From the NCBI GenBank assembly GCA_944391615.1, contig CALXUE010000003.1, positions 1-64,000 of the forward strand: DNA of 64,000 bases, in the 5' to 3' direction. The translations under genes were made by a program, and so were the position numbers. Under the pieces are notes generated by a model that did not search any database, was not told where the DNA came from, and was given only the letters and a program-made list of their open reading frames with translations. The stretch comes from an uncultured Alphaproteobacteria bacterium. Its GTDB lineage: Bacteria; Pseudomonadota; Alphaproteobacteria; RF32; CAG-239. Shown in pieces: positions 1 through 64,000 of this stretch; positions within the stretch are counted from its first letter, which is position 1; every line of letters begins with the position of its first letter.

Positions 1-744
1 CACACACATTTATCTTTGAATGGAGCTTTATCTCCACAACAAGTTTCAAAAAATCAAAAATCTTTGGTTAAGGTTGCTCAAGTCTGTTGGATTATGGACA
101 CGGGTGATTGCGCCGGTTTGGACTTTGTGAGTTCAGATATCGGCAATCACGGTGGAGCCGGCGGCGCTGACGACAACCCCGAAGAATTTGACAAGAAAGG
201 CCCTGAAGATTGTATCAAAGAGGGTTATACCATCACCAACTGCCCCGAGGGTTATGAAGGAGATAAGGCTTGCTTGTATGCGGATGGCTATTATGCCGCC
301 TGCAAAGTGGCTTGTCCGAGCGGATATAAAAAATGTGAAGACCCTTATTATGGTGTGGGTGAGGCTTGTGACGGGATGTATGCCAGCTGCACCTGTGATT
401 CTTGTGATGGTTATTCTTATTCTAAAGACAATGTTCCCGACGGTTATGTTGTGGACGGAGAGCCATGCAATTCTTGCACGGGCTTGAAGTATAAAGTCAA
501 ACCCAACCCTTGCACGGGGTATTTATCTTGCGGCTCAACCGGCGGGCAAGCTGGTGCAAGCGCGTGTTTGTCGGGAACAAATATGATGTATAGCTCATGC
601 CGCCCGTGTGAATACAAAGGCACGTTGGACAGTTGTCCGGTGGGGGCGGTGTGTTCTTTTGAAGAATGTTCAAGCAAATGGTATGTGACCGGCTGCAAGT
701 CAGGTTACACCGACTATTGCGGTTATTGCGACGTTTATTATTAA
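1..744 (+). CDS. Cys-rich secreted protein, 5' end outside window
   Basis: The reading frame is open to the left window edge, so the start and the presumed signal peptide are missing. The visible part is dense in cysteine, with repeated CxxC and Gly-Tyr-Cys spacing from about residue 40 to the end, suggesting a disulfide-bonded extracellular protein. It is a clear paralogue of the protein at 44331-45170: both share the block VAQVCWIMDTG near the N-terminus and the run CLSGTNMMYS near the C-terminus. The stop lies 15 bp before an Lcl_C protein gene, as in the second locus, so the two are probably one operon and act together at the cell surface. No enzymatic motif is seen and the function is unknown. 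Confidence 0.8.
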   Translation, partial: HTHLSLNGALSPQQVSKNQKSLVKVAQVCWIMDTGDCAGLDFVSSDIGNHGGAGGADDNPEEFDKKGPEDCIKEGYTITNCPEGYEGDKACLYADGYYAACKVACPSGYKKCEDPYYGVGEACDGMYASCTCDSCDGYSYSKDNVPDGYVVDGEPCNSCTGLKYKVKPNPCTGYLSCGSTGGQAGASACLSGTNMMYSSCRPCEYKGTLDSCPVGAVCSFEECSSKWYVTGCKSGYTDYCGYCDVYY

Positions 745-759
745 TTTACGGAGGAGAAA

Positions 760-2115
760 ATGAGAAAGATTTTATTAATGAGTTCGGCGTTGGCTTTATC
801 GAGCGGGGTGGCGGAAGCGGCCTGTATTCAAACGCCGACTTGCGGAGCCATGGGCTATGACAGCACGGTTGCCTGCGAAGGCGGCATCAAATGCCCGTTT
901 GGCAATGCGTGGAACTGTACATTCATCAACAAAATTACCGAGTTGGAAAAAGTTATCGAAAACATTCAAAAAGAAGAGGCTTTGGCCAATTGCAAAATCG
1001 GTGATATTTTGTATCATGATATGACTTGCAATACCAATATGGTGGCTTCTAAAACGCCAATTGGCGTTATCTTTGATGTAACCAATGGTTTGGCAATTGC
1101 GAAAGACGAGTTTAAGAGTGTAGGATGGAGTCGATTAAATGAAGACATATCTCAAATATCAAACTACACAGACTCAGCAACAGTAACAGCAGATTGGCAA
1201 GGTTTTAACAATACAAAAGCGATGTATAACTACATAAAATCTAAAGGCAACCAATTTTCTGCAGCAGAAAGTACACTAACATATACGACTTTAGGAACAT
1301 CTATGGGGCAATGGTATTTGCCTGCCGCAGGCGAATTAAAAGCGATATCGGATAACAAAGATGTTTTAAACACAACACTCTCCAAAATCGGTGGAACACA
1401 GCTATCAGGTACTTATTGGTCCTCATCAGAATACAACAATAATACTTGTTGGAAGATGAGTATTAGCGGAAGTTTTATTACCTCAGATAAAAATGGCGGA
1501 GGAATCGCTAGACCTGTTATAAATTTTGCGTCAAAAGATACAATTTATATTGGAGATGAAATACCTTGTCTTGTAGGAGATGCTATATATTCAGATAAAA
1601 AATGTTATTTAGATGGAGCCCCATTCGGCAAAACACCGATTGGTGTTGTGTTTGATGCCGAAAAACGTTTAGCTATAGCATTAGAAACATCAGTAAAACA
1701 ATGGGCTGAAAAAGATGTTAAAATATCCGGATTAACAACTTATTCTACCAGAACTGAAGCAGACAACGATGATAATGGCAAAAATAATACAGCTACAATC
1801 ATGGCATATGCAAAAACAAATAACTACAAATTTCCTGCTGCAGAGTATGCATATAACTATACAACAGCAGGCACAAAAGCAGGAGACTGGTATTTGCCTG
1901 CTGCCGGTGAAATAAAAACAATGTATTATGAGAAAACTAAACTAAATAAGAGATTAACATATCTGAAAAAAAATAATATTGGTCAGTCTAGTTTATGGTC
2001 TTCTTCAGAAGATAGTAAATATTACGCATGGATAGTTGGTTTTGATGGTTGGGATGATACAATATCAGAACGAAAAATTTATTCATATACTGTCCTTCCA
2101 GTCCTAGCTTTTTAG
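760..2115 (+). CDS. Secreted protein with two Lcl_C (DUF1566) domains
   Basis: 451 residues. The N-terminus is a signal peptide ending near AEA (about residue 20), then a Cys-rich segment (ACIQTPTCG...CPFGNAWNC) and a short predicted coiled coil (about 48-70). Two tandem Lcl_C/DUF1566 units follow (about 77-265 and 270-451), each with GD-I-Y-D-C, PIGV-FD, WYLPAAGE and WSSSE motifs; the second ends in LPVLAF. This family has a C-type-lectin-like fold and usually acts in adhesion or ligand binding. The strong AGGAG-type ribosome site lies in 749-757. Codon and base use become AT-richer after about position 1090, hinting at a mosaic origin. The paralogue at 45209-46042 has one Lcl_C unit. Function as adhesin is inferred. 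Confidence 0.85.
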   Translation: MRKILLMSSALALSSGVAEAACIQTPTCGAMGYDSTVACEGGIKCPFGNAWNCTFINKITELEKVIENIQKEEALANCKIGDILYHDMTCNTNMVASKTPIGVIFDVTNGLAIAKDEFKSVGWSRLNEDISQISNYTDSATVTADWQGFNNTKAMYNYIKSKGNQFSAAESTLTYTTLGTSMGQWYLPAAGELKAISDNKDVLNTTLSKIGGTQLSGTYWSSSEYNNNTCWKMSISGSFITSDKNGGGIARPVINFASKDTIYIGDEIPCLVGDAIYSDKKCYLDGAPFGKTPIGVVFDAEKRLAIALETSVKQWAEKDVKISGLTTYSTRTEADNDDNGKNNTATIMAYAKTNNYKFPAAEYAYNYTTAGTKAGDWYLPAAGEIKTMYYEKTKLNKRLTYLKKNNIGQSSLWSSSEDSKYYAWIVGFDGWDDTISERKIYSYTVLPVLAF

Positions 2116-2165
2116 GTTCTTCCTCGTAAAAAAACATTAAGCCCGCTCATTTAAGAGCGGGCTTG
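2097..2165 (+). repeat. 69-bp dispersed repeat, copy 1 (partner 46024-46092)
   Basis: This segment covers the last codons of the Lcl_C gene, its stop, a short spacer and a stem-loop. It matches 46024-46092 at 68 of 69 positions (G at 2157, T at 46084), although the genes upstream have diverged strongly and the genes downstream are unrelated (Sel1 protein here, ettA there). Confidence 0.9.
2139..2164. terminator. Stem-loop terminator between convergent genes
   Basis: Ten-bp stem AAGCCCGCTC / GAGCGGGCTT with a six-base loop. The A-run at 2128-2134 becomes a U-tract on the minus strand, so it best terminates the Sel1 gene, but it may act on both strands. The same stem-loop recurs at 46066-46091 after the paralogous gene. 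Confidence 0.75.
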
Positions 2166-2179
2166 ATGAATGGTGAAGT

Positions 2180-3457
2180 TTACATCAGTCGGGGGCTGGT
2201 GTTGCTCGATGCGGAAGATGGCTGCTCCGTTGCCGCGTTATCCTCTTTTTCCTGAACTGCATCCTCTTTCGGCATTTGCTCTTCTATGTAACCAAATATA
2301 TTTTCTCCAAATGTTCTTCTGACATAAATCGTGAAGTTTGACGGAGTTTCTTTATATTGTTCCGCCGAGGTTTGGGCTTTCAAGACCATGTCTATTTGCA
2401 GCTGCTTTTCTATCGCATCTCGCTTTTCTGCCGCTATTTGACTTCCCCTTACCGAGGCTATGTTATACAAAACATGCGCTTGCGGCAAATTCTTGGTATA
2501 TACTTTTCCTTGCGCATATATGTCTCCAAGCTCTACTATGGCATTCACATTGCCTTGATTGGCCGCTAGACCAAAATATTTGACCGCATTCACGTAGTTT
2601 TTCATTACGCCATACCCGTTTAAGTACATTTGCGCCATGATATATTCGGCTTCATCAAACTCGGCCTCTACCGCGGGGGTTATCAGCTCTACCGCCTTAT
2701 AATAATCTTGCGGCACCATAAAACCTCTATAATAGGCGTAGCCTAACATAAATCCGGCCGTGATGTTGCCCTGACTGGCCGATTGACTGAAATATTTGAT
2801 GGCTTTTTCATTGTCTTTGGAAACCCCGCTGCCGCTGATGTATAAAAATGCCAGATTTAAGGCTGCTTCCGAATTGCCTAACTCTGCCGCTTTGGCAAAC
2901 AACTGCGCCGCTTTATACGGATTGCGTTTGGTGCCTATGCCGCTATAAAACAAACTGCCCAAGTTATTAATGGCAACATTGTCATTCTGCGCCGCGGCCA
3001 TACTATAATATTCAAATGACTTTTCATAATCCGGTTCGACTTTATTTTCTTTATCACCATACAAATACATATAGCCTAATGACAACTGCGCCTCCACGCT
3101 GCCCTCGTTGGCTTTGCGGGTGATGGCCTCTAAATATGTTTCCTGCTTGACTATTGCTTCTTGGGCTATGGCTTCATCTTTCGCTGTATCCTTGTCCCAA
3201 AAATTCAAGAAAGAAAACAGGCCTTTTTCTTCCTTGTTTTCTGCTGATGGTTGGGATTTTTCGGTTTGTTCGGGCGTGCTCTCTTTGGGGCGCATATCCT
3301 TTATCTCCGGCAAGCTGCTTGCCTCCGGCAGGGAAACTTTGTTTTCCTCTTTTGTCGGCTCAAGCGGTTTTTCTTCTATCCCTAAATCTATGACTTGCGC
3401 CAGAGATACTCCGCTATACAACATCATGGCCGAAAAATACACGAATCCTTTATTCAT
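2180..3457 (-). CDS. Secreted Sel1-repeat protein
   Basis: 425 residues. It starts with a signal peptide (cleavage near SLA-QVID, about residue 20), followed by an acidic, Pro/Ser-rich linker (about 25-110). Then come at least six Sel1-like (TPR-type) repeats, about residues 115-340, recognisable by repeated A-LG-Y--G-GV--D--KA--Y---AA cores. The C-terminal 40 residues are low complexity. Sel1 repeats form superhelical scaffolds for protein-protein contacts, and in alphaproteobacteria such exported proteins often serve envelope signalling or host interaction. No catalytic domain is present and partners cannot be named. It is convergent with the Lcl_C gene, sharing the stem-loop at 2139-2164. 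Confidence 0.85.
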   Translation of the reverse strand: MNKGFVYFSAMMLYSGVSLAQVIDLGIEEKPLEPTKEENKVSLPEASSLPEIKDMRPKESTPEQTEKSQPSAENKEEKGLFSFLNFWDKDTAKDEAIAQEAIVKQETYLEAITRKANEGSVEAQLSLGYMYLYGDKENKVEPDYEKSFEYYSMAAAQNDNVAINNLGSLFYSGIGTKRNPYKAAQLFAKAAELGNSEAALNLAFLYISGSGVSKDNEKAIKYFSQSASQGNITAGFMLGYAYYRGFMVPQDYYKAVELITPAVEAEFDEAEYIMAQMYLNGYGVMKNYVNAVKYFGLAANQGNVNAIVELGDIYAQGKVYTKNLPQAHVLYNIASVRGSQIAAEKRDAIEKQLQIDMVLKAQTSAEQYKETPSNFTIYVRRTFGENIFGYIEEQMPKEDAVQEKEDNAATEQPSSASSNTSPRLM

Positions 3458-3610
3458 CTCTTGCCCCCTTTATGTCCGCGTTTTGTTTTGATGATAGCAA
3501 GTTATTTTTTGTTGACAAGTATATCCTCATTTAAACTCACTATATTTAACAATTTTTAAGCAATAAATGTTATTTTATCGGTATATGTTTTTTGAGAATC
3601 GAGTTTATCC

Positions 3611-4483
3611 GTGATGAAAATGATTAGGCCTATTGTAAATATCAGTAAAATTATTGATAATTATGACGCTGTTATTGTCGGCTTTCGCGGCGTGTTGACC
3701 GAAGGCGACAGCATTAAACAAGACGCTGTTAATGCGCTTGTTAATATCCGTAAAGCCGGTAAAAGAATCGTGCTTTGCACGAACTCTGCCCTACGTTCAA
3801 CTCAAATTGCCGACTTCTTTGTCAGCTATAAAGTGCCTCTCAAAGTTTTTGACGCTCTTGTTTCTGCCGGTGAAATTTTGCACTATAAACTGAAATTTCC
3901 TAATCAAGAGTTTAGCTCTCTCGGAAAAAATTATTTGCAAATCGGAAACAAAAAGCACTACGCCATTTTTGACAACCTCGATTTCAAAAGAGTTTATAGC
4001 TTTAACCAAGCGTCTTTTTTGTTTGTCGGTGAGGCCGAAAATGAAAATGATACCATTGAAAAATATTTGCCGATTTTGAACCAAGCAGCGTCCATGGGGT
4101 TGCCCTTGCTGGCTGTCGGTAATGACACATCTACTTTTATGAATGAAAAAATCGCACTCAGCGCAGGGGCTATTGCCGAACAATATGCCGTGCTCGGCGG
4201 AAAAATCCTTACCATAGGAAAACCGGACCCAATGGTCATGACTTATTGTATTGAGGCCTTACCTCAAGACATTGCTAAAGAAAAAATTTTGGTTATCGGC
4301 GATAATATTGCTACCGATATCAAGGCAGCAAACCTCTTGAATATGCCGAGCGTGCTCATCTCTAAGGGCGTGCATATTAACTTTTTGGGTGAAGGATATA
4401 TCTCCGATGTGGCTAAAACTCGCGAGTTGGCCACAAGTTTGGATGCTTATCCGGACTGTGTGGTTTCAAACCTGAGATGGTAA
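3611..4483 (+). CDS. HAD class IIA-like protein (TIGR01459 type), catalytic Asp lost
   Basis: 290 residues, length typical of the alphaproteobacterial TIGR01459 branch of HAD class IIA (NagD-like) phosphatases. Motif II (LCTNSA, about residues 58-63), a GKPDP segment (about 203-207) and the metal-binding GDNIATD (about 228-234) are present. The motif I block reads VGFRGVL where the family has the nucleophile signature DxDGV/T, so both aspartates are replaced (Gly and Arg). Known members need the first Asp for the phosphoaspartyl intermediate, so this copy is probably not a normal phosphatase. GTG at 3611 and ATG at 3614 or 3620 are possible starts. It converges on the ABC-F gene with only 6 bp between. 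Confidence 0.8.
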   Translation: MMKMIRPIVNISKIIDNYDAVIVGFRGVLTEGDSIKQDAVNALVNIRKAGKRIVLCTNSALRSTQIADFFVSYKVPLKVFDALVSAGEILHYKLKFPNQEFSSLGKNYLQIGNKKHYAIFDNLDFKRVYSFNQASFLFVGEAENENDTIEKYLPILNQAASMGLPLLAVGNDTSTFMNEKIALSAGAIAEQYAVLGGKILTIGKPDPMVMTYCIEALPQDIAKEKILVIGDNIATDIKAANLLNMPSVLISKGVHINFLGEGYISDVAKTRELATSLDAYPDCVVSNLRW

Positions 4484-4489
4484 GCGGCT

Positions 4490-6313
4490 TTATTTGTTGT
4501 TTTCTAAATCTTCTTTAAGCAACTCAACTTCAAGCCACTCATTTTCTTTGTTTTCTTTTGCTGCTTTGGCCTCTTCAAGCGCTTTAAGCGTTTGTTCAAA
4601 CTTTTGCGGATCTTTATTATACAACTCAGTATCAGATAGGACTGTTTCAAGCTCTGCAATTTGTTTTTCCAACTGGGCAATTTCTTGCGGCAAAATCTCA
4701 AGCGCGCGCTGCTGTTTATAGCTCAATTTTACTGTTTTTTTACTTGAACGGTTATCCGTTTTGGGCTCTGATTTTATTGATGGCTTTTTTTCTGTGGATG
4801 ATTGCTTTTTTCCCTCATCTTGTTTGAGTTTTTGTTCCAATTCACTATAGCTTCCGGGGTATTCATAAACCGTGCCGTCGCCTTTCATATATATTACAGA
4901 TGTTACAACCCTATCCAAAAAGTCTCGGTCGTGACTCACAATTAAGGCCGTGCCTTGATATTCATCCAATATTTCTTGCAGTAAATCTATCGTATCCATA
5001 TCAAGGTCGTTCGTGGGTTCATCCAAAACCAAAAAGTTGGATGGTTTTGCGAGTTCTAAGGCTAATTTCAAACGGTTGCGCTCGCCTCCTGACAAAGCTC
5101 TGACCGGCATTTGTGCCTGCTCGGCCTTAAACAAAAAGTCTTTCAAATAGGCCACAACATGACGATATTGGCCTCTGACATAGATATGGTCTCCCTCATT
5201 GCACAAGGTTTTCCATAAAGTTTTTTTGTTATCTAAGTCTGACAAGTTTTGTTCAAAATAGGCTTCTTCTAGATTTTTACCCATTCTCACAAAACCCGAA
5301 TCGGGCTCTAGTCGTTTGGTTAATAATTTTATCAGCGTGGTTTTTCCGGCACCGTTGGGACCGACAATACCTATTTTATTGCCTCTCATCACTTTGATGG
5401 AAAAATCCTTGACGATTTGTCTCTGTCCAAAAGCTTTGCTTATATGTTTGGCCTCTATGACCAGTTTTGAGCGCCCTTCCGCCTCTTCAACCTCCATTTT
5501 AACCGAACCGGTTTGTTTGATTTGGGCGCGGCGCTCCTCCCTTAATTTTTGCAAGCGGCGCAAGCGTCCCATGTTGCGACGGCGGCGGGCCGTGACACCT
5601 TTGTGCAGCCACTCGGTTTCTGCATCTATTTTTTTGTTAAGGTGTTTTTGCTCTATTATTTCTTGGTCTAGTATTTGTTCCTGCCACTCTTCAAAATACT
5701 GAAACCCTTTGTTGTTGCGGTGCATTATGCCGCGGTCCAGCCAAAAGGTGGTTTGAGAGATATTTTTTAGAAACATTCTATCGTGCGAAATGACAATGAC
5801 TGCACCGGAAAAACTCTTCACTATTTCTTCAAGCTTTTCTATGGTCATCATATCAAGGTGGTTGGTTGGCTCGTCCAAGAGCAAAATGTCTGGCTCACCT
5901 ATCAATGTTTTGGCTAAAGCGGCTTTGCGGCACTCCCCTCCCGACGCTGTTTGGGGCGATAAATCAGCGTCTATGCCGAATTGTTCTATTAAGATATCGG
6001 CGCGATATTCGTCTGTGCGTTCTTCTTCCGGCAAGCCTGACAAAACAACTTCCTTTAAGCTATGATAGCTGCTTAAACCCGGTGTTTGCGGCATATAGGC
6101 AATTTTGGTTCCGGGTTGAATGAAAATTTCGCCGCTGTCGGCGTCTTGTAAACCGGCAATGACTTTCAGCAACGTTGATTTGCCGGAGCCGTTGCGCCCG
6201 ACTAATGCTATTTTGTCACCACGGTTTACGTATAATTCTACATCAGAAAATAACTCCTGCGGGCCAAAACTTAATTTTATACCCGACAGGGTGAGAATCG
6301 GTGCTTCTGCCAT
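4490..6313 (-). CDS. uup: ABC-F family ATPase (Uup-like)
   Basis: 607 residues from the ATG giving MAEAP; an in-frame ATG at 6328 would overlap the upstream gene by 11 bp. There are two ABC domains without membrane segments: Walker A GRNGSGKS (about residue 38) and a second GPNGAGKTT (about 320), signature SGGE in both halves, and [10 protein letters not shown] / [10 protein letters not shown]. The inter-domain linker is rich in Lys/Arg. The C-terminal tail is Lys/Glu-rich with a predicted coiled coil, as in the DNA- or ribosome-binding tail of Uup. ABC-F proteins act on ribosomes or nucleic acid, not in transport. It is the second gene of a pair with the TerB-like gene. A second ABC-F protein (EttA) lies at 46118. 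Confidence 0.85.
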   Translation of the reverse strand: MAEAPILTLSGIKLSFGPQELFSDVELYVNRGDKIALVGRNGSGKSTLLKVIAGLQDADSGEIFIQPGTKIAYMPQTPGLSSYHSLKEVVLSGLPEEERTDEYRADILIEQFGIDADLSPQTASGGECRKAALAKTLIGEPDILLLDEPTNHLDMMTIEKLEEIVKSFSGAVIVISHDRMFLKNISQTTFWLDRGIMHRNNKGFQYFEEWQEQILDQEIIEQKHLNKKIDAETEWLHKGVTARRRRNMGRLRRLQKLREERRAQIKQTGSVKMEVEEAEGRSKLVIEAKHISKAFGQRQIVKDFSIKVMRGNKIGIVGPNGAGKTTLIKLLTKRLEPDSGFVRMGKNLEEAYFEQNLSDLDNKKTLWKTLCNEGDHIYVRGQYRHVVAYLKDFLFKAEQAQMPVRALSGGERNRLKLALELAKPSNFLVLDEPTNDLDMDTIDLLQEILDEYQGTALIVSHDRDFLDRVVTSVIYMKGDGTVYEYPGSYSELEQKLKQDEGKKQSSTEKKPSIKSEPKTDNRSSKKTVKLSYKQQRALEILPQEIAQLEKQIAELETVLSDTELYNKDPQKFEQTLKALEEAKAAKENKENEWLEVELLKEDLENNK

Positions 6314-6317
6314 TTTT

Positions 6318-6734
6318 TTACAAATCACCCTCTATCAGCTGCAAGCCTTCAATTTCCCACTCAAGACCTTTGGCTGCCCAAATGAAGAAATCGCCAACCT
6401 TTTCTTCTTTGATGCCGATATTGGCGCCGATGGTGTATATTGTGGAAATTTCTTCATCCGAAAGCTCATGGTTGGAGATGGCTACCAATATCATTTCTCT
6501 TAAAATATAGCGACGGACTTTGATGTCTTCGATTTGTTTAATAAGTCCGTATAATTCCGCTGGGGTTTTGACGTGTTTTATTTTTTTTAGTACGCTTTCA
6601 TCAAAGCCAAGTTCTTTTAGACGGCTGTTTAAATAATCCTTCCTTTGATTTTTGCTCAAATCCATTATATACAGCAGGCTGGTAACAAATATTGTTTTTT
6701 CCTCTGCGGTTAATTCTTTCATTGATATCGGCAC
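6318..6734 (-). CDS. TerB-like small cytoplasmic protein
   Basis: 138 residues, all predicted alpha-helical, without signal peptide. The C-terminal half (EMILVAISNHELSDEE, then IYTIGANIGI) resembles the TerB/DjlA-N helical fold, in which an acidic D/E-G-x-hydrophobic-x-x-EE motif lies before a long helix. The TerB fold occurs in tellurite resistance and membrane-stress proteins, but the match is by pattern only. The stop lies 4 bp upstream of the MAEAP start of the ABC-F gene, so they are co-transcribed. Confidence 0.55.
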   Translation of the reverse strand: MPISMKELTAEEKTIFVTSLLYIMDLSKNQRKDYLNSRLKELGFDESVLKKIKHVKTPAELYGLIKQIEDIKVRRYILREMILVAISNHELSDEEISTIYTIGANIGIKEEKVGDFFIWAAKGLEWEIEGLQLIEGDL

Positions 6735-6864
6735 GGTTTTCTTTCCTTTAAGTCTTTTTTTATCTTTATTCTTTATACACTAAAAATAATGATTTGCAAA
6801 ACAAATTAATTTTATTATAATGCTTGTTAGTTTTTTTTTGCTTTATTTATAAGAGGATTACACC

Positions 6865-7287
6865 ATGCCCTTGAAAATTGAACTCAAGCCCCATGAAAGT
6901 ATTATTATCGGCGAGGCTTTGATTACAAATGACAATGAGAGAACACGTTTTTATATTGACGGAAACGTGCCGATTTTGCGTGAGAAATTTATTTTGCGCG
7001 AGAAAGACGCCAATACACCGAGCAAACGTGTTTATTTTATTGTGCAACAAATGTATCTGTCAAAAAACGTTGCGGAATTGCAGAAAATGTATATCGAATT
7101 TGTGCGTGATTTGCAGCGTGCCGCTCCCAGCCTTATTCCATATACCGCATCCATTACCGATAATATTTTGAAAGGTGATTATTACTGCGCCATTAAAGCC
7201 GCCAGTGTTTTGGTTAAAAAGGAAGATGAACTCTTCGGCGAGGCTTTGCATCCATCAAATGTTGCGGCTGACGATAATCAAAAATAA
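6865..7287 (+). CDS. flbT: FlbT, flagellin mRNA regulator
   Basis: 140 residues. The start MPLKIELKPHE, the internal segment REKFILREKDANTPSKR and the tail pattern are typical of FlbT. In Caulobacter FlbT binds the 5' untranslated region of flagellin mRNA and promotes its decay when the hook is unfinished. Its position just before five flagellin genes supports the call. The usual partner flaF is not adjacent in this window. A ribosome site (AGAGGA) lies at 6851-6856. A terminator at 7315-7341 separates it from the flagellins, so it has its own transcript. The hairpins in the flagellin leaders are candidate targets. Confidence 0.9.
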   Translation: MPLKIELKPHESIIIGEALITNDNERTRFYIDGNVPILREKFILREKDANTPSKRVYFIVQQMYLSKNVAELQKMYIEFVRDLQRAAPSLIPYTASITDNILKGDYYCAIKAASVLVKKEDELFGEALHPSNVAADDNQK

Positions 7288-7314
7288 TTTTATTTTTCTT
7301 GTTTTTTTCTTTAG

Positions 7315-7341
7315 CTCCTTGGCTTTCAAGGAGTTTTTTTT
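7315..7341 (+). terminator. Intrinsic terminator after flbT
   Basis: Stem CTCCTTG / CAAGGAG with a five-base loop, followed by eight T. Confidence 0.9.
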
Positions 7342-7369
7342 GTATTTATCCACATACTTTTCTAAACTG

Positions 7370-7397
7370 TTGCCAAAATTTTTCAAAGAGTTAATAT
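7370..7397 (+). promoter_or_regulatory. Putative promoter of flagellin gene 1
   Basis: -35 TTGCCA, 16-bp spacer, -10 TAATAT. This is a weaker match than those of flagellins 3-5, and no clear leader hairpin follows. Confidence 0.45.
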
Positions 7398-7435
7398 TTT
7401 CTTAAAATTATTGTAAATCATCTTAGGAGATTGAT

Positions 7436-8590
7436 ATGTCAGATATTTCTTTAACCGCCAGTATGCGCACTAACTTGCTCTCCTTGCAAAATACTCAATC
7501 TTTGATGGATAGAACTCAGGAAAGATTGTCTACCGGAAGGAAAGTTAACTCCGCTATTGATAACGCCACTTCTTATTATACGGCACAAAGCTTGACTAAC
7601 CGTGCTAATGATTTGGACTCTTTGTTGGATAGTATGGGACAAGGAATCCAGACTCTTAAAGCTGCAAACGAAGGTATTGAAGCTATTACCTCTTTTGTGC
7701 AACAAGCTAAGGCTGTAGCTACAACTGCTCGCGATACTGCTCCGAGACAGACGGTTTCTTCTTCCGGTTCTTTTGTTAATAGAATTCCCGCTGGAAACGG
7801 TGTTGCAAATACGCAAACTGTTACACTTCAGGTCGGTGATGTTGTGTTGTCAGGTGAAATTAAAGGTGAAGCAACTGCCGGTGGTGGTAATGCCAGTGAT
7901 TTGGATGATTTAGTTGATGCTTTAACCACTGGTACTAATGCAACCGCTTATGCTGGGGCTGATTTTACTGTCGAAGCTGAAAACGGGCAACTTGTTATTA
8001 AAACCAAAACAGGTGAAACTGTTACCGACCAAGCTATCTCTTTTGACGGAACGGCTTATACCGGTCTTTCTATTACCGGTAAATTAGACAGCACGCTTAG
8101 AGACAGTTCTATGCAACAATATAATGATATTTTAACCCAAATTGATCAGTTAGCTAACGATGCTTCTTATAAAGGTGTGAATCTGTTGAAAAACGACAAG
8201 CTTAAAGTTATTTTTAACGAGGATCGTTCTTCTTATCTTGAAATTCAAGGTGATGATGCTTCTTCTACAGGTTTGAGCTTGACTACTCAGACTGATTGGA
8301 ATGATAATGCGGCTGTCGATAAAGCTATTACCGATGCTGAAAACGCTATTCATGAATTGCGTGATATGGCTTCCGTTTTCGGTAACAACTATTCTATCGT
8401 TCAAACTCGCCAAGACTTTACTGAAAGTTTGGTGAATGTTTTGGAAGAAGGTTCAGACAACCTTATTTTGGCCGATATGAACGAAGAATCTGCCAATATG
8501 TTGGCTTTGCAAACCAGACAGCAATTGGGTGTCAATTCTTTGTCTTTGGCTTCTCAAGCTGCTCAATCTGTCTTGCAGCTCTTTGGCTAA
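7436..8590 (+). CDS. Flagellin 1
   Basis: 384 residues. The N-terminal D0/D1 region (about 1-110; SLTASMRTNLLSLQNTQ, then LSTGRKVNSAIDN) and the C-terminal D1/D0 region (about 300-384; NEESANMLALQTRQQL...SLASQAAQSVLQLFG) are conserved; the middle (about 110-215) is variable and surface-exposed in filaments. There is no signal peptide, as expected for export by the flagellar type III apparatus. A ribosome site AGGAGA ends 5 bp before the ATG. It is the most divergent in its centre among the five copies and has its own terminator. Gene names such as fliC or fljK cannot be assigned. Confidence 0.95.
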   Translation: MSDISLTASMRTNLLSLQNTQSLMDRTQERLSTGRKVNSAIDNATSYYTAQSLTNRANDLDSLLDSMGQGIQTLKAANEGIEAITSFVQQAKAVATTARDTAPRQTVSSSGSFVNRIPAGNGVANTQTVTLQVGDVVLSGEIKGEATAGGGNASDLDDLVDALTTGTNATAYAGADFTVEAENGQLVIKTKTGETVTDQAISFDGTAYTGLSITGKLDSTLRDSSMQQYNDILTQIDQLANDASYKGVNLLKNDKLKVIFNEDRSSYLEIQGDDASSTGLSLTTQTDWNDNAAVDKAITDAENAIHELRDMASVFGNNYSIVQTRQDFTESLVNVLEEGSDNLILADMNEESANMLALQTRQQLGVNSLSLASQAAQSVLQLFG

Positions 8591-8625
8591 AGCATTTTGT
8601 AAGTTTAACATTCAATCTCTTGAAA

Positions 8626-8652
8626 AGGGCTATGTTTATAGCTCTTTTTTTT
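8626..8652 (+). terminator. Terminator after flagellin 1
   Basis: Stem AGGGCTAT / ATAGCTCT (one G-U pair) with loop GTTT and an eight-T run. Confidence 0.85.
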
Positions 8653-8679
8653 GTGAGAATCGTATGAATTTTATTTTTC

Positions 8680-8708
8680 TTGATTAAGACTTTAATTCGT
8701 GTTATATT
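8680..8708 (+). promoter_or_regulatory. Putative sigma70-type promoter of flagellin 2
   Basis: -35 TTGATT, 17-bp spacer, -10 TATATT. The layout (promoter, then a hairpin about 6 bp downstream) matches flagellins 3-5. Confidence 0.6.
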
Positions 8709-8714
8709 TGTATT

Positions 8715-8731
8715 GTTGTAAGAATAACAAC
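8715..8731 (+). promoter_or_regulatory. Short 5' leader hairpin, flagellin 2
   Basis: Stem GTTGT / ACAAC with a seven-base A-rich loop, at the expected start of the transcript. Short, but in the same place as the strong hairpins upstream of flagellins 3-5. Confidence 0.4.
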
Positions 8732-8771
8732 CTTGATTTTGCCCCCACTATTTTTATTCGGGAGAAAAACC

Positions 8772-9875
8772 ATGCCAAAATTTTCTTTAACCGCAAGTAT
8801 GCGGACGAATTTGTTGTCTTTGAAAAAGACTCAAAACCTTATTGACCAAACTCAGCTCAGGCTTTCAACCGGAAAAAAAGTTAATTCCGCTATTGATAAC
8901 CCTTTGGCTTATTATACTGCTCAGAGTTTGACAAACAGAGCGCACGACCTTGAATCTCTCTTGGATAATATGGGACAGGGAATCCAAACCCTTAAAGCCG
9001 CTAATGAGGGAATCGAATCGCTTAGCGCTTTTGTGCAACAAGCCAAAGCCGTGGCTAATACTGCTCGAGACACACCTGTCACATCCGAGCTTAACAGCGG
9101 AGCGACCTTTTCTAAATTTAATGGGCATGTTACCATTAAAATCGGGGATGAAGAATACACCGTTGAGGTGGCAGAAGACAAGCAAAATTCTATTGCTTCT
9201 TTGATTGCGGCTATTAACAATGATGTTAAAACGAGTGCGGCGCTCAAACGCGCGCAAATTACCATTGCCGAAAAAAACGGCTTGATGAATGTTTCGGCCG
9301 CAGAAAATGCCCCTAAAGTCAAATTTGAGTTGGTGGCTAATGACTTATCTGTTAGCGGCACACTTAATCCTTCGGCCAGAAACGCCACTCTTTCTCAATT
9401 TAATGAAGTGTTGGCGCAAATGGATAAACTCGTTAGTGACGCGACTTATAAAGGCGTTAATCTACTGAAAGGGGATCATCTTAAAGTGGTTTTTAATGAA
9501 GACAGATCATCTTATCTTGACATTAAAGGAAAAGATGCTTCTTTGGCTGGGCTGAGATTGGACTCTGCCTCTCGCGAAGACTGGATTGATGATGCTAAGT
9601 TGGATGGCTTGATTGATAATTTGGATGATGCTTTAACCTCATTGCGCCATATGGCAAACGAATTTGGCAACAATTACGCGATTGTGCAAAGCAGAGAAGA
9701 ATATACCGAAAATATGATTAATGTTTTGGAAGAAGGTGCTGATGACTTGACCTTGGCCGATATGAATGAAGAATCGGCTAATATGCTGGCTTTACAAACA
9801 CGGTTGCAACTCGGCATTAATTCTTTGGCTTTGGCCTCTCAAGCTGCTCAATCGGTATTGCGTTTGTTTTCTTAA
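8772..9875 (+). CDS. Flagellin 2
   Basis: 367 residues from the ATG preceded by GGGAGAAAAACC. D0/D1 ends match the other copies (SLTASMRTNLLSLKKTQ; NEESANMLALQTRLQL), but it is the most divergent copy overall: it begins MPKFSLTAS where the others read MSDISLTAS, has HDLESLLDN for NDLDSLLDS, and a distinct central domain (about 108-200). It probably represents an older duplication and may form a different filament segment. No clear terminator follows; the downstream region already shares the TTAGGGTATCA element found upstream of copies 4 and 5. Confidence 0.95.
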   Translation: MPKFSLTASMRTNLLSLKKTQNLIDQTQLRLSTGKKVNSAIDNPLAYYTAQSLTNRAHDLESLLDNMGQGIQTLKAANEGIESLSAFVQQAKAVANTARDTPVTSELNSGATFSKFNGHVTIKIGDEEYTVEVAEDKQNSIASLIAAINNDVKTSAALKRAQITIAEKNGLMNVSAAENAPKVKFELVANDLSVSGTLNPSARNATLSQFNEVLAQMDKLVSDATYKGVNLLKGDHLKVVFNEDRSSYLDIKGKDASLAGLRLDSASREDWIDDAKLDGLIDNLDDALTSLRHMANEFGNNYAIVQSREEYTENMINVLEEGADDLTLADMNEESANMLALQTRLQLGINSLALASQAAQSVLRLFS

Positions 9876-9963
9876 AATTAGTTACTTGAATATTGCATAT
9901 TCGTACTTATTTTAACGAAATGTTAGGGTATCATTTTTAGTATGGATGCATATTTTATAAAAC

Positions 9964-9992
9964 TTGCAATCAAGTTTAAAATATGATATAGT
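9964..9992 (+). promoter_or_regulatory. Putative sigma70-type promoter of flagellin 3
   Basis: -35 TTGCAA, 17-bp spacer, -10 TATAGT, aligned with the promoters of flagellins 4 and 5. Confidence 0.65.
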
Positions 9993-9994
9993 TA

Positions 9995-10021
9995 TTAATG
10001 TCATCAGAAAGATGGCATTGA
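9995..10021 (+). promoter_or_regulatory. 5' leader hairpin, flagellin 3
   Basis: Eleven-bp stem with loop AGAAA. Compared with copies 4 and 5, two bases of the 3' arm differ (10015 G, 10020 G), and each change converts an A-U pair into a G-U pair, so pairing in RNA is kept. It is placed at the predicted transcript start. Confidence 0.75.
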
Positions 10022-10051
10022 TATCAACCCACAGAAATTTGGAGAAAAACC

Positions 10052-11149
10052 ATGTCAGATATTTCTTTAACCGCAAGTATGCGCACCAATTTGCTCTCCT
10101 TGCAAAACACTCAATCTTTGATGGACCAAACCCAAGAAAGATTGTCTACCGGTAAAAAAGTTAACTCAGCTATTGATAACCCTTCTTCTTACTACACGGC
10201 TCAAAGCTTAACAAACCGTGCTAACGATTTGGATTCTTTGCTTGACAGTATGGGACAAGGTATTCAGACCATTCAGGCTGCTAACGAAGGTATTGAAGCT
10301 ATTACCTCTTTCGTGCAACAGGCTAAAGCTGTGGCCAACACCGCTCGTGACACACCGGCTACCAAAGAGCTTAAAAGTTCTGGTACGATTGCCGCTGCTG
10401 ATGGCAATGCAACCATTAAAATCGGCGACAAAACTTTTACCGTCGCTGTTGCTGCTGCTGATGATGAAGGTACTGATATCATGACAAAAATTAACGCTGA
10501 TACTGCCACAAAAAATGCTTTGGATGCAGCAGGCTTAACATTGACTGGTGATGCAGGAAGCCTAACGATTACAGCTGATGATGACGCTAAAAAAGTTGCC
10601 GTTTCCATTGAAGTCAGCGGTTTGAAGTTAAGCGGTTCTGTTGACCCGACTGCACGTCAAACTTCTATGGATCAATACAACGACATTTTGAGCCAGATTG
10701 ACCAATTGGCTAACGATGCTTCTTACAAAGGTGTTAACCTTTTGAAAGAAGATAAGTTGAAAGTTGTGTTCAACGAAGATCGTTCTTCTTACCTTGAAAT
10801 TGAAGGTAGAGATGCTTCTTCCACCGGTTTGAAATTAGCTAGTGTTTCTGCTGCTGATTGGGAAACCAATACAGGTGTTGAAGCCACTATTACTTCTGTT
10901 GAAAACGCTATCAACGAATTGCGCGATATGGCTACCGAATTTGGTAACAACTACTCTATTGTTCAAACGCGTCAAGACTTTACCGAAAACTTGATTAACG
11001 TGTTAGAAGAAGGTGCTGATGACTTGACCTTGGCCGATATGAACGAAGAATCTGCTAATATGCTTGCTCTGCAAACCAGACAGCAATTGGGTATTAACTC
11101 TTTGTCTTTGGCTTCTCAAGCTGCTCAGTCGGTCTTGCAATTGTTCTAA
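10052..11149 (+). CDS. Flagellin 3
   Basis: 365 residues, with the usual conserved D0/D1 ends and an Ala/Asp/Thr-rich central domain (about 108-195). It is nearly identical to flagellin 4, differing at scattered positions in the central domain. The C-terminal half, the terminator and the downstream intergenic region are almost the same as in flagellin 4, showing recent duplication with a 1293-bp period. The start is fixed by GGAGAAAAACC just upstream. Confidence 0.95.
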   Translation: MSDISLTASMRTNLLSLQNTQSLMDQTQERLSTGKKVNSAIDNPSSYYTAQSLTNRANDLDSLLDSMGQGIQTIQAANEGIEAITSFVQQAKAVANTARDTPATKELKSSGTIAAADGNATIKIGDKTFTVAVAAADDEGTDIMTKINADTATKNALDAAGLTLTGDAGSLTITADDDAKKVAVSIEVSGLKLSGSVDPTARQTSMDQYNDILSQIDQLANDASYKGVNLLKEDKLKVVFNEDRSSYLEIEGRDASSTGLKLASVSAADWETNTGVEATITSVENAINELRDMATEFGNNYSIVQTRQDFTENLINVLEEGADDLTLADMNEESANMLALQTRQQLGINSLSLASQAAQSVLQLF

Positions 11150-11168
11150 GATTTTTAGGATTAATATT

Positions 11169-11191
11169 AAGGGGAGCGATAAGCTCCCCTT
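11169..11191 (+). terminator. Terminator after flagellin 3
   Basis: Stem AAGGGGAGC / GCTCCCCTT with loop GATAA. The same unit follows flagellins 4 and 5. Confidence 0.85.
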
Positions 11192-11256
11192 TCTTTGTGC
11201 TTTTATTTTAACTAAATTTTAGGGTATCAGTTTTATGATGTGCTTATTCATAGGGC

Positions 11257-11285
11257 TTGCCTTTTGAGACAAGTTATGATATAAT
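11257..11285 (+). promoter_or_regulatory. Sigma70-type promoter of flagellin 4
   Basis: -35 TTGCCT, 17-bp spacer, perfect -10 TATAAT. No sigma28 (TAAA-N15-GCCGATAA) or sigma54 (GG-N10-GC) element is visible. Confidence 0.75.
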
Positions 11286-11287
11286 GA

Positions 11288-11314
11288 TTAATGTCATCAG
11301 AAAGATGACATTAA
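11288..11314 (+). promoter_or_regulatory. 5' leader hairpin, flagellin 4
   Basis: Perfect 11-bp inverted repeat, arms TTAATGTCATC and GATGACATTAA, loop AGAAA. It begins about 3 bp after the -10 box, so it would sit at the very 5' end of the mRNA, 30 bp before the start codon. It is a candidate FlbT target or mRNA stabiliser. Confidence 0.8.
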
Positions 11315-11344
11315 TGTTAACCCACAGAAATTTGGAGAAAAACC

Positions 11345-12442
11345 ATGTCAGATATTTCTTTAACCGCAAGTATGCGCACCAATTTGCTCTCCTTGCAAAA
11401 CACTCAATCTTTGATGGACCAAACCCAAGAAAGATTGTCTACCGGTAAAAAAGTTAACTCAGCTATTGATAACCCTTCTTCTTACTACACGGCTCAAAGC
11501 TTAACAAACCGTGCTAACGATTTGGATTCTTTGCTTGACAGTATGGGACAAGGTATTCAGACCATTCAGGCTGCTAACGAAGGTATTGAAGCTATTACCT
11601 CTTTCGTGCAACAGGCTAAGGCTGTCGCTAACACCGCTCGTGACACACCGGCTACCAAAGAACTCAAAAGTTCCGGTTCTATTGCCGCTGCTAATGGTAA
11701 TGCAACCATTAAAATCGGCGACAAAACTTTTACCGTCGCTGTTGCTGCCGCTGATGATGAAGGTACTGATATTGCAGGGAAAATTAACGCTGATGGTGCG
11801 ACTAAAGCAGCTTTGGATGCTGCCGGTTTGACTTTGACTGGTGATGCAGGAAGCCTAACGATTACAGCTGATGATGATGCTAAAAAAGTTGCCGTTTCTA
11901 TTGAAGCCAGCGGTTTGAAGTTAAGTGGTTCTGTTGACCCGACTGCTCGTCAAACTTCTATGAACCAATTTAATGATATTTTGAGCCAGATTGACCAATT
12001 GGCTAACGATGCTTCTTACAAAGGTGTTAACTTGTTGAAAGAAGATAAGTTGAAAGTTGTGTTCAACGAAGATCGTTCTTCTTACCTTGAAATTGAAGGT
12101 AGAGATGCTTCTTCCACCGGTTTGAAATTAGCTAGTGTTTCTGCTGCTGATTGGGAAACCAATACAGGTGTTGAAGCCACTATTACTTCTGTTGAAAACG
12201 CTATCAACGAATTGCGCGATATGGCTACCGAATTTGGTAACAACTACTCTATTGTTCAAACGCGTCAAGACTTTACCGAAAACTTGATTAACGTGTTAGA
12301 AGAAGGTGCTGATGACTTGACCTTGGCCGATATGAACGAAGAATCTGCTAATATGCTTGCTCTGCAAACCAGACAGCAATTGGGTATTAACTCTTTGTCT
12401 TTGGCTTCTCAAGCTGCTCAGTCGGTCTTGCAATTGTTCTAA
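11345..12442 (+). CDS. Flagellin 4
   Basis: 365 residues, near-identical to flagellin 3. Conserved N- (1-108) and C-terminal (about 285-365) filament-core regions flank a short variable domain with a KIGDKTFTVAVAAADDEG stretch. The reading frame is intact, so it is not a decaying copy. Promoter, leader hairpin, ribosome site and terminator are all duplicated with the gene, so each copy can be expressed on its own. Confidence 0.95.
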   Translation: MSDISLTASMRTNLLSLQNTQSLMDQTQERLSTGKKVNSAIDNPSSYYTAQSLTNRANDLDSLLDSMGQGIQTIQAANEGIEAITSFVQQAKAVANTARDTPATKELKSSGSIAAANGNATIKIGDKTFTVAVAAADDEGTDIAGKINADGATKAALDAAGLTLTGDAGSLTITADDDAKKVAVSIEASGLKLSGSVDPTARQTSMNQFNDILSQIDQLANDASYKGVNLLKEDKLKVVFNEDRSSYLEIEGRDASSTGLKLASVSAADWETNTGVEATITSVENAINELRDMATEFGNNYSIVQTRQDFTENLINVLEEGADDLTLADMNEESANMLALQTRQQLGINSLSLASQAAQSVLQLF

Positions 12443-12461
12443 GATTTTTAGGATTAATATT

Positions 12462-12484
12462 AAGGGGAGCGATAAGCTCCCCTT
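12462..12484 (+). terminator. Terminator after flagellin 4
   Basis: Same stem-loop as at 11169-11191, shifted by 1293 bp. Confidence 0.85.
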
Positions 12485-12549
12485 TCTTTGTGCTTTTATT
12501 TTAACTAAATTTTAGGGTATCAGTTTTATGATGTGCTTATTCATAGGGC

Positions 12550-12578
12550 TTGCCTTTTGAGACAAGTTATGATATAAT
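12550..12578 (+). promoter_or_regulatory. Sigma70-type promoter of flagellin 5
   Basis: -35 TTGCCT, 17-bp spacer, -10 TATAAT, identical to the flagellin 4 promoter. Confidence 0.75.
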
Positions 12579-12580
12579 GA

Positions 12581-12607
12581 TTAATGTCATCAGAAAGATG
12601 ACATTAA
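12581..12607 (+). promoter_or_regulatory. 5' leader hairpin, flagellin 5
   Basis: Identical to the perfect 11-bp hairpin at 11288-11314. Confidence 0.8.
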
Positions 12608-12637
12608 TGTTAACCCACAGAAATTTGGAGAAAAACC

Positions 12638-13783
12638 ATGTCAGATATTTCTTTAACCGCAAGTATGCGCACCAATTTGCTCTCCTTGCAAAACACTCAA
12701 TCTTTGATGGACCAAACCCAAGAAAGATTGTCTACCGGTAAAAAAGTTAACTCAGCTATTGATAACCCTTCTTCTTACTACACGGCTCAAAGCTTAACAA
12801 ACCGTGCTAACGATTTGGATTCTTTGCTTGACAGTATGGGACAAGGTATTCAGACCATTCAGGCTGCTAACGAAGGTATTGAAGCTATTACCTCTTTTGT
12901 GCAACAGGCTAAGGCTGTCGCTAACACTGCTCGTGATACGCCGGCTACCGCTTCTTTGGCTGGTGAGGTTGATTTTACTGCCGGTAATGGTGAAGTAACT
13001 GTTAAAATCGGTGATGAAACATTTAAAGTTACTTTTGCAAGCACTTCTGAAAACTCTGCAACTGCCGCAGCTACTAAATTAAATGATGCTGGTAAAGCTA
13101 TTACAGCGGAAGGTGGTACAACTAAATTAGGCGATGCATTGACAAATGCTAATTTAACTTTTGCTGCAAATGGTAATAAGTTGACTTTGAAGGTTGCTGA
13201 CCCTGCTAAAGAAACTGCTAAAGTTGCCGTTAGCGTCAGCAGTGATATTACCGGTGTCAGCATGTCCGGTACAATGGATCCTGATGCTCGTAAAACTTCT
13301 ATCAGTCAGTTCAATGATATCTTGACGCAGATTGACCAGTTGGCTAACGATGCTTCTTACAAAGGTGTTAACCTTTTGAAAGAAGATAAGTTGAAAGTGG
13401 TCTTCAATGAAGATCGTTCTTCTTACCTTGAAATTGAAGGTAAAGACGCTTCTTCTACCGGTTTGAAATTAGCTAGTGTTTCTGCTACTGATTGGGCAAC
13501 CAATGAAGGTGTTGAAGCCACTATTACTTCTGTTGAAAACGCTATCAACGAATTGCGTGATATGGCTACCGAATTTGGTAATAACTACTCTATTGTTCAA
13601 ACTCGTCAAGACTTCACTGAAAACCTAATCAACGTCTTAGAAGAAGGTGCTGATGACTTGACCTTGGCTGATATGAACGAAGAATCTGCTAATATGCTTG
13701 CTCTGCAAACCAGACAGCAATTGGGTATTAACTCTTTGTCTTTGGCTTCTCAAGCTGCTCAGTCTGTCTTGCAATTGTTCTAA
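12638..13783 (+). CDS. Flagellin 5
   Basis: 381 residues. The ends are as in copies 3 and 4, but the central domain (about 108-215) is 16 residues longer and clearly different in sequence, including a KIGDETFKVTF segment. The leader and first part of the gene match copy 4 almost exactly, whereas the middle does not, which fits domain replacement or gene conversion within the array. The C-terminal part carries many silent differences from copies 3 and 4, so it is less recently homogenised there. Confidence 0.95.
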   Translation: MSDISLTASMRTNLLSLQNTQSLMDQTQERLSTGKKVNSAIDNPSSYYTAQSLTNRANDLDSLLDSMGQGIQTIQAANEGIEAITSFVQQAKAVANTARDTPATASLAGEVDFTAGNGEVTVKIGDETFKVTFASTSENSATAAATKLNDAGKAITAEGGTTKLGDALTNANLTFAANGNKLTLKVADPAKETAKVAVSVSSDITGVSMSGTMDPDARKTSISQFNDILTQIDQLANDASYKGVNLLKEDKLKVVFNEDRSSYLEIEGKDASSTGLKLASVSATDWATNEGVEATITSVENAINELRDMATEFGNNYSIVQTRQDFTENLINVLEEGADDLTLADMNEESANMLALQTRQQLGINSLSLASQAAQSVLQLF

Positions 13784-13802
13784 GATTTTTAGGATTAATA
13801 TT

Positions 13803-13825
13803 AAGGGGAGCGATAAGCTCCCCTT
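13803..13825 (+). terminator. Terminator after flagellin 5
   Basis: Third copy of the AAGGGGAGC / GCTCCCCTT stem-loop. It ends 18 bp before the convergent hydF gene. Confidence 0.85.
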
Positions 13826-13842
13826 TCTTTGTGTTCATCTGT

Positions 13843-15048
13843 TTACAGCTTTTTATACATCTCTGCTACTGGGCCAAAAACCTCTATAACTCTCGGCAGT
13901 GCATTGGTTAACTCAGAAATACACACCCCATAATTGGTGATAGGGACGCCTGCTTGCTCACAGCGATTGATACGGCTTAAAATCAAACGCCTCGGCGACA
14001 TACAGCCCCCGCAATGAATCACAAGTTTATAATCATTCAAATTGTCGGGAAAATCACACCCTGCAATATGCGTGAACTCCGGATTTTTGCCGGTTATCTT
14101 GCGAATGAGGTTGGGAATTTTAACACGGCCGATATCATTTTTGTCCGCATGGTGCGTGCAAGATTCCGCAACCAAAACTTTGTCTCCGTCTTGGAGCTTG
14201 CGAACCGCCTTTACGCCTTCAACCAATTTATATAAGTCACCTTTTAATCGGGCAAACAAAATCGAAAATGTGGTGAGCGGAACATCCAAAGGTGTCAATT
14301 TATTAACCATATCAACCACACTTGAATCGGTTATGACTAAATCAGGCTTGTTCTTAAACCGGCTTAAAGCTTCGGCGTATTCACTCTCTTTTACCGCAGT
14401 TACCGTGCAGGCATGGTCCAGACAATCTCTTATTACATGAACCTGTAGGGGCAAAAGTCTGCCTTTGGGCGCTTGGTCATCCAAAGGAATTACCAGTACG
14501 ACGTTGCCGTGCTCTTTAACAAGGTCTCCGATTATGCTCGGGGTGGCAAATGTTTCTTCCGGCGCGGCTTTGATTAACTCCGCCTTAAACATATTCAAAA
14601 CTTTATCTCTTGATGACTTGTCGGTGGAATTTATTACAATACCGTCGGTTTGGGTTATGTGAAACTTGTCTGCCTTATTATAAACCTTTATCAGCGGTAA
14701 GCCTTTTTTTTCAACTTCTTGAATAATTTGGCGCTCTACATCGCCGATTTCATCTCCCTCACAGACCAAGACTGCAACATCGGCTTTATCAAGGCTTTTT
14801 AAGCTCCGTGCCATACGTTCCCGTCCAAGTGCCGTTTCATCGCCAAAGCCTGCCGTATCAAGCCAAACGACCGGGCCTAAAGGTATCAGCTCTTGTGTTT
14901 TTTCAACAACATCGGTTGTGGTGCCGGCAATGTTTGAGGTGATGGATATGTCTTGGCCCGCAACCAAGTTTAAAAAGCTTGATTTACCCGAATTGACTCT
15001 GCCTAGCAAAGCTATGTGCAATCTTAGAGATTTTTGTGTTTTTTCCAT
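13843..15048 (-). CDS. hydF: HydF, [FeFe]-hydrogenase maturation GTPase
   Basis: 401 residues, the family length. An N-terminal Era/TrmE-like G domain has G1 GRVNSGKS (16-23), TTTD and DTAG motifs. A linker domain follows, then the C-terminal cluster-binding domain with Cys297-Thr-His299 and, 45 residues later, His345-Cys346-Gly-Gly-Cys349, the HydF [4Fe-4S] ligand signature. HydF is the scaffold that delivers the 2Fe subcluster to HydA; HydE, HydG and HydA must be encoded elsewhere, since none is in the window. It lies downstream of tcdA on the same strand (gap 9 bp), probably in one operon with tatD. Confidence 0.93.
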   Translation of the reverse strand: MEKTQKSLRLHIALLGRVNSGKSSFLNLVAGQDISITSNIAGTTTDVVEKTQELIPLGPVVWLDTAGFGDETALGRERMARSLKSLDKADVAVLVCEGDEIGDVERQIIQEVEKKGLPLIKVYNKADKFHITQTDGIVINSTDKSSRDKVLNMFKAELIKAAPEETFATPSIIGDLVKEHGNVVLVIPLDDQAPKGRLLPLQVHVIRDCLDHACTVTAVKESEYAEALSRFKNKPDLVITDSSVVDMVNKLTPLDVPLTTFSILFARLKGDLYKLVEGVKAVRKLQDGDKVLVAESCTHHADKNDIGRVKIPNLIRKITGKNPEFTHIAGCDFPDNLNDYKLVIHCGGCMSPRRLILSRINRCEQAGVPITNYGVCISELTNALPRVIEVFGPVAEMYKKL

Positions 15049-15057
15049 TGGTTTTAT

Positions 15058-15795
15058 TTATTTCCTTTCACTTAAATACTTAATGGCCTCTCCTGCGATG
15101 ATTAGTCCGAATATCGCGGTTATGGTCGGTAATGAGCCCAGCACAGGGCGTGTTCTGCCTTGTTCATCAACTTTTTCGGTATTTGATTGCTTTATCGGCG
15201 TTTCGGTTGATGAAACGCAATTTATTTGGCTTAAATCCACACCCTCAGCCTTTAAGCGGCGGCGCAGTTCTCTGGCCAAAGAATCGCCTTGGGTTTGGTT
15301 TAAATTACAGACTTTTATTTTTGAAAAATCTTGCTTTAAGGCCGCTCCCATGGATGATATAAACGGAATTTTTTTGGCGACCAATGCTTTTATTAGCGAG
15401 CATTTTGAGGGCAGAGAATCTATCGCATCCACCACAAAGTCAACCTTGCAATTAAGCAAATCATCAATGTTTTTTTCATCCACAAACACGGGTTTTTCTT
15501 CAATGTTTGCATGCGGATTTATGGACTTAATTCTATCTGCGGCGACTTTTGCTTTGCTTTTCCCAATACTCTCGTTAGTGGCTAATATCTGGCGGTTGAT
15601 GTTGCTCTCTTCAAACTTGTCAAAATCTACTAATATCAAATGTTCAACCCCTGCGCGGGCAATGCCCTCAAGCGCATAACCGCCAACCGCTCCCAGCCCG
15701 ATTATCATCACGGTGGAATCTTGCAGATTTTTTAACTTTTCATCGCCTAAAAATGCTCGTGTGCGGCAAAAACGTTTGTCTTCAATATGTGCCAT
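15058..15795 (-). CDS. tcdA: TcdA, tRNA threonylcarbamoyladenosine dehydratase
   Basis: 245 residues of the E1/ThiF/MoeB adenylating superfamily. The start region RFCRTRAFLGDE is typical of TcdA (CsdL). The nucleotide-binding loop GLGAVGG (about 33-39) is followed by acidic DFDKFEESNINRQ, as in ATP-dependent E1-like enzymes. TcdA dehydrates t6A37 to cyclic t6A in tRNAs reading ANN codons. The gene overlaps tatD by 14 bp, which indicates translational coupling. It lacks the zinc-binding cysteines of MoeB/ThiF, which supports TcdA over those relatives. Confidence 0.85.
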   Translation of the reverse strand: MAHIEDKRFCRTRAFLGDEKLKNLQDSTVMIIGLGAVGGYALEGIARAGVEHLILVDFDKFEESNINRQILATNESIGKSKAKVAADRIKSINPHANIEEKPVFVDEKNIDDLLNCKVDFVVDAIDSLPSKCSLIKALVAKKIPFISSMGAALKQDFSKIKVCNLNQTQGDSLARELRRRLKAEGVDLSQINCVSSTETPIKQSNTEKVDEQGRTRPVLGSLPTITAIFGLIIAGEAIKYLSERK

Positions 15796-16528
15796 TGATT
15801 AGTCCTTGTGAATTTTGGTATATGGTTTGTGCCAAGTCCTCCGCATTCTCTTGGCGAATTTTAGCAATCTCTTGCAGTAAATATGGCAAGTTCAGCGGCG
15901 TGTTTTGCGCCCCTTTGCTCAAACCTTGATAGGGGCTATCCGTTTCTAACAAAAGTTTATCTCTCGGTATGAAATTTAATATCTTCTCTCGCTCTTTGTT
16001 CCTCAATATTGACAGCGAAAACGAGATATATCCCCCATTTTGCAAAATTTGCCGTGCCTGCTCCAAGCTCCCGCTAAACGAATGGATTACATACACACTC
16101 TTTTTCAGCTTCAGCCAAAATTTTTCAAGCATTCCACCGCTTTTGACCGTATGTATCAGTATCGGCCTTTTATACTTTTGTGCTAGCTCTATCTGTGCGG
16201 CAAAAAGTTTTTCCTGCTTTTCTCTTTCAGGTTTCAATCCATCTAAGCCACACTCGCCTGTCAGGCTCTTGGGATATTGTTGTAAATATGTTTCTAACTT
16301 TGAAATCGTGTCTTCTTTTGCCTCAGCAACATACCATGGATGGAGGCCAAAGGCTGGCGTTATTTTTTCATATTCTTCCGACAGTTTGGCTACATTTGCC
16401 CAGTCTTTTTCTGATGTTGACACACAGATAAAACCCTCAATGCCTGCTTCAACGCTCTTTTTTATAAGCTGCGGCGTATAATTTGCATTGAAGTCTTGCA
16501 AATGTATGTGCGTGTCGATAAACTTCAT
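15782..16528 (-). CDS. tatD: TatD family metal-dependent hydrolase
   Basis: 248 residues. Metal ligands fit the TatD TIM barrel: DTHIHL at the N-terminus, a Glu in TGECGLDG (about 95), His in RPILIHT, His in VIHSFSG and Asp in LLETDSPY near residue 200. The family includes 3'-5' DNA/RNA exonucleases and D-aminoacyl-tRNA-type hydrolases. The second in-frame ATG (16528) is preferred because AAGGA lies at proper distance; a start at 16534 is possible. It is the first gene of tatD-tcdA-hydF and divergent from alr with about 40 bp between them. Confidence 0.85.
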   Translation of the reverse strand: MKFIDTHIHLQDFNANYTPQLIKKSVEAGIEGFICVSTSEKDWANVAKLSEEYEKITPAFGLHPWYVAEAKEDTISKLETYLQQYPKSLTGECGLDGLKPEREKQEKLFAAQIELAQKYKRPILIHTVKSGGMLEKFWLKLKKSVYVIHSFSGSLEQARQILQNGGYISFSLSILRNKEREKILNFIPRDKLLLETDSPYQGLSKGAQNTPLNLPYLLQEIAKIRQENAEDLAQTIYQNSQGLINGTY

Positions 16529-16568
16529 TATCATTGTTCCTTTTAATCTGTTGTGAGTGTATGCAGTT

Positions 16569-17660
16569 ATGAGTATTTTGACAAGACCTATCTTTGAAAT
16601 AAACTTGAAAAATTTGTTGAAAAACTATCAAACTTTGCAAAAAATTGCTCCGCACGCCATTGCTGCCGCCGTGGTTAAAGATGATGCTTATGGCTTGGGG
16701 GCGTACCGCGTGGCGCAATATCTTTATGACAAAGGCGGATGTCGGTGTTTTTTTGTGGCGCATGGCGTTGAAGGGGAAATTGTTCGCAAAGTTGCCCCCG
16801 AAGCACAAATTTATGTTTTGCAGGGAATCGGTGAAGACTCTCTGGAATCTTTCAAAAGCTCAAATCTTATCCCTGTTATCAGCTCGCTTGAGATGCTCGA
16901 ATTTTGGAAGAAAAACCGCTTTTCTGATATGAAAGCCATGATTAATATTGAAACAGGACTTAATCGACTGGGCTTTAGAGAAAAAGAGCTTGAGGCCCTC
17001 TCCCCTGAAGACAAAAATTTGTTTGATTGCGTGATGTCGCATTTGGCCTGCGGTGATGAAAAAGACCATTTTATGAACGCGCATCAGCTTAGCAACTTTA
17101 AGCGTCTGAAGAAAAAATTTTTTCCTAACCTTAGAGCCTCACTCTCTGCCTCGGACGGAACATTTCTCGGTGAGGATTTTCAATTTGATATTGTTCGCTT
17201 AGGTGCGGCTCTGTATGGCATTAACACAGCACCTTATCGTGAAAACCAGATGTTGCCCGTTGTGACCCTTAAAGCCCCCGTATTGCAAATTGCTGACTTG
17301 CCTAAAGGCGATTTTGTCGGCTATTCTGCAACTTATCGTGCTGCTTCTGAGCGCAAAATTGCCATTGTTTCCATCGGGTATGGCGACGGGGTGCCACGCT
17401 CTCTTTCTAATGTTGGAAAAATCTTTTTCCCGCGCGGAAAAAAATTGTTTGAAGCGCGCATTATCGGGCGTATTTCTATGGATAATATTATTTGTGACGT
17501 TACCGATATTCCCGATATTAAGTTTGGCGAATATGCCTTTTTGCTCAATGATTTTTATACCCTTGATGACATGGGGCGCGATGCCGGAACTATCAGCTAT
17601 GAAATCTTGTCTCGTATCGGCAAAAATCCTCGCAAGATTTTAGTTGAAGTCAAGGGTTGA
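16569..17660 (+). CDS. alr: Alanine racemase
   Basis: 363 residues (in-frame ATG at 16557 would add four). The N-terminal PLP barrel has the catalytic lysine in VVKDDAYGLGA, and the C-terminal beta domain holds the catalytic tyrosine in GYGDGVPR plus RISMDN. It interconverts L- and D-alanine for peptidoglycan. The Lys motif reads KDDAYG where many enzymes have KADAYG, a conservative change. Whether this is the biosynthetic (Alr) or catabolic (DadX) form is unclear; no dadA is nearby, which favours biosynthesis. Confidence 0.92.
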   Translation: MSILTRPIFEINLKNLLKNYQTLQKIAPHAIAAAVVKDDAYGLGAYRVAQYLYDKGGCRCFFVAHGVEGEIVRKVAPEAQIYVLQGIGEDSLESFKSSNLIPVISSLEMLEFWKKNRFSDMKAMINIETGLNRLGFREKELEALSPEDKNLFDCVMSHLACGDEKDHFMNAHQLSNFKRLKKKFFPNLRASLSASDGTFLGEDFQFDIVRLGAALYGINTAPYRENQMLPVVTLKAPVLQIADLPKGDFVGYSATYRAASERKIAIVSIGYGDGVPRSLSNVGKIFFPRGKKLFEARIIGRISMDNIICDVTDIPDIKFGEYAFLLNDFYTLDDMGRDAGTISYEILSRIGKNPRKILVEVKG

Positions 17661-17717
17661 TATTTTTGATTTTGCGCATATCTCTTCTTCTGAGGGAAAT
17701 GTTTTCGGAGGTTCTTT

Positions 17718-18194
17718 ATGTTGCGGAAATTTGCTTTATTTTGCTTAGGGTGCGGTTTGTTCTATGCCGTTCCTGCCTTGGCTCAATTTAACGGATATTA
17801 CGGTGACAACGGGCAATACAACCAAAATTACAGCCCAAACGGAAAACCTATTATCTTTTTGTTTTACAACAACGAACCATGTGATAGTTGCGGTGAAGCT
17901 ATGTATAACATTCAGCAGGCTTTTGCCAACAACTGGCAAGGAGTCTACAACCTCGAAATGATTAATTATGAAGAGGAAGAAGCTCAGGGCGATTACACCT
18001 ATGCCGACGCTTATAATCTCTATGCGCCTTTGGTTATGGTATTACAAGATGTGAACTCGAACGGGCGTTTTACAAATTATCTCAAAATTCCTTATGATAT
18101 GGACAACTTCACCCCTTATACTTTCCAAGAAGTTATGATGAGTGAGGTACCGACATTCTTTGAAGACTATAATGACCCTTATGCTCCCTATTAA
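17718..18194 (+). CDS. Secreted thioredoxin-like protein with CxxC
   Basis: 158 residues with a signal peptide (about 1-22, ending ALA). The mature part starts with a Tyr/Asn/Gly-rich segment, then PIIFLFYNNEPCDSCGEAM, where a beta strand leads to a CxxC (Cys-Asp-Ser-Cys) as in thioredoxin folds. A later YLKIPYDMDNF could supply the cis-Pro loop. The protein is acidic and rich in Tyr. A periplasmic redox role is likely but unproven; the rest of the sequence is unlike DsbA or TlpA. The ribosome site GGAGG lies upstream, and a strong terminator follows. Confidence 0.55.
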   Translation: MLRKFALFCLGCGLFYAVPALAQFNGYYGDNGQYNQNYSPNGKPIIFLFYNNEPCDSCGEAMYNIQQAFANNWQGVYNLEMINYEEEEAQGDYTYADAYNLYAPLVMVLQDVNSNGRFTNYLKIPYDMDNFTPYTFQEVMMSEVPTFFEDYNDPYAPY

Positions 18195-18218
18195 AATTTA
18201 TAAAAACATTGCACTAAA

Positions 18219-18245
18219 AAAACTCTTGAATTTTTCAAGAGTTTT
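18219..18245. terminator. Bidirectional terminator
   Basis: Twelve-bp stem (AACTCTTGAA / TTCAAGAGTT core) with a three-base loop. It has T-runs on both strands and lies between convergent genes. Confidence 0.9.
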
Positions 18246-18254
18246 TCTTTTTGC

Positions 18255-19205
18255 TCATATTCTGCTTTGGCGGCGGCGTTTCAGCATGGATAATTTATCA
18301 CTTACAATAGAGGTATCTTTGCCGGTTTTGGCCAAACGTTCATACATACGTTCTATCTCTTTTTCAAGATAGGCTTGATCTATCTCTTCTGTTAGGTTTT
18401 TGCGGTCGCCGGATGTGCCTGATGTGCTTATTTTTTCCATCTCGGCTATTATATCTTCAACCGTTAAGTTTTTATCTTTTTCTATTCGTTTGATAAAATA
18501 GGGCAATTCGTATGCGGCCTGACGCGCGTTAGCATAAGCCTCTGATGTGCTGCGGTTTTTGTTGTATCTTAACTTCAAGAGTCTGAAGACAACACTCAAA
18601 TCACTGCTGTTATCTACCACGATAAAGGGCACGGGTTCGGCAAAGCCTTTGGCGGCAATTTCTTTCAAAAACTCTAACAAATGATGAAAGAATCCATTCA
18701 CATTATAAAAAACAAACGGTTTTATCGGCAGCAATCCGTCTTGCATGGCGACGCAATCATACGCCAGTTCATCCAATGTGCCAACACCCCCTGGTGCAAA
18801 TACCACAAAGTCGGCATTGAGCAATTTTTGTTTTCTTTCTTCCAATGTCTTGGCCAAAATAACGTTTTCAATTTGCTTGACCATAACATCGTCTTGTGAA
18901 TACAGGCTATAATATTCCGGTGTGGTGATGGCTTGTATCGGCAATCCTTTTAGCGACCGTTGCTTCTTGCTCCAGCCATCCATAACGCCTCTGGCGACAG
19001 CTCCCATTATGCCTGAATTGGACAAGCCAAAATCCAATTTAAAATCCATGTTGATTATCTCGCGGCCCAAGTTATAAGCCTCGGCAATATACAACGGGTC
19101 GTTGCCGCCTCTGTGTCCACCGGCGACAAAAACGCGCATTCCCTCCTCTGTGTTTTGTGCAACAAAGGAGGCAACATCTTCTTTTTCAAACTGGGTATCA
19201 CTCAT
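18255..19205 (-). CDS. LOG family protein (nucleotide phosphoribohydrolase-like)
   Basis: 316 residues. The family signature PGGVGTLDE (PGGxGTxxE) lies near residue 140, preceded by a GHRGG nucleotide-binding loop near the N-terminus. LOG proteins cleave cytokinin riboside monophosphates or related nucleotides and were once mis-annotated as lysine decarboxylases; the true substrate in bacteria is often unknown. A C-terminal extension of about 80 residues beyond the usual core is Lys/Glu-rich and helical. The gene starts 1 bp after the tgt stop on the same strand, so they are one transcript. Confidence 0.8.
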   Translation of the reverse strand: MSDTQFEKEDVASFVAQNTEEGMRVFVAGGHRGGNDPLYIAEAYNLGREIINMDFKLDFGLSNSGIMGAVARGVMDGWSKKQRSLKGLPIQAITTPEYYSLYSQDDVMVKQIENVILAKTLEERKQKLLNADFVVFAPGGVGTLDELAYDCVAMQDGLLPIKPFVFYNVNGFFHHLLEFLKEIAAKGFAEPVPFIVVDNSSDLSVVFRLLKLRYNKNRSTSEAYANARQAAYELPYFIKRIEKDKNLTVEDIIAEMEKISTSGTSGDRKNLTEEIDQAYLEKEIERMYERLAKTGKDTSIVSDKLSMLKRRRQSRI

Positions 19206-19206
19206 T

Positions 19207-20493
<1,287 letters not shown>

Positions 20494-22572
20494 TTAAGAG
20501 TTTCTACCACCATTTTTCTTGGCCAGAAGTTCTTGCACACTATTGTATGTGTTTTTACCATCTGAGCCTTGGCTGGTAACTTCATTACTGTTGTTATCCA
20601 AGCAAATTTTGACTTGTTCAACTTCTTGTTTGAAGTTTTCTGCCGCACGGTCTAATATGACATTATCAGATTTTGGTTGATCATAAAATTTGCCGTCTGC
20701 ACCTTCAATATAGCCGCTATCAGCATGGCGCGCCATTATCTCTCTTGGATTATCATAAGTATGAACATCATTGACTAATTCAAGATGTCCATCTTGTTGG
20801 ATATGGATTTGTCCTGGATCTAAGTCAGCTTCAGGTACAATCAAGCCATTTTCAGGCATTTTCATGTCTATATCTATGTGCGGCGGATTACCCATATCTA
20901 TTTCCGGAATAGGCAATCTTGAAACGGGACGTTCGACCGGCGGAAGCGGTTTTTCTACAACCGGTGTTGGTTCCGGAGTTGGTGTTGGGGTCGGTTCCGG
21001 TGTCGGTGTTGGGGTCGGCTCTACAACCTGATCATTCGGATAAACCACCGGTTCGCAACAATTATCAATATAAACATTGGTCGTATTGTTGTTGGTGATG
21101 TTGTTAACAACATCCGGCGTGTCGTTTTGAGAGCCGGCATGGCCAAGCGCATATTGCTCTCTGGCCTCAGCCGCAACAGCAAATAAGGCGACGGCTGTTA
21201 AAGCTTTGGCAACCGTTTTGCCAACATCTTTTCCTTCCTTAACGGCTTTATAAATATCACTACTTTGCTTAACCGCCATGGCTGATGCTCCGGCAACAAT
21301 CTTGCCGGTTGAAGCAAATTTAGTTACGGAATCGGCTATTGTTACACCAGCATGGGTGGCCGCATTGTGCGCCGCAATACCTGCCGCAACAACACCGCTC
21401 AAAGCTGAAGATGCGGTGTACAAACCGGCAATTATGCTCTCTTTACGGTTCTGCTTAGCATATTCTTTTAAGCTCAGCCCGCTTGCTTCGACCTTATTTA
21501 AGTAAGGAACAACATTTTTCTTAAAAGTATAAACGCCGTACAAACCCAAGCCAACCGGTCCTGCCGCACCGGCTAAAGTTGCCAAACCTAAGTCGGTTAA
21601 CAATCCGGCTCCGCCTTTGACAATTTCTTTGGTTACCTTATAGGCTTTACCGAATTTTTTGGTCATACGCGCATTTAAGTTTGACAATCTTTGTTTGAAG
21701 CCAGCAACAGCCGGAATATTGCCAAACTTGGCGGCTATCTTGTTCGTAAAGCTGTCAATTTGCTGTGAAGCATCGGTTATCACTGCCATGGCTGTGGCTG
21801 ACGTGACCTTGGTTTTGTTTTTCTTTCCGCCGGCAACAAATTTGTTAACCATATCGGTATATTCTTTCATTATACCTTTGGTGTTGCTGCTTTGAGCTAT
21901 TTCAGCAGCCTTGTCTGCGTTCAACATCGTGAAAACGCTTAAGTCGATTTTGTCTCTCAAAATCTTGCGGAATCTGTCTTGCGTTACTTTTTCTTTTGAA
22001 GTTAGCAACTCTGCCATGGTTTGAAGTTTGGCTGTTTCAACAATTTCGTCTTTGACATCAACCGTGTTACCGTTTTCATCCTGAACATCCAATATATCCA
22101 GACCATCACGGCTCGTTTGATAAAACGCGTTTTTGTCATCCAACGGGTTTTCTTGATTAGCATATTCTGCCATTAACGTATAGTTACGGTTAATTTCTTC
22201 CGCAGTGGCGTTTTCACTTATTTTGGGTTGATGTTCATAGTCATCTTGGTTGGGAAGTTTTGACTTTACTTCCAACTCTTGCATTTTGAGCTCTAAATCA
22301 GCCATCAATTGTTTGTATTCAGCTGATTTTTTGTTTTTGGATGCCGTAAATGTGTCCAACACATATATTGCGGCTTTGACTTCTTCAAGGTCCATTTGCG
22401 ACATATCTTGTTGCATTTCTTTGAAGGTTTGGGCCGCTTTATTGGTCAATGCTTGCTTTACGACTTTATCTTTGTATTTATTTGCAGATAAAACCTCATT
22501 CACCTCTTTAATCTGGGTGAAACTTAAGCTCTCTTTTGAGCTGGCGAGGTTTATGGCTTCAATTAATTCCAT
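20494..22572 (-). CDS. Large protein of unknown function, paralogue of 22695-25226
   Basis: 692 residues, no signal peptide. Visible layout: a helical, charged N-terminal domain (1-285); a Gly/Ala-rich hydrophobic helical region (about 310-470) with several membrane-like segments; a short stretch with Cys-Cys; a Pro-Thr-Glu repeat linker (about 515-545); and a polar C-terminal domain. It aligns by eye with the 843-residue neighbour in the N-terminal motif (EAI...SLSF--I-E--EV), a VQDR/TQDR-F-K segment and the glycine-rich region. It has its own promoter (22608-22636) and AGGAG site. The alternation suggests membrane insertion of the central part or a protein cage-like or toxin-like fold; none can be shown. 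Confidence 0.75.
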   Translation of the reverse strand: MELIEAINLASSKESLSFTQIKEVNEVLSANKYKDKVVKQALTNKAAQTFKEMQQDMSQMDLEEVKAAIYVLDTFTASKNKKSAEYKQLMADLELKMQELEVKSKLPNQDDYEHQPKISENATAEEINRNYTLMAEYANQENPLDDKNAFYQTSRDGLDILDVQDENGNTVDVKDEIVETAKLQTMAELLTSKEKVTQDRFRKILRDKIDLSVFTMLNADKAAEIAQSSNTKGIMKEYTDMVNKFVAGGKKNKTKVTSATAMAVITDASQQIDSFTNKIAAKFGNIPAVAGFKQRLSNLNARMTKKFGKAYKVTKEIVKGGAGLLTDLGLATLAGAAGPVGLGLYGVYTFKKNVVPYLNKVEASGLSLKEYAKQNRKESIIAGLYTASSALSGVVAAGIAAHNAATHAGVTIADSVTKFASTGKIVAGASAMAVKQSSDIYKAVKEGKDVGKTVAKALTAVALFAVAAEAREQYALGHAGSQNDTPDVVNNITNNNTTNVYIDNCCEPVVYPNDQVVEPTPTPTPEPTPTPTPEPTPVVEKPLPPVERPVSRLPIPEIDMGNPPHIDIDMKMPENGLIVPEADLDPGQIHIQQDGHLELVNDVHTYDNPREIMARHADSGYIEGADGKFYDQPKSDNVILDRAAENFKQEVEQVKICLDNNSNEVTSQGSDGKNTYNSVQELLAKKNGGRNS

Positions 22573-22607
22573 AGGTAAATCACTCCTTTTTTTATTTAAC
22601 TTTCAAG

Positions 22608-22636
22608 AATATAACATAAAAAAAGTGTTTATGCAA
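22608..22636 (-). promoter_or_regulatory. Promoter of the 692-residue gene
   Basis: Read on the minus strand: -35 TTGCAT, 17-bp spacer, -10 TATATT, followed by about 30 nt of leader with AGGAG before the ATG. Confidence 0.7.
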
Positions 22637-22694
22637 GCATAATTTTGGCTATTTTTGAAAATTTTTGAAATTTTATTTAAAAGAGTCCATTTTA

Positions 22695-25226
22695 TTATCT
22701 ATTCCTTGAGGATATACTCCTTGCGACTGCCGCTGATAAGGTGCTCTTTTTATAATCACTCATGCCGCCGACACACTTGTCTATTGTTTCGTCCAGAAGT
22801 TCTTCATTGACTTTGTCTCCGTGCTTGAGTACATATCTTACGGCTTGCAACTGCCCCTTGGTTTCTGCATATTCTTGCCCTTGACCCGATTTTTCCATCT
22901 CTTTAATGTCTTTTATTAGGTCTTGGCATTTTTTGTCAGTCAGCTTAACCATATTTTTGGCATATTTCATTCGTGCTTCATCCAGCTCTTTTTCGGCTTT
23001 AGCATAGTCGGCATCACGACTGTCCATGCGCGATAACGTGTTCCTCTTTTCCATATATTCATTATAGCTCTTTTGCGCTTTTAACTTGGCTCTTTTGAGC
23101 TTGCGGCTGTCGTCTTCCGTGACTGTTCGGGCATCATGGCCTTCATAGCGCTCGGCTTTGTCATGAAGTGCCTTCATAAAATGCTCGGCTTCCGCTACCT
23201 TGCCGCTGTTTAACAACTGCTGGTAATAAGCCATATCTATTTTGCTTTGCGCCATCAGTGCTGCCTTAAATTCTTCCATATTGTGATATTGGCACTCGTG
23301 GCGCACGATAAAAGCGTTGCGCTTTACCAACTCGGCAAAAACTTCTTTGTCCGCGGCCAAAACCTCCGCATCAATTTGCGGTCTGAGCGGCGGAACATGT
23401 TCCTCTCTCACAGCTCTTGGCGTTAAATCTTTTGGCTTTTCTTCAACTGGTGTGGTGGGTTTTGGGGTTTGTTTTTCAGATTCTGGGGTTTGTACATCTG
23501 TTTTTTCAGGCTGAGGCTGTGTGTCAGGTTGCGCCGCCTCCGGTTTTTCAACATTGCCCGACCCACTCATTTCGGAGGCAACACCCCCGATTAACAAACC
23601 TAAGCTTGTGCCGCCCAAAACGGTTAAAGCCGCCTTTTTAGCTTCTTTAGTTCCTTTGGAAAGATTGCTTGCATAAGCAACGCCTGCCGAACACAAGGCT
23701 ACACCCGTACGCAATAAGGTTTTGGGTTTGATTATATGATGTTTGATTCCTTCCCAAAGGCCGTTCCAGCCACCGTCTATAACTTTTGAAGCCATACTGC
23801 CTGCCGTGTTGGTTGATGCATTAGAACTTATGTTTGACGCCCATTCACTTACGCCGGCGGCTATATCTCCGCCATGGCGCGCCGTGTGCTCCGCCATTTG
23901 GCCGACAATGCCGGCCGCGCTTATGCCTTGCATCGCGACATCGAATCCGGCAAAGCCGACAGAAATCATCGCACTTGCCGCACTTACACCAAATTTGGCG
24001 GCCTCGACTTTATTGCTTTTAAGATATGTCCAAAAGCCCTGTCCATTTTTCTCAGCCTTGTCGGCAACTTCCAGACAAGCTTTTCTTGCCTTATAAACCC
24101 CAACTAAAGCTACACCTACGACGCCCAAAGTTGTGCTGGCCGTTACACTCAGGGCCAATCCTTTGGCTACACTCCATGTCTTGGGGTATTTCTCTGCCAT
24201 TTTTTTATCAAAGGCTTTGGCCTTTTTCCATGCGGCCTTAAAACCGCTTTTTTGTGCTATGCGCTTATTAACCGCCAGAGCATTGCTGCTGTTTTCGATT
24301 ACTATGGAGGCGGCTATGGTGTTACTGATGTCTATGATTTGCGGCTTTTTTGCACCGTCTGTGGCAAAATACTGTGTGATTTGCGCAAGATAATCCGATG
24401 TTTCTTTGCTGAACGCTTTGGCTTTTTGCTGATATTCGGCTTTTTTCTTATTGCGCTCTTCTTCCGATAAATTTGTGTCTTTTATCTCTGCCAATATGCC
24501 GATGTTTTGCTCATAAAAATTTGCGTGCATTTGCGCCAAAAGCAAAGTGCCGATATCTTGCTCTAAATGACGCTTTAAAACCTCTTTGTATTTTTTTATT
24601 CTGTCTTGAACACTTAAATTCGCAAAGTTTTTGTCCTGCAAAAGCTCTGTTTTTGCCTCCAAGGCGGCTATGGCAAACATATCTTGCTTGAAAGAATTTT
24701 TACTTACTCTATCGCCTTCTGCTTTGTTGATGACATTTAATGAATCATAAAAGTCGGTGATTTTGGCAAACTCTTTGTATTCATCTTTGTTCTTGCCTTT
24801 CTGCAACGGATTAACCACCGTTTGAATCTGTTCGAGATATTTATGGTTCTTTTCCAGCATATCGGCTGAGTTTGGGGTGATTCCCTGCAAATTATGCTCT
24901 TTATCAAAATATTTATAAAACTGTGACAATTTGCCTTTGACCGCTGTTTTTTCCGGCATATCTACTTTATCTAAAAACATGAGCCAGGCGTCTAATTCAG
25001 GGGCGATTGTCATATCGACCTCTGTTCCCTTAGCCGCGGCTTGCGTGATTTCTTGTTTGGCAAAGTCCTGCAATTTTTTGAAGGCAGCTTGTTCTCTTTG
25101 GCCCAACACGCCCGCTTGCGTAAACACCTCATACATCTCTGATATTTCATCAAATGAAAGTGTTGATAAATTGCCTTCTGCCTTAATGATGGCTTCTGCC
25201 ATACTCATTGTTTGAGAATTTGCCAT
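22695..25226 (-). CDS. Large protein of unknown function with hydrophobic core and Pro-rich linker
   Basis: 843 residues. An N-terminal helical domain (about 1-310) is followed by a central Gly/Ala/Val-rich region (about 330-560) with at least four hydrophobic segments such as LGVVGVALVGVY and SLGLLIGGVA, then a Pro/Glu/Gln/Thr linker (about 565-610) and a strongly charged, probably coiled-coil C-terminal domain (about 620-843). The architecture equals that of the downstream 692-residue paralogue. It starts 23 bp after the stop of the 400-residue gene and probably shares its transcript. No homologue is recognised and no catalytic motif is visible. Confidence 0.75.
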   Translation of the reverse strand: MANSQTMSMAEAIIKAEGNLSTLSFDEISEMYEVFTQAGVLGQREQAAFKKLQDFAKQEITQAAAKGTEVDMTIAPELDAWLMFLDKVDMPEKTAVKGKLSQFYKYFDKEHNLQGITPNSADMLEKNHKYLEQIQTVVNPLQKGKNKDEYKEFAKITDFYDSLNVINKAEGDRVSKNSFKQDMFAIAALEAKTELLQDKNFANLSVQDRIKKYKEVLKRHLEQDIGTLLLAQMHANFYEQNIGILAEIKDTNLSEEERNKKKAEYQQKAKAFSKETSDYLAQITQYFATDGAKKPQIIDISNTIAASIVIENSSNALAVNKRIAQKSGFKAAWKKAKAFDKKMAEKYPKTWSVAKGLALSVTASTTLGVVGVALVGVYKARKACLEVADKAEKNGQGFWTYLKSNKVEAAKFGVSAASAMISVGFAGFDVAMQGISAAGIVGQMAEHTARHGGDIAAGVSEWASNISSNASTNTAGSMASKVIDGGWNGLWEGIKHHIIKPKTLLRTGVALCSAGVAYASNLSKGTKEAKKAALTVLGGTSLGLLIGGVASEMSGSGNVEKPEAAQPDTQPQPEKTDVQTPESEKQTPKPTTPVEEKPKDLTPRAVREEHVPPLRPQIDAEVLAADKEVFAELVKRNAFIVRHECQYHNMEEFKAALMAQSKIDMAYYQQLLNSGKVAEAEHFMKALHDKAERYEGHDARTVTEDDSRKLKRAKLKAQKSYNEYMEKRNTLSRMDSRDADYAKAEKELDEARMKYAKNMVKLTDKKCQDLIKDIKEMEKSGQGQEYAETKGQLQAVRYVLKHGDKVNEELLDETIDKCVGGMSDYKKSTLSAAVARSISSRNR

Positions 25227-25249
25227 TTTTGTGTCCTTATTTTTAAGAA

Positions 25250-26452
25250 TTATCTGCCTTGGTTGTTATGATAATAATTATTCAATATGTTGGAATTGAT
25301 CCTTTCTGCAGCGGCGGCTCTTCCACTTTTGCCCATGGCGGCAACTTCTTCTTGCGTTTGGGCGTGGCTTTGCTTTATTTTGGCAAATTTATCAACATTC
25401 GAATCGTGCATTTTGAGTTTTGTTTGCATATCCGGCGGCAAGGTGCTTACGGCCTCTTTGGTTTCTGCCGTGATGAATTTTTCCTTATCCGCACCTTTAA
25501 CCTTTGCCATCACGCTTTTGTCTTTGGCGGCGGCGTATATCACGGCTCTTTCACCTGCATCTTTTACATTTGACAAGTCAACCTCTGCGGTCTTTTGCTC
25601 CTGAAACTCTTTGAGTTTTTCTTCATAAAGTTTTTTATAATATTCTTTATCTCTTTGCGGTTCTTGGTTTTGCTCCGGCTGGTTGTTATTTTCTTCTGTT
25701 TTGGTTTTGGGGTCTTGAGTGCGCTTTTCCTCTTCTTTTTGCTTATTATAAGCTTCAATTTTAGCGCGGGTGGCGTCATCTATATTCTTAAAGCAATCCA
25801 AGGTCAAATCAATATGTTCCGGTCCATTCTTAAAGTCCATACCTTGCTGAATACAGGCGGCAGCTAATTTGGCTTTATATTCCTCACTGTTGATATTGCC
25901 AAAGTTAATGATGTCGGTGTTGTTTTCTTTTTCTATTTGCACTAACTTCACAAACTTTTCATATTCACCATTACCCATGGTGACATTGCTTTCATCTTGA
26001 TAATGAATAGCCGTGTCCCCGACTTTTAAGCCTAAATCTTCGGCTTGGGCGTCACTGGTTAAGCCAAACTCTTGTTGGTGTTCTTGGGCATAAGCCTTCC
26101 ACGCTTTGATGCGTTTTTCTTTCCAGTCCTCATCCTGGGGTTCTTGTTGTTTAGTGTCAGTGTTGGTGTTGGAATTGTCATTTTCGCCTTCATTAATTTT
26201 GACTTCCTTGGCTTCTCTCAACGGTTCTTTTTTGAACTTGGCTTCAAACTGTGTTTCAAGGCGGTCTTTTTCCTCCGCGGGGGCGTTCAGATAATGTTTT
26301 TCAAACGAACCTGCACCGTATTCTTGTTCCATAAAGGCCTTAAACTCGTCTGTCGGGACTTTGCTTAATCTGGCCTCGGCTCTTTCCTCTGGTGTTTTGT
26401 CAGGTATTTCTTGATTTTCTTGTGTGTTTTGATTTTCTTTATCTTCAGTCAT
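25250..26452 (-). CDS. Hydrophilic, charged protein of unknown function
   Basis: 400 residues, very rich in Glu, Lys, Gln and Asn, with no hydrophobic segment or signal peptide. Three parts are visible: an N-terminal helical module (about 15-85), an acidic low-complexity linker (about 90-110), a central domain (about 110-245), a second Gln/Asn/Glu linker, and a C-terminal helical domain ending in an Asn-rich tail. It is the first gene of the unknown cluster, with a good promoter and GGAG site. A soluble partner, chaperone or adaptor of the two larger membrane-like proteins would fit the order, but this is speculation. Confidence 0.7.
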   Translation of the reverse strand: MTEDKENQNTQENQEIPDKTPEERAEARLSKVPTDEFKAFMEQEYGAGSFEKHYLNAPAEEKDRLETQFEAKFKKEPLREAKEVKINEGENDNSNTNTDTKQQEPQDEDWKEKRIKAWKAYAQEHQQEFGLTSDAQAEDLGLKVGDTAIHYQDESNVTMGNGEYEKFVKLVQIEKENNTDIINFGNINSEEYKAKLAAACIQQGMDFKNGPEHIDLTLDCFKNIDDATRAKIEAYNKQKEEEKRTQDPKTKTEENNNQPEQNQEPQRDKEYYKKLYEEKLKEFQEQKTAEVDLSNVKDAGERAVIYAAAKDKSVMAKVKGADKEKFITAETKEAVSTLPPDMQTKLKMHDSNVDKFAKIKQSHAQTQEEVAAMGKSGRAAAAERINSNILNNYYHNNQGR

Positions 26453-26485
26453 TGTTGTTCTCCAAGATTTTTCTTATTTAATATC

Positions 26486-26514
26486 AATATAGCATATTTT
26501 TGATATTTTGTCTA
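26486..26514 (-). promoter_or_regulatory. Promoter of the unknown three-gene cluster
   Basis: On the minus strand: -35 TAGACA, 17-bp spacer, -10 TATATT, about 34 bp before the start codon at 26452. Confidence 0.65.
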
Positions 26515-26597
26515 ACATTTTCTGCTAGTGTAACAAATCTTTCATAACTTTTGGTTAATTTAGGCCTTTTGCTCTTGGTTTGATTGATATTTTTACA

Positions 26598-26630
26598 AAA
26601 AAAGAGAGGGGTTTTATCCTCTCTCTTTTA
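26598..26630 (-). terminator. Terminator of ileS
   Basis: Stem built from AGAGAGG and CCTCTCT with a short loop. The A-run at 26597-26603 gives the U-tract on the minus strand. Confidence 0.75.
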
Positions 26631-26653
26631 CTTTTGCCGCTTCAAGTAGCTAA

Positions 26654-29600
26654 TTATGCCACTTTTACATTGGCAACCTTGGCATCAAACTTAAGCTTAA
26701 CCCCCTCGATGTCAGCTTCCGTTCCGCCAGCGCAAGTGTTGTTTACCTTAACGGCCAAAACCTGCTCAGCGATATAGCCCTCATTTTCTCTCAAGGCCAA
26801 GGCCAACTCTGCGTCCGATGTTTCGTAACTTAACTCGATACGGTCGGAAATGTTGAAGTCTTTGTCTTTTCTCAAGGTTTGAACCAGACGGACAAAGTCT
26901 CTGGCCATGCCCTCACGTTTGAGCTCATCTGTTACCACTGTATCTAAGGTTACAACCGCTTTGTTATCGGCAAAAGCCTTGCCGGCGACGCCTGATTTCA
27001 TCTCAAGACGAACCTCAAACAAGTCTTTAGACAAGTTCTCTCCGCCAATCGACAATGTGCCGTCTTCATTCAAGCTCCATTGTCCTTGCTTGTAAGCCGC
27101 CATTACGCCGCCCATTGCTTTGCCCAAAGTTTTGCCCAATAACGGGGTGTAGAGGTAAACCTTTTTAGAGGCATAATTTTCAAGGTTGTTGTCAAACTTG
27201 ACTTCCTTGACATTCAGCTCATCTTTGACAATTTCCTGATATGCCGGTGTCAATTCCTTGCCTATAACCGTTAAGCTCCTTAACGGCAAGCGGTTGCGCA
27301 AGTTCTTTTCTTCCCTGATGAACTTGGCGGTTGAGCACAAATCTTGGACAAAGTCCATCTTCTCCATCAAATCGGCATCTTCCTCAATTTCTGCCAAAGA
27401 CGGATAATCCGCCAAGTGAACTGATTCTTCTCCCGTCAAGGTCTTATAAACATACTCGGTTACAAACGGCATTAGGGGTGCGATTATCTTGCTTAAGTTG
27501 ACCAAAACCGTGTACAAAGTATCAAAGGCTTGTTTGTCACCTTCCCAGAAACGATCTCTGGTGCGACGGATGTACCAGTTGTTCAAAACTTCCATGAAAC
27601 TTGCCGTTTCAGTGGTGGCTTGAGCGATATCATAGCTCTCAATCCCTTTTTTGGCGACATTTCTTAAATGTTTAAGTTTTGACAAGATGTAATTGTCTAT
27701 CGCCTCCGAAGAATGTGAAATTTCTTTGGCTTGATACTCTTCCGCATTGGCATACAACGTAAAGAAGTAAAAAGCGTTCCACAACGGGATTTGCGCCACT
27801 CTTGAGGCTTTGGCTATTTCTTTGCCCTCTTTATCAACCGCTAAATTGCCGCCTTTCAAAACTGGGGATGACACCAAGAACCAGCGCAAGGCATCTGAAC
27901 CAATGCTATCTAATACGGCGTTCGGGTCAGGATAATTCTTCAAGCGTTTGGAAAGCTTTTGTCCGCCTTCGGCCATCAATAGCCCCGTGCAGATACAATT
28001 CTTAAACGCAGGGCGATTGTGCAAAGCTGTGGCCAAAACCGTTAAGGTATAAAACCAACCACGCGTTTGATCCATGGCCTCAACAATGAAATCTGCCGGA
28101 AAATGTTTTTCAAACCATTCTTTATTTTCAAACGGGTAGTGAATTTGCGCATATGGCATTGAACCGGATTCAAACCAGCAGTCAAAAACATCACCCACAC
28201 GGCGCATCATGGTTTGTCCCGACGGGTCATCCGGATTGGGGTAAACCACATCATCAATATAAGGCTTATGCAAGTTCTTTACATCAAAGCCGGTCTTTTC
28301 CTTAATCTCGGCGATTGAGCCGAAAACATCTATTCTTGGGAATTTCGGATTATCAGATTTCCAAACAGGAATCGGGGTTCCCCAGAAACGATTGCGTGAA
28401 ATTGACCAATCTCTTGCACCTTCAAGCCATTTACCAAAGCGGCCGTCCTTAATGTGCTCCGGCACCCAGTTGATTTGCTGATTGTTTTTCACCATCTCAT
28501 CACGGAAATCCGTCACCTTAACAAACCAAGAAGACATTGCCTTATAAATCAACGGCGTGTCCGTTCTCCAGCAGAAGGGATATGTGTGCGTGTATTGTTC
28601 TTTTTTGACCAAAATGCCTTTTTCTTTTAACAGCTGCATTATCGGTTCATTGGTTTCAAAAACCTGTTTGCCTTCATAATCCGGCACTTCCGCTGTAAAC
28701 TTACCAGCCTCATCCACAGGGCATACAACCGGAAAGTCTTTGTCATAAGCACGGCATGCGTCAAAGTCGTCTTGACCAAAACCCGGGGCGATGTGCACAA
28801 CGCCCGTTCCGTCTTCGGTTGAAACAAACTCTCCGCTCAAAACCTTAAATGCGCCTTTGGCTTTTAAGTCCTTAAAATAGGGGAACATCGGCTCATAGCT
28901 CAAGCCCAAAAGCTCGCTGCCTTTCATTGAACCGACTTTTTGGGCGTGTTCTAATTGCTTTTTATAAGCGCCTAATCTTGCTTCCGCCAAAATGTATTTC
29001 TGGCCGTTTTCTTCCATAACAGCATAGTCGATATCTTTGCCAACTGCCAACATCAAGTTTGACGGTAAAGTCCATGGGGTGGTTGTCCAGACCAAAATAT
29101 TCATCCCATTTTCGAGTTTGAACATAACGGTTATAGCATTGTCTGTCTTATCTTGATATCCTTGATTAACCTCAAAGTTAGACAATGGGGTTTCGGCTGC
29201 CCAAGAATATGGCAACACGCGATAATCCTCATAAACCAAGCCTTTGTCATAAAGCTCCTTAAAATTATGGATGACGCTTTCCATAAACGGCAAGTCCATG
29301 GTTTTATAATCATGGTTAAAGTCAACCCAGCGGCCGATACGTTTGAACATCTCAACCCATATACCCGAATATTTCAAAACATCGGAACGGCAAAAATTAT
29401 TAAATTTTTCAACGCCATAAGCTTCTATTTGTTTGCGGCCGGAAACGCCTAATTGTTTTTCGGCTGACATTTCGGCCGGAAGACCGTGGCAATCCCAACC
29501 CAAGCGGCGCTCTACCTTTTTGCCGTTCATGGTTTGGAAACGAGCTACAACGTCCTTTACATAAGACACCATAATATGCCCATAATGCGGCGTGCCGTTG

Positions 29601-29758
29601 GCAAACGGAGGGCCGTCATAAAAAACAAATTCGGCCGCACCGTCGCGGTTGTGAACCGATTTTTCAAATGTTTTATCTTCTTCCCAGAATTTTAGAATAT
29701 CTTTTTCGACTTCGACAAAGTCAGGCTTTGCCTTTACATCAGCATAATGTTTTGTCAT
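26654..29758 (-). CDS. ileS: Isoleucyl-tRNA synthetase, type 2 (eukaryote-like)
   Basis: 1034 residues. The class I signatures are HYGH (58-61, in PPFANGTPHYGHI) and KLSKR (about 601-605, in KLSKRLKNYPDP). The editing domain lies between them and the anticodon-binding domain after. The KMSKR-LKNYPDP form, the length and the lack of a C-terminal zinc-finger cysteine quartet point to the type 2 IleRS found in eukaryotes and some bacteria, which is known to be less sensitive to mupirocin than type 1. It charges tRNA-Ile. Single gene with its own terminator; no second ileS is in the window. Confidence 0.93.
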   Translation of the reverse strand: MTKHYADVKAKPDFVEVEKDILKFWEEDKTFEKSVHNRDGAAEFVFYDGPPFANGTPHYGHIMVSYVKDVVARFQTMNGKKVERRLGWDCHGLPAEMSAEKQLGVSGRKQIEAYGVEKFNNFCRSDVLKYSGIWVEMFKRIGRWVDFNHDYKTMDLPFMESVIHNFKELYDKGLVYEDYRVLPYSWAAETPLSNFEVNQGYQDKTDNAITVMFKLENGMNILVWTTTPWTLPSNLMLAVGKDIDYAVMEENGQKYILAEARLGAYKKQLEHAQKVGSMKGSELLGLSYEPMFPYFKDLKAKGAFKVLSGEFVSTEDGTGVVHIAPGFGQDDFDACRAYDKDFPVVCPVDEAGKFTAEVPDYEGKQVFETNEPIMQLLKEKGILVKKEQYTHTYPFCWRTDTPLIYKAMSSWFVKVTDFRDEMVKNNQQINWVPEHIKDGRFGKWLEGARDWSISRNRFWGTPIPVWKSDNPKFPRIDVFGSIAEIKEKTGFDVKNLHKPYIDDVVYPNPDDPSGQTMMRRVGDVFDCWFESGSMPYAQIHYPFENKEWFEKHFPADFIVEAMDQTRGWFYTLTVLATALHNRPAFKNCICTGLLMAEGGQKLSKRLKNYPDPNAVLDSIGSDALRWFLVSSPVLKGGNLAVDKEGKEIAKASRVAQIPLWNAFYFFTLYANAEEYQAKEISHSSEAIDNYILSKLKHLRNVAKKGIESYDIAQATTETASFMEVLNNWYIRRTRDRFWEGDKQAFDTLYTVLVNLSKIIAPLMPFVTEYVYKTLTGEESVHLADYPSLAEIEEDADLMEKMDFVQDLCSTAKFIREEKNLRNRLPLRSLTVIGKELTPAYQEIVKDELNVKEVKFDNNLENYASKKVYLYTPLLGKTLGKAMGGVMAAYKQGQWSLNEDGTLSIGGENLSKDLFEVRLEMKSGVAGKAFADNKAVVTLDTVVTDELKREGMARDFVRLVQTLRKDKDFNISDRIELSYETSDAELALALRENEGYIAEQVLAVKVNNTCAGGTEADIEGVKLKFDAKVANVKVA

Positions 29759-29985
29759 CTACAAACACCTTAATCTTATATTTTATGTTGGTGAAAAAAT
29801 TTTAGCGGTTTTAATTAAAATATGTGCATACAAAAAATTCATCCCCTTAGGGGATAATAATTATGTTAATGTTTTGGATGAAACTGCACATCTTTTTCTC
29901 TTTCAAAATATTTAATTCGGGGTTGAGTTTAATACATGAATCTTTTGGAGTCAAACATATTTTACAACTTCTTTATACGCAAAAA

Positions 29986-30017
29986 AAGCCCTCGGATTTT
30001 CGTTCATCCGAAGGCTT
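29986..30017 (-). terminator. Terminator of the 154-residue secreted protein gene
   Basis: Stem GCCCTCGGAT / ATCCGAAGGC (one mismatch) with an eight-base loop. The A-run at 29981-29987 is the U-tract on the minus strand. Confidence 0.8.
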
Positions 30018-30027
30018 AAATTTTAGC

Positions 30028-30492
30028 TTACTCCAAGACAACCTCTATAATTCGGTTTTCTTTTCTGGCATTTAAGAAAACCATCTTGGCCTTTTTACGG
30101 GCGTCAAGGTAATAGCAGTTGTAATTTTTTATTCTTTGGGGCTGTTGGCGGGGCTTGACTTTGGTTACTTCTACCAAGGAGATTTCATCTTTGGCGTTGT
30201 CATATTCCACCGTGATATATTCCCCATAAGCGCGGAACTTATACGATGTATCAAAAATCATCACGTCAACATCCGGATTTGTGGGTTTGACATACATATA
30301 AATGTTCATTCCCAGCTGAATCTTGCCGTTGGTGATGATTGGTACGGTGAATTTTATTCCACGGTCCAAAGCTTCACGGTAAGGAGCTGATGTTACTTTG
30401 CCCGGGCGGCTTTGCGCATTAAGTGCATTCCAACCACCGGCGCATAAAAATAGTGCCAATCCCATACAAAAAATTAAAATCAATCTTTTCAT
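30028..30492 (-). CDS. Small secreted protein of unknown function
   Basis: 154 residues with a signal peptide (about 1-26, ending LNAQ). The mature part is rich in beta strand and basic at its C-terminus, with single Cys at NYNCYYLD. No family is recognised. It stands alone between ileS and anmK with its own terminator. Probably periplasmic. Confidence 0.6.
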   Translation of the reverse strand: MKRLILIFCMGLALFLCAGGWNALNAQSRPGKVTSAPYREALDRGIKFTVPIITNGKIQLGMNIYMYVKPTNPDVDVMIFDTSYKFRAYGEYITVEYDNAKDEISLVEVTKVKPRQQPQRIKNYNCYYLDARKKAKMVFLNARKENRIIEVVLE

Positions 30493-30598
30493 AATAGTAA
30501 ATTTTGTAGTTAATAATAGTGATAATTGTAAATATGTGGGGTTTATTATTATCTTTTTGATTATTTTGTCAATATATTTATTTGGTTAAATTTATTTT

Positions 30599-31714
30599 TT
30601 ATGATTTTTGGGGTTGCGGCATGTGTATTTCGCCCCCAATCAAGGGCATCGGCGCACCTGTGGTTGACGGAAAAGTTATCGGCAAACCGGCTATACGCCT
30701 TGCTGCCAAATATGCAAAAGCCTGTGCCTCTATTGCATCTGCGTTCCAGCCTTCTTCTCTTGCTAATCTGACCTCTATTTCCGGCAGACGTTGACGAATA
30801 AATCTTACCATTGTCGGATTATTGGCGCCGCCTCCGCATAATATCAAGCTTTTGGGGAGTTCCGGCAAATATGTTTTTATCGAATAAGCGATTGATTCCG
30901 CCGTAAACGCCGTGGCTGTGGCTGCACCGTCTTCGAGCGACAGGCCGTCCAGATTTTGCAATTTTTCTGCAAAGATATTTCTATCTATCGACTTAGGCGG
31001 ATATTTGGCAAAATATTTGTGTTTCATCAAATGCGCCACTATCGGCTCATTTATCTGCCCGCTGATGGCCAATTTACCGTTATAATCCATATGCATTCCG
31101 GCTCTTTTTTTGACCCAATCATTGACAGGAGCGTTTCCGGGACCGGTATCAAACGCCATTAACTCTCCATTGCTGCCCATCCATGTAATATTCGCAACGC
31201 CTCCGATATTTAATACCGCTATCGGTTTTTCTTTGTTTGCACACAAAGCAGCGTGAAAGATTGGCACCAAAGGTGCTCCCTGCCCGCCGGCCGCTACATC
31301 CGCATTGCGAAAGTGGTTGACAACCTCTATTCCCGTTAAATCTGCCAAAAGCTGTCCATCGCCGATTTGGTGGGTATAGTGATTTTCAGGTTCGTGGTGA
31401 ATCGTGTGGCCGTGAAAGCCTATTAAATCTATCTTATCATCTGTTTCTGACAAAAATTCTTTTACGACCTCAGCATGAAAGCTTGTCAGCTTGTTTTCTA
31501 TCAAGCTGATTTTCAGCGCATTTTCAGGAGTATCCGGCTTTAAGCCCAATATGGAGCGAATTTGCTCCCTTATATCCTCATCATAAGGCACGGTATAGGC
31601 TCGGCCGTACTCATATATATCTACGCCGTCCGTTTCTATCTCTGCGATATCCACACCGTCTAAAGATGTGCCACTCATCAGCCCAATTACACGCATACTC
31701 TTGATGATGTTCAT
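30599..31714 (-). CDS. anmK: Anhydro-N-acetylmuramic acid kinase
   Basis: 371 residues. GLMSGTSLDGVDIA near the N-terminus is the ATP-binding signature of AnmK; GFHGHTIHH, GDGQLLA, VLNIGGVAN and CGGGANN follow in the expected order. It phosphorylates and opens 1,6-anhydroMurNAc from recycled peptidoglycan to give MurNAc-6-phosphate. No murQ or other recycling gene is adjacent. It is divergent from tyrS with a 93-bp gap. The start could be ATG 31714 or 31696; GGGAGG lies rather far from both. Confidence 0.93.
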   Translation of the reverse strand: MNIIKSMRVIGLMSGTSLDGVDIAEIETDGVDIYEYGRAYTVPYDEDIREQIRSILGLKPDTPENALKISLIENKLTSFHAEVVKEFLSETDDKIDLIGFHGHTIHHEPENHYTHQIGDGQLLADLTGIEVVNHFRNADVAAGGQGAPLVPIFHAALCANKEKPIAVLNIGGVANITWMGSNGELMAFDTGPGNAPVNDWVKKRAGMHMDYNGKLAISGQINEPIVAHLMKHKYFAKYPPKSIDRNIFAEKLQNLDGLSLEDGAATATAFTAESIAYSIKTYLPELPKSLILCGGGANNPTMVRFIRQRLPEIEVRLAREEGWNADAIEAQAFAYLAARRIAGLPITFPSTTGAPMPLIGGEIHMPQPQKS

Positions 31715-31807
31715 TGTAAAAAAAATTTACCTCCCTTATTGCACTATTTTATTTATATGATAATATCCTTAAGACTTGTTTAAATATTCAGCTTAAGGAA
31801 AGGAAAA

Positions 31808-33064
31808 ATGAGCACATTTAAATCCCTATTCGTCAACATTATGGTTGAGCGCGGCTTTTATAATCAATGCACCAATGAACAAGGCTTTGATGACTTTCTC
31901 TATCAATGCGAAAAAGAAGGCAAGCCCGCTGTGGGATATTTGGGCTCTGACCCTACCGGTGATAGTTTGCACGTGGGACATATCGTGCCTTTGATGATGA
32001 TGCGTTGGTTCCAAAAATGCGGACACAAACCCCTCACCCTTGTCGGCGGTGCAACTGCTCGAATCGGCGACCCGTCCGGTAAAGACAAGCTTCGCCCCTT
32101 TTTGAGTGAAGAGACTTTGGCCGAAAATATCAAAGGGCTCAAAAAATCTTTTTCAAAATTCTTAAAGTTCGGTGATGGCGCGACCGATGCCGTTATGGTG
32201 GATAACTGGGATTGGTTCAAAGATATTAACTATCTTAGCTTTTTGCGCGATGTCGGGACTTATTATTCCGTTAACAAAATGCTGACCATGGATAGCGTCA
32301 AAACGCGTTTGGACCGTGAGCAGCCCATGAGCTTTTTGGAATTTAACTACATGTTGCTCCAGGGATATGATTTTTGCCAACTTTATAAAACTTATGGCTG
32401 CCGCGCGCAAATTGCCGGCTCTGACCAATGGGGAAATATTACCTCCGGTACGGAACTCGGCCGCCGTAAATATGATGTTGAGCTTTTTGGTTTTACCAGC
32501 CCGATTATTACTGACTCCAATGGCAAAAAAATGGGCAAATCCGAAGGTAATGCCGTTTGGATTAATGAAGAAAAACTTTCCTCTTACAACTATTATCAAT
32601 ATTTTCGAAATATCGGCGATGCGGAAGTGGGCAAATGTTTGCGCATATTTACCGATTTACCGATGGATGAAGTGCGCCGTCTTGAAGCTCTTAAAGACAA
32701 AGAAATTAATGAGGCTAAAAAAATTCTGGCTTATGAGGCAACCAAAATTTGCCGTGGCGAAGAAGAAGCCAAAGCGGCCCAACAGACTGCCGTTCAAACT
32801 TTTGAACAAGGTGTGTCCGGAGAAAATTTGCCAAGTATCAATATGGCCTCGGTTGAGGGGCTCAGCATTCTTGATGCCTTTGTTCAAATCGGCTTTGTCG
32901 GAAGCAAGGGTGAAGCTCGCCGTCTTATCAAGCAGGCAGGTCTCAAGCTCAATGACAAAGTGATTGCCGATGAAAACTACAAGCTCTCTTCTGCCGATGT
33001 TCTTAACGGGCAAGTTAAGCTCTCTCAAGGTAAGAAAAAACACGGACTTATTAAAGTCGCATAG
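31808..33064 (+). CDS. tyrS: Tyrosyl-tRNA synthetase
   Basis: 418 residues. Class I motifs are HVGH (55-58) and KMGKS (about 240-244), with the tyrosine pocket residues in YDFCQLY and GSDQWGN. A C-terminal S4 RNA-binding domain (about 350-415) contains KGEARRLIKQAGLKLN. It charges tRNA-Tyr. A short leader with AAGGAAAGGAAAA precedes the ATG. A long inverted repeat follows the gene. Confidence 0.95.
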   Translation: MSTFKSLFVNIMVERGFYNQCTNEQGFDDFLYQCEKEGKPAVGYLGSDPTGDSLHVGHIVPLMMMRWFQKCGHKPLTLVGGATARIGDPSGKDKLRPFLSEETLAENIKGLKKSFSKFLKFGDGATDAVMVDNWDWFKDINYLSFLRDVGTYYSVNKMLTMDSVKTRLDREQPMSFLEFNYMLLQGYDFCQLYKTYGCRAQIAGSDQWGNITSGTELGRRKYDVELFGFTSPIITDSNGKKMGKSEGNAVWINEEKLSSYNYYQYFRNIGDAEVGKCLRIFTDLPMDEVRRLEALKDKEINEAKKILAYEATKICRGEEEAKAAQQTAVQTFEQGVSGENLPSINMASVEGLSILDAFVQIGFVGSKGEARRLIKQAGLKLNDKVIADENYKLSSADVLNGQVKLSQGKKKHGLIKVA

Positions 33065-33076
33065 TTTTGTTCAAAA

Positions 33077-33128
33077 AGGAGAGTAAATTAAGTTTGATAC
33101 TTTTTTGTTCCTTAAATTTGCTCTCCTT
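33077..33128 (+). terminator. Long inverted repeat after tyrS
   Basis: Arms of about 17 bp (AAGGAGAG.. / ..CTCTCCTT) around a 17-base loop. No T-run follows on the plus strand, so it is either a weak terminator or another RNA structure before the Bat operon. Confidence 0.4.
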
Positions 33129-33192
33129 ATTGATATTTTAACTCTCTGGGCTTACATTTAAATCTAGTGATATGTTTTTGGGGAGAAAGTGT

Positions 33193-33645
33193 ATGCCCGA
33201 TAATTTGCCGGAGCTTAGAGATATTCATTTACCTACGGAAGGTGTGTCTGCTTTTCCGCCGGCTTATGGTTGGTATGTGATTTTAGTCACCCTTATCGTT
33301 CTTTTACTCCTTGTCCGTTTGTTTTTATATCTGCGGCTTAAAAGCAAAAAACGTTATGCCATGCGCTTAATCAACGCTTTTCCTTCCGATAACATTGAAG
33401 CAGCGGCACAAATGTCGCTTATCTTACGGCGAATCTGCGTGTTGAAATATAAAAATGCCGCAGCCCTGTTTGGCGACAAGTGGATTGACTTTTTGAACAG
33501 CCATACCAAGAAAAAAATTTCTCCTCAGGCGGCCGCCCTTCTCAATGATGCGCCCTATATTTCACGCAACAGTAATAAATTCAAATCTCAAGATGTGGCA
33601 GAACTCAGAAAGTTTTGCATTGAATGGATTGGAGAAAATTTATGA
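33193..33645 (+). CDS. DUF4381 protein of Bat operon
   Basis: 150 residues from the ATG after GGGAGAAAGTGT. The N-terminal LPELRDIHLP motif, one membrane segment (about 25-45) and a cytoplasmic helical domain match DUF4381, which nearly always precedes VWA genes of MoxR/Bat operons. The stop overlaps the next start as ATGA. Usual upstream partners moxR and a DUF58 gene are not here; tyrS is. Confidence 0.8.
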   Translation: MPDNLPELRDIHLPTEGVSAFPPAYGWYVILVTLIVLLLLVRLFLYLRLKSKKRYAMRLINAFPSDNIEAAAQMSLILRRICVLKYKNAAALFGDKWIDFLNSHTKKKISPQAAALLNDAPYISRNSNKFKSQDVAELRKFCIEWIGENL

Positions 33646-34652
33646 ATCATTTTGCCCAACCTTTGTTTTTTTGGCTTTTGATTTTGCCGTTTATTTTCCG
33701 CTTACTCATTCCTGCCATGCGCGGGTTGCATGGTGATGCGCTCAGAGTGCCTTTTCTTAAAGATATTGAGCAAATAAACATCAAATCCGGAAGCTCTTGG
33801 CGGGCAAGCGACACGGCTAAAAAATGGTCGGGCAAACTTGCATGGTTGTATGTTATTTGGGCTTTACTCGTTGTGGCCGCAGCCAGACCTCAATGGGTGG
33901 GTGAACCGGTCAGACTCCCTAATATGAGCCGTGATATTTTAATGGTGGTGGATATTTCTAATTCTATGAACGAACGGGACTTTGCTCTTCAAGGGCGGAG
34001 AATCGACCGTCTTGCCGCGGTTAAAAAAACCGCTGCCGAATTTATTAAGCAACGTGCCGATGATAGAATCGGGCTCGTTTTGTTTGGCTCTCGTGCTTAT
34101 GTGCAAGCGCCTATAACCTACGACAAAAGCTCTGTCTTGGAAATTTTGGCGCAGACCGATGCAGGTATGGCAGGAAACTCAACCTCTATCGGCGACGCTA
34201 TCGGCTTGTCCCTTAAGTCTTTGCGTAACAGCGACAACAAAGACAAAAAAGTTATCATCCTTTTAACCGATGGTGAAAATAATTCCGGTGCGCTCTCTTT
34301 GGCTCAAGCCATTCAGCTTGCAAAAGATGAAGGGGTCAAAATTTATACCATCGGCGTCGGCGCGGAGCAGAGCTTTGTTAACTCTATTTTCGGTATCAGA
34401 ATCGCCGTTCCTTCCGCTTTGGATGAAGAAAGCCTGAACCAAATTGCCGCCGAGACGAAAGGAACATATTTCAGAGCAACAGACACGCAATCCCTTGCGC
34501 AAATTTACCAAGAAATTGACAAGCTTGAGGCTAATGAAAATGAAGACCAATTTGTGCGCGAAGTTAAAGAACGTTTTATTTGGCCTTTGGGTGCGGCTCT
34601 TATTTTAGCGGCGGCATTAGCAATGTTTTTGCGGAGAAATTATCATGAGTGA
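33642..34652 (+). CDS. batA: BatA-like VWA membrane protein
   Basis: 336 residues. Two N-terminal membrane segments (about 8-28 and 60-80), a VWA domain (about 95-300) with a full MIDAS: DISNS, a later Thr and LTDGENN; and a C-terminal membrane helix (about 312-330). BatA-type proteins sit in the inner membrane with the VWA domain in the periplasm and work with BatB/BatD, probably in envelope stress or secretion. ATG 33642 is chosen because GGAGAAAA lies just before it and it overlaps the upstream stop. Confidence 0.85.
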   Translation: MNHFAQPLFFWLLILPFIFRLLIPAMRGLHGDALRVPFLKDIEQINIKSGSSWRASDTAKKWSGKLAWLYVIWALLVVAAARPQWVGEPVRLPNMSRDILMVVDISNSMNERDFALQGRRIDRLAAVKKTAAEFIKQRADDRIGLVLFGSRAYVQAPITYDKSSVLEILAQTDAGMAGNSTSIGDAIGLSLKSLRNSDNKDKKVIILLTDGENNSGALSLAQAIQLAKDEGVKIYTIGVGAEQSFVNSIFGIRIAVPSALDEESLNQIAAETKGTYFRATDTQSLAQIYQEIDKLEANENEDQFVREVKERFIWPLGAALILAAALAMFLRRNYHE

Positions 34653-36396
34653 TTTTTGGCTCAACTTTCATTTTATTCGTCCATGGTGGCTTTTGGCTTT
34701 AGTGTTGCCGTTTTTGTTTTGGGCTAAGTTTTATACAAGAAATCAAGCTTTGTCTTCTTGGGTGAAGGCTATTGATAAAAATTTGCTGCCGTTTTTACTC
34801 ATCAAAGGCAGTTCAAAGCAGCGGAGATTTGTTTCTTTGGCGGCATTGACGGGGTTTGTCGGCGCTATAATTGCTCTTGCCGGCCCTTCTTGGCAAAAAG
34901 AGCAGATTCCTTCTCTTTCACCACAAAATCCGGTGATGATGCTGCTTGATTTATCGACCGATATGAACAAAACCGATGTTTCTCCCAACAGATTGGCGCG
35001 CGCCAAATTCAAAATCAAAGACCTGACAAATCTGCTCAAGTCCGAGCAATCCGGTTTGGCTGTTTATACGGCGGAACCTTTTATGATTACACCGATTAGC
35101 GATGATGCTAATTTAATCAGCAATTTGCTCCCCGAAATTAACCGCTCAATTATGCCGGTTAATGGGAATCGCCCTGACAGAGCCATTTCTTATGCAACCG
35201 AAAAACTTAAAAATGCTGGCTTTACCCAAGGTGATATTCTGGTTATTTCCGGTAACGGGGGGACTGATGTGGCTCTTACCATAAAAGCTGCTCAGCAGGC
35301 TTTGCAATCAGGTTTTAAGGTTTCGGTTCTGGCAATTGCCCAAGTTCAGGTTGAGGCTTTGATGAAAATTGCTAAAGCCGGCGGCGGTGAATATCTTCCG
35401 CTTACGGCAAATGATGGCGACATCAAGCGTTTTATCTCCTTAATAGATGCGCAAAATGCTGAGCTCAAAAGCTCGGACAATATGCGTACTGTTTGGCTCG
35501 ACTTTGGGTATTATCTCTTATTTATCCCGCTTTTATGCTGTTTGTATTTTTTCAGAAAAGGGTTGTTGACGCTGGCTTTCTTCTGCCTTTTTTCTGCACA
35601 AGCGCAAGCCGGATTTTTCTTAAACAATAATCAGGAAGGAATGAAAGCTTTCAATCAGCAAGATTATGCTAAAGCCTCTCAGAAATTTGAACGCTCGGAC
35701 TGGAAAGCTTCCAGCCTCTATAAAGCCGGAGATTATCAAGCTGCGCTCAAAGAATTTGCTAAAGCAAACGATGTCGAATCTCTTTACAACCAAGGAAATG
35801 CTCTGGCAAAATCAGGCAAAATCGATGAAGCTATCAAAAAGTATGAGGATGTTTTGGCTCAAGAGCCTAACCATGAAGATGCCAAATTTAATTTGGAATA
35901 TTTGAAACAACAAAAGCAGAATCAAAACAACTCTCAAAGCCAAAATCAAGAGCAGCAAAATCAGCAACAAAATCAAGACCAACAGCAATCTCAGAATGGA
36001 GAGAATGACCAGCAAAACCAAGAACAGAACGCTCAAAATAATTCTGACCAGAATCAAAATCAGAATCAAGACCAACAGCAAAATCAATCACAAAATGGGA
36101 GCAAACAAGAGCAAAACAATAATCAAAACAGTTCATCTTCTCCTGAGAATCAGGAAAGAGATAATTCACAAGGGCAAGATGAAACAAATGCTCCTCTCCC
36201 CAATCAACCCTCTGACAATGAGGATGAACAAGATGTGCAACCACAAGGAGCGCAAGCTGATAACAGTGATGCGCCCAAATCCGATGAAAAGGCTCAAGCC
36301 AAAGAACAACAATACCGCGAAATTCCCGAAGATGTCGGCGGATTGCTCAGAGCCTTTATCTATAAAGAATATATGAAAAACAGATATGGAGAATAA
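34645..36396 (+). CDS. batB: BatB/BatC-like fusion: VWA, TPR and Gln/Asn-rich tail
   Basis: 583 residues. Two N-terminal membrane segments, a VWA domain (about 90-280) whose MIDAS reads DLSTD instead of DxSxS, a further hydrophobic pair (about 290-330), then a TPR region (about 335-425; YNQGNALAKSGKIDEAIKKYEDVL) typical of BatC. Next is a Gln/Asn/Ser/Glu low-complexity stretch of about 110 residues (35900-36230) and a conserved-looking C-terminus. In many bacteria BatB and BatC are separate, so this is a fusion. The changed MIDAS may weaken metal binding. Overlaps batA by 8 bp. Confidence 0.85.
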   Translation: MSDFWLNFHFIRPWWLLALVLPFLFWAKFYTRNQALSSWVKAIDKNLLPFLLIKGSSKQRRFVSLAALTGFVGAIIALAGPSWQKEQIPSLSPQNPVMMLLDLSTDMNKTDVSPNRLARAKFKIKDLTNLLKSEQSGLAVYTAEPFMITPISDDANLISNLLPEINRSIMPVNGNRPDRAISYATEKLKNAGFTQGDILVISGNGGTDVALTIKAAQQALQSGFKVSVLAIAQVQVEALMKIAKAGGGEYLPLTANDGDIKRFISLIDAQNAELKSSDNMRTVWLDFGYYLLFIPLLCCLYFFRKGLLTLAFFCLFSAQAQAGFFLNNNQEGMKAFNQQDYAKASQKFERSDWKASSLYKAGDYQAALKEFAKANDVESLYNQGNALAKSGKIDEAIKKYEDVLAQEPNHEDAKFNLEYLKQQKQNQNNSQSQNQEQQNQQQNQDQQQSQNGENDQQNQEQNAQNNSDQNQNQNQDQQQNQSQNGSKQEQNNNQNSSSSPENQERDNSQGQDETNAPLPNQPSDNEDEQDVQPQGAQADNSDAPKSDEKAQAKEQQYREIPEDVGGLLRAFIYKEYMKNRYGE

Positions 36397-36397
36397 A

Positions 36398-38194
36398 ATG
36401 AAAAAAATTTTTGTTCTTTTGACTTTGTTTCTTTGTACTTTGGCTGTCAATACGGCAAATGCCGCTTCTTTAACTGCTGAAGTTTCCAGAGATAAAATCG
36501 TGCAGGGTGAAACATTTAACCTTGTTTTGTCTTATGATGGGCCGCAGACAAATCTACAGCCCGATTTGACGGCTCTTAATACGGATTTTAATATTTTTGG
36601 GGTATCAAGCGCCTATCAACACAGCAACATTAATGGGCAAATTTCTCAAAAGCGCGAATGGCAAGTTCAGCTTATGCCAAAAAAAACCGGGGCTATTACC
36701 ATTCCATCCGTCACGCTTGGAAAAATGAAAACCTCTCCTCTTCAGGTTGAGGTATTGGAAGCCAGTCCCGAAAATATGGTTCGTTCTGACAAAAATATGC
36801 AGGCTGACTCTCATAACTATGCCGTTGATTATGAACTCGACACAAACTCTCCTTATGTTCAGCAAGAAATGAACATGACCCTAAAAATCTATGACACCGG
36901 CGGGTTGCAGGTGGAGCGGATTGCGCCGATGGTCGTGGATGAAAACTCGTGGATTATTCGTCCGCTCGGAGAAACGACTCAAGAATCTCAAGTGATTAAT
37001 GGGCAAAATGTGCGCGTTATTAAAGTTAAGCTCGCCCTGTTTCCACAAAAAAGCGGCAAACTCCAACTTCCGGAGTTGGCGGTTGACGGATATTATCTTA
37101 CAAAAGGAAACTCGCCTATGCAGCAGATTTTTGCAGATAACTTCGGCAACTTAAGAATTAGTGCTTTGGATGATGATTGGGCGGATATTTTTGCTTCTAA
37201 AAATATTGTGTCTTTGCGCACAAAACCACAGACCATTGATGTTTTGCCTATTCCTCAAGAATATGATGCCGGTTGGTGGGTGCCCGCCGAAAGTGTTGAA
37301 CTCTTCTCGGAATGGCGCCCGAATCCTCCGCAATTTAAGGTTGGTGAAGCCGTTACACGAAACATTATCCTCAAGGCTGTCGGTGTCGTCGACTCGCAGC
37401 TTCCGAATATTGATTTTAAGGAAAATTCTAACTTACAACAATATCCGGAAAAACCGGTTAATGAGATGCGCGTTGAAAATGGAAAAATTGTTTCTTATCG
37501 GATGATTTCTAATGTGTATATTCCAACCACCGCCGGACAAGAAACCGTTCCCGAAATTAAGCTCAAATGGTTTAATACCCTAACAAAGCAAATGCAAACC
37601 GTGTCTTTGCCTGCGCTTAATATTGTGGTGGCTCCGAATCCAAATATGAACGCTTCACTAGTTCAAGATACGGCGCCTACACCTTCTTCTAAAGTTGCTC
37701 CTATCAATAATAAACCGCAAACACCATCTCAAACAGATAAGCAAAAAGCGGCGCATGAACAATTTAAGCAAGATTTTCCTTTTTGGATTATTTTAATTGC
37801 TTTTGGTGCCGGTGTTATCATCAGTTATTTAGTGTTTGCCTTTATTAAGGCTAAAAAAAGTTATAATCAAGATGAAATACAGATTAAAAACTTTGATAAG
37901 GCTGTGCTTAAAGCAGCTAAAAACAGGCAGATGAAAGAACTGCGGGATAACCTTATTCTTTGGGGAAGGAATCATTTTGGTCATGATGCAATCACAAATC
38001 TCAATGAGTTGGCAGATTTGGTCCAAGATGAAGCTTTTAAGAATATTCTTAATGATTTATCTTCAGCATTATATGCCCAAAATTCTTCTTCCTGGGATTT
38101 GGATAAATTTGTTGCGGTTTTTGAAAGAATTTCTAAATCAAAGAAAAAGTCGCAAAAGCATAATGACAAGCCTTTGCCTGATCTTTATAAGTAA
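36398..38194 (+). CDS. batD: BatD-like protein (oxygen-tolerance family)
   Basis: 598 residues from the ATG giving MKKIF. Signal peptide (about 1-23), long periplasmic beta-rich region with repeated Ig-like units (SLTAEVSRDKIVQGETF is the BatD start), one membrane segment (about 465-488) and a cytoplasmic helical tail of about 110 residues. BatD partners BatA/BatB at the inner membrane. Named from Bacteroides aerotolerance, but a direct oxygen role is disputed. It is the last gene of the operon, before a strong terminator. Confidence 0.85.
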   Translation: MKKIFVLLTLFLCTLAVNTANAASLTAEVSRDKIVQGETFNLVLSYDGPQTNLQPDLTALNTDFNIFGVSSAYQHSNINGQISQKREWQVQLMPKKTGAITIPSVTLGKMKTSPLQVEVLEASPENMVRSDKNMQADSHNYAVDYELDTNSPYVQQEMNMTLKIYDTGGLQVERIAPMVVDENSWIIRPLGETTQESQVINGQNVRVIKVKLALFPQKSGKLQLPELAVDGYYLTKGNSPMQQIFADNFGNLRISALDDDWADIFASKNIVSLRTKPQTIDVLPIPQEYDAGWWVPAESVELFSEWRPNPPQFKVGEAVTRNIILKAVGVVDSQLPNIDFKENSNLQQYPEKPVNEMRVENGKIVSYRMISNVYIPTTAGQETVPEIKLKWFNTLTKQMQTVSLPALNIVVAPNPNMNASLVQDTAPTPSSKVAPINNKPQTPSQTDKQKAAHEQFKQDFPFWIILIAFGAGVIISYLVFAFIKAKKSYNQDEIQIKNFDKAVLKAAKNRQMKELRDNLILWGRNHFGHDAITNLNELADLVQDEAFKNILNDLSSALYAQNSSSWDLDKFVAVFERISKSKKKSQKHNDKPLPDLYK

Positions 38195-38198
38195 CACA

Positions 38199-38230
38199 AA
38201 AAACTCGGGAGTTCATCCCGAGTTTTTTTT
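38199..38230 (+). terminator. Terminator of Bat operon
   Basis: Stem AAACTCGGGA / TCCCGAGTTT, five-base loop, eight-T run. Confidence 0.95.
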
Positions 38231-38241
38231 ATTCTATTTTT

Positions 38242-38400
38242 TTACCATGGAATGCCGTTGATACATCTTTCAGGATGAGCCTGACAGATTTCATCATCGT
38301 GGTTCATACCATGAAGCTCTTCCCGCTCTTTGGAAAAATTGCCGGCGACAAAGCACCCTGATAAAAACATTACACTTATTAAAATTAAAAATTTTTTCAT
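38242..38400 (-). CDS. Small lipoprotein
   Basis: 52 residues. A short basic start MKKF, hydrophobic core and lipobox LSGC (Cys at 16) show a lipoprotein signal peptide. The mature part has two further Cys and many charged residues (His-Asp-Asp-Glu). It lies just downstream of the small membrane protein gene (gap 10 bp) on the same strand. Function unknown. Confidence 0.65.
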   Translation of the reverse strand: MKKFLILISVMFLSGCFVAGNFSKEREELHGMNHDDEICQAHPERCINGIPW

Positions 38401-38410
38401 GGCTTTATCC

Positions 38411-38779
38411 TTAAAAAACGATTTGATAACATATAAACAGCAAAAATAATGTTGCTAACCTTGAAACATAGCGCAGCCACACACTCTTATCGTATTTGTC
38501 TGAGCTTCTCCATATTCCCAGCAATAATACCACGCTGTACCACACAAACGCTGCCAAACAAATCAAATAGCAAAAGCTCAATATAACCAGAGTGGTGTCT
38601 ATGTTAAACAAGCTAAAATATCTGCTGAAATACATATACAAGCTTATCCCATGAAGTTTTCCGGCTAAAAGCGAACCTAAAAACCTGACAACAAAAAGGC
38701 ATACGCACATTCCCAGCACGCCAAATTTCCAAAATGTGTCTGCTAATGACAGCTCGCCTGCTATAAGTTTTTTTATCAT
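38411..38779 (-). CDS. Small integral membrane protein
   Basis: 122 residues with four hydrophobic segments (about 17-38, 58-80, 75-95 and 105-122) and a short basic N-terminus starting MIKKLIAGELSL. No enzyme motif. Similar short membrane proteins are frequent in proteobacteria, but their role is not known. Probably co-transcribed with the lipoprotein gene. Confidence 0.65.
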   Translation of the reverse strand: MIKKLIAGELSLADTFWKFGVLGMCVCLFVVRFLGSLLAGKLHGISLYMYFSRYFSLFNIDTTLVILSFCYLICLAAFVWYSVVLLLGIWRSSDKYDKSVWLRYVSRLATLFLLFICYQIVF

Positions 38780-38852
38780 CTTATGTCCTTTGTTTTTATA
38801 TTTATTATTTCACTATGCTTTTTTCTATAAAGCAAGCAAAAAACTCTCTCCA

Positions 38853-40235
38853 TTAACAGGTGGCAACATTAATTGCCAAACCGCCCAGAGATGTTTCTTT
38901 GTATTTGTTTTGCATATCCTTGCCGGTGTCAAACATGGTTTTTATAACCGAATCGAGAGAAACCAAATGATGCCCTCTGCCTTCAAGGGCTAACCGCGCA
39001 GAGTTTACTGCCTTGATGGCGCCCATAGCATTGCGCTCTATGCAAGGAACTTGAACCAATCCACACACAGGATCACAGGTTAAGCCCAAATTATGTTCCA
39101 TGGCGATTTCGGCCGCATTTTCTATTTCTTCAATCGATCCGCCCATTGCCGCGCATAATCCTGCTGCCGCCATTGAACAGGCAACTCCAACTTCACCTTG
39201 ACAGCCAACTTCTGCTCCTGATATTGAGGCATTGGCTCGATATAAGCTGCATATTGCCGAGGCCGTTAATAAAAATATTTTTAAGCCTTCTTGGGTGTCA
39301 TACGGTGATTTGACATGCGCATAGCGTTCATAATAGCGGCTCACCGCCGGTATGATACCTGCCGATCCCATGGTTGGCGCCGTAACAATTTGTCCGCCGG
39401 AAGCATTTTCTTCCGCTACGGCAAAGGCCCACAAATTTATCCAGTCTATGATATCTAACGGATCATAGTCGTTGTTTTCAAATTTTTCGGCTAATCTCTT
39501 ATAAATCTCCGGAGCGCGGCGTCTGACATTTAATCCGCCCGATAAAATACCTTCCTTATGAATGCCTCTTTCAATGGTTCTTTGCATAACTTGATATATT
39601 TTACGCATATAGTTCTCCAGAGAATCTTTACCCCAGATTGCACACTCATTTTGATAAATCAGTTCTGCTATTGTTTGATTGTTTTTCCGGCATAATTCTT
39701 TGAGTTCGTTAAAACTCTTATAGACATTGGGCTCATTATATTCGGCACGTTCCGTACGTTGTTTAATTTCATCCTGACGGGCAATCGTCCCGCCTCCGAC
39801 AGAAAAATAAACTTCTTCCAACAAAACATCATTATTTTTATCATAAGTCTTAAAACGCATTCCATTAGAATGTTCCGGCAAAAAAATTGTTTTGGCAAAG
39901 ACAATGTCTTTTTCCTTGTCAAACGGAACCGCTGTTTTTTGCCCTAAATGAATTATTTTATCTCGTTCAACCGCATTGATATATGGAATGGTCGGGTCGA
40001 CTTGTTCAGCTTCAAGGCCCATAAGTCCGTAGATGACGGCTTTGTCCGTGCCGTGACCAACCCCTGTTAACGCTAAAGAACCATATAAGGTTACTTCAAC
40101 ACGGGTGACTTGTTCTATTTTGTGTTGTTTAATCAGATTATCGACATATCTTTTTGCGGCTTTCATCGGTCCGACCGTGTGCGAACTTGACGGACCGATA
40201 CCTATTGCAAATATCTCAAAAAAACTGTAATACAT
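38853..40235 (-). CDS. sdaA: L-serine ammonia-lyase, single chain, iron-sulfur type
   Basis: 460 residues, the length of fused alpha-beta enzymes. N-terminal [12 protein letters not shown] is the beta-domain serine/phosphate loop; the alpha domain has [15 protein letters not shown] and the cysteines of [14 protein letters not shown] that hold the [4Fe-4S] cluster. It deaminates L-serine to pyruvate and ammonia and is oxygen-sensitive, fitting an anaerobe. It is the last gene of a four-gene run, 3 bp after the HExxH peptidase gene. Confidence 0.93.
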
Positions 40236-40238
40236 TGC

Positions 40239-41951
40239 TTAAAAATGCATCCTTATATCTTTATAACATTTTATTCCCAAATCTTGCTGGACTTTGGCGA
40301 TATGTTCATGCAAATCCGTCCAGTCTGAATATTTGTCAATAAACTCTTTAGCTTTATCCGGTGATTTGGATAGCTGAACAGCTATGGTTTCTTCCAAAAT
40401 TTTGTGCATGACTGCCGGCATTTTATCAAAATGAATAACCAGCTTGCCTTCCGAGTTAAATTCTATGGCGCCGTGCTGCAACAAAAAGTTAAAATGTATC
40501 AAATCACCTAAGCGATGCGGCTGGCTTAACTTTGGCTTTGATTTAAGCAACATCCTAACCACCCATGAGGTATAAACCTCTTTTAAGGTTTGTTCATCGA
40601 TGATTCCGGCTTTGACATATTCCGGCATAAAGGTGATGGAAACAACGTCGGCTTTGTTTTCTTCTATTGTGTGTTTATACAGACCCAGCGCATTTTGATA
40701 GCTACTGTTTGGACCTAAGGAGTGGCCGTTTTCGTGGCCTATCACAAATATATGTTCGGCCTCATCCTTAAAATATTTGTGAAAATCTTCTCTTACAAGT
40801 GCATTTAATAACTTCTTTTGCTTTTCCTTATCTCCGCTCATTCTGACCTGACGGTGATAAACGTTTCTTCTGCCGCCGCCGGTTTTGACAGATAATTTAT
40901 CATCATTTGGCAGGTTCTGCGCCGTGGTTATTGCTCCGCGGCACTGCGCATAATCTCCACACAAGGCGGCCAAATCAACATCAACCATGGTTTGTTTTAA
41001 TTCTTCTCCCTTGGTGATGTTTTGTTCGTATCTATCTGCATAAGGCATTAAACCGGCCAATGTTTTCATATGCTCTTTAAAGCGCAGCAATAACTTTGTG
41101 CCTTCTTTATTAACAATTCCGACCCGGACGCCAAGCATATCTTTGGCCACAACTTCTATACCTCGTTCTGCCAACATTTCGGCCAGTGCCGCATTTTCAC
41201 ATATGGTGCCGCTCATTTCATCATCATAATTTTCGCGGCTGAGTGTGAACTCTAAAGGTGTATTTTGCATTTGCGCCCAATGTTTGTCGGCTAACATATC
41301 CATATCTTCATTGTTTTGCAACAAGGCCTGCGCTTGCCAGCCTAAATAGTCTTTTAGCAAGGCATCATCGGTATAATGTGCCGCCAGCTCCAGCTGATTG
41401 GCTATTGCTGAAAACTCTTTGGCAAAATACTCCGTATAATCTATGGCTTTGAGTTCATCGCCGTTTCTTCTGACCATGGTGCGCGCGCTTAAAATCTTTT
41501 TAACTTCAGCATCTTTACCTTTTTCCAGCATTTTTTTAATTATCCGGTGAAACTCTTCTACACTCAAATCTTGCGGATAAAAATTGCGACCGGCAAAACC
41601 ATGTATGCCCTCAAAAATTTCGACCGGTTTGGGGTCCACGCCGTTTAAACCTTCAACTCCGCTCATCATTTGAAACAATTTTAAGGCTTTGGCTGCGTGC
41701 GTGCTTTGTTTGGCGGCTTCTTCCAAGCCTTTTCTCATGATACGGTTCATATGGTGGTCTTGCTCTTGAGCAACGTCGGTCATCATTTTTCCGGCATTGA
41801 CCAGATATTGAAGCGCTTTTTTATCCCCTTCCGATAATTCTTTGTAACCTGAAAAGTCTTTGTCTATCAACTCTATCGGCAAAGTTTGGTTATTTATGAT
41901 ATCATCTAATTTTTCTTCACTTAAAGCAATCTCATATCCCTTAATTTTCAT
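40239..41951 (-). CDS. HExxH zinc peptidase, M49 (dipeptidyl-peptidase III)-like
   Basis: 570 residues, no signal peptide. The zinc motif HENGH (about 406-410) is followed about 20 residues later by EENKAD, resembling the EExRAD glutamate motif of M49 peptidases; an upstream GGGRRNVYHR also fits. Classical M49 has HExxGH with one extra residue, so this is a divergent member or a sister family. M49 enzymes remove dipeptides from peptide N-termini in the cytoplasm. The gene overlaps the Memo/AMMECR1 gene by 11 bp and is followed 3 bp later by sdaA, hinting at peptide and amino-acid breakdown. Confidence 0.6.
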   Translation of the reverse strand: MKIKGYEIALSEEKLDDIINNQTLPIELIDKDFSGYKELSEGDKKALQYLVNAGKMMTDVAQEQDHHMNRIMRKGLEEAAKQSTHAAKALKLFQMMSGVEGLNGVDPKPVEIFEGIHGFAGRNFYPQDLSVEEFHRIIKKMLEKGKDAEVKKILSARTMVRRNGDELKAIDYTEYFAKEFSAIANQLELAAHYTDDALLKDYLGWQAQALLQNNEDMDMLADKHWAQMQNTPLEFTLSRENYDDEMSGTICENAALAEMLAERGIEVVAKDMLGVRVGIVNKEGTKLLLRFKEHMKTLAGLMPYADRYEQNITKGEELKQTMVDVDLAALCGDYAQCRGAITTAQNLPNDDKLSVKTGGGRRNVYHRQVRMSGDKEKQKKLLNALVREDFHKYFKDEAEHIFVIGHENGHSLGPNSSYQNALGLYKHTIEENKADVVSITFMPEYVKAGIIDEQTLKEVYTSWVVRMLLKSKPKLSQPHRLGDLIHFNFLLQHGAIEFNSEGKLVIHFDKMPAVMHKILEETIAVQLSKSPDKAKEFIDKYSDWTDLHEHIAKVQQDLGIKCYKDIRMHF

Positions 41952-43443
41952 TTTCTGTTATCTCCACCGTATAAAATTTATATATTTTGATTTGGTTTGA
42001 CCAATAGCTCGGATTTAAGCCGGCCGTGAATTTTAAGTCATTCAAAAAGTCTTGTTTGGTTTTATAATTTTGCCATTTGCTTGGTAAAAAGATGGCTTGT
42101 CTGTTGCCTGAGCGCAAAATAACACCGTCTGTCCCTGTGTTTAATTTTTCTAGCAAATCTTTTTCATCTTTATATTTTACTTGTTCAAATCCTGTTATTA
42201 AGAGAATGGATATTTTTAGGTCTTTTGAAGACAGGGGCAATGGCTGCGGGAACTTTGCTAAAGCAAGCCTTGCGTTTTCTGCCACATTTAAGGCTATGCC
42301 CTGTCCGGCGATGATACTGCCGTTTTCTTGGTGATTGCCGTCTTTATCCGTTATGCGAACATAGCAAGCGCCCTTGTTAAACAATATGTCGTCATAGTCT
42401 TTACGCGAGGGTTTATATTCATGTTCATGGAGCAACATATCTTCAACCGAAACGCGCGCAATTTGCAATAATTTTGCTCCATAAAGAGTCTTAAAATCTT
42501 CTAAAGATTTTTGCTCCCTTAAAATACTTTTATCTCTTGTTTGTGTTTCTATATCCAGTTCATAGCCAGAATATTTGTTGAACTGTTTCATTTCATGTTC
42601 GGCATTGACCAGGTCTATGGTTTTTGGGGTCAGATTTAATTCTTTAGCCATTAAAACTGCTGTTTCTATGCCGATTTTGCCACAATTTTGATGTTCATCC
42701 GCACTTTCTGACAAGGGATTTTGAACATCTGAAAAATAATTAGACAAGTCGGCTGAAAATATAACCACCGTATCTTGTTGTTGGGCGTATGGAGTCAAAG
42801 CTTCGGCTAAATCTTTTGGCTTGATGTCACTATAAAGAATTGGCACAAGGCTGAACTTATCCAATACCTTGGGCAAATTCTTTAACTGTTCGGTTAAAAG
42901 ATTTTCTTTGGCAAAAGCTTTTGAGTGATAGCGCAAAGATTTTTTTTCACTCAATACTTCTGATATCTTTTCATTAATCGGGATATTGGCCAGCTCACCT
43001 TGCTTTAACAATCCGGCTCCTTTGAAATTGGCATGATGGGCGGGAGCTACAAATATGACATTTTTTATGCTTTTTGAATAAGGTTTCAAACTTTGATATG
43101 CAGTTTGTGCAACCGCCTGCGAATATTGGTATCCGGCATGCGGAATTATAAAAATCTCCGGACGCGATGAAAGCGGTGCTTCTTTTGAGGTATTGCCAAT
43201 AAAATTTTCATATCGGGCTTTGGCTTCTTCTATCGAGGCCGGATAAAACAAGCCCGCGACAACTAACGGACGCGTTCTTTCAACATATTCTTCCGGAATT
43301 TCATAATCCGTTATCTTTTGCGGATTGGAGTCTGTGTGTTTGATAAAATTTTTGTAATTCACAAACAATATCAACAAAATAACAACCGCTATCAAGGCAT
43401 ATTTGCCTAACTGAGAATAGCTTAAATTCAGGTTTCTTATCAT
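41941..43443 (-). CDS. Memo-AMMECR1 fusion, AmmeMemoRadiSam system B+A
   Basis: 500 residues. An N-terminal membrane segment (about 15-28), then a Memo domain (about 53-320) starting VAGLFYPAS with IPHAGYQYS and histidines in PAHH, and an AMMECR1 domain (about 325-500). This is the combination called AmmeMemoRadiSam proteins B and A; the third member, a radical SAM protein, is not in the window. Biochemical function of the system is unknown; Memo resembles non-haem iron dioxygenases. The membrane anchor is unusual, since most homologues are soluble. Second gene of the HAD - Memo - peptidase - sdaA run. Confidence 0.85.
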   Translation of the reverse strand: MIRNLNLSYSQLGKYALIAVVILLILFVNYKNFIKHTDSNPQKITDYEIPEEYVERTRPLVVAGLFYPASIEEAKARYENFIGNTSKEAPLSSRPEIFIIPHAGYQYSQAVAQTAYQSLKPYSKSIKNVIFVAPAHHANFKGAGLLKQGELANIPINEKISEVLSEKKSLRYHSKAFAKENLLTEQLKNLPKVLDKFSLVPILYSDIKPKDLAEALTPYAQQQDTVVIFSADLSNYFSDVQNPLSESADEHQNCGKIGIETAVLMAKELNLTPKTIDLVNAEHEMKQFNKYSGYELDIETQTRDKSILREQKSLEDFKTLYGAKLLQIARVSVEDMLLHEHEYKPSRKDYDDILFNKGACYVRITDKDGNHQENGSIIAGQGIALNVAENARLALAKFPQPLPLSSKDLKISILLITGFEQVKYKDEKDLLEKLNTGTDGVILRSGNRQAIFLPSKWQNYKTKQDFLNDLKFTAGLNPSYWSNQIKIYKFYTVEITENEN

Positions 43444-43453
43444 GTTTTAAGTT

Positions 43454-44131
43454 TTACTCCTTGGCGGTTATAAGGCTATTATATAATTCTTCAAACCCTT
43501 TGAAGTGGATGATGCTGTTTGAGGTGTCTGATTCATCACCCCAAATAGACTTGTTGATGCGAATCGGCAGAGCATTGATGGCCTCGGCCATTAAACTATC
43601 TTGTGGGCTATCTCCTATAACCCAAACATTTTGCGGAGTGATTTGTGAGGCAGGCAAAAAATCTTTGAGCGCATAGAGGGCTTGTTCTTTGTGCGGTTTA
43701 TCCGCCTCGGCCTCGTGCCCGCAAACGATGTTGCAGAATAAATCTTTGTCATATAAAAGCGGCAATTCATATTCTAGCAAGCAGCGTTCCTTGTTGGTGA
43801 CAATTATCATTTTTATGTGGTGTTTGGCAAAAAAATTCAAAACCTCCCGTGCTTTGGGAAATGATGAAATTTCATCGGGTACTATTTTTTTATATATTTC
43901 GCGATACTTAGCATAAGCTGATGCTGCATTTTGAGGACCAAAAACATTTACAAAATTATCCTTGAACGATAGGTTGCAATCTCTTTTTTCTTTAGAGATT
44001 TCCCAGTCAGGCAAATTATATTCCGCCAAAACCTGATTGACAGCCGCCACCAATGAGGAACGGCTTTCAGCTAGCGTATTATCCCAATCAAAAATGACAT
44101 ATTGTAATTTTGAAATATCTAATTGCACCAT
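43454..44131 (-). CDS. HAD family hydrolase, phosphoglycolate-phosphatase-like
   Basis: 225 residues from the ATG following GGAGTAAAAAG; upstream codons to 44224 are not family-like. Motif I DWDNTLAES (nucleophile Asp and acid-base Asp), motif II IVTNK, motif III Lys (DKPHKE) and motif IV VIGDSPQDSLMA are intact. It fits the Gph-like subfamily; the substrate cannot be told. First gene of a compact operon with Memo-AMMECR1, peptidase and sdaA. Confidence 0.85.
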   Translation of the reverse strand: MVQLDISKLQYVIFDWDNTLAESRSSLVAAVNQVLAEYNLPDWEISKEKRDCNLSFKDNFVNVFGPQNAASAYAKYREIYKKIVPDEISSFPKAREVLNFFAKHHIKMIIVTNKERCLLEYELPLLYDKDLFCNIVCGHEAEADKPHKEQALYALKDFLPASQITPQNVWVIGDSPQDSLMAEAINALPIRINKSIWGDESDTSNSIIHFKGFEELYNSLITAKE

Positions 44132-44265
44132 CTTTTTACTCCGCAAGGTATCATACGAAAAGTCAAAATATTTTGCAAGCACATAAAAAAATATTCTTTG
44201 CTTGCGCAGAAAATATACGGCCAAAAAAAATCGTGTAAACCCTTGTCAAACCTTGAAAATTTCTA

Positions 44266-44294
44266 TTTACAGACTTTTTTCCTTGTGGTATAAT
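44266..44294 (+). promoter_or_regulatory. Promoter of the second Cys-rich/Lcl_C operon
   Basis: -35 TTTACA, 17-bp spacer, perfect -10 TATAAT, about 37 bp before the ATG at 44331. Confidence 0.8.
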
Positions 44295-44330
44295 ACGAGT
44301 CGTGGAGATAAGTTGAAAGGTGTTTCGAAA

Positions 44331-45170
44331 ATGAAAAAACAAACTTTTTTGTTTTCAGCATGCAATGCTTTATTATGGCTTTTTAGTTATAATAATGTAT
44401 ATGCTGATGTTTCAAATTTCAAGACGACAGACAATTTCTTTTTGACCAACACACAACACACACAGTTTTTGTCTGATGCCTCCGACTTATCTCCAGATGA
44501 GTTTATCAAAGTTGCGCAAGTTTGCTGGATTATGGACACCGGCGAATGTTTTGGCGTTAATTTTATTTCCGCTGACAGAGATTTGAATAATCCATCTAAC
44601 CCTGAAGATTATGTTCCCAAAGGGCCGACTGATTGTATTGAAGAAGGTTATACCATTACTACCTGTCCCAATGGCTATAAGGGCAACAAAGAATGTTTGT
44701 ATGCCAAAGGGTATTATGCCGAATGTATTGAAGACTGTCCCAGTAATTATAAGCAATGTGAAGAGCCTTATCATGGTGTGGGGCAAGAATGCGGCGATGG
44801 TTATTACGCCAGTTGTCAATGCGACTACTGCGACGGCTATTCCTACAAAAAAGAAGATATTCCCGATGGCTATGTGGTGGATGGTGAGCCTTGTGTATCC
44901 TGTAACGGCGAAGTTTATAAAATCAAAGTCAACCCTTGTGAGGGTTATCAAGACTGCGGCTCGATGGGCGGCAAGGTCGGGGCAACAACGTGTTTATCCG
45001 GCACAAATATGATGTATAGCGAATGCAAACCTTGCCCGAGTTTAGGGGAATATGACACCTGCCCGCCGTGTTCGGTTTGTAGTTATGAAGAATGTTCCAA
45101 CAAATATTATGTGACGGGTTGTGCTGCGGGCTGTCAAGATTACTGCGACTACTGCGCGTTTGAACAGTAA
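44331..45170 (+). CDS. Cys-rich secreted protein (paralogue of 1-744)
   Basis: 279 residues from the ATG after GAAAGGTGTTTCGAAA; the upstream in-frame extension lies before the promoter. Signal peptide about 1-25 (ending VYA). About 35 cysteines in closely spaced CxxC-like groups from residue 60 to the end, suggesting many disulfides. Strong similarity to the partial protein at 1-744. It is co-transcribed with the Lcl_C gene 38 bp downstream. Repeated duplication of the pair suggests a functional unit, possibly surface anchor plus lectin; this is inference. Confidence 0.8.
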   Translation: MKKQTFLFSACNALLWLFSYNNVYADVSNFKTTDNFFLTNTQHTQFLSDASDLSPDEFIKVAQVCWIMDTGECFGVNFISADRDLNNPSNPEDYVPKGPTDCIEEGYTITTCPNGYKGNKECLYAKGYYAECIEDCPSNYKQCEEPYHGVGQECGDGYYASCQCDYCDGYSYKKEDIPDGYVVDGEPCVSCNGEVYKIKVNPCEGYQDCGSMGGKVGATTCLSGTNMMYSECKPCPSLGEYDTCPPCSVCSYEECSNKYYVTGCAAGCQDYCDYCAFEQ

Positions 45171-45208
45171 GAGAGAGAAAAAGTTTAATTATTATTTAGG
45201 AGGAGAAA

Positions 45209-46042
45209 ATGAGAAAGTTTTTATTATATTCATCGGCTTTGGTTGCTGGCGGTTTGTTGAGTGGTGGGGTGGCGAATGCGGCCTGTATCCAAACTCCAAG
45301 TTGTTCTTCATTGGGTTATGAAAGCACTTCCTCTTGTAGTGGTGGTATAAAATGTCCGTTTGGCAATGCGTGGAACTGTAATTTGATTAATAAAATAAAT
45401 TCAATCAACACGCAGATAACGAATTTGACAACTAAAATAACCACGCTAGAAGAGAAAATTGTAACTATAGAGAATAGCGCATCGTCAAGTAATTGTATAA
45501 TCGGAGATATATTGTATTCGGATAAGAGTTGTTATCCGAATGTTATAGCCACAAAGAAACCAATCGGCGTGGTGTTTGATCGAGCGAATAAGTTGGCGAT
45601 AGGGCTGGAGGAATCTCAACGATATTGGTCATATCCAGATTATTTTGATGTTCCGGGGTTGAGTAATATAACATCGTCATCGGCGGTAACAGAGGATTGG
45701 CAAGGTAAAAACAATACGAGGGTAGTGTTGGAGTATTGTAAAGCGAATGGAAAGAGTTGTCCTGCGTTTGAGTATGTGAACAGCTATAAAACAGAAGGAA
45801 CAATAGCTGGAGATTGGTACTTGCCGGCTTTTGGAGAATTAAAAGCTATATATGGTAATAAGAATGTATTGAATATAGCGTTAGGAAAAATCGGCGGAAC
45901 AAAATTGGGTGCAAATAACTATTGGTCTTCTTCCGAGGATTCTACTAACGGTGCTTGGTTCTTGGGCTTCGATGTTGGTTATGTGGACTACAACAGTAAG
46001 AACCACTATAACATTTACGTTCGTCCAGTCCTAGCTTTTTAG
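45209..46042 (+). CDS. Secreted Lcl_C (DUF1566) lectin-like protein with possible hypervariable end
   Basis: 277 residues. Signal peptide (to ANA, about 24), the conserved Cys-rich head ACIQTPSCSS...CPFGNAWNC, a clear heptad coiled coil (about 47-88; repeated I/L every 3-4 residues), then one Lcl_C domain (about 95-277) with PIGVVFD, GDWYLPAFGE, WSSSE and VRPVLAF. The coiled coil suggests oligomers displaying the domain. From about 45925 to the stop, base use shifts from A/G-ending to T/C-ending codons. That segment fits the variable region of diversity-generating retroelement targets, though no reverse transcriptase is in the window. Confidence 0.85.
   Translation: MRKFLLYSSALVAGGLLSGGVANAACIQTPSCSSLGYESTSSCSGGIKCPFGNAWNCNLINKINSINTQITNLTTKITTLEEKIVTIENSASSSNCIIGDILYSDKSCYPNVIATKKPIGVVFDRANKLAIGLEESQRYWSYPDYFDVPGLSNITSSSAVTEDWQGKNNTRVVLEYCKANGKSCPAFEYVNSYKTEGTIAGDWYLPAFGELKAIYGNKNVLNIALGKIGGTKLGANNYWSSSEDSTNGAWFLGFDVGYVDYNSKNHYNIYVRPVLAF
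45938..46018 (+). other. Candidate variable region of Lcl_C gene
   Basis: Of 27 codons, 23 end in T or C; the four that do not (TGG, TTG, GTG, AAG) encode W, L, V and K at what look like fixed scaffold positions. This is the pattern left when AAY codons of a template repeat are mutated at adenines. It is immediately followed by the conserved VRPVLAF end and the repeat at 46024-46092. Confidence 0.4.
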
Positions 46043-46092
46043 GTTCTTCCTCGTAAAAAAACATTAAGCCCGCTCATTTAAGATCGGGCTTG
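46024..46092 (+). repeat. 69-bp dispersed repeat, copy 2 (partner 2097-2165)
   Basis: 68 of 69 positions match copy 1, covering the gene's last codons, stop, spacer and stem-loop. The flanks differ. Confidence 0.9.
46066..46091. terminator. Stem-loop terminator between Lcl_C gene and ettA
   Basis: Same stem as at 2139-2164 with one mismatch (T at 46084). The U-tract is on the minus strand, so it probably ends ettA transcripts. Confidence 0.7.
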
Positions 46093-46117
46093 GAGGTTTT
46101 AGTTCATAAAAGGACGT

Positions 46118-47797
46118 TTAACGATGCAAGGGTTTGTAGCGAATCGCATGCGGATTGCAAGCGTCTTCACCCAAACGGCGTTTCTTGTCTTTTTCATATT
46201 CTTCAAAGTTGCCCTCAAACCATACAACCTGAGAATCCCCCTCATACGCTATAATATGCGTTGCCAATCTATCCAAAAACCAGCGGTCGTGCGAGGTCAC
46301 CAACACACACCCCGGATAAGCCATAATGCCTTCTTCCAAAGAACGCAAAGTGTCTACATCAAGGTCATTGGTCGGTTCATCCAGCAAAATAACATTAGCC
46401 CCTTTGCGCAGCATTTTGGCCAAGTGAACACGATTGCGCTCACCTCCTGATAACTGCCCAACCTTTTTTTGTTGGTCGCCACCTTTGAAATTGAACTGGC
46501 CGACATAGGCGCGCGAGGGCATTTCTTTTTTGCCAAGTTGAATGATATCTTGGCCATCTGAAATTTCTTCCCACACTGTTTTGTTGGGATCTAACTCATC
46601 TCGGCTTTGGTCTACATAGCCCAGATCTACCGTATCGCCTATTCTCAGTTCACCCGAATCTGGTTTTTCTTGTCCGGTTATCATCTTAAACAAGGTCGTT
46701 TTGCCGGCACCGTTTGGTCCGATAATACCCACAATCGCACCCTTAGGAATCTTAAAAGACAAATTATCTATCAGCAATCTATCGCCAAAGCCTTTGGAAA
46801 TGTTCTTGGCCTCTATCACCAAATCTCCCAGACGTTCGGTCATCGGGATATTGATATGTGCTTGTGTGATTTTTTCTTTTGTGGCTTGAGACAACAATTC
46901 ATCATAAGCATTAATTCTCGCTTTAGACTTTGCCTGACGCGCCTTGGGGTTCTTACGAATCCACTCCAGCTCGTTGGCCAATGTGCGTTGTCTGGCACTC
47001 TCCTCCTTGGCCTCTTGTGCCAAGCGTTTTTCCTTTTGCTCAAGCCAAGAGCTATAATTACCCTCATAAGGAATACCTTGTCCGCGGTCAATCTCCAATA
47101 TCCAACCGGTTACGTTATCCAAGAAATAGCGGTCGTGGGTGACCATAACCACCGTACCTTTATAGTCTTGTAAATGTTTCTCTAACCATGCGACTGACTC
47201 TGCATCCAAGTGGTTGGTCGGCTCATCTAAAAGCAGCATATCGGGTTTTTGCAGGAGCAAGCGGCACAATGCGACACGGCGTTTTTCTCCACCTGAAAGT
47301 TTGGTTACATCTGCATCTGCGGGTGGGCAGCGCAAAGCATCCATCGCGATTTCAATCGTGCGCTCCAAGTCCCAGCCGTCACAAGCATCTATTTTTTCCT
47401 GCAATGATGCCTGCTCTTCTATCAAGGCGTTCATCTCGTCATCGGTCATCTCTTCGGCGAACTTCATTGAAACTTCTTCATAGCGTTTCAACAAATCTCT
47501 GGTTTCTCCCAGTCCATCCATGATGTTTTCCATAACGTTTTTGTTTGGGTCCAGTTGCGGCTCTTGTTCCAAATATCCTACCTTGACGCCGTCTGCCGCC
47601 CAAGCCTCGCCGTTGAAGTCCTTATCAACGCCGGCCATTATCTTTAACAATGTTGACTTACCGGCGCCGTTTACGCCCAAGACGCCAATTTTTGCCCCCG
47701 GTAGAAACGACAAGGTTATGCCCTTAAATAATTCTTTGCCGTTCGGGAAGACTTTGGTTAAATTTTGCATGACAAAAACATATTGATATGCAGCCAT
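46118..47797 (-). CDS. ettA: EttA, energy-dependent translational throttle ABC-F protein
   Basis: 559 residues, the EttA length. The start [21 protein letters not shown] is typical. Two ABC domains have Walker [10 protein letters not shown] and GPNGAGKTT, two LSGGE signatures and [10 protein letters not shown] / [10 protein letters not shown]; the arm insertion and the RNQ/Arg-rich linker ([13 protein letters not shown]) are present. EttA binds the ribosomal E site and gates the first elongation step by ATP/ADP ratio. Single gene, convergent with the Lcl_C gene. Confidence 0.95.
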
Positions 47798-47862
47798 GTA
47801 TTTTTTCTCCTTATTTTTTGCTCTTTATTAACTCAGCTTAAACTATACTATTATTTCGCAAG

Positions 47863-47891
47863 TTGCAATCTTTTTTGATTTTCGCTATAAT
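47863..47891 (+). promoter_or_regulatory. Promoter of the 47930 gene
   Basis: -35 TTGCAA, 17-bp spacer, perfect -10 TATAAT. Confidence 0.75.
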
Positions 47892-47929
47892 GGTTCTATT
47901 GATTTGTTCGTTCGGGAGTGTTTTGTGAG

Positions 47930-48685
47930 ATGGACAATTATGCAAGTGTTGCCGTCTTTAAGGCCAATTTGATTCATGCAGTGCCCAAAAACCTGCTGCC
48001 CGCTTTTGCTGAGATTTATCAAAAAGTGGATTATCAAAACTATTCTCCCGTTAAACGCCTGGAAGAAAAGGTCGGTATAAACGGCGTTTATAAAAATTAT
48101 AATATTCCACTCAATATGAGCCCCGAAAATTTTGAAGCTCTCGCCAAGCCCATGCGCTTGTTTGAAATGTTTGAGCGTGGGTTTGAGCCTAAAAATGATG
48201 GGGAAAAAGAGGTTGTTGCCAAACTTAAACCATTTAAGCCGCTTGCCCTCTCCCTTACTAAGCAAATGAGTGCAGATCTTATCAAGCTTAATCCCGAATT
48301 AGCTCAAATTGAGATTAAACACCCCAACCTTGTCCGCTCGCATATTGCGCTTATCTCCGGCGTGTGTTCCGGCTTTCCGGTTGAGGACATTAAGCAATTT
48401 ATGGAAGCGGCCGGAAATCCTGCTCTTTTGGTGCAGATGAACAATCGCAAGCAGGAAATGAGCCGTAAAATAGAAGCAATCTCCGGTCAAAAAGGAGAGC
48501 CTTTGTTTGTTAACGGTCAAATCGTTTCTTATCAAGGATTAATCGAAAACTGGTGTCCTTCCGAAAAGACTTATCAACGGATTTTGCAAAAGACACAAGC
48601 AAAATACAAAAATACCACACGCGATGATTTTAATGTTAACGCTTATATGGATTTTTTGGCTTCACGTGGGTTTTATGACGACTAA
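47930..48685 (+). CDS. Protein of unknown function
   Basis: 251 residues from ATG 47930 (GGGAG lies 11 bp upstream; GTG 47918 would add four). No signal peptide or membrane segment; basic and mostly helical. The first 120 residues have a Pro/Lys/Arg-rich stretch with PLALSLTKQ. A ProQ/FinO-like RNA-binding fold was considered but the motifs do not fit well. It converges with the next gene, overlapping it by 4 bp, so both ends must be read from opposite strands. Confidence 0.6.
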   Translation: MDNYASVAVFKANLIHAVPKNLLPAFAEIYQKVDYQNYSPVKRLEEKVGINGVYKNYNIPLNMSPENFEALAKPMRLFEMFERGFEPKNDGEKEVVAKLKPFKPLALSLTKQMSADLIKLNPELAQIEIKHPNLVRSHIALISGVCSGFPVEDIKQFMEAAGNPALLVQMNNRKQEMSRKIEAISGQKGEPLFVNGQIVSYQGLIENWCPSEKTYQRILQKTQAKYKNTTRDDFNVNAYMDFLASRGFYDD

Positions 48686-49371
48686 TTTTTTTGCCACTTG
48701 GATTTGATATGACCTATGCCACTGTCCGTGTTCTCGATATTTGATGAAGATACGCTTTGTTTTTCAACTGACCGGACTCGGCTGGCTAAGGGTTGAACGC
48801 CTTGAACACTCTTAGATGCAGAAACAGGGGTTATTTTTTCTGGGACATGTATGGTTTGGACATTGCCGTCGCCGTCTTTTAACTTGACTTCTCCGACTTT
48901 AGCCAAAGAGCCTTTATTATATATTTTTTGTGCATTGGTTCTAGCTTTTGAATCTTTTTTATATATCACGCTGGCATCATATGCTTGTCTTGGTTTAATT
49001 ATCTCTCCGTCGGGCATTTTGATGGTGCCATCGGCATAAAGCGTTGCTTCAAAAATCTTTTGATTGTCAAATCTGGCATTTATTTCTTGGCAATCATACA
49101 TACCATCCATTTGCTTTGAAAGGTAAACATTGGCTTTGGCCTCATTATAGGCATACATTCCCTGTGCTTGTTCTGCGTCATTTGCGGCTTTGCCTATCAA
49201 TATGGCTCTGGCCAAGAGCTCATAGGTGTCATATCTTGAAGCGCCGCACGCAAGCCCCTGTCCTGCCACTGCCCCCAGCGCCTTAACTTCATCTATATAA
49301 CTCATTCCTGCCGCTTGGGCTTGTGTGCTCAAGAGTCCCAATATAACTCCTATTGCCAGATTTTTGCGCAT
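48682..49371 (-). CDS. Exported protein of unknown function
   Basis: 229 residues with a signal peptide (about 1-20, ending AQA). The N-terminal third is helical and Ala-rich with two Cys (GLACGAS and MYDCQE) that might form a disulfide; the central part has short beta segments (ADGTIKMPDGEIIKP and KLKDGDGNVQTIHVP); the tail is Ser/Lys-rich. A GAGG-type ribosome site is upstream. No family is recognised; probably periplasmic. Confidence 0.65.
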   Translation of the reverse strand: MRKNLAIGVILGLLSTQAQAAGMSYIDEVKALGAVAGQGLACGASRYDTYELLARAILIGKAANDAEQAQGMYAYNEAKANVYLSKQMDGMYDCQEINARFDNQKIFEATLYADGTIKMPDGEIIKPRQAYDASVIYKKDSKARTNAQKIYNKGSLAKVGEVKLKDGDGNVQTIHVPEKITPVSASKSVQGVQPLASRVRSVEKQSVSSSNIENTDSGIGHIKSKWQKN

Positions 49372-49450
49372 TTTTCCTCCTTGGTTTGGCGAAATTATAG
49401 CTCTTTTGTGCTCAAGAGCAAGTTTTTTTGATATTTTTTTAAAATTATGG

Positions 49451-49479
49451 TTGACAAAGCTATCAAATTAACTTATGTT
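49451..49479 (+). promoter_or_regulatory. Promoter of rpmJ
   Basis: Consensus -35 TTGACA, 17-bp spacer, -10 TATGTT. Confidence 0.8.
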
Positions 49480-49509
49480 GCAGGCAAATATTTGTGAAGG
49501 ATAATGACA

Positions 49510-49635
49510 ATGAAAATTTACAGTTCTTTGAAATCTAAGAAAACTCGTGATAAAGACTGCAAAGTTGTTCGTCGTAAGGGTCGCGTTTATGTTATTAACA
49601 AAAAGAACCCGAAGATGAAGGCTCGTCAAGGTTAA
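49510..49635 (+). CDS. rpmJ: Ribosomal protein bL36
   Basis: 41 residues: [27 protein letters not shown] and KARQG are the alphaproteobacterial bL36 pattern. Only one Cys is present, so this is the zinc-free (C-minus) form. GAAGG sits 9 bp before the ATG at 49510; another ATG at 49504 is too close. It stands alone with its own promoter and terminator rather than in a ribosomal operon, as is common in this class. Confidence 0.93.
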
Positions 49636-49663
49636 TTGATCGCGGCTGTTTTATAGTTTTGTT

Positions 49664-49697
49664 AAAAGCCCTGCTGTTTTTAAGCGGGCTTTTTTTT
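49664..49697 (+). terminator. Terminator of rpmJ
   Basis: Stem AAAAGCCC-GCT / AGC-GGGCTTTT with one bulge, then a T-run. Confidence 0.85.
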
Positions 49698-49764
49698 GGG
49701 AACTCCCCGTTCCTTTATGAATATTTTAACATATATATCTCCCATATAACAACAACGTAAAAAT

Positions 49765-49790
49765 AAAAGCGGCCCCCAAGCCGCTTTTAT
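49765..49790 (-). terminator. Terminator of pyk
   Basis: Stem AAAAGCGGC / GCCGCTTTT, six-base loop, T-rich on the minus-strand exit. Confidence 0.8.
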
Positions 49791-49810
49791 TTGTTGTTTT
49801 TGCTCCCCTC

Positions 49811-51238
49811 TTATGGAATGTAAACCGTATGAAGCATATTTGTTCGGCCTTTTTTGCCGATTGGGAAACCGGCCGTTATGATAATGTGGTCTCCCGATTT
49901 GGCATAGCCGTTTTCAACTGCAACTCTGACCGCTTCTTCTTCAAACTTGTCAAAGCTTGAAAATATTTTTTTGTTCACAAAGCTATCTACACCCCACGCT
50001 ATTCCTAAGCGATTGGCTACAGTGTCATTCGGTGTGATGGCCAAAATCGGCAGACTCGGACGCTCACGCGATGCCAAAAATGTGGTTAAGCCTGATGATG
50101 AGTAGGTTACTATTGCGGCGACATTTTTTAAAACCGCTGATACCTCAGAGGCTGCATAGGTGATGGAATCTGATTCTCCCACGCAGCAAGGATGATCTTG
50201 TCGTGAACTATCCATTAATTTGTAAAACAGAGGATCTGATTCTACTTCCGTAATGATATTGTTCATCATTTGAACAGCCTCAACCGGATAATGTCCGGCG
50301 GCACTCTCGGCTGACAACATGACTGTGTCGGCACCATCATATACTGCCGTGGCAACATCGGATACTTCGGCTCTGGTCGGGGTCGGATTGTTTATCATCG
50401 ACTCTAACATTTGGGTGGCAACTATGACCGGTCGTGCATATTTGCGGCAGCATGATACTATGCGTTTTTGCAAAACCGGTACTTGTTGAATCGGGCATTC
50501 AACCCCCAAGTCACCTCTGGCAACCATTATGCCATCCGATAATTTGACAATTTCATCCAGTTCGGTGATGGCACTCGGCTTTTCCAGCTTGGAGATAATT
50601 AAAGCCTTATCGCCTATCAAATTTCTTGCCTGTTTGACATCTTCTGCCTTTTGGATAAATGAAAGTGATATCCAATCAAAACCTAATTTAAGCGCGAAGG
50701 CTATGTCTTTTTTATCTTTTTCGGTAATGGCTGAAATCGGCAAAGTTATGTTGGGCAGATTAACGCCCTTGTGGCTGGAAAGTTCGCCTCCGACCGTGAC
50801 TTTGGTCCAGATATGTGACTGGTCGTGTTTTTCTATTTTGAGGCGGATGTTACCATCATTTAACAGCAATTCTTCACCATTTTTAACTGCGGCAAATATC
50901 TCAGGATGCGGAAGGGTTACTCTTTTTTCGTCACCCAACTCTTTATCCATATCAAGCAAAAACTTTTGCCCCTCTTTTAAGAGGATTTTTCCTTCCTTAA
51001 ACTCACCGACTCTTAACTTTGGGCCCTGCATATCCGCGATTAACGTTATACGACGGCCTTTTTCTTTGGCAAGTTTGCGCACGATGTTGTATCTTTCTTT
51101 ATGTTCATCATGCGTACCATGGCTGAAGTTAAAGCGAAACGCATCCGCGCCCGCGTCTATCAACTTTGAAATAACTTCTTTGGTGGCTGATGACGGGCCT
51201 AAGGTTGCTAATATATTCGTCTTGGTTTTTATGGGCAT
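49811..51238 (-). CDS. pyk: Pyruvate kinase
   Basis: 475 residues. The barrel starts TKTNILATLGPSS; ADMQGPKLRVG, the catalytic Lys region IISKLEKPSAI, the metal-binding GDLGVECP and MLESMI, and the C-terminal domain are present in order. It makes ATP and pyruvate from phosphoenolpyruvate and ADP. AGGGAGG lies just before the ATG. Own terminator and no glycolytic neighbours. The length fits the short bacterial form without an extra phosphotransfer domain. Confidence 0.95.
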   Translation of the reverse strand: MPIKTKTNILATLGPSSATKEVISKLIDAGADAFRFNFSHGTHDEHKERYNIVRKLAKEKGRRITLIADMQGPKLRVGEFKEGKILLKEGQKFLLDMDKELGDEKRVTLPHPEIFAAVKNGEELLLNDGNIRLKIEKHDQSHIWTKVTVGGELSSHKGVNLPNITLPISAITEKDKKDIAFALKLGFDWISLSFIQKAEDVKQARNLIGDKALIISKLEKPSAITELDEIVKLSDGIMVARGDLGVECPIQQVPVLQKRIVSCCRKYARPVIVATQMLESMINNPTPTRAEVSDVATAVYDGADTVMLSAESAAGHYPVEAVQMMNNIITEVESDPLFYKLMDSSRQDHPCCVGESDSITYAASEVSAVLKNVAAIVTYSSSGLTTFLASRERPSLPILAITPNDTVANRLGIAWGVDSFVNKKIFSSFDKFEEEAVRVAVENGYAKSGDHIIITAGFPIGKKGRTNMLHTVYIP

Positions 51239-51401
51239 ATTGTTCCTCCCTTCACTTTATTCTGCTCTATTCTTACCAAATATTCTTTAACAATGTATTA
51301 CATTTTTTTGGGGCTGTGTGTAAATTTATTGCTTGTAAATTAATTCTCTTTTTGTTACAGTCTATGCCAATGTTAACTTATTTTTTTAAGGAGCTTTATT
51401 A

Positions 51402-51643
51402 TGAGTGAAGTTGGGGGAATTGACAGCACAAGACTGGCATCTTTGATTGAGAGAATCGAACATCTTGAAGAAGAAAAAGCTGCGATTGCGTCTGATATTC
51501 GTGATATTTTTGCTGAAGCAAAATCTGCCGGTTTTGATGTTAAAATTATGCGTGCCGTTTTGAAATTGCGCAAGATGAACGCCGCTGACCGCGATGAACA
51601 GGAAATTTTGCTTGAGACCTATCGTAAGGCTTTGGATATGTAG
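51402..51643 (+). CDS. gapR: GapR family DNA-binding protein (DUF2312)
   Basis: 80 residues. The segment LIERIEHLEEEKAAIASDIRDIFAEAKSAGFD followed by KIMRAVLKLRK is diagnostic for DUF2312/GapR; it is shown here in two parts: LIERIEHLEEEK and KSAGFDVKIMRAVLKLRK. In Caulobacter GapR is a nucleoid protein that binds overtwisted DNA and helps replication; it is almost confined to alphaproteobacteria. AAGGAG precedes the ATG, and a strong terminator follows. Confidence 0.95.
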
Positions 51644-51674
51644 TTTTTTATTATTTTATATAATTTGCTTTACA

Positions 51675-51698
51675 GCCTCCCTTGCGGGAGGCTTTTTT
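51675..51698 (+). terminator. Terminator of gapR
   Basis: Stem GCCTCCC / GGGAGGC, loop TTGC, six-T run. Confidence 0.9.
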
Positions 51699-51712
51699 GT
51701 TGGTTTGGTTAC
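51691..51712 (+). repeat. 22-bp direct repeat, left copy
   Basis: The second arm end of the gapR terminator plus following bases is repeated exactly at 52927-52948, after the next gene's terminator. Confidence 0.85.
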
Positions 51713-51719
51713 ATTATTC

Positions 51720-51748
51720 TTGACAAAATCGCACAAATATTGTATTCA
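51720..51748 (+). promoter_or_regulatory. Promoter of the 51795 gene
   Basis: -35 TTGACA (consensus), 17-bp spacer, -10 TATTCA. Confidence 0.65.
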
Positions 51749-51794
51749 TTTCTTGTTTATTTTATTATTGTTTAACCCCATAATTTTTGTGTTT

Positions 51795-52886
51795 ATGAAT
51801 GATTATTTTAAAAGACAGTTGGAAAAAAGAGAATGGAACAACTTGCGACTTTTTGCAAAAAACAACGCGTTTCCGGAAGATGTGCAGCTTGCTTTGGTTG
51901 AGGCTTTTGCCAATGCTAAATCAGATAAAGAAAGACAAGGTTTGCGCTCTGTGTTTATAATATTGTTTGCAGAAAGTCCAAGCAAAATTATTCCTCAATT
52001 GGTTCAGCTCTTTGCCGAACAATATCCTTGTGATGCTCTTTGTCAATATGAGTTCGGTATTTCGAACTTTAATACAGATGTTAACAACAAACATTTCTCG
52101 GAGCTTTTGGAAATTGCTGTCAAAAAGCATTTCTTTTCTAATTCTGAATTTCGTCAACGGCTATTTGGTGTTCATTTGCCGTCAAGTGTCGCCGATTATT
52201 TGGTGGATGAATATCCAAAACATTCCAAGAACGAAAAGGGATGGATTTTGGAATTGTTGAACTCCGCTTTGTTAAGCAAGAATGTTCCTGATTTTTCGTT
52301 AAAAACCTATGTGTTTTTATTTCGGCAACATTTAGACATTTCCGATTTTTCAGATCTTTCTCTTGAAGCCGAACGGGAATTACGCAACTATTATTCTCTG
52401 ACCGAGCTATATGGTTATTACTTCAAAAATTTAAAAAAGAATAAAGATTACTCCTTTGTGGTTCAGATTTTCCATAAAGCTTTGTCACATCGTTATGATT
52501 CTGTTCTATCTGAAGTAGTTAATTCTTTATGTCGTGATGAAGAAAAATCTGTTTGGATGGCGCGCAATTATCCGGAATTTTTTATATTTTATCTGTCTGT
52601 CGGCTCGTTTGATGGCAATATCGTACGGATTTTTCTGTCAGAATCTTCCGCTCCAGTCAGAAAAATGTTTGTCAATAAGCTGCGTACGTCCATTACCTTT
52701 GATGATAACATCATTGTTCAAACATTTTCTTGGCTCAATGATGACGAATTGGTCGGGTATTTGGATTTTCTTATCAGCCTTGACACTATCAAAGAAAATT
52801 TTCAAAAATCTGCTCTTCGGTATGCCCTTTTACAAAGGACGGATTGCCCTCAGGCCTTGGAAATATTCCGGCAATATGCTCAGTAA
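51795..52886 (+). CDS. HEAT-like helical protein of unknown function
   Basis: 363 residues from ATG 51795. An open frame continues upstream to 51594, but it would run through the gapR terminator and this gene's promoter, so the shorter form is preferred; the longer form would add two membrane segments and cannot be excluded. There is no clear ribosome site at 51795. The protein is helical and rich in Phe, Leu, Asn and Ser, with repeated helix pairs that could form HEAT-like repeats. AT-rich and flanked by 22-bp direct repeats, it may have been inserted after gapR. Confidence 0.55.
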   Translation: MNDYFKRQLEKREWNNLRLFAKNNAFPEDVQLALVEAFANAKSDKERQGLRSVFIILFAESPSKIIPQLVQLFAEQYPCDALCQYEFGISNFNTDVNNKHFSELLEIAVKKHFFSNSEFRQRLFGVHLPSSVADYLVDEYPKHSKNEKGWILELLNSALLSKNVPDFSLKTYVFLFRQHLDISDFSDLSLEAERELRNYYSLTELYGYYFKNLKKNKDYSFVVQIFHKALSHRYDSVLSEVVNSLCRDEEKSVWMARNYPEFFIFYLSVGSFDGNIVRIFLSESSAPVRKMFVNKLRTSITFDDNIIVQTFSWLNDDELVGYLDFLISLDTIKENFQKSALRYALLQRTDCPQALEIFRQYAQ

Positions 52887-52908
52887 ACTCTCTCTTTTCC
52901 TTTTATGC

Positions 52909-52934
52909 AAAAGCTCCCTCTCGGGAGCTTTTTT
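52909..52934 (+). terminator. Terminator of the 51795 gene
   Basis: Stem AAAAGCTCCC / GGGAGCTTTT with loop TCTC, followed by T. Confidence 0.9.
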
Positions 52935-52948
52935 GTTGGTTTGGTTAC
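52927..52948 (+). repeat. 22-bp direct repeat, right copy
   Basis: Exact match to 51691-51712; begins in the second arm of the terminator. Confidence 0.85.
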
Positions 52949-52952
52949 CTGA

Positions 52953-53438
52953 CTAGAATCCCCAGCGGTTGTAAGGCGGGAGTTTGATTAAGTTGCAGCC
53001 TTCATCCCCCATCTTTTCACAAGCGGCCGAAACTTTGCTCATCTCTATATTCAAAACATTATATATCACATAATTTTTGGCTTTAATCGTTACATGATAC
53101 GGCGTCATGAAGGTTTGCACCGATATGTCTTGATAGGTGCTGTGTTTATCCATTTCATTCGGGCTTTTTAAAAACGGCAGGCAGGTGTATGTGTCTTCAT
53201 CTTCTTCCGGCGTGCAAGACAATGCGTGATTTTCCTTATCATAAACTATCAGCAAATAAGGATTTTGCGCGCCCTCTTTATTTTTGATTTTGGTAACAAT
53301 GATGTCGCCTGAAAAAATGTTGCCATCCTGCGGATTAGGATTTTTCCACCAGCCGTATTTGGACTCCCTTAAGAGCAAAAAGCTTAAGGCTATTACGACA
53401 ACCAAAACCGCTGATACAATCACGTAAATCTTTTTCAT
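52953..53438 (-). CDS. Membrane-anchored exported protein, unknown function
   Basis: 161 residues. A single N-terminal hydrophobic segment (about 5-23) acts as signal anchor or signal peptide. The remainder is a small domain with four Cys (SCTPEE, TCLPF, ACEKM, GCNLI) that could form two disulfides. It lies 18 bp downstream of the chrA pair on the same strand and may be in that transcript. No family is recognised. Confidence 0.6.
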   Translation of the reverse strand: MKKIYVIVSAVLVVVIALSFLLLRESKYGWWKNPNPQDGNIFSGDIIVTKIKNKEGAQNPYLLIVYDKENHALSCTPEEDEDTYTCLPFLKSPNEMDKHSTYQDISVQTFMTPYHVTIKAKNYVIYNVLNIEMSKVSAACEKMGDEGCNLIKLPPYNRWGF

Positions 53439-53456
53439 CTTACCCCCCTTTTTTTA

Positions 53457-53975
53457 TTACAGCTTCAAAATTATACCAACTATTGCGCCCAAAATGATGT
53501 AGAGAATCGGGCTTTTTTTGAACTTATGAAACGCGGCAAAAAACACAACAAACATCACCCCGTCTATCCAGTTTTGCATGGAGATTTTGACAATTTCCCA
53601 GCCGGCCATACAGATTAAGGCTATGACTGCCGGACGTATGCCTGCCAAAACACTATGGACAATGGGATTATCCTTGAAACGGGTCAGTAAGCGCGCGATG
53701 ATGACTATAATTATAACCGAGGGCAATACCAAGCCAAAGGTTGAAACCGCCGCTCCGCTTACCCCTGCCGCCTTGAAGCCAGCAAAAGTTGCCATATTAA
53801 CCCCTAAAGGCCCAGGCGTGGACTCCGAAACGGCTATCATATCGGCCAATTCCGAGGCCGTAAACCAGCTATAATGCTCGGTTAAATCAAACAAAAACGG
53901 AACCGTTACAAGTCCACCGCCAATGGCAAATAAGCCGATTTTGAAAAACTCAAAAAACAAGGTCAGGTAGAGCAT
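53457..53975 (-). CDS. chrA: Chromate transporter subunit (ChrA half), second
   Basis: 172 residues, one CHR domain of about five to six membrane helices. The motif FFKIGLFAIGGGLVTVPFL near the N-terminus and SESTPGPLGVNMATF are hallmarks. Two short CHR proteins form a pair replacing the long ChrA; they export chromate or related anions. The gene overlaps the first half by 1 bp (TAATG). Not a frameshifted long gene: each half starts with its own complete N-terminal motif. Confidence 0.9.
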   Translation of the reverse strand: MLYLTLFFEFFKIGLFAIGGGLVTVPFLFDLTEHYSWFTASELADMIAVSESTPGPLGVNMATFAGFKAAGVSGAAVSTFGLVLPSVIIIVIIARLLTRFKDNPIVHSVLAGIRPAVIALICMAGWEIVKISMQNWIDGVMFVVFFAAFHKFKKSPILYIILGAIVGIILKL

Positions 53976-54520
53976 TATTTGTCTCCTTTCTTGTTTGAAG
54001 TGCTCATTTTATATTTGGCAAAGCCCAGCAATCCAGCCACCACAACCACAATCACCGCCGAAATATTCAAAAACAGCACTGAAATGAATGATAATGCAAA
54101 AATTATATATCCCAATTTGCAATTAACGCTTTTTTGCCACAAGTCCCTAACTGTGGCGGCAATCAAGGCTACTACGACAATTCTTATCCCTGCAAAGGCA
54201 TGGGTTAAATATGGATTTTGCATATAAACATCAAGAATCGCCGCTATTAATGTGATGATGATGAATGACGGCAATATAATCGCTAATGTGGCCAAACACG
54301 CCCCCAGTACACCATATAATTTATGGCCGATAAAAGTGGCGACATTAACCGAAATTATTCCCGGGGTGCTTTGGCCAACTGCATAATAATCCAGCAATTC
54401 TTCTTCCGTGGCCCAATGGTGACGCCGCACAACTTCATCTTGCAGCAAAGGCAGCATGGCATAGCCGCCGCCAAATGTGAACAGCCCGATTTTGAAAAAG
54501 GTTATGAACAATTGCAACAT
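53975..54520 (-). CDS. chrA: Chromate transporter subunit (ChrA half), first
   Basis: 181 residues, one CHR domain: FFKIGLFTFGGGYAMLPLL at the N-terminus and GQSTPGIISVNVATF. It pairs with the downstream half; the two usually sit in opposite orientations in the inner membrane. The natural substrate in anaerobic gut bacteria is not established. The ribosome site is weak (AT-rich leader). Divergent from pntAA with about 85 bp between them. Confidence 0.9.
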   Translation of the reverse strand: MLQLFITFFKIGLFTFGGGYAMLPLLQDEVVRRHHWATEEELLDYYAVGQSTPGIISVNVATFIGHKLYGVLGACLATLAIILPSFIIITLIAAILDVYMQNPYLTHAFAGIRIVVVALIAATVRDLWQKSVNCKLGYIIFALSFISVLFLNISAVIVVVVAGLLGFAKYKMSTSNKKGDK

Positions 54521-54605
54521 TTTTTGAAATATCCGTTTTCTTATTCCTAATTGTTGTTATATTATTCCCTATACTTAAATAGTCAAAGAAAATTACGAGG
54601 TTTAT

Positions 54606-55712
54606 ATGATTATTTCCATTCCTAAAGAAACGATTGCCGGTGAGACAAGAGTGGCCGCCACGCCTGAAACCGTTAAAAAATTTATAGCTCTCGGGCTTGA
54701 GGTTTCTGTCGAATCCAAGGCAGGACTTGCGGCTGGTTTCAGTGATGATGTCTACCTTAAGGCCGGTGCAAAAATTTGTTCATCTTCCGATGAGTTTTTT
54801 CGCTCTGCCGATATTATTTTAGCCATTAACGCCCCTGAAGCAGACAAAATCAAACTTTGCAAAAACGGGGCTGTTATCGTCGCTCATTTTAATGTTAAAC
54901 AAAACAAAGACAGTCTTGGTTATTTGGCGCAAAAAAGTTTGACCTGTTTGGCTTTGGATTTAATCCCGAGAATTTCTCGCGCGCAGAGCATGGATGTGTT
55001 GTCATCCCAGAGTAATTTGGCAGGCTACAAAGCTGTTATCAAAGCCGTGGATGAAATCAGGCGCGCGGTGCCGTTTATGATTACGGCGGGCGGAACTGTT
55101 CCTCCGGCAAAGGTTTTGGTGTTGGGTGCAGGTGTGGCCGGTTTACAGGCAATTGCAACCGCAAAAAGGCTCGGCGCTCAGGTGTTTGCCTCCGATGTGC
55201 GCGCGGCTGCTAAAGAGCAGGTCGAATCGCTCGGGGCTAAGTTTTTGGTGGTTGACGTGGAAGAAAACCTTGAATCCGACGGCGGCTATGCCAAAGAGGC
55301 TTCCAAAGAATATCAGCAAAGGCAAAAAGAGCTTGTTGCCAAACAGCTCTCTCAAACGGATATTGCAATTACAACCGCTCTTATTCCTGGGAAAAAAGCA
55401 CCGATTTTGATTACCAACGAGATGCTTAAAAATATGCCGGACGGGGCTGTGGTGGTTGACCTTGCCTCTGCCAGCGGCGGTAATGTTGAAGGGGTTAAAG
55501 ACGGGCAAAGCACGCAGATTTTCGGGGTGAAAGTTATCGGCTATTCTCAAGCCGTGTGCGATTTGGCTCAGACCGCTTCCGAACTTTTTGCCCGCAATGT
55601 TTATAACTTTGTGTCAACCTATTGGAACAAAGAGCTGAAAAGTTTTGATTGGCATCTGGAAGATGAAATCATCAAGGCGGCTTGTTTTATTGATAACGGG
55701 GAGATGAAATAA
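54606..55712 (+). CDS. pntAA: NAD(P) transhydrogenase subunit alpha, part 1
   Basis: 368 residues, the soluble NAD(H)-binding domain I. The start [31 protein letters not shown] and the Rossmann loop [12 protein letters not shown] are typical. In alphaproteobacteria domain I is a separate protein, unlike the single PntA of E. coli. It works with PntAB and PntB in the membrane to reduce NADP+ by NADH using the proton gradient. Overlaps pntAB by 1 bp (TAATG). Confidence 0.95.
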
Positions 55713-56020
55713 TGGATATTTGGATGCTTATGACAATTTTGGTTTTGGCTTGCTTTGTGGGCTATTTTGTGGTTTGGGGCGTGACACCCGCCCTGCACTC
55801 CCCTTTGATGAGTGTTTCAAACGCTATTTCCGGCGTGGTGGTGGTCGGGGCTTTAATCACCGCCGGAATTGGTGAAATGAATGAGGTCAAAATTTTGGGT
55901 CTTGCAGCCGTTATTCTTGCTTCTATCAATATTTTCGGCGGATTTGCCGTAACGCAGCGTATGCTCCTCATGTTTAAGAAAAAGAAAGTTTCAACCCCTG
56001 ATGTTAAGGAGAAAAAATAA
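55712..56020 (+). CDS. pntAB: NAD(P) transhydrogenase subunit alpha, part 2
   Basis: 102 residues with three membrane helices (about 5-25, 35-55 and 60-82), the alpha-chain membrane part (domain II). Motif [20 protein letters not shown] is diagnostic. Overlaps pntB by 1 bp, so the three subunits are translationally coupled in fixed ratio. Confidence 0.95.
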
Positions 56021-57381
56021 TGTCTAACGGCGTTTTGAGTTTTTGCTATTTGCTCTCTTGTGTGTTGTTTATTTTTTCTATTCGCGGGTTGGCCAGCCCC
56101 GAAACTGCACGCAGAGGAAATGTTTTGGGAATGCTCGGTATGGCGATTGCCATTGCTGCGACGCTGTTTTCTCCTGCGGTTTCTGAATATATTTGGGTGA
56201 TTGTTGCGATTTTGATTGGTGGGGGAATCGGAACTTATTTTGCTCTTAAGGTCAAAATGACTTCTCTCCCGCAGATGATTGCCGCTTTTAACGGAATGGG
56301 CGGGTTGTCGGCCGTGCTTATTTCTTTGGCAGAAATCATCTCCGGCTCGGAGCTGCTGATTGAAAATGCTTTGGGGCTGATTATCGGTGCCGTGGCTTTT
56401 TCCGGCTCAATGATTGCTTTTGCAAAGTTGCAAGGTCTTATATCCCCAAAAGCCATAACATTCAAAGGGCTACAGCTTATCAACCTTATATTGGCGGTGT
56501 TGGTGATTGCGGCTTGTGTTTATTTTGTTATTCGTTCCGATATTAATGTATTTTATTTTTTGGCCGCGGCAAGCATTGTTTTGGGAATTACCATTGTGTT
56601 GCCTATCGGCGGGGCGGATATGCCGGTGGTTATTTCTATCCTCAACGCTTATTCCGGATGGGCGGCCGTGGGTATCGGCTTTTCGCTCAACAATGTTCTT
56701 TTGATTATTGTCGGGGCCATTGTCGGTGCCAGCGGGGCTATCCTCTCCTACATTATGGTTAAAGCCATGAACCGCTCGCTGCTCTCGGTTATGCTCGGCG
56801 GGTTCGGTAATGAGAAAAATGCCGCCGCCTCCGCTCAAGGTGAAAACAAAATTGCCAAAACGGGTGATACGCAAGATGCTGCCTTTATTATGGAAAATGC
56901 AAATAAAGTCATTATTGTTCCGGGGTATGGAATGGCTGTGGCTCAGGCTCAGCATATTTTGAAAACCATGGGAGATGATTTACATAAAAAATATGGTGTT
57001 GAAGTGATGTATGCTGTTCACCCTGTGGCAGGGCGCATGCCGGGGCATATGAATGTTCTTCTTGCTGAGGCAAACGTTCCTTATGAAGATGTGTTTGAAC
57101 TAGAGGCAATTAACCGCGAATTTGCCACTGCCGACGTTGCCTATGTTATCGGTGCAAACGATGTTACCAATCCTTTGGCGAGAACAGACCCGAACTCCCC
57201 CATCTATGGGATGCCGGTGTTGGATGTTGCCAAAGCCAAAACCGTGTTTTTTGTAAAACGCTCGCTCAACAGCGGTTATTCCGGTGTGGAAAACCCGTTG
57301 TTTTTTGCCGACAATACCTTTATGCTTTATGGTGATGCCAAAAAAGTTACCGAAGAAATTGTCAGCGTTTTGGAAAAGTAA
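56020..57381 (+). CDS. pntB: NAD(P) transhydrogenase subunit beta
   Basis: 453 residues. Eight to nine membrane helices (about 3-260) include a proton-channel histidine-free version at IAAFNGMGG; the NADP(H)-binding domain III (about 280-453) has VIIVPGYGMAVAQAQ, VHPVAGRMPGHMNVLLAEA and DVTNPLART. It completes the proton-translocating transhydrogenase. A terminator follows. Confidence 0.95.
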   Translation: MSNGVLSFCYLLSCVLFIFSIRGLASPETARRGNVLGMLGMAIAIAATLFSPAVSEYIWVIVAILIGGGIGTYFALKVKMTSLPQMIAAFNGMGGLSAVLISLAEIISGSELLIENALGLIIGAVAFSGSMIAFAKLQGLISPKAITFKGLQLINLILAVLVIAACVYFVIRSDINVFYFLAAASIVLGITIVLPIGGADMPVVISILNAYSGWAAVGIGFSLNNVLLIIVGAIVGASGAILSYIMVKAMNRSLLSVMLGGFGNEKNAAASAQGENKIAKTGDTQDAAFIMENANKVIIVPGYGMAVAQAQHILKTMGDDLHKKYGVEVMYAVHPVAGRMPGHMNVLLAEANVPYEDVFELEAINREFATADVAYVIGANDVTNPLARTDPNSPIYGMPVLDVAKAKTVFFVKRSLNSGYSGVENPLFFADNTFMLYGDAKKVTEEIVSVLEK

Positions 57382-57400
57382 AATTTTATAATACGCTTTG

Positions 57401-57434
57401 ACCCCAAGTTTTTTATAAAAGCTTGGGGTTTTGT
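57401..57434 (+). terminator. Terminator of pnt operon
   Basis: Stem CCCCAAG / CTTGGGG with a partly paired T/A-rich interior, followed by TTTTG. Confidence 0.85.
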
Positions 57435-57483
57435 TTGTGATGTTTCCTGCGCTTGGTGCTGAAAGAAAGTTTTATCGATAAAG

Positions 57484-58572
57484 TTATTCAAACCAAGATT
57501 TTAGCTTATAAAGCCATTGTGGCTTGGTTTGAAAATGTTTGAGCCTTATCCCTTCGGCATAAAGATTGCTTTTGCTCAAATTATTTGTAAATGTTTTGAT
57601 TGCGGGCGGGATATCCTCAATATTTTTTCCCAAAGGTGCAAAAACTATAATAGCTTCATCTTCCGGTTCTTCCAAATTGGCGGAAACAAAGGCCAGCCAA
57701 ATTTGATCCTTATCCATATAAAAGCTTGATTCATTTACTTTATAAAAACCGTTTATGGTGTAAAATTTGGCAATGCAATCTTCACATGAATTGTCATAAC
57801 AATAATCATCCAGAGAACTTGTCCATGGGCCAAAGTAACCATCGGGAAGATGTGTGATGAAAAACTCGCGCAACAAAGCTAGGTCTGTCGGTGAGTGCCA
57901 TTTTAGCTTTTGGTTTTGCACATAATCGTATAAGTTAAATGTTTTTTGATATTCTTTTTCAAAAGCTTGGGTTATGGAGGTTTTATAAAAATTCCACAAG
58001 CAATTTTCATCATCCGAGCAACGGTTGCGCTGTTGGTACCAATCAGCATTTTTTTTCGATTTGTAGTTACGGTCAAACTCGAGGTCGGCTTTGGATAATT
58101 TTTCTGAACCGCAAATTGTGGTTTCTGCCCTATTTAATCCCGATTTCCAACAGTCAAAGCTGGTTGGATAGCGAAGAGGAAGAGATTCATGTTCATAAGT
58201 TCCATCAACAAAAGCATTCCATCCGCAAAAATACCCTTCAACACGCTCCACCTTGATTACTCGTTTGTCGGGGACAAGGTCAAACAAAATTTTTTCATCA
58301 AAATTTTCACCGTTTATGCGCTCTTTTCGATAATATTCCGCCTGATTGCCCTTGATTTTTAAATTGCCCTCAACATTACAAATGTTTACGCCATGCGTGG
58401 CATTGATTTCAAAACCACAGGTGTCTGCTTTACAATTTTTGATATCAAGTAAGCCGCCAAAGCTTCTTTCATAACGGCCCATCTCCCATTTTCCTTCCCA
58501 AGGGGAAGCTGCTTGAACCTCCGCTACCATCCATAAACTCAAAAATAAGCCCAAACCAAGCCGCTGAAACAT
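57484..58572 (-). CDS. Secreted protein with LprI-like segment
   Basis: 362 residues with a signal peptide (about 1-22, ending VQA). The first part (about 23-135) is beta-rich with several Cys. About 140-200 resembles the LprI/DUF1311 lysozyme-inhibitor motif: FDCWKSGLNRAETTIC, then LSKADLEFDRNY. The C-terminal half has a Cys-rich YCYDNSCEDCIAKFY and beta segments. LprI domains bind and inhibit lysozyme or mark periplasmic proteins; the remaining regions are unknown. Twelve or more Cys suggest disulfides. Confidence 0.7.
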   Translation of the reverse strand: MFQRLGLGLFLSLWMVAEVQAASPWEGKWEMGRYERSFGGLLDIKNCKADTCGFEINATHGVNICNVEGNLKIKGNQAEYYRKERINGENFDEKILFDLVPDKRVIKVERVEGYFCGWNAFVDGTYEHESLPLRYPTSFDCWKSGLNRAETTICGSEKLSKADLEFDRNYKSKKNADWYQQRNRCSDDENCLWNFYKTSITQAFEKEYQKTFNLYDYVQNQKLKWHSPTDLALLREFFITHLPDGYFGPWTSSLDDYCYDNSCEDCIAKFYTINGFYKVNESSFYMDKDQIWLAFVSANLEEPEDEAIIVFAPLGKNIEDIPPAIKTFTNNLSKSNLYAEGIRLKHFQTKPQWLYKLKSWFE

Positions 58573-58654
58573 TTTTCAATGCCCTTATTAAGATTACAAT
58601 CCTTCTTTAGGATAATATGTTGCGATAGAAAAACAAGTGAAATTTGAAATGCTA

Positions 58655-58735
58655 TAAAAAAACCTCCATTTTAGGGGCTCTTTTGTTAAATGGTGTGCAA
58701 CTCAAGCAATTATCGGACTAAAACTATGATGATTT
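58655..58735 (-). repeat. Gene-3' repeated module, copy 1
   Basis: A short stem (CCTCC / GGGG) with adjoining A7 (U-tract on the minus strand) followed by a part containing ATGGTG and GCAATTATCGGACT. It aligns with 59602-59680. It lies about 45 bp downstream of the acetyltransferase gene and may be its terminator. Confidence 0.5.
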
Positions 58736-58780
58736 TAAGCTTTTGAGTAGGAAAATTGAATATTTAGGATAATTGATGTG

Positions 58781-59350
58781 TTATTTACTTTCAACATATT
58801 CACTTTTTAGCTTAGAAAAAGTGTTTGTATCTCGATACCTTTCTTCAGCAACAACCCAATTGTTTTGCCTTTGAATACCATCGAGAATGTATCCGCATTT
58901 CTTGGCTACATTTGCAGATTTAATATTTAATACATCCGTATGAATAACAAGTCGGTTAAGCCCTAAACCAAAAAATTCTTTTTCAATTAAAGAAACAGCT
59001 TCTTGCATATATCCATTGCCTGCATATTTAGTAGATATCCAATACCCGATTTCAACACATTTGTCTTTTTCTTTAATGTTAAAAACCGAAATTGTTCCCA
59101 TAAATGGAATATCTTCTGTTGTGATAACATAGGTAAAATCGGCACCTTCTTCCCATTTTTGATTGCATCCTAGTAGATACTCGTAACTATCTTCAATCTT
59201 ATATTCAGGCGTTGCCCAACCAAGCCAAGGTGAAAGCTCCGGAAGACTATCTTGAACTTCTGCAATATGAAGTTTAGCCATTTCAAAACTTTTTTCAGCC
59301 TTAACTAAAACTATTCTTTTTCCATGTAATATCTGCCTAGGATTTAACAT
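58781..59350 (-). CDS. GNAT acetyltransferase (RimJ/RimL type)
   Basis: 189 residues. The start ILHGKRIVLVKAEKS, the central beta strand before VEIGYWISTKYAGNGYMQEA (acetyl-CoA loop, Q/R-x-x-G-x-G/A degenerate as KYAGNG) and the NIKSANVAKKCGY segment define an Acetyltransf_3 (RimJ/RimL-like) fold. Such enzymes acetylate protein N-termini or small amines and antibiotics; the substrate is unknown. Base composition is AT-rich relative to the window's core genes, suggesting acquisition. Confidence 0.85.
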   Translation of the reverse strand: MLNPRQILHGKRIVLVKAEKSFEMAKLHIAEVQDSLPELSPWLGWATPEYKIEDSYEYLLGCNQKWEEGADFTYVITTEDIPFMGTISVFNIKEKDKCVEIGYWISTKYAGNGYMQEAVSLIEKEFFGLGLNRLVIHTDVLNIKSANVAKKCGYILDGIQRQNNWVVAEERYRDTNTFSKLKSEYVESK

Positions 59351-59747
59351 CTTTGCCTCTGAATCTGTTTGTAAATTGTCACTAAGGTATTTTATTAAAA
59401 AAATTAAATTTGTAAAGTTTTTAGAATATTTTCTTAAAAGTCCGATAATTCATCAAAAATCGCTAATTTCAAAATCTATAAAATGCGCCGCTACAGAAAG
59501 CTAAAGCTTTCCTACTTGCGCGAACAACTAAGTGTTCCTGCGGCTCACGCCTAGCAACTCTAAGAGAAGTTTCGGACTTTATGAAAGCCTTGGAATACAT
59601 ACAAAAAAAGCACCTTTAGCGGTGCATTCTAAAAAATGGTGCGAGATACTGTGCAGTTATCGGACTGAAAATTATGAGAAATATCTACAATTTAGTTGTA
59701 AAACTAAATTATTATTTAATGGCTCGGATGAATACAAATTAAATTAC
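59351..59747. other. 397-bp intergenic stretch with repeats and hairpins
   Basis: No supported gene. It contains AGTCCGATAATT (59439-59450), the inverse of the ATTATCGGACT element in the two modules; a hairpin GAAAGCT / AGCTTTC near 59497; a GC-richer patch (about 59485-59560) with several stops in all frames; and the module at 59602-59680. It may be a remnant of a mobile or duplicated segment. Confidence 0.5.
59602..59680 (-). repeat. Gene-3' repeated module, copy 2
   Basis: Stem GCACC / GGTGC with A-run (U-tract on the minus strand), then ATGGTG and GCAGTTATCGGACT. It lies about 68 bp downstream of the 59748 gene and probably terminates it. Confidence 0.55.
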
Positions 59748-60449
59748 TCAACAAAAAATTGATATAGAATTTTGTTCGTAGAAAGATTTTAAGTTATCTA
59801 ACTTTTCAAAAGACTTCTTGTATAGTAAGGACATCTTTTTACTCTCTGGGTATATTTTATCTAAAATATATATCAAGCGTCGCGTTTCTATAAATAACAT
59901 TTCAAATAATACCATATTGGCTTTTTGGATAATTTCTTCAGCATCTTGAGTCGCAGGATATGAATTATACATTAATTTTTTTATAAAAATGTCAAATTCC
60001 CTTTGATATGAAGGTTCAAAATTTGAACCACCTAAAATATTCAGGTTTTGATAACGACCTTCCTCTCCAAAATCAGATAGAATTAAAAAAAAGTCTTCAA
60101 TACTCTTAGACTGTTGAATATTTCCAATTTCATTATTACTTAGCTTCATAACAAATTTTCTAGACTTAATCAAATTATGAGAATATTCTTTTAGCTCTTT
60201 TTTTGTGCAAAAAATTCCTTTGTTATTTTTACTATTGCATGTTATAATCAATTTCAGTAATCGTTCAAAACCACCACTAATCAACTGCATAAAAGAAAAT
60301 AAAACATCATCTGTTCCATCTTCATGATAAAGGTATAATAATCCTTGTCTAATAAGTCCTAAACTGATGTTTAATTCATCTTCAATTATTTTATTTTGCA
60401 TAATTTGTTGTGTTAGATTTTTTCTAAAATATAATTTATTAAAAACCAT
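59748..60449 (-). CDS. AT-rich gene, unknown function
   Basis: 233 residues from ATG 60449 (GTG 60461 or ATG 60401 also possible; no clear ribosome site). Helical, without signal peptide or membrane segment. It has a Phe-Glu-Arg-Leu-Leu-Lys-Leu-Ile region and an acidic SIEDFFLILSDFGEEGRY stretch. The helical, DFGEEGRYQNLN-type pattern recalls small HEPN-like or abortive-infection proteins of accessory regions, but no catalytic R-x4-6-H is visible. AT-rich and likely acquired. Confidence 0.55.
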   Translation of the reverse strand: MVFNKLYFRKNLTQQIMQNKIIEDELNISLGLIRQGLLYLYHEDGTDDVLFSFMQLISGGFERLLKLIITCNSKNNKGIFCTKKELKEYSHNLIKSRKFVMKLSNNEIGNIQQSKSIEDFFLILSDFGEEGRYQNLNILGGSNFEPSYQREFDIFIKKLMYNSYPATQDAEEIIQKANMVLFEMLFIETRRLIYILDKIYPESKKMSLLYKKSFEKLDNLKSFYEQNSISIFC

Positions 60450-60495
60450 TGTAATGCCCACAAAAAAAATATAAATTTATATGTTTTTAATTTTT

Positions 60496-60846
60496 TCATT
60501 TTTTGAGATAACTTTCATTATAATTATATTTCTTAGTTGCATCAGACCAACTTAGGAAATCATTACCGATATTTGAATAATAATTGTTAAACAAACTATA
60601 CACCTCTTTCGTTTTTTTATTGTAGTAACATGCTGTAATAGGTTTTAAAACAGCTCGACTCTCCGTAAATACACCACTTGCTGGATGTGAGAATGTTGCT
60701 TCAATATATTTAGCTTTTTCTGATGTGTAATAAGAATGTTGTGGATCTGCAACTATTAACAACCTTAAATTTTCTTTAAATTCTCTTGCTTTAGAATTAT
60801 CCACAGATATTGCTCTAGGACTTGCTTGTGGCCAATATATTTCCAT
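60496..60846 (-). CDS. Short AT-rich gene, unknown function, perhaps fragment
   Basis: 116 residues. Starts MEIYWPQASPRAIS; mixed alpha/beta, no signal peptide, ends in a Lys/Asn/Tyr-rich tail. A ribosome site is absent, so the real gene could be longer at its N-terminus or the entry may be a remnant. Upstream on the same strand of the 59748 gene with about 46 bp between them, so possibly co-transcribed. Confidence 0.45.
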   Translation of the reverse strand: MEIYWPQASPRAISVDNSKAREFKENLRLLIVADPQHSYYTSEKAKYIEATFSHPASGVFTESRAVLKPITACYYNKKTKEVYSLFNNYYSNIGNDFLSWSDATKKYNYNESYLKK

Positions 60847-60910
60847 ATCAGATGAATAAACATATTTTTGTCTGTGATATTGGGAATTTATGCAAAAAAG
60901 TTATAATTAA

Positions 60911-60943
60911 AAAAAGCTGCAGAGAAAACTGCAGCTTTTTTTT
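60911..60943. terminator. Bidirectional terminator
   Basis: Stem AAAAAGCTGCAG / CTGCAGCTTTTT, six-base loop, T-runs on both strands. Confidence 0.9.
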
Positions 60944-61105
60944 GTCTGTATGCTGTATGGTTATTTTGATAAAAAGCTAAATTTTTAAATAAAATATAGA
61001 TGCAGAAATTAAATTTGTCAAATTTTGCACTTGACTTGTTAGAAAAAATAAAATACAATAAGCCCCGTAAAAGATATTATTGTTTAACTTTAAAATATAA
61101 AAATT

Positions 61106-61600
61106 ATGGAAAGTATTATTTCAGATTTAATCTTGGGAGTCAAAATTTTGGGCATCGCAGCAATTTTGGCTGTCTTTGTTTTAGGTGTTTTTTTCTTCTT
61201 TTTCCGCCTGTTTGGGTGCTCTTCGAGTGAATATTTTCACCATTATGATATGAAGACTGAATGGGAAGAAAGACGGGAAATATTAAGTCATAGTTTGCGC
61301 AAAGCTTGTAAAGCGGATAATGTCCGCCGGGCTGCGATACTTCTAATCCGGGGAGCGGATCCCAATAATACCAACGATTGGTACGGCCAAACGATACTGG
61401 AGAATTCTCACAGCGAATCGATGAAAAAGCTTTTGCGGGCTTTCGGCGGCAAAACGCGTGCAGAACTTGAGGCTGCAGAAAAAGCGGCAAGAGCAAAAGC
61501 TGCAAAATTGTCTCCCGAAGAACGCGAAGAAAAAAGTATGAAATTTGTTAATAGGCTTTTGTCTGTTAAAAAAGTGTTCTTTTGGACAAAAAGTGCCTGA
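61106..61600 (+). CDS. Membrane-anchored ankyrin-like protein
   Basis: 164 residues. One membrane segment (about 8-37, very Phe/Val-rich), then about 1.5 ankyrin-like repeats (about 66-115; LRKACKADNVRRAAILLIRGADPN), then an Ala/Lys/Glu-rich tail. Ankyrin units bind proteins; no enzyme domain. The start has no ribosome site (AAAAATT before ATG). Followed by its own terminator. Confidence 0.65.
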   Translation: MESIISDLILGVKILGIAAILAVFVLGVFFFFFRLFGCSSSEYFHHYDMKTEWEERREILSHSLRKACKADNVRRAAILLIRGADPNNTNDWYGQTILENSHSESMKKLLRAFGGKTRAELEAAEKAARAKAAKLSPEEREEKSMKFVNRLLSVKKVFFWTKSA

Positions 61601-61603
61601 TAT

Positions 61604-61641
61604 AAAAGCGTTTCTCTGTTTAGAGAAACGCTTTTTTTTTA
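61604..61641 (+). terminator. Terminator of the ankyrin-like gene
   Basis: Twelve-bp stem AAAGCGTTTCTC / GAGAAACGCTTT and a long T-run. Confidence 0.95.
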
Positions 61642-61805
61642 TAATATTTATCATAAAGTGGCTAATAAGGTTCTATTGGCGGGCGTGGTTAGAATTGTAT
61701 TTTTTTTGTGTGCATTTTGGCTATTGCATTCTTCAAAAAAATATGATACATTAAAAAATGTAAACAATATTATTAACTTAATTATTAACTTAAAACACAA
61801 AACTT

Positions 61806-62651
61806 ATGGAAAAAAAGATTATTATTAGAGACCAGTTCGGTCATGGCATCGCAGCAGTAAATTTTGCTAAAGCTTTTGGTGTAAAGGGTGTCATTATTCC
61901 GAAAAAAGACAATAAGGAAGATTTTGAAGCTGAGGCTTCCAAAATTTTTGATATACTGTCATTCTTTTCTGAAGAACTGGAAATAGTTTCTTTTGAAAAC
62001 CGCGAAAAAGCCGAAGCGGAAGGTTGGGATGTTATTGCCGATTTGAAAGCTGGAACCTTGCCGGATGAGGTTTGGGATAAATTTGCAACTTCGCAATTAA
62101 TCCCGCAGTTTACTGAGGGATTGCCCGAATACAAAGGAATGGCGCAAGGGAGTGTCCTGTTTATCCCGCAAAAGCTCATCAGCGATGGTGAATGTGGTGT
62201 TACAGCAGCTCAACAGTCCATTAATCCTCAGGTGTTTGCTTTCCTGAAGGAGGCTGGTGTGCCGTTGGTTTTAGGCCAGCACTTCCACAAAATAAACGAC
62301 TTGTCGGCCGTTCAAAATCTGGCAAAGGATTTCAACCTTTACGTTCCCGGAATGACTGAGAATAATGAAGTGTTTGGAATCCGCGGCGTTGCCCATGAGA
62401 AGTATTACAATATGTATAATTCTCTGAAAGCATCAGTCGGAATTGCCGGAACGCATACCTGGATTCTGCTGACAATGTTCCCGGACACGCCGCAAATCAT
62501 CCTTTATAATAAAAAGGGTGTGGAACGCTGGGAAGCGATTGAAGCAGCCTACCGGAAAAATGGCAAGAACATCATCACCATCGGTTTTGATGAAGAAACC
62601 AACATGGGTGAACTTGCCAAAAAAATAGAAGACGCTTATAAGTCTTTGTAA
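61806..62651 (+). CDS. Protein of unknown function, possibly GT-B-like
   Basis: 281 residues, soluble, alternating beta and alpha segments. The C-terminal half has GIAGTHTWILLTMFPDTPQIILYNKKGVERW, here noted as GIAGTHTWILLTMFPD and IILYNKKGVERW, which resembles the nucleotide-sugar site region of GT-B glycosyltransferases (Gly-rich loop before a Pro and a strand), but the N-terminal half is not matched. No family name is given. No ribosome site precedes the ATG (ACACAAAACTT), unlike most genes of the window, hinting at a foreign origin. Confidence 0.6.
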   Translation: MEKKIIIRDQFGHGIAAVNFAKAFGVKGVIIPKKDNKEDFEAEASKIFDILSFFSEELEIVSFENREKAEAEGWDVIADLKAGTLPDEVWDKFATSQLIPQFTEGLPEYKGMAQGSVLFIPQKLISDGECGVTAAQQSINPQVFAFLKEAGVPLVLGQHFHKINDLSAVQNLAKDFNLYVPGMTENNEVFGIRGVAHEKYYNMYNSLKASVGIAGTHTWILLTMFPDTPQIILYNKKGVERWEAIEAAYRKNGKNIITIGFDEETNMGELAKKIEDAYKSL

Positions 62652-62672
62652 AGATTTTTAAGTTGTCTTTAG

Positions 62673-62702
62673 AAGAGCCGTCATTTTTGGCGGCTCTTTC
62701 TT
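62673..62702. terminator. Terminator between convergent genes
   Basis: Stem AAGAGCCG-TC / GG-CGGCTCTT with a T-rich loop, followed by T. Confidence 0.9.
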
Positions 62703-62704
62703 TT

Positions 62705-63994
62705 TTATAAAGATACCCGGTTCAGTACGGCTTCGGCAAAAACTTTCAACGGGTTCGACAAAACGGCCGGTCTGAGGTTTTGCGGCTCAAGTTCCATATA
62801 GCAGGCAAGTTTTACAAATTCTTCAAAATCCAAAGCATATTTGGGCGTCATCAGCTGAAACATATTCAGGGTATCCGGCCGGATGCTTTTGTTTATATGA
62901 ATACCGTTGGCGCTGATTGCCGTCGGGATGCCTGCGCTTAAGGTCTCGCAGCAGGAAAAACTGTCGACCGTATGAACGGCCAGAGTATTGTCAAAACCTA
63001 AAACAGCCGGATAAATATTGCCGATTTGCCGGTGTGCGGAAAATTCGGATTCAAATTTCCCTGAGTATATACGCCATTTTGCCCTTTCTGCGTCCGTTTG
63101 GGCAATGAGCTTGCAATTATGAAAAATGATATCAGGGTGCAGTTTGGCTTTTTCATACAGATAGTCTGTGACATCGTTAGGTGTGCGCGGCCCGTTGACG
63201 ATGATAATGCCGTATTGATGGCGCGCGAGAGAAACGCAGTGCTCAAACAAGGCTTGCGCGTAATTAACATCAAAAATAATCTCACTCCCTTCGGTACGTC
63301 CACCCAGACAGATAACGGCTTTTTTCTTTTTCTTTAAGATGTTTTGCAATTTACATATGTGAGCCGCGGCATTATCCGCCCTCGAAGAACGGGAAAGTAT
63401 GTCCTCAAGTTCTTTTTTCTTTTTCGCCACATTTTCTTTGCTGAAAGAATGAATAATGCCGATGGTGATTAAGACCTTCTTGCGCAGTTTTTTATTTTGC
63501 AGCAGCCGGACGCGTATGGGAAAACTCAGCATATGCTTGGGAACGTTAATAAAATCAATATACTTATAATTATGCAGTTTGCTGCTCAAAACAACGGTTA
63601 AAATATTTCCCAGTTGATGCAGTTTATAATATTCTTTTACGATACGGCATATTGTATCGGCATTAATGTTTGGAAAAGGGCTTTCAGTAAGATTATAGGG
63701 TGTCAGAAAAATGCGGGGAACAGGTTGCATATGTTCAAACCGGTCGTCTAATATGGAAAATATTTGTGCGCGGAACTTTTTATAGCTGTTGAAATTGGAA
63801 TAACATAGGGATTTTGGCAAATCTTTGGCATCATCAATGCCTTGCGGCAGCAGCAAACATTTGCCGGCGGGACAATCTGAACCGGCTTTTTGATGAATGG
63901 CGTTAATTGCCCCGATTAATTGGTTGCGGTACCCTGTATAAGAAGTATCAAATGCAAAAGCAATGATATCGGAGTTTGCACTTTTTGCCGTCAT
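62705..63994 (-). CDS. ELM1-like putative glycosyltransferase
   Basis: 429 residues; a TAG codon lies directly before the ATG in frame, fixing the longest start inside the window. N-terminal half mixed alpha/beta, then GGRTEGSEIIFDVNYAQAL, GIIIVNGPRTP and a final AVHTVDSFSCCETLSAGIPTAIS; these match the layout of the ELM1/GtrOC1-like family (glycine loop, SRRTP-like strand, VT-DS-SM-EA). Members are implicated in cell-envelope glycan synthesis and, in plants, mitochondrial division. Substrate unknown. Confidence 0.5.
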   Translation of the reverse strand: MTAKSANSDIIAFAFDTSYTGYRNQLIGAINAIHQKAGSDCPAGKCLLLPQGIDDAKDLPKSLCYSNFNSYKKFRAQIFSILDDRFEHMQPVPRIFLTPYNLTESPFPNINADTICRIVKEYYKLHQLGNILTVVLSSKLHNYKYIDFINVPKHMLSFPIRVRLLQNKKLRKKVLITIGIIHSFSKENVAKKKKELEDILSRSSRADNAAAHICKLQNILKKKKKAVICLGGRTEGSEIIFDVNYAQALFEHCVSLARHQYGIIIVNGPRTPNDVTDYLYEKAKLHPDIIFHNCKLIAQTDAERAKWRIYSGKFESEFSAHRQIGNIYPAVLGFDNTLAVHTVDSFSCCETLSAGIPTAISANGIHINKSIRPDTLNMFQLMTPKYALDFEEFVKLACYMELEPQNLRPAVLSNPLKVFAEAVLNRVSL

Positions 63995-64000
63995 CTAGTA

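Follow-up and report, generated by a model that had tools for sequence, protein, structure and literature searches.

The 3' end of the gene at positions 45209-46042 of the window (the whole analysed stretch of 64,000 nucleotides from an uncultured alphaproteobacterium) raises the question of whether it is the variable repeat (VR) of a diversity-generating retroelement (DGR) and, if so, which template and reverse transcriptase (RT) rewrite it. A DGR had been proposed from codon composition (the original prediction), and the composition was as described: 23 of the 27 codons at 45938-46018 end in T or C, the exceptions being exactly TGG, TTG, GTG, and AAG, and such endings are fewer upstream in the same gene (109 of 243 codons; Fisher p = 6e-5). 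The gene is a member of a large paralog family, which is represented twice in the window:

45209-46042, forward strand: target gene, an open reading frame with a 277-aa product
760-2115, forward strand: second family member, with two Lcl_C domains
1996-2112, forward strand: VR-like stretch, decayed but template-like at its 3' end (mismatches at 27 of 46 adenines and 26 of 74 non-adenines)

The 277-aa product is composed of a signal peptide (called by reading the sequence), a Cys-rich N-terminal module, a coiled coil (approximately residues 54-92), and a probable C-terminal Lcl_C domain (DUF1566, CLec-type). The Pfam Lcl_C match (3.5e-8) reached 34.2 bits, slightly below the cut-off of 34.9, and a weak sequence match to the solved Lcl C-terminal domain was found (8q4e; E 0.006). 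The Legionella adhesin Lcl also carries a C-terminal Lcl_C domain, but it is collagen-like; the window protein, in contrast, contains a coiled coil and scored 25.7 bits against the Lcl family model, far under the 500-bit cut-off. An AlphaFold run from a 3-row alignment gave a poor model (pLDDT 40), moderately confident only in helix 54-92, and was discarded. Immediately 5' of the target gene, the window encodes a Cys-rich repeat protein without a Pfam match (44202-45170), which is also present upstream in the sister genome G003 and is possibly a surface partner.

Neither an RT nor a template repeat (TR) is present in the window, as had been noted; both were identified on another contig, C17, of the same genome (G000), in a cassette with the following gene order:

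C17:24805-25617: target gene, first in the DGR cassette
Between this target gene and TR1: Avd gene, 125 aa (Pfam bAvd, NCBIfam DivGenRetAVD)
C17:26328-26444: TR1, between avd and RT
C17:26602-26721: TR2, between avd and RT
C17:26791-28110: RT gene, 439 aa, with LPIGNLTSQ and YVDD motifs

The Avd protein scored above the cut-off of bAvd (1e-15, 58.6 vs. 40) and below that of DivGenRetAVD (2.8e-14, 53.3 vs. 80). The RT carries the DGR-type motif ([IVL]GxxxSQ) as IGNLTSQ and the catalytic YxDD as YVDD, and it is the only RT in the genome, being the single match in a genome-wide RVT_1 search. No close relative of this RT was found among viral contigs, phage RTs being at most 48% identical. TR1 and TR2 lie in a unit of about 274 bp that is duplicated in tandem; they differ mainly at third codon positions, and the tail of TR2 is one codon longer. 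The assignment of the gene end as a DGR variable region was thus supported: the genome encodes Avd and a DGR-type RT and carries two template repeats.

Alignment of the gene end with these templates gave the following features:

45920-46039, forward strand: VR of 40 codons, with codons 1-21 TR1-like and codons 22-40 TR2-like
45923-46015, forward strand: diversified core, codons 2-32 (19 of 40 adenines and 0 of 53 other bases changed; P 4.6e-9)
46016-46037, forward strand: IMH-like 3' block TACGTTCGTCCAGTCCTAGCTT, common in the alignments to the TRs and most VRs

The template match begins at 45920-45923, so that the composition boundary predicted near 45925 is real, and the four exceptional codons, which had been taken for likely fixed scaffold positions, are all identical in the C17 template repeats. 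The search of the rest of the genome that had been suggested found a template source, but the VR matches a hybrid of the two repeats and not a single one. Relative to this hybrid, 20 of 44 template adenines and 2 of 76 other bases are changed, and the hybrid fits better than the best single template by 8.7 nats; at the diagnostic third positions, the 5' part is TR1-type throughout (11111) and the tail is exactly TR2-type (CCTCT). Both non-A differences probably fall outside the copied stretch: one is in the first codon, where the templates have TGT and nearly all VRs have TAT or CAT, and the other, CGC/CGT at codon 35, is a 3' C/T polymorphism among VRs. The 3' ends of TR and VR share the block TACGTTCGYCCAGTCCTAGCTT and diverge directly after it (TTATTC vs. 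TTTTAG just 3' of the IMH-like block), and the block at 46016-46037 may act as the homing site. At codon 27 (45998-46000) and its counterparts, the template AAG is kept as AAG in nearly all VRs, even though its two adenines would be expected to mutate; either this Lys is under strong selection or the sequence context protects the codon from mutation.

Ordinary divergence of paralogs, driven by diversifying selection on a ligand-binding surface, or gene conversion among them from silent cassettes, would account for a variable gene end with no retroelement, and adhesins in large paralog families such as this one often evolve so. Such an origin is extremely improbable here: the changes occur at template adenines only and spare silent third positions, whereas upstream silent sites have diverged, and the templates are non-coding A-rich repeats next to the RT and the Avd gene. 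Taken as a whole, the data are best explained by a DGR acting in trans, of which the 3' end of the target gene is, with high confidence, the VR. As judged from the alignments, the system is a trans-acting, multi-template DGR and the window gene a genuine target.

In the whole genome, alignment to the TRs identified 25 VR-like places, the window's included, scattered over many contigs. Seventeen were clean (at most six non-A mismatches) and eight were older. The clean VRs were changed at 317 of 739 adenines and at 55 of 1286 non-A positions (Fisher 2e-103). Five of them were TR1-like, five were TR2-like, in six a TR1 5' part was joined to a TR2-like tail, and one was the reverse (TR2 5' part and TR1 tail; C3:94424). 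Codons at identical residues of divergent paralogs agreed at 44-60% upstream and mostly at 80-100% inside clean VRs; this higher agreement inside the VR indicates that it was copied after the genes had diverged. Many target genes were located at or near contig ends (C2, C5, C7, C18, C19, C29, C30, and C31), so the assembly seems to break at the target family and the gene count is uncertain. VR tails differed by whole codons within the (AAY)n stretch; in the Bordetella phage BPP-1, slippage in AAC repeats has been proposed (PMC12875486).

The window VR, with its TR1-like 5' half and TR2-like 3' part, could have arisen by template switching, by successive partial homings, or from an older hybrid template. 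A hybrid VR might accordingly be the copy of a lost third template, TR1-like in its 5' part and TR2-like in its tail; this would agree with the recurrence of the 1+CCTCT combination in several VRs, including one in G003. Some VR tails (TCTCT, CCTCTCT) occur in neither present template, which shows that templates turn over; the TCTCT tail, borne by two of the six hybrids with a TR1 5' part, may be that of an older TR1 allele. The reverse combination at C3:94424 and the several different hybrids in the three-template genome G034 speak against a single lost template, and we regard it as a credible but somewhat less likely source.

In the genus, the RT was present in 8 of 11 genomes, this one counted, and both named relatives that carry it are metagenome-assembled genomes (MAGs) of uncultured Alphaproteobacteria. 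VR anchors bear species-specific silent codons: most of the 40 anchors in G004 are TGGTCGTCGTCCGAG and most of the 24 in G034 are TGGTCTTCGTCCGAG, and family genomes without a DGR mostly have no VR anchors. G034 has one RT and three TRs, every TR having offspring among the VRs, in which 259 of 590 adenines and 76 of 1279 non-A positions were changed. G004 encodes the RT on C30 without an adjacent template and a separate Avd-TR-TR cluster on C26; a template for its main VR class (WWSSSE...AWYWYASSG...) was not found in the G004 stretches examined. Some templates, at G016:C22:23271 and in the array of G006, look rewritten at adenines, hinting that TRs themselves can be homing targets.

In the complete-looking sister genome G003, 15-16 VRs are kept but a search for an RT found none, possibly owing to loss, with frozen targets left behind, or to an assembly gap. 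If the window gene were in a comparable state, it would have been diversified formerly and would now be frozen, the DGR being inactive or no longer reaching it; decayed VRs in the same genome, such as that at 1996-2112 with its 26 of 74 non-A mismatches, are also compatible with such a history. The RT and Avd genes are, however, open frames, both TRs are present, and the core of the window VR, with 0 of 53 non-A changes, has undergone little ordinary mutation since its last copying. A fossil target is therefore rather unlikely, and a gene diversified in trans is preferred.

The original prediction also included a stem-loop 3' of the gene as a homing hairpin, a role for which no evidence was found:

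46066-46091: inverted repeat, a terminator between two convergent genes, conserved in G003

At the orthologous locus of G003, this repeat is found behind a gene that has the same N-terminus as the window target and neither a VR nor Lcl_C. Its retention behind a gene without a VR favours an ordinary terminator, and the role of homing signal was dropped as the primary assignment, although the hairpin may serve both termination and homing. The terminator hairpins of the target genes are unrelated to one another and vary in sequence and distance, and a special hairpin or cruciform of the BPP-1 type was not found 3' of the VRs of target genes, only terminator-like repeats. In the G003 ortholog (G003:C1, just below 181305), the N-terminal module is retained, as is the Cys-rich neighbour, but the C-terminal domain is another one, which suggests domain exchange at target genes; owing to this different domain, there is no VR at that locus for comparison.

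A conserved leader of about 125 nt was identified 5' of each TR, in C17 (C17:26202-26608) and in relatives. The leader and the TR form a unit of approximately 250-275 bp, which is duplicated whole in arrays. Two units were present in G000, at least two in G004, three each in G005, G016, and G034, four in G018, and seven in G006, the longest tandem array. At 13 loci, the distance from the last TR to the RT start was mostly 5-70 nt (about 100 nt in G006). The consensus fold of 20 leader sequences contained 24 pairs, 15 of them with double-sided changes, and 96.4% of cells were paired, compared with 25-47% for slid pairings; its covariation score of 0.462 was reached by none of 500 shuffles (0.232). 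No Rfam 15 match was obtained at the leaders up to E = 1. Base pairing between the leader and the IMH was considered and dropped, since it was inconsistent across genomes in a by-eye check.

A covariance model of the leader matched in 16 of 63 family genomes. Twelve leader sites outside the model-building set were examined. Eleven of them were followed by A-rich template-like sequence, some without an RT nearby (one of the 11 was cut off at the end of its sequence stretch and one, G093:C9, was atypical), and the twelfth, in G037, by an apparent remnant. Pairing was supported at these sites in an alignment fitted to the model itself. In G158, from another alphaproteobacterial family, the leader lies just 5' of a TR and RT, and a second site there has no RT. 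Weak matches, near the end of avd and upstream of the RT, also came from DGRs of gut phages: MT836212.1 (27.4 bits, E 2.4e-4), MT835523.1 (21.4), and Bacteroides phages F2 and F4 (19.9). These matches are only suggestive of a leader that is older and wider than this bacterial family.

In G018, a leader-TR unit on C72 has no RT in the stretch examined, and three VRs of this TR, belonging to a different target family, were identified at other places in the genome (adenines changed, 21/45, 16/45, and 26/45; non-A, 5/73, 10/73, and 2/73). Since the only other RT of G018 is retron-like, the DGR RT on C105 presumably serves the C72 template.

The leader could instead be a shared promoter or DNA element outside the template RNA, copied along with the tandem unit, as the duplication of whole units of about 250-275 bp in arrays would allow. 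Given that 15 of the 24 pairs show compensatory changes across genera and that the leader also precedes sequence-unrelated and solitary templates, we consider this quite improbable. A more far-reaching reading, which we hold slightly likelier than its negation, is that of interchangeable RNA template modules, in which the folded 5' leader licenses any downstream repeat and one RT serves arrays and solitary templates, and thereby dozens of trans targets in more than one protein family. A description of a tandem array beyond two TRs or of a 5' leader was not found in the open-access PMC literature, and the template-leader RNA is apparently undescribed so far.

In most descriptions, a DGR has a single template and serves one target, or a few, located close by. 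The BPP-1 system (avd-TR-brt, target mtd) resembles the present one in its RT and Avd, the TR beside the RT, the target gene (probably CLec-type here) with an A-specific VR at its 3' end, and the 3' block common to TR and VR, whereas the DGR described here is cellular and has many trans targets and two templates. In BPP-1, a structured spacer 3' of the TR recruits RT-Avd and supplies the primer, and an avd motif ends reverse transcription (PMC12875486); here, in contrast, there is almost no room for a spacer 3' of the TR, and a folded element lies 5' of every TR. The DGR of Treponema denticola, as described in part of PMC4891356, likewise has one core cassette, remote targets, and lost cores with left-over targets; that part of the source reports six target genes in the isolate and one TR type per core, compared with 17-25 sites, two TRs, and a leader here. 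For Stenotrophomonas sp. SKA14, two TRs have been reported together with six VRs on one sequence record; DUF1566 proteins account for five of the VRs, and neither a leader array nor a solitary trans template is described (PMC6642488). Cyanobacterial DGRs share the dispersed CLec paralogs and remote diversification (76 remote targets in 52 genomes), but their targets are mostly cytosolic regulatory proteins and, on average, far fewer per genome (PMC7517822). In Thiohalocapsa PB-PSB1, several VRs and evidence of diversification in trans have been reported for nine DGR loci with conflict-system targets (PMC10907252), unlike the one RT and template array found here. A large DGR survey placed remote targets outside its view by its own statement (PMC8144416).

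In this bacterial family, each template is a module consisting of the covarying leader RNA of about 125 nt followed by a TR, whether single, arrayed (up to seven), or away from the RT. The leader would most likely flag the RNA to the RT-Avd complex as a template, like the 3' spacer of BPP-1, and may thus take over recruitment and possibly priming; the layout recalls retron RNA. The template RNA would then be reverse-transcribed with errors opposite adenines, and the cDNA would replace the VR of any Lcl_C-type surface protein with a matching 3' block. This would probably yield a repertoire of adhesin-like proteins whose ligand-binding faces are diversified.

A cellular genome of 1.57 Mb thus appears to run a variable surface-protein family from one RT and two templates, and template choice and the formation of hybrids become directly testable. 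Should the leader prove to be what turns an RNA into a template, this would explain how templates are gained, lost, and moved; it would also provide a sequence handle for orphan templates and their targets, as well as a modular design for directed protein diversification.
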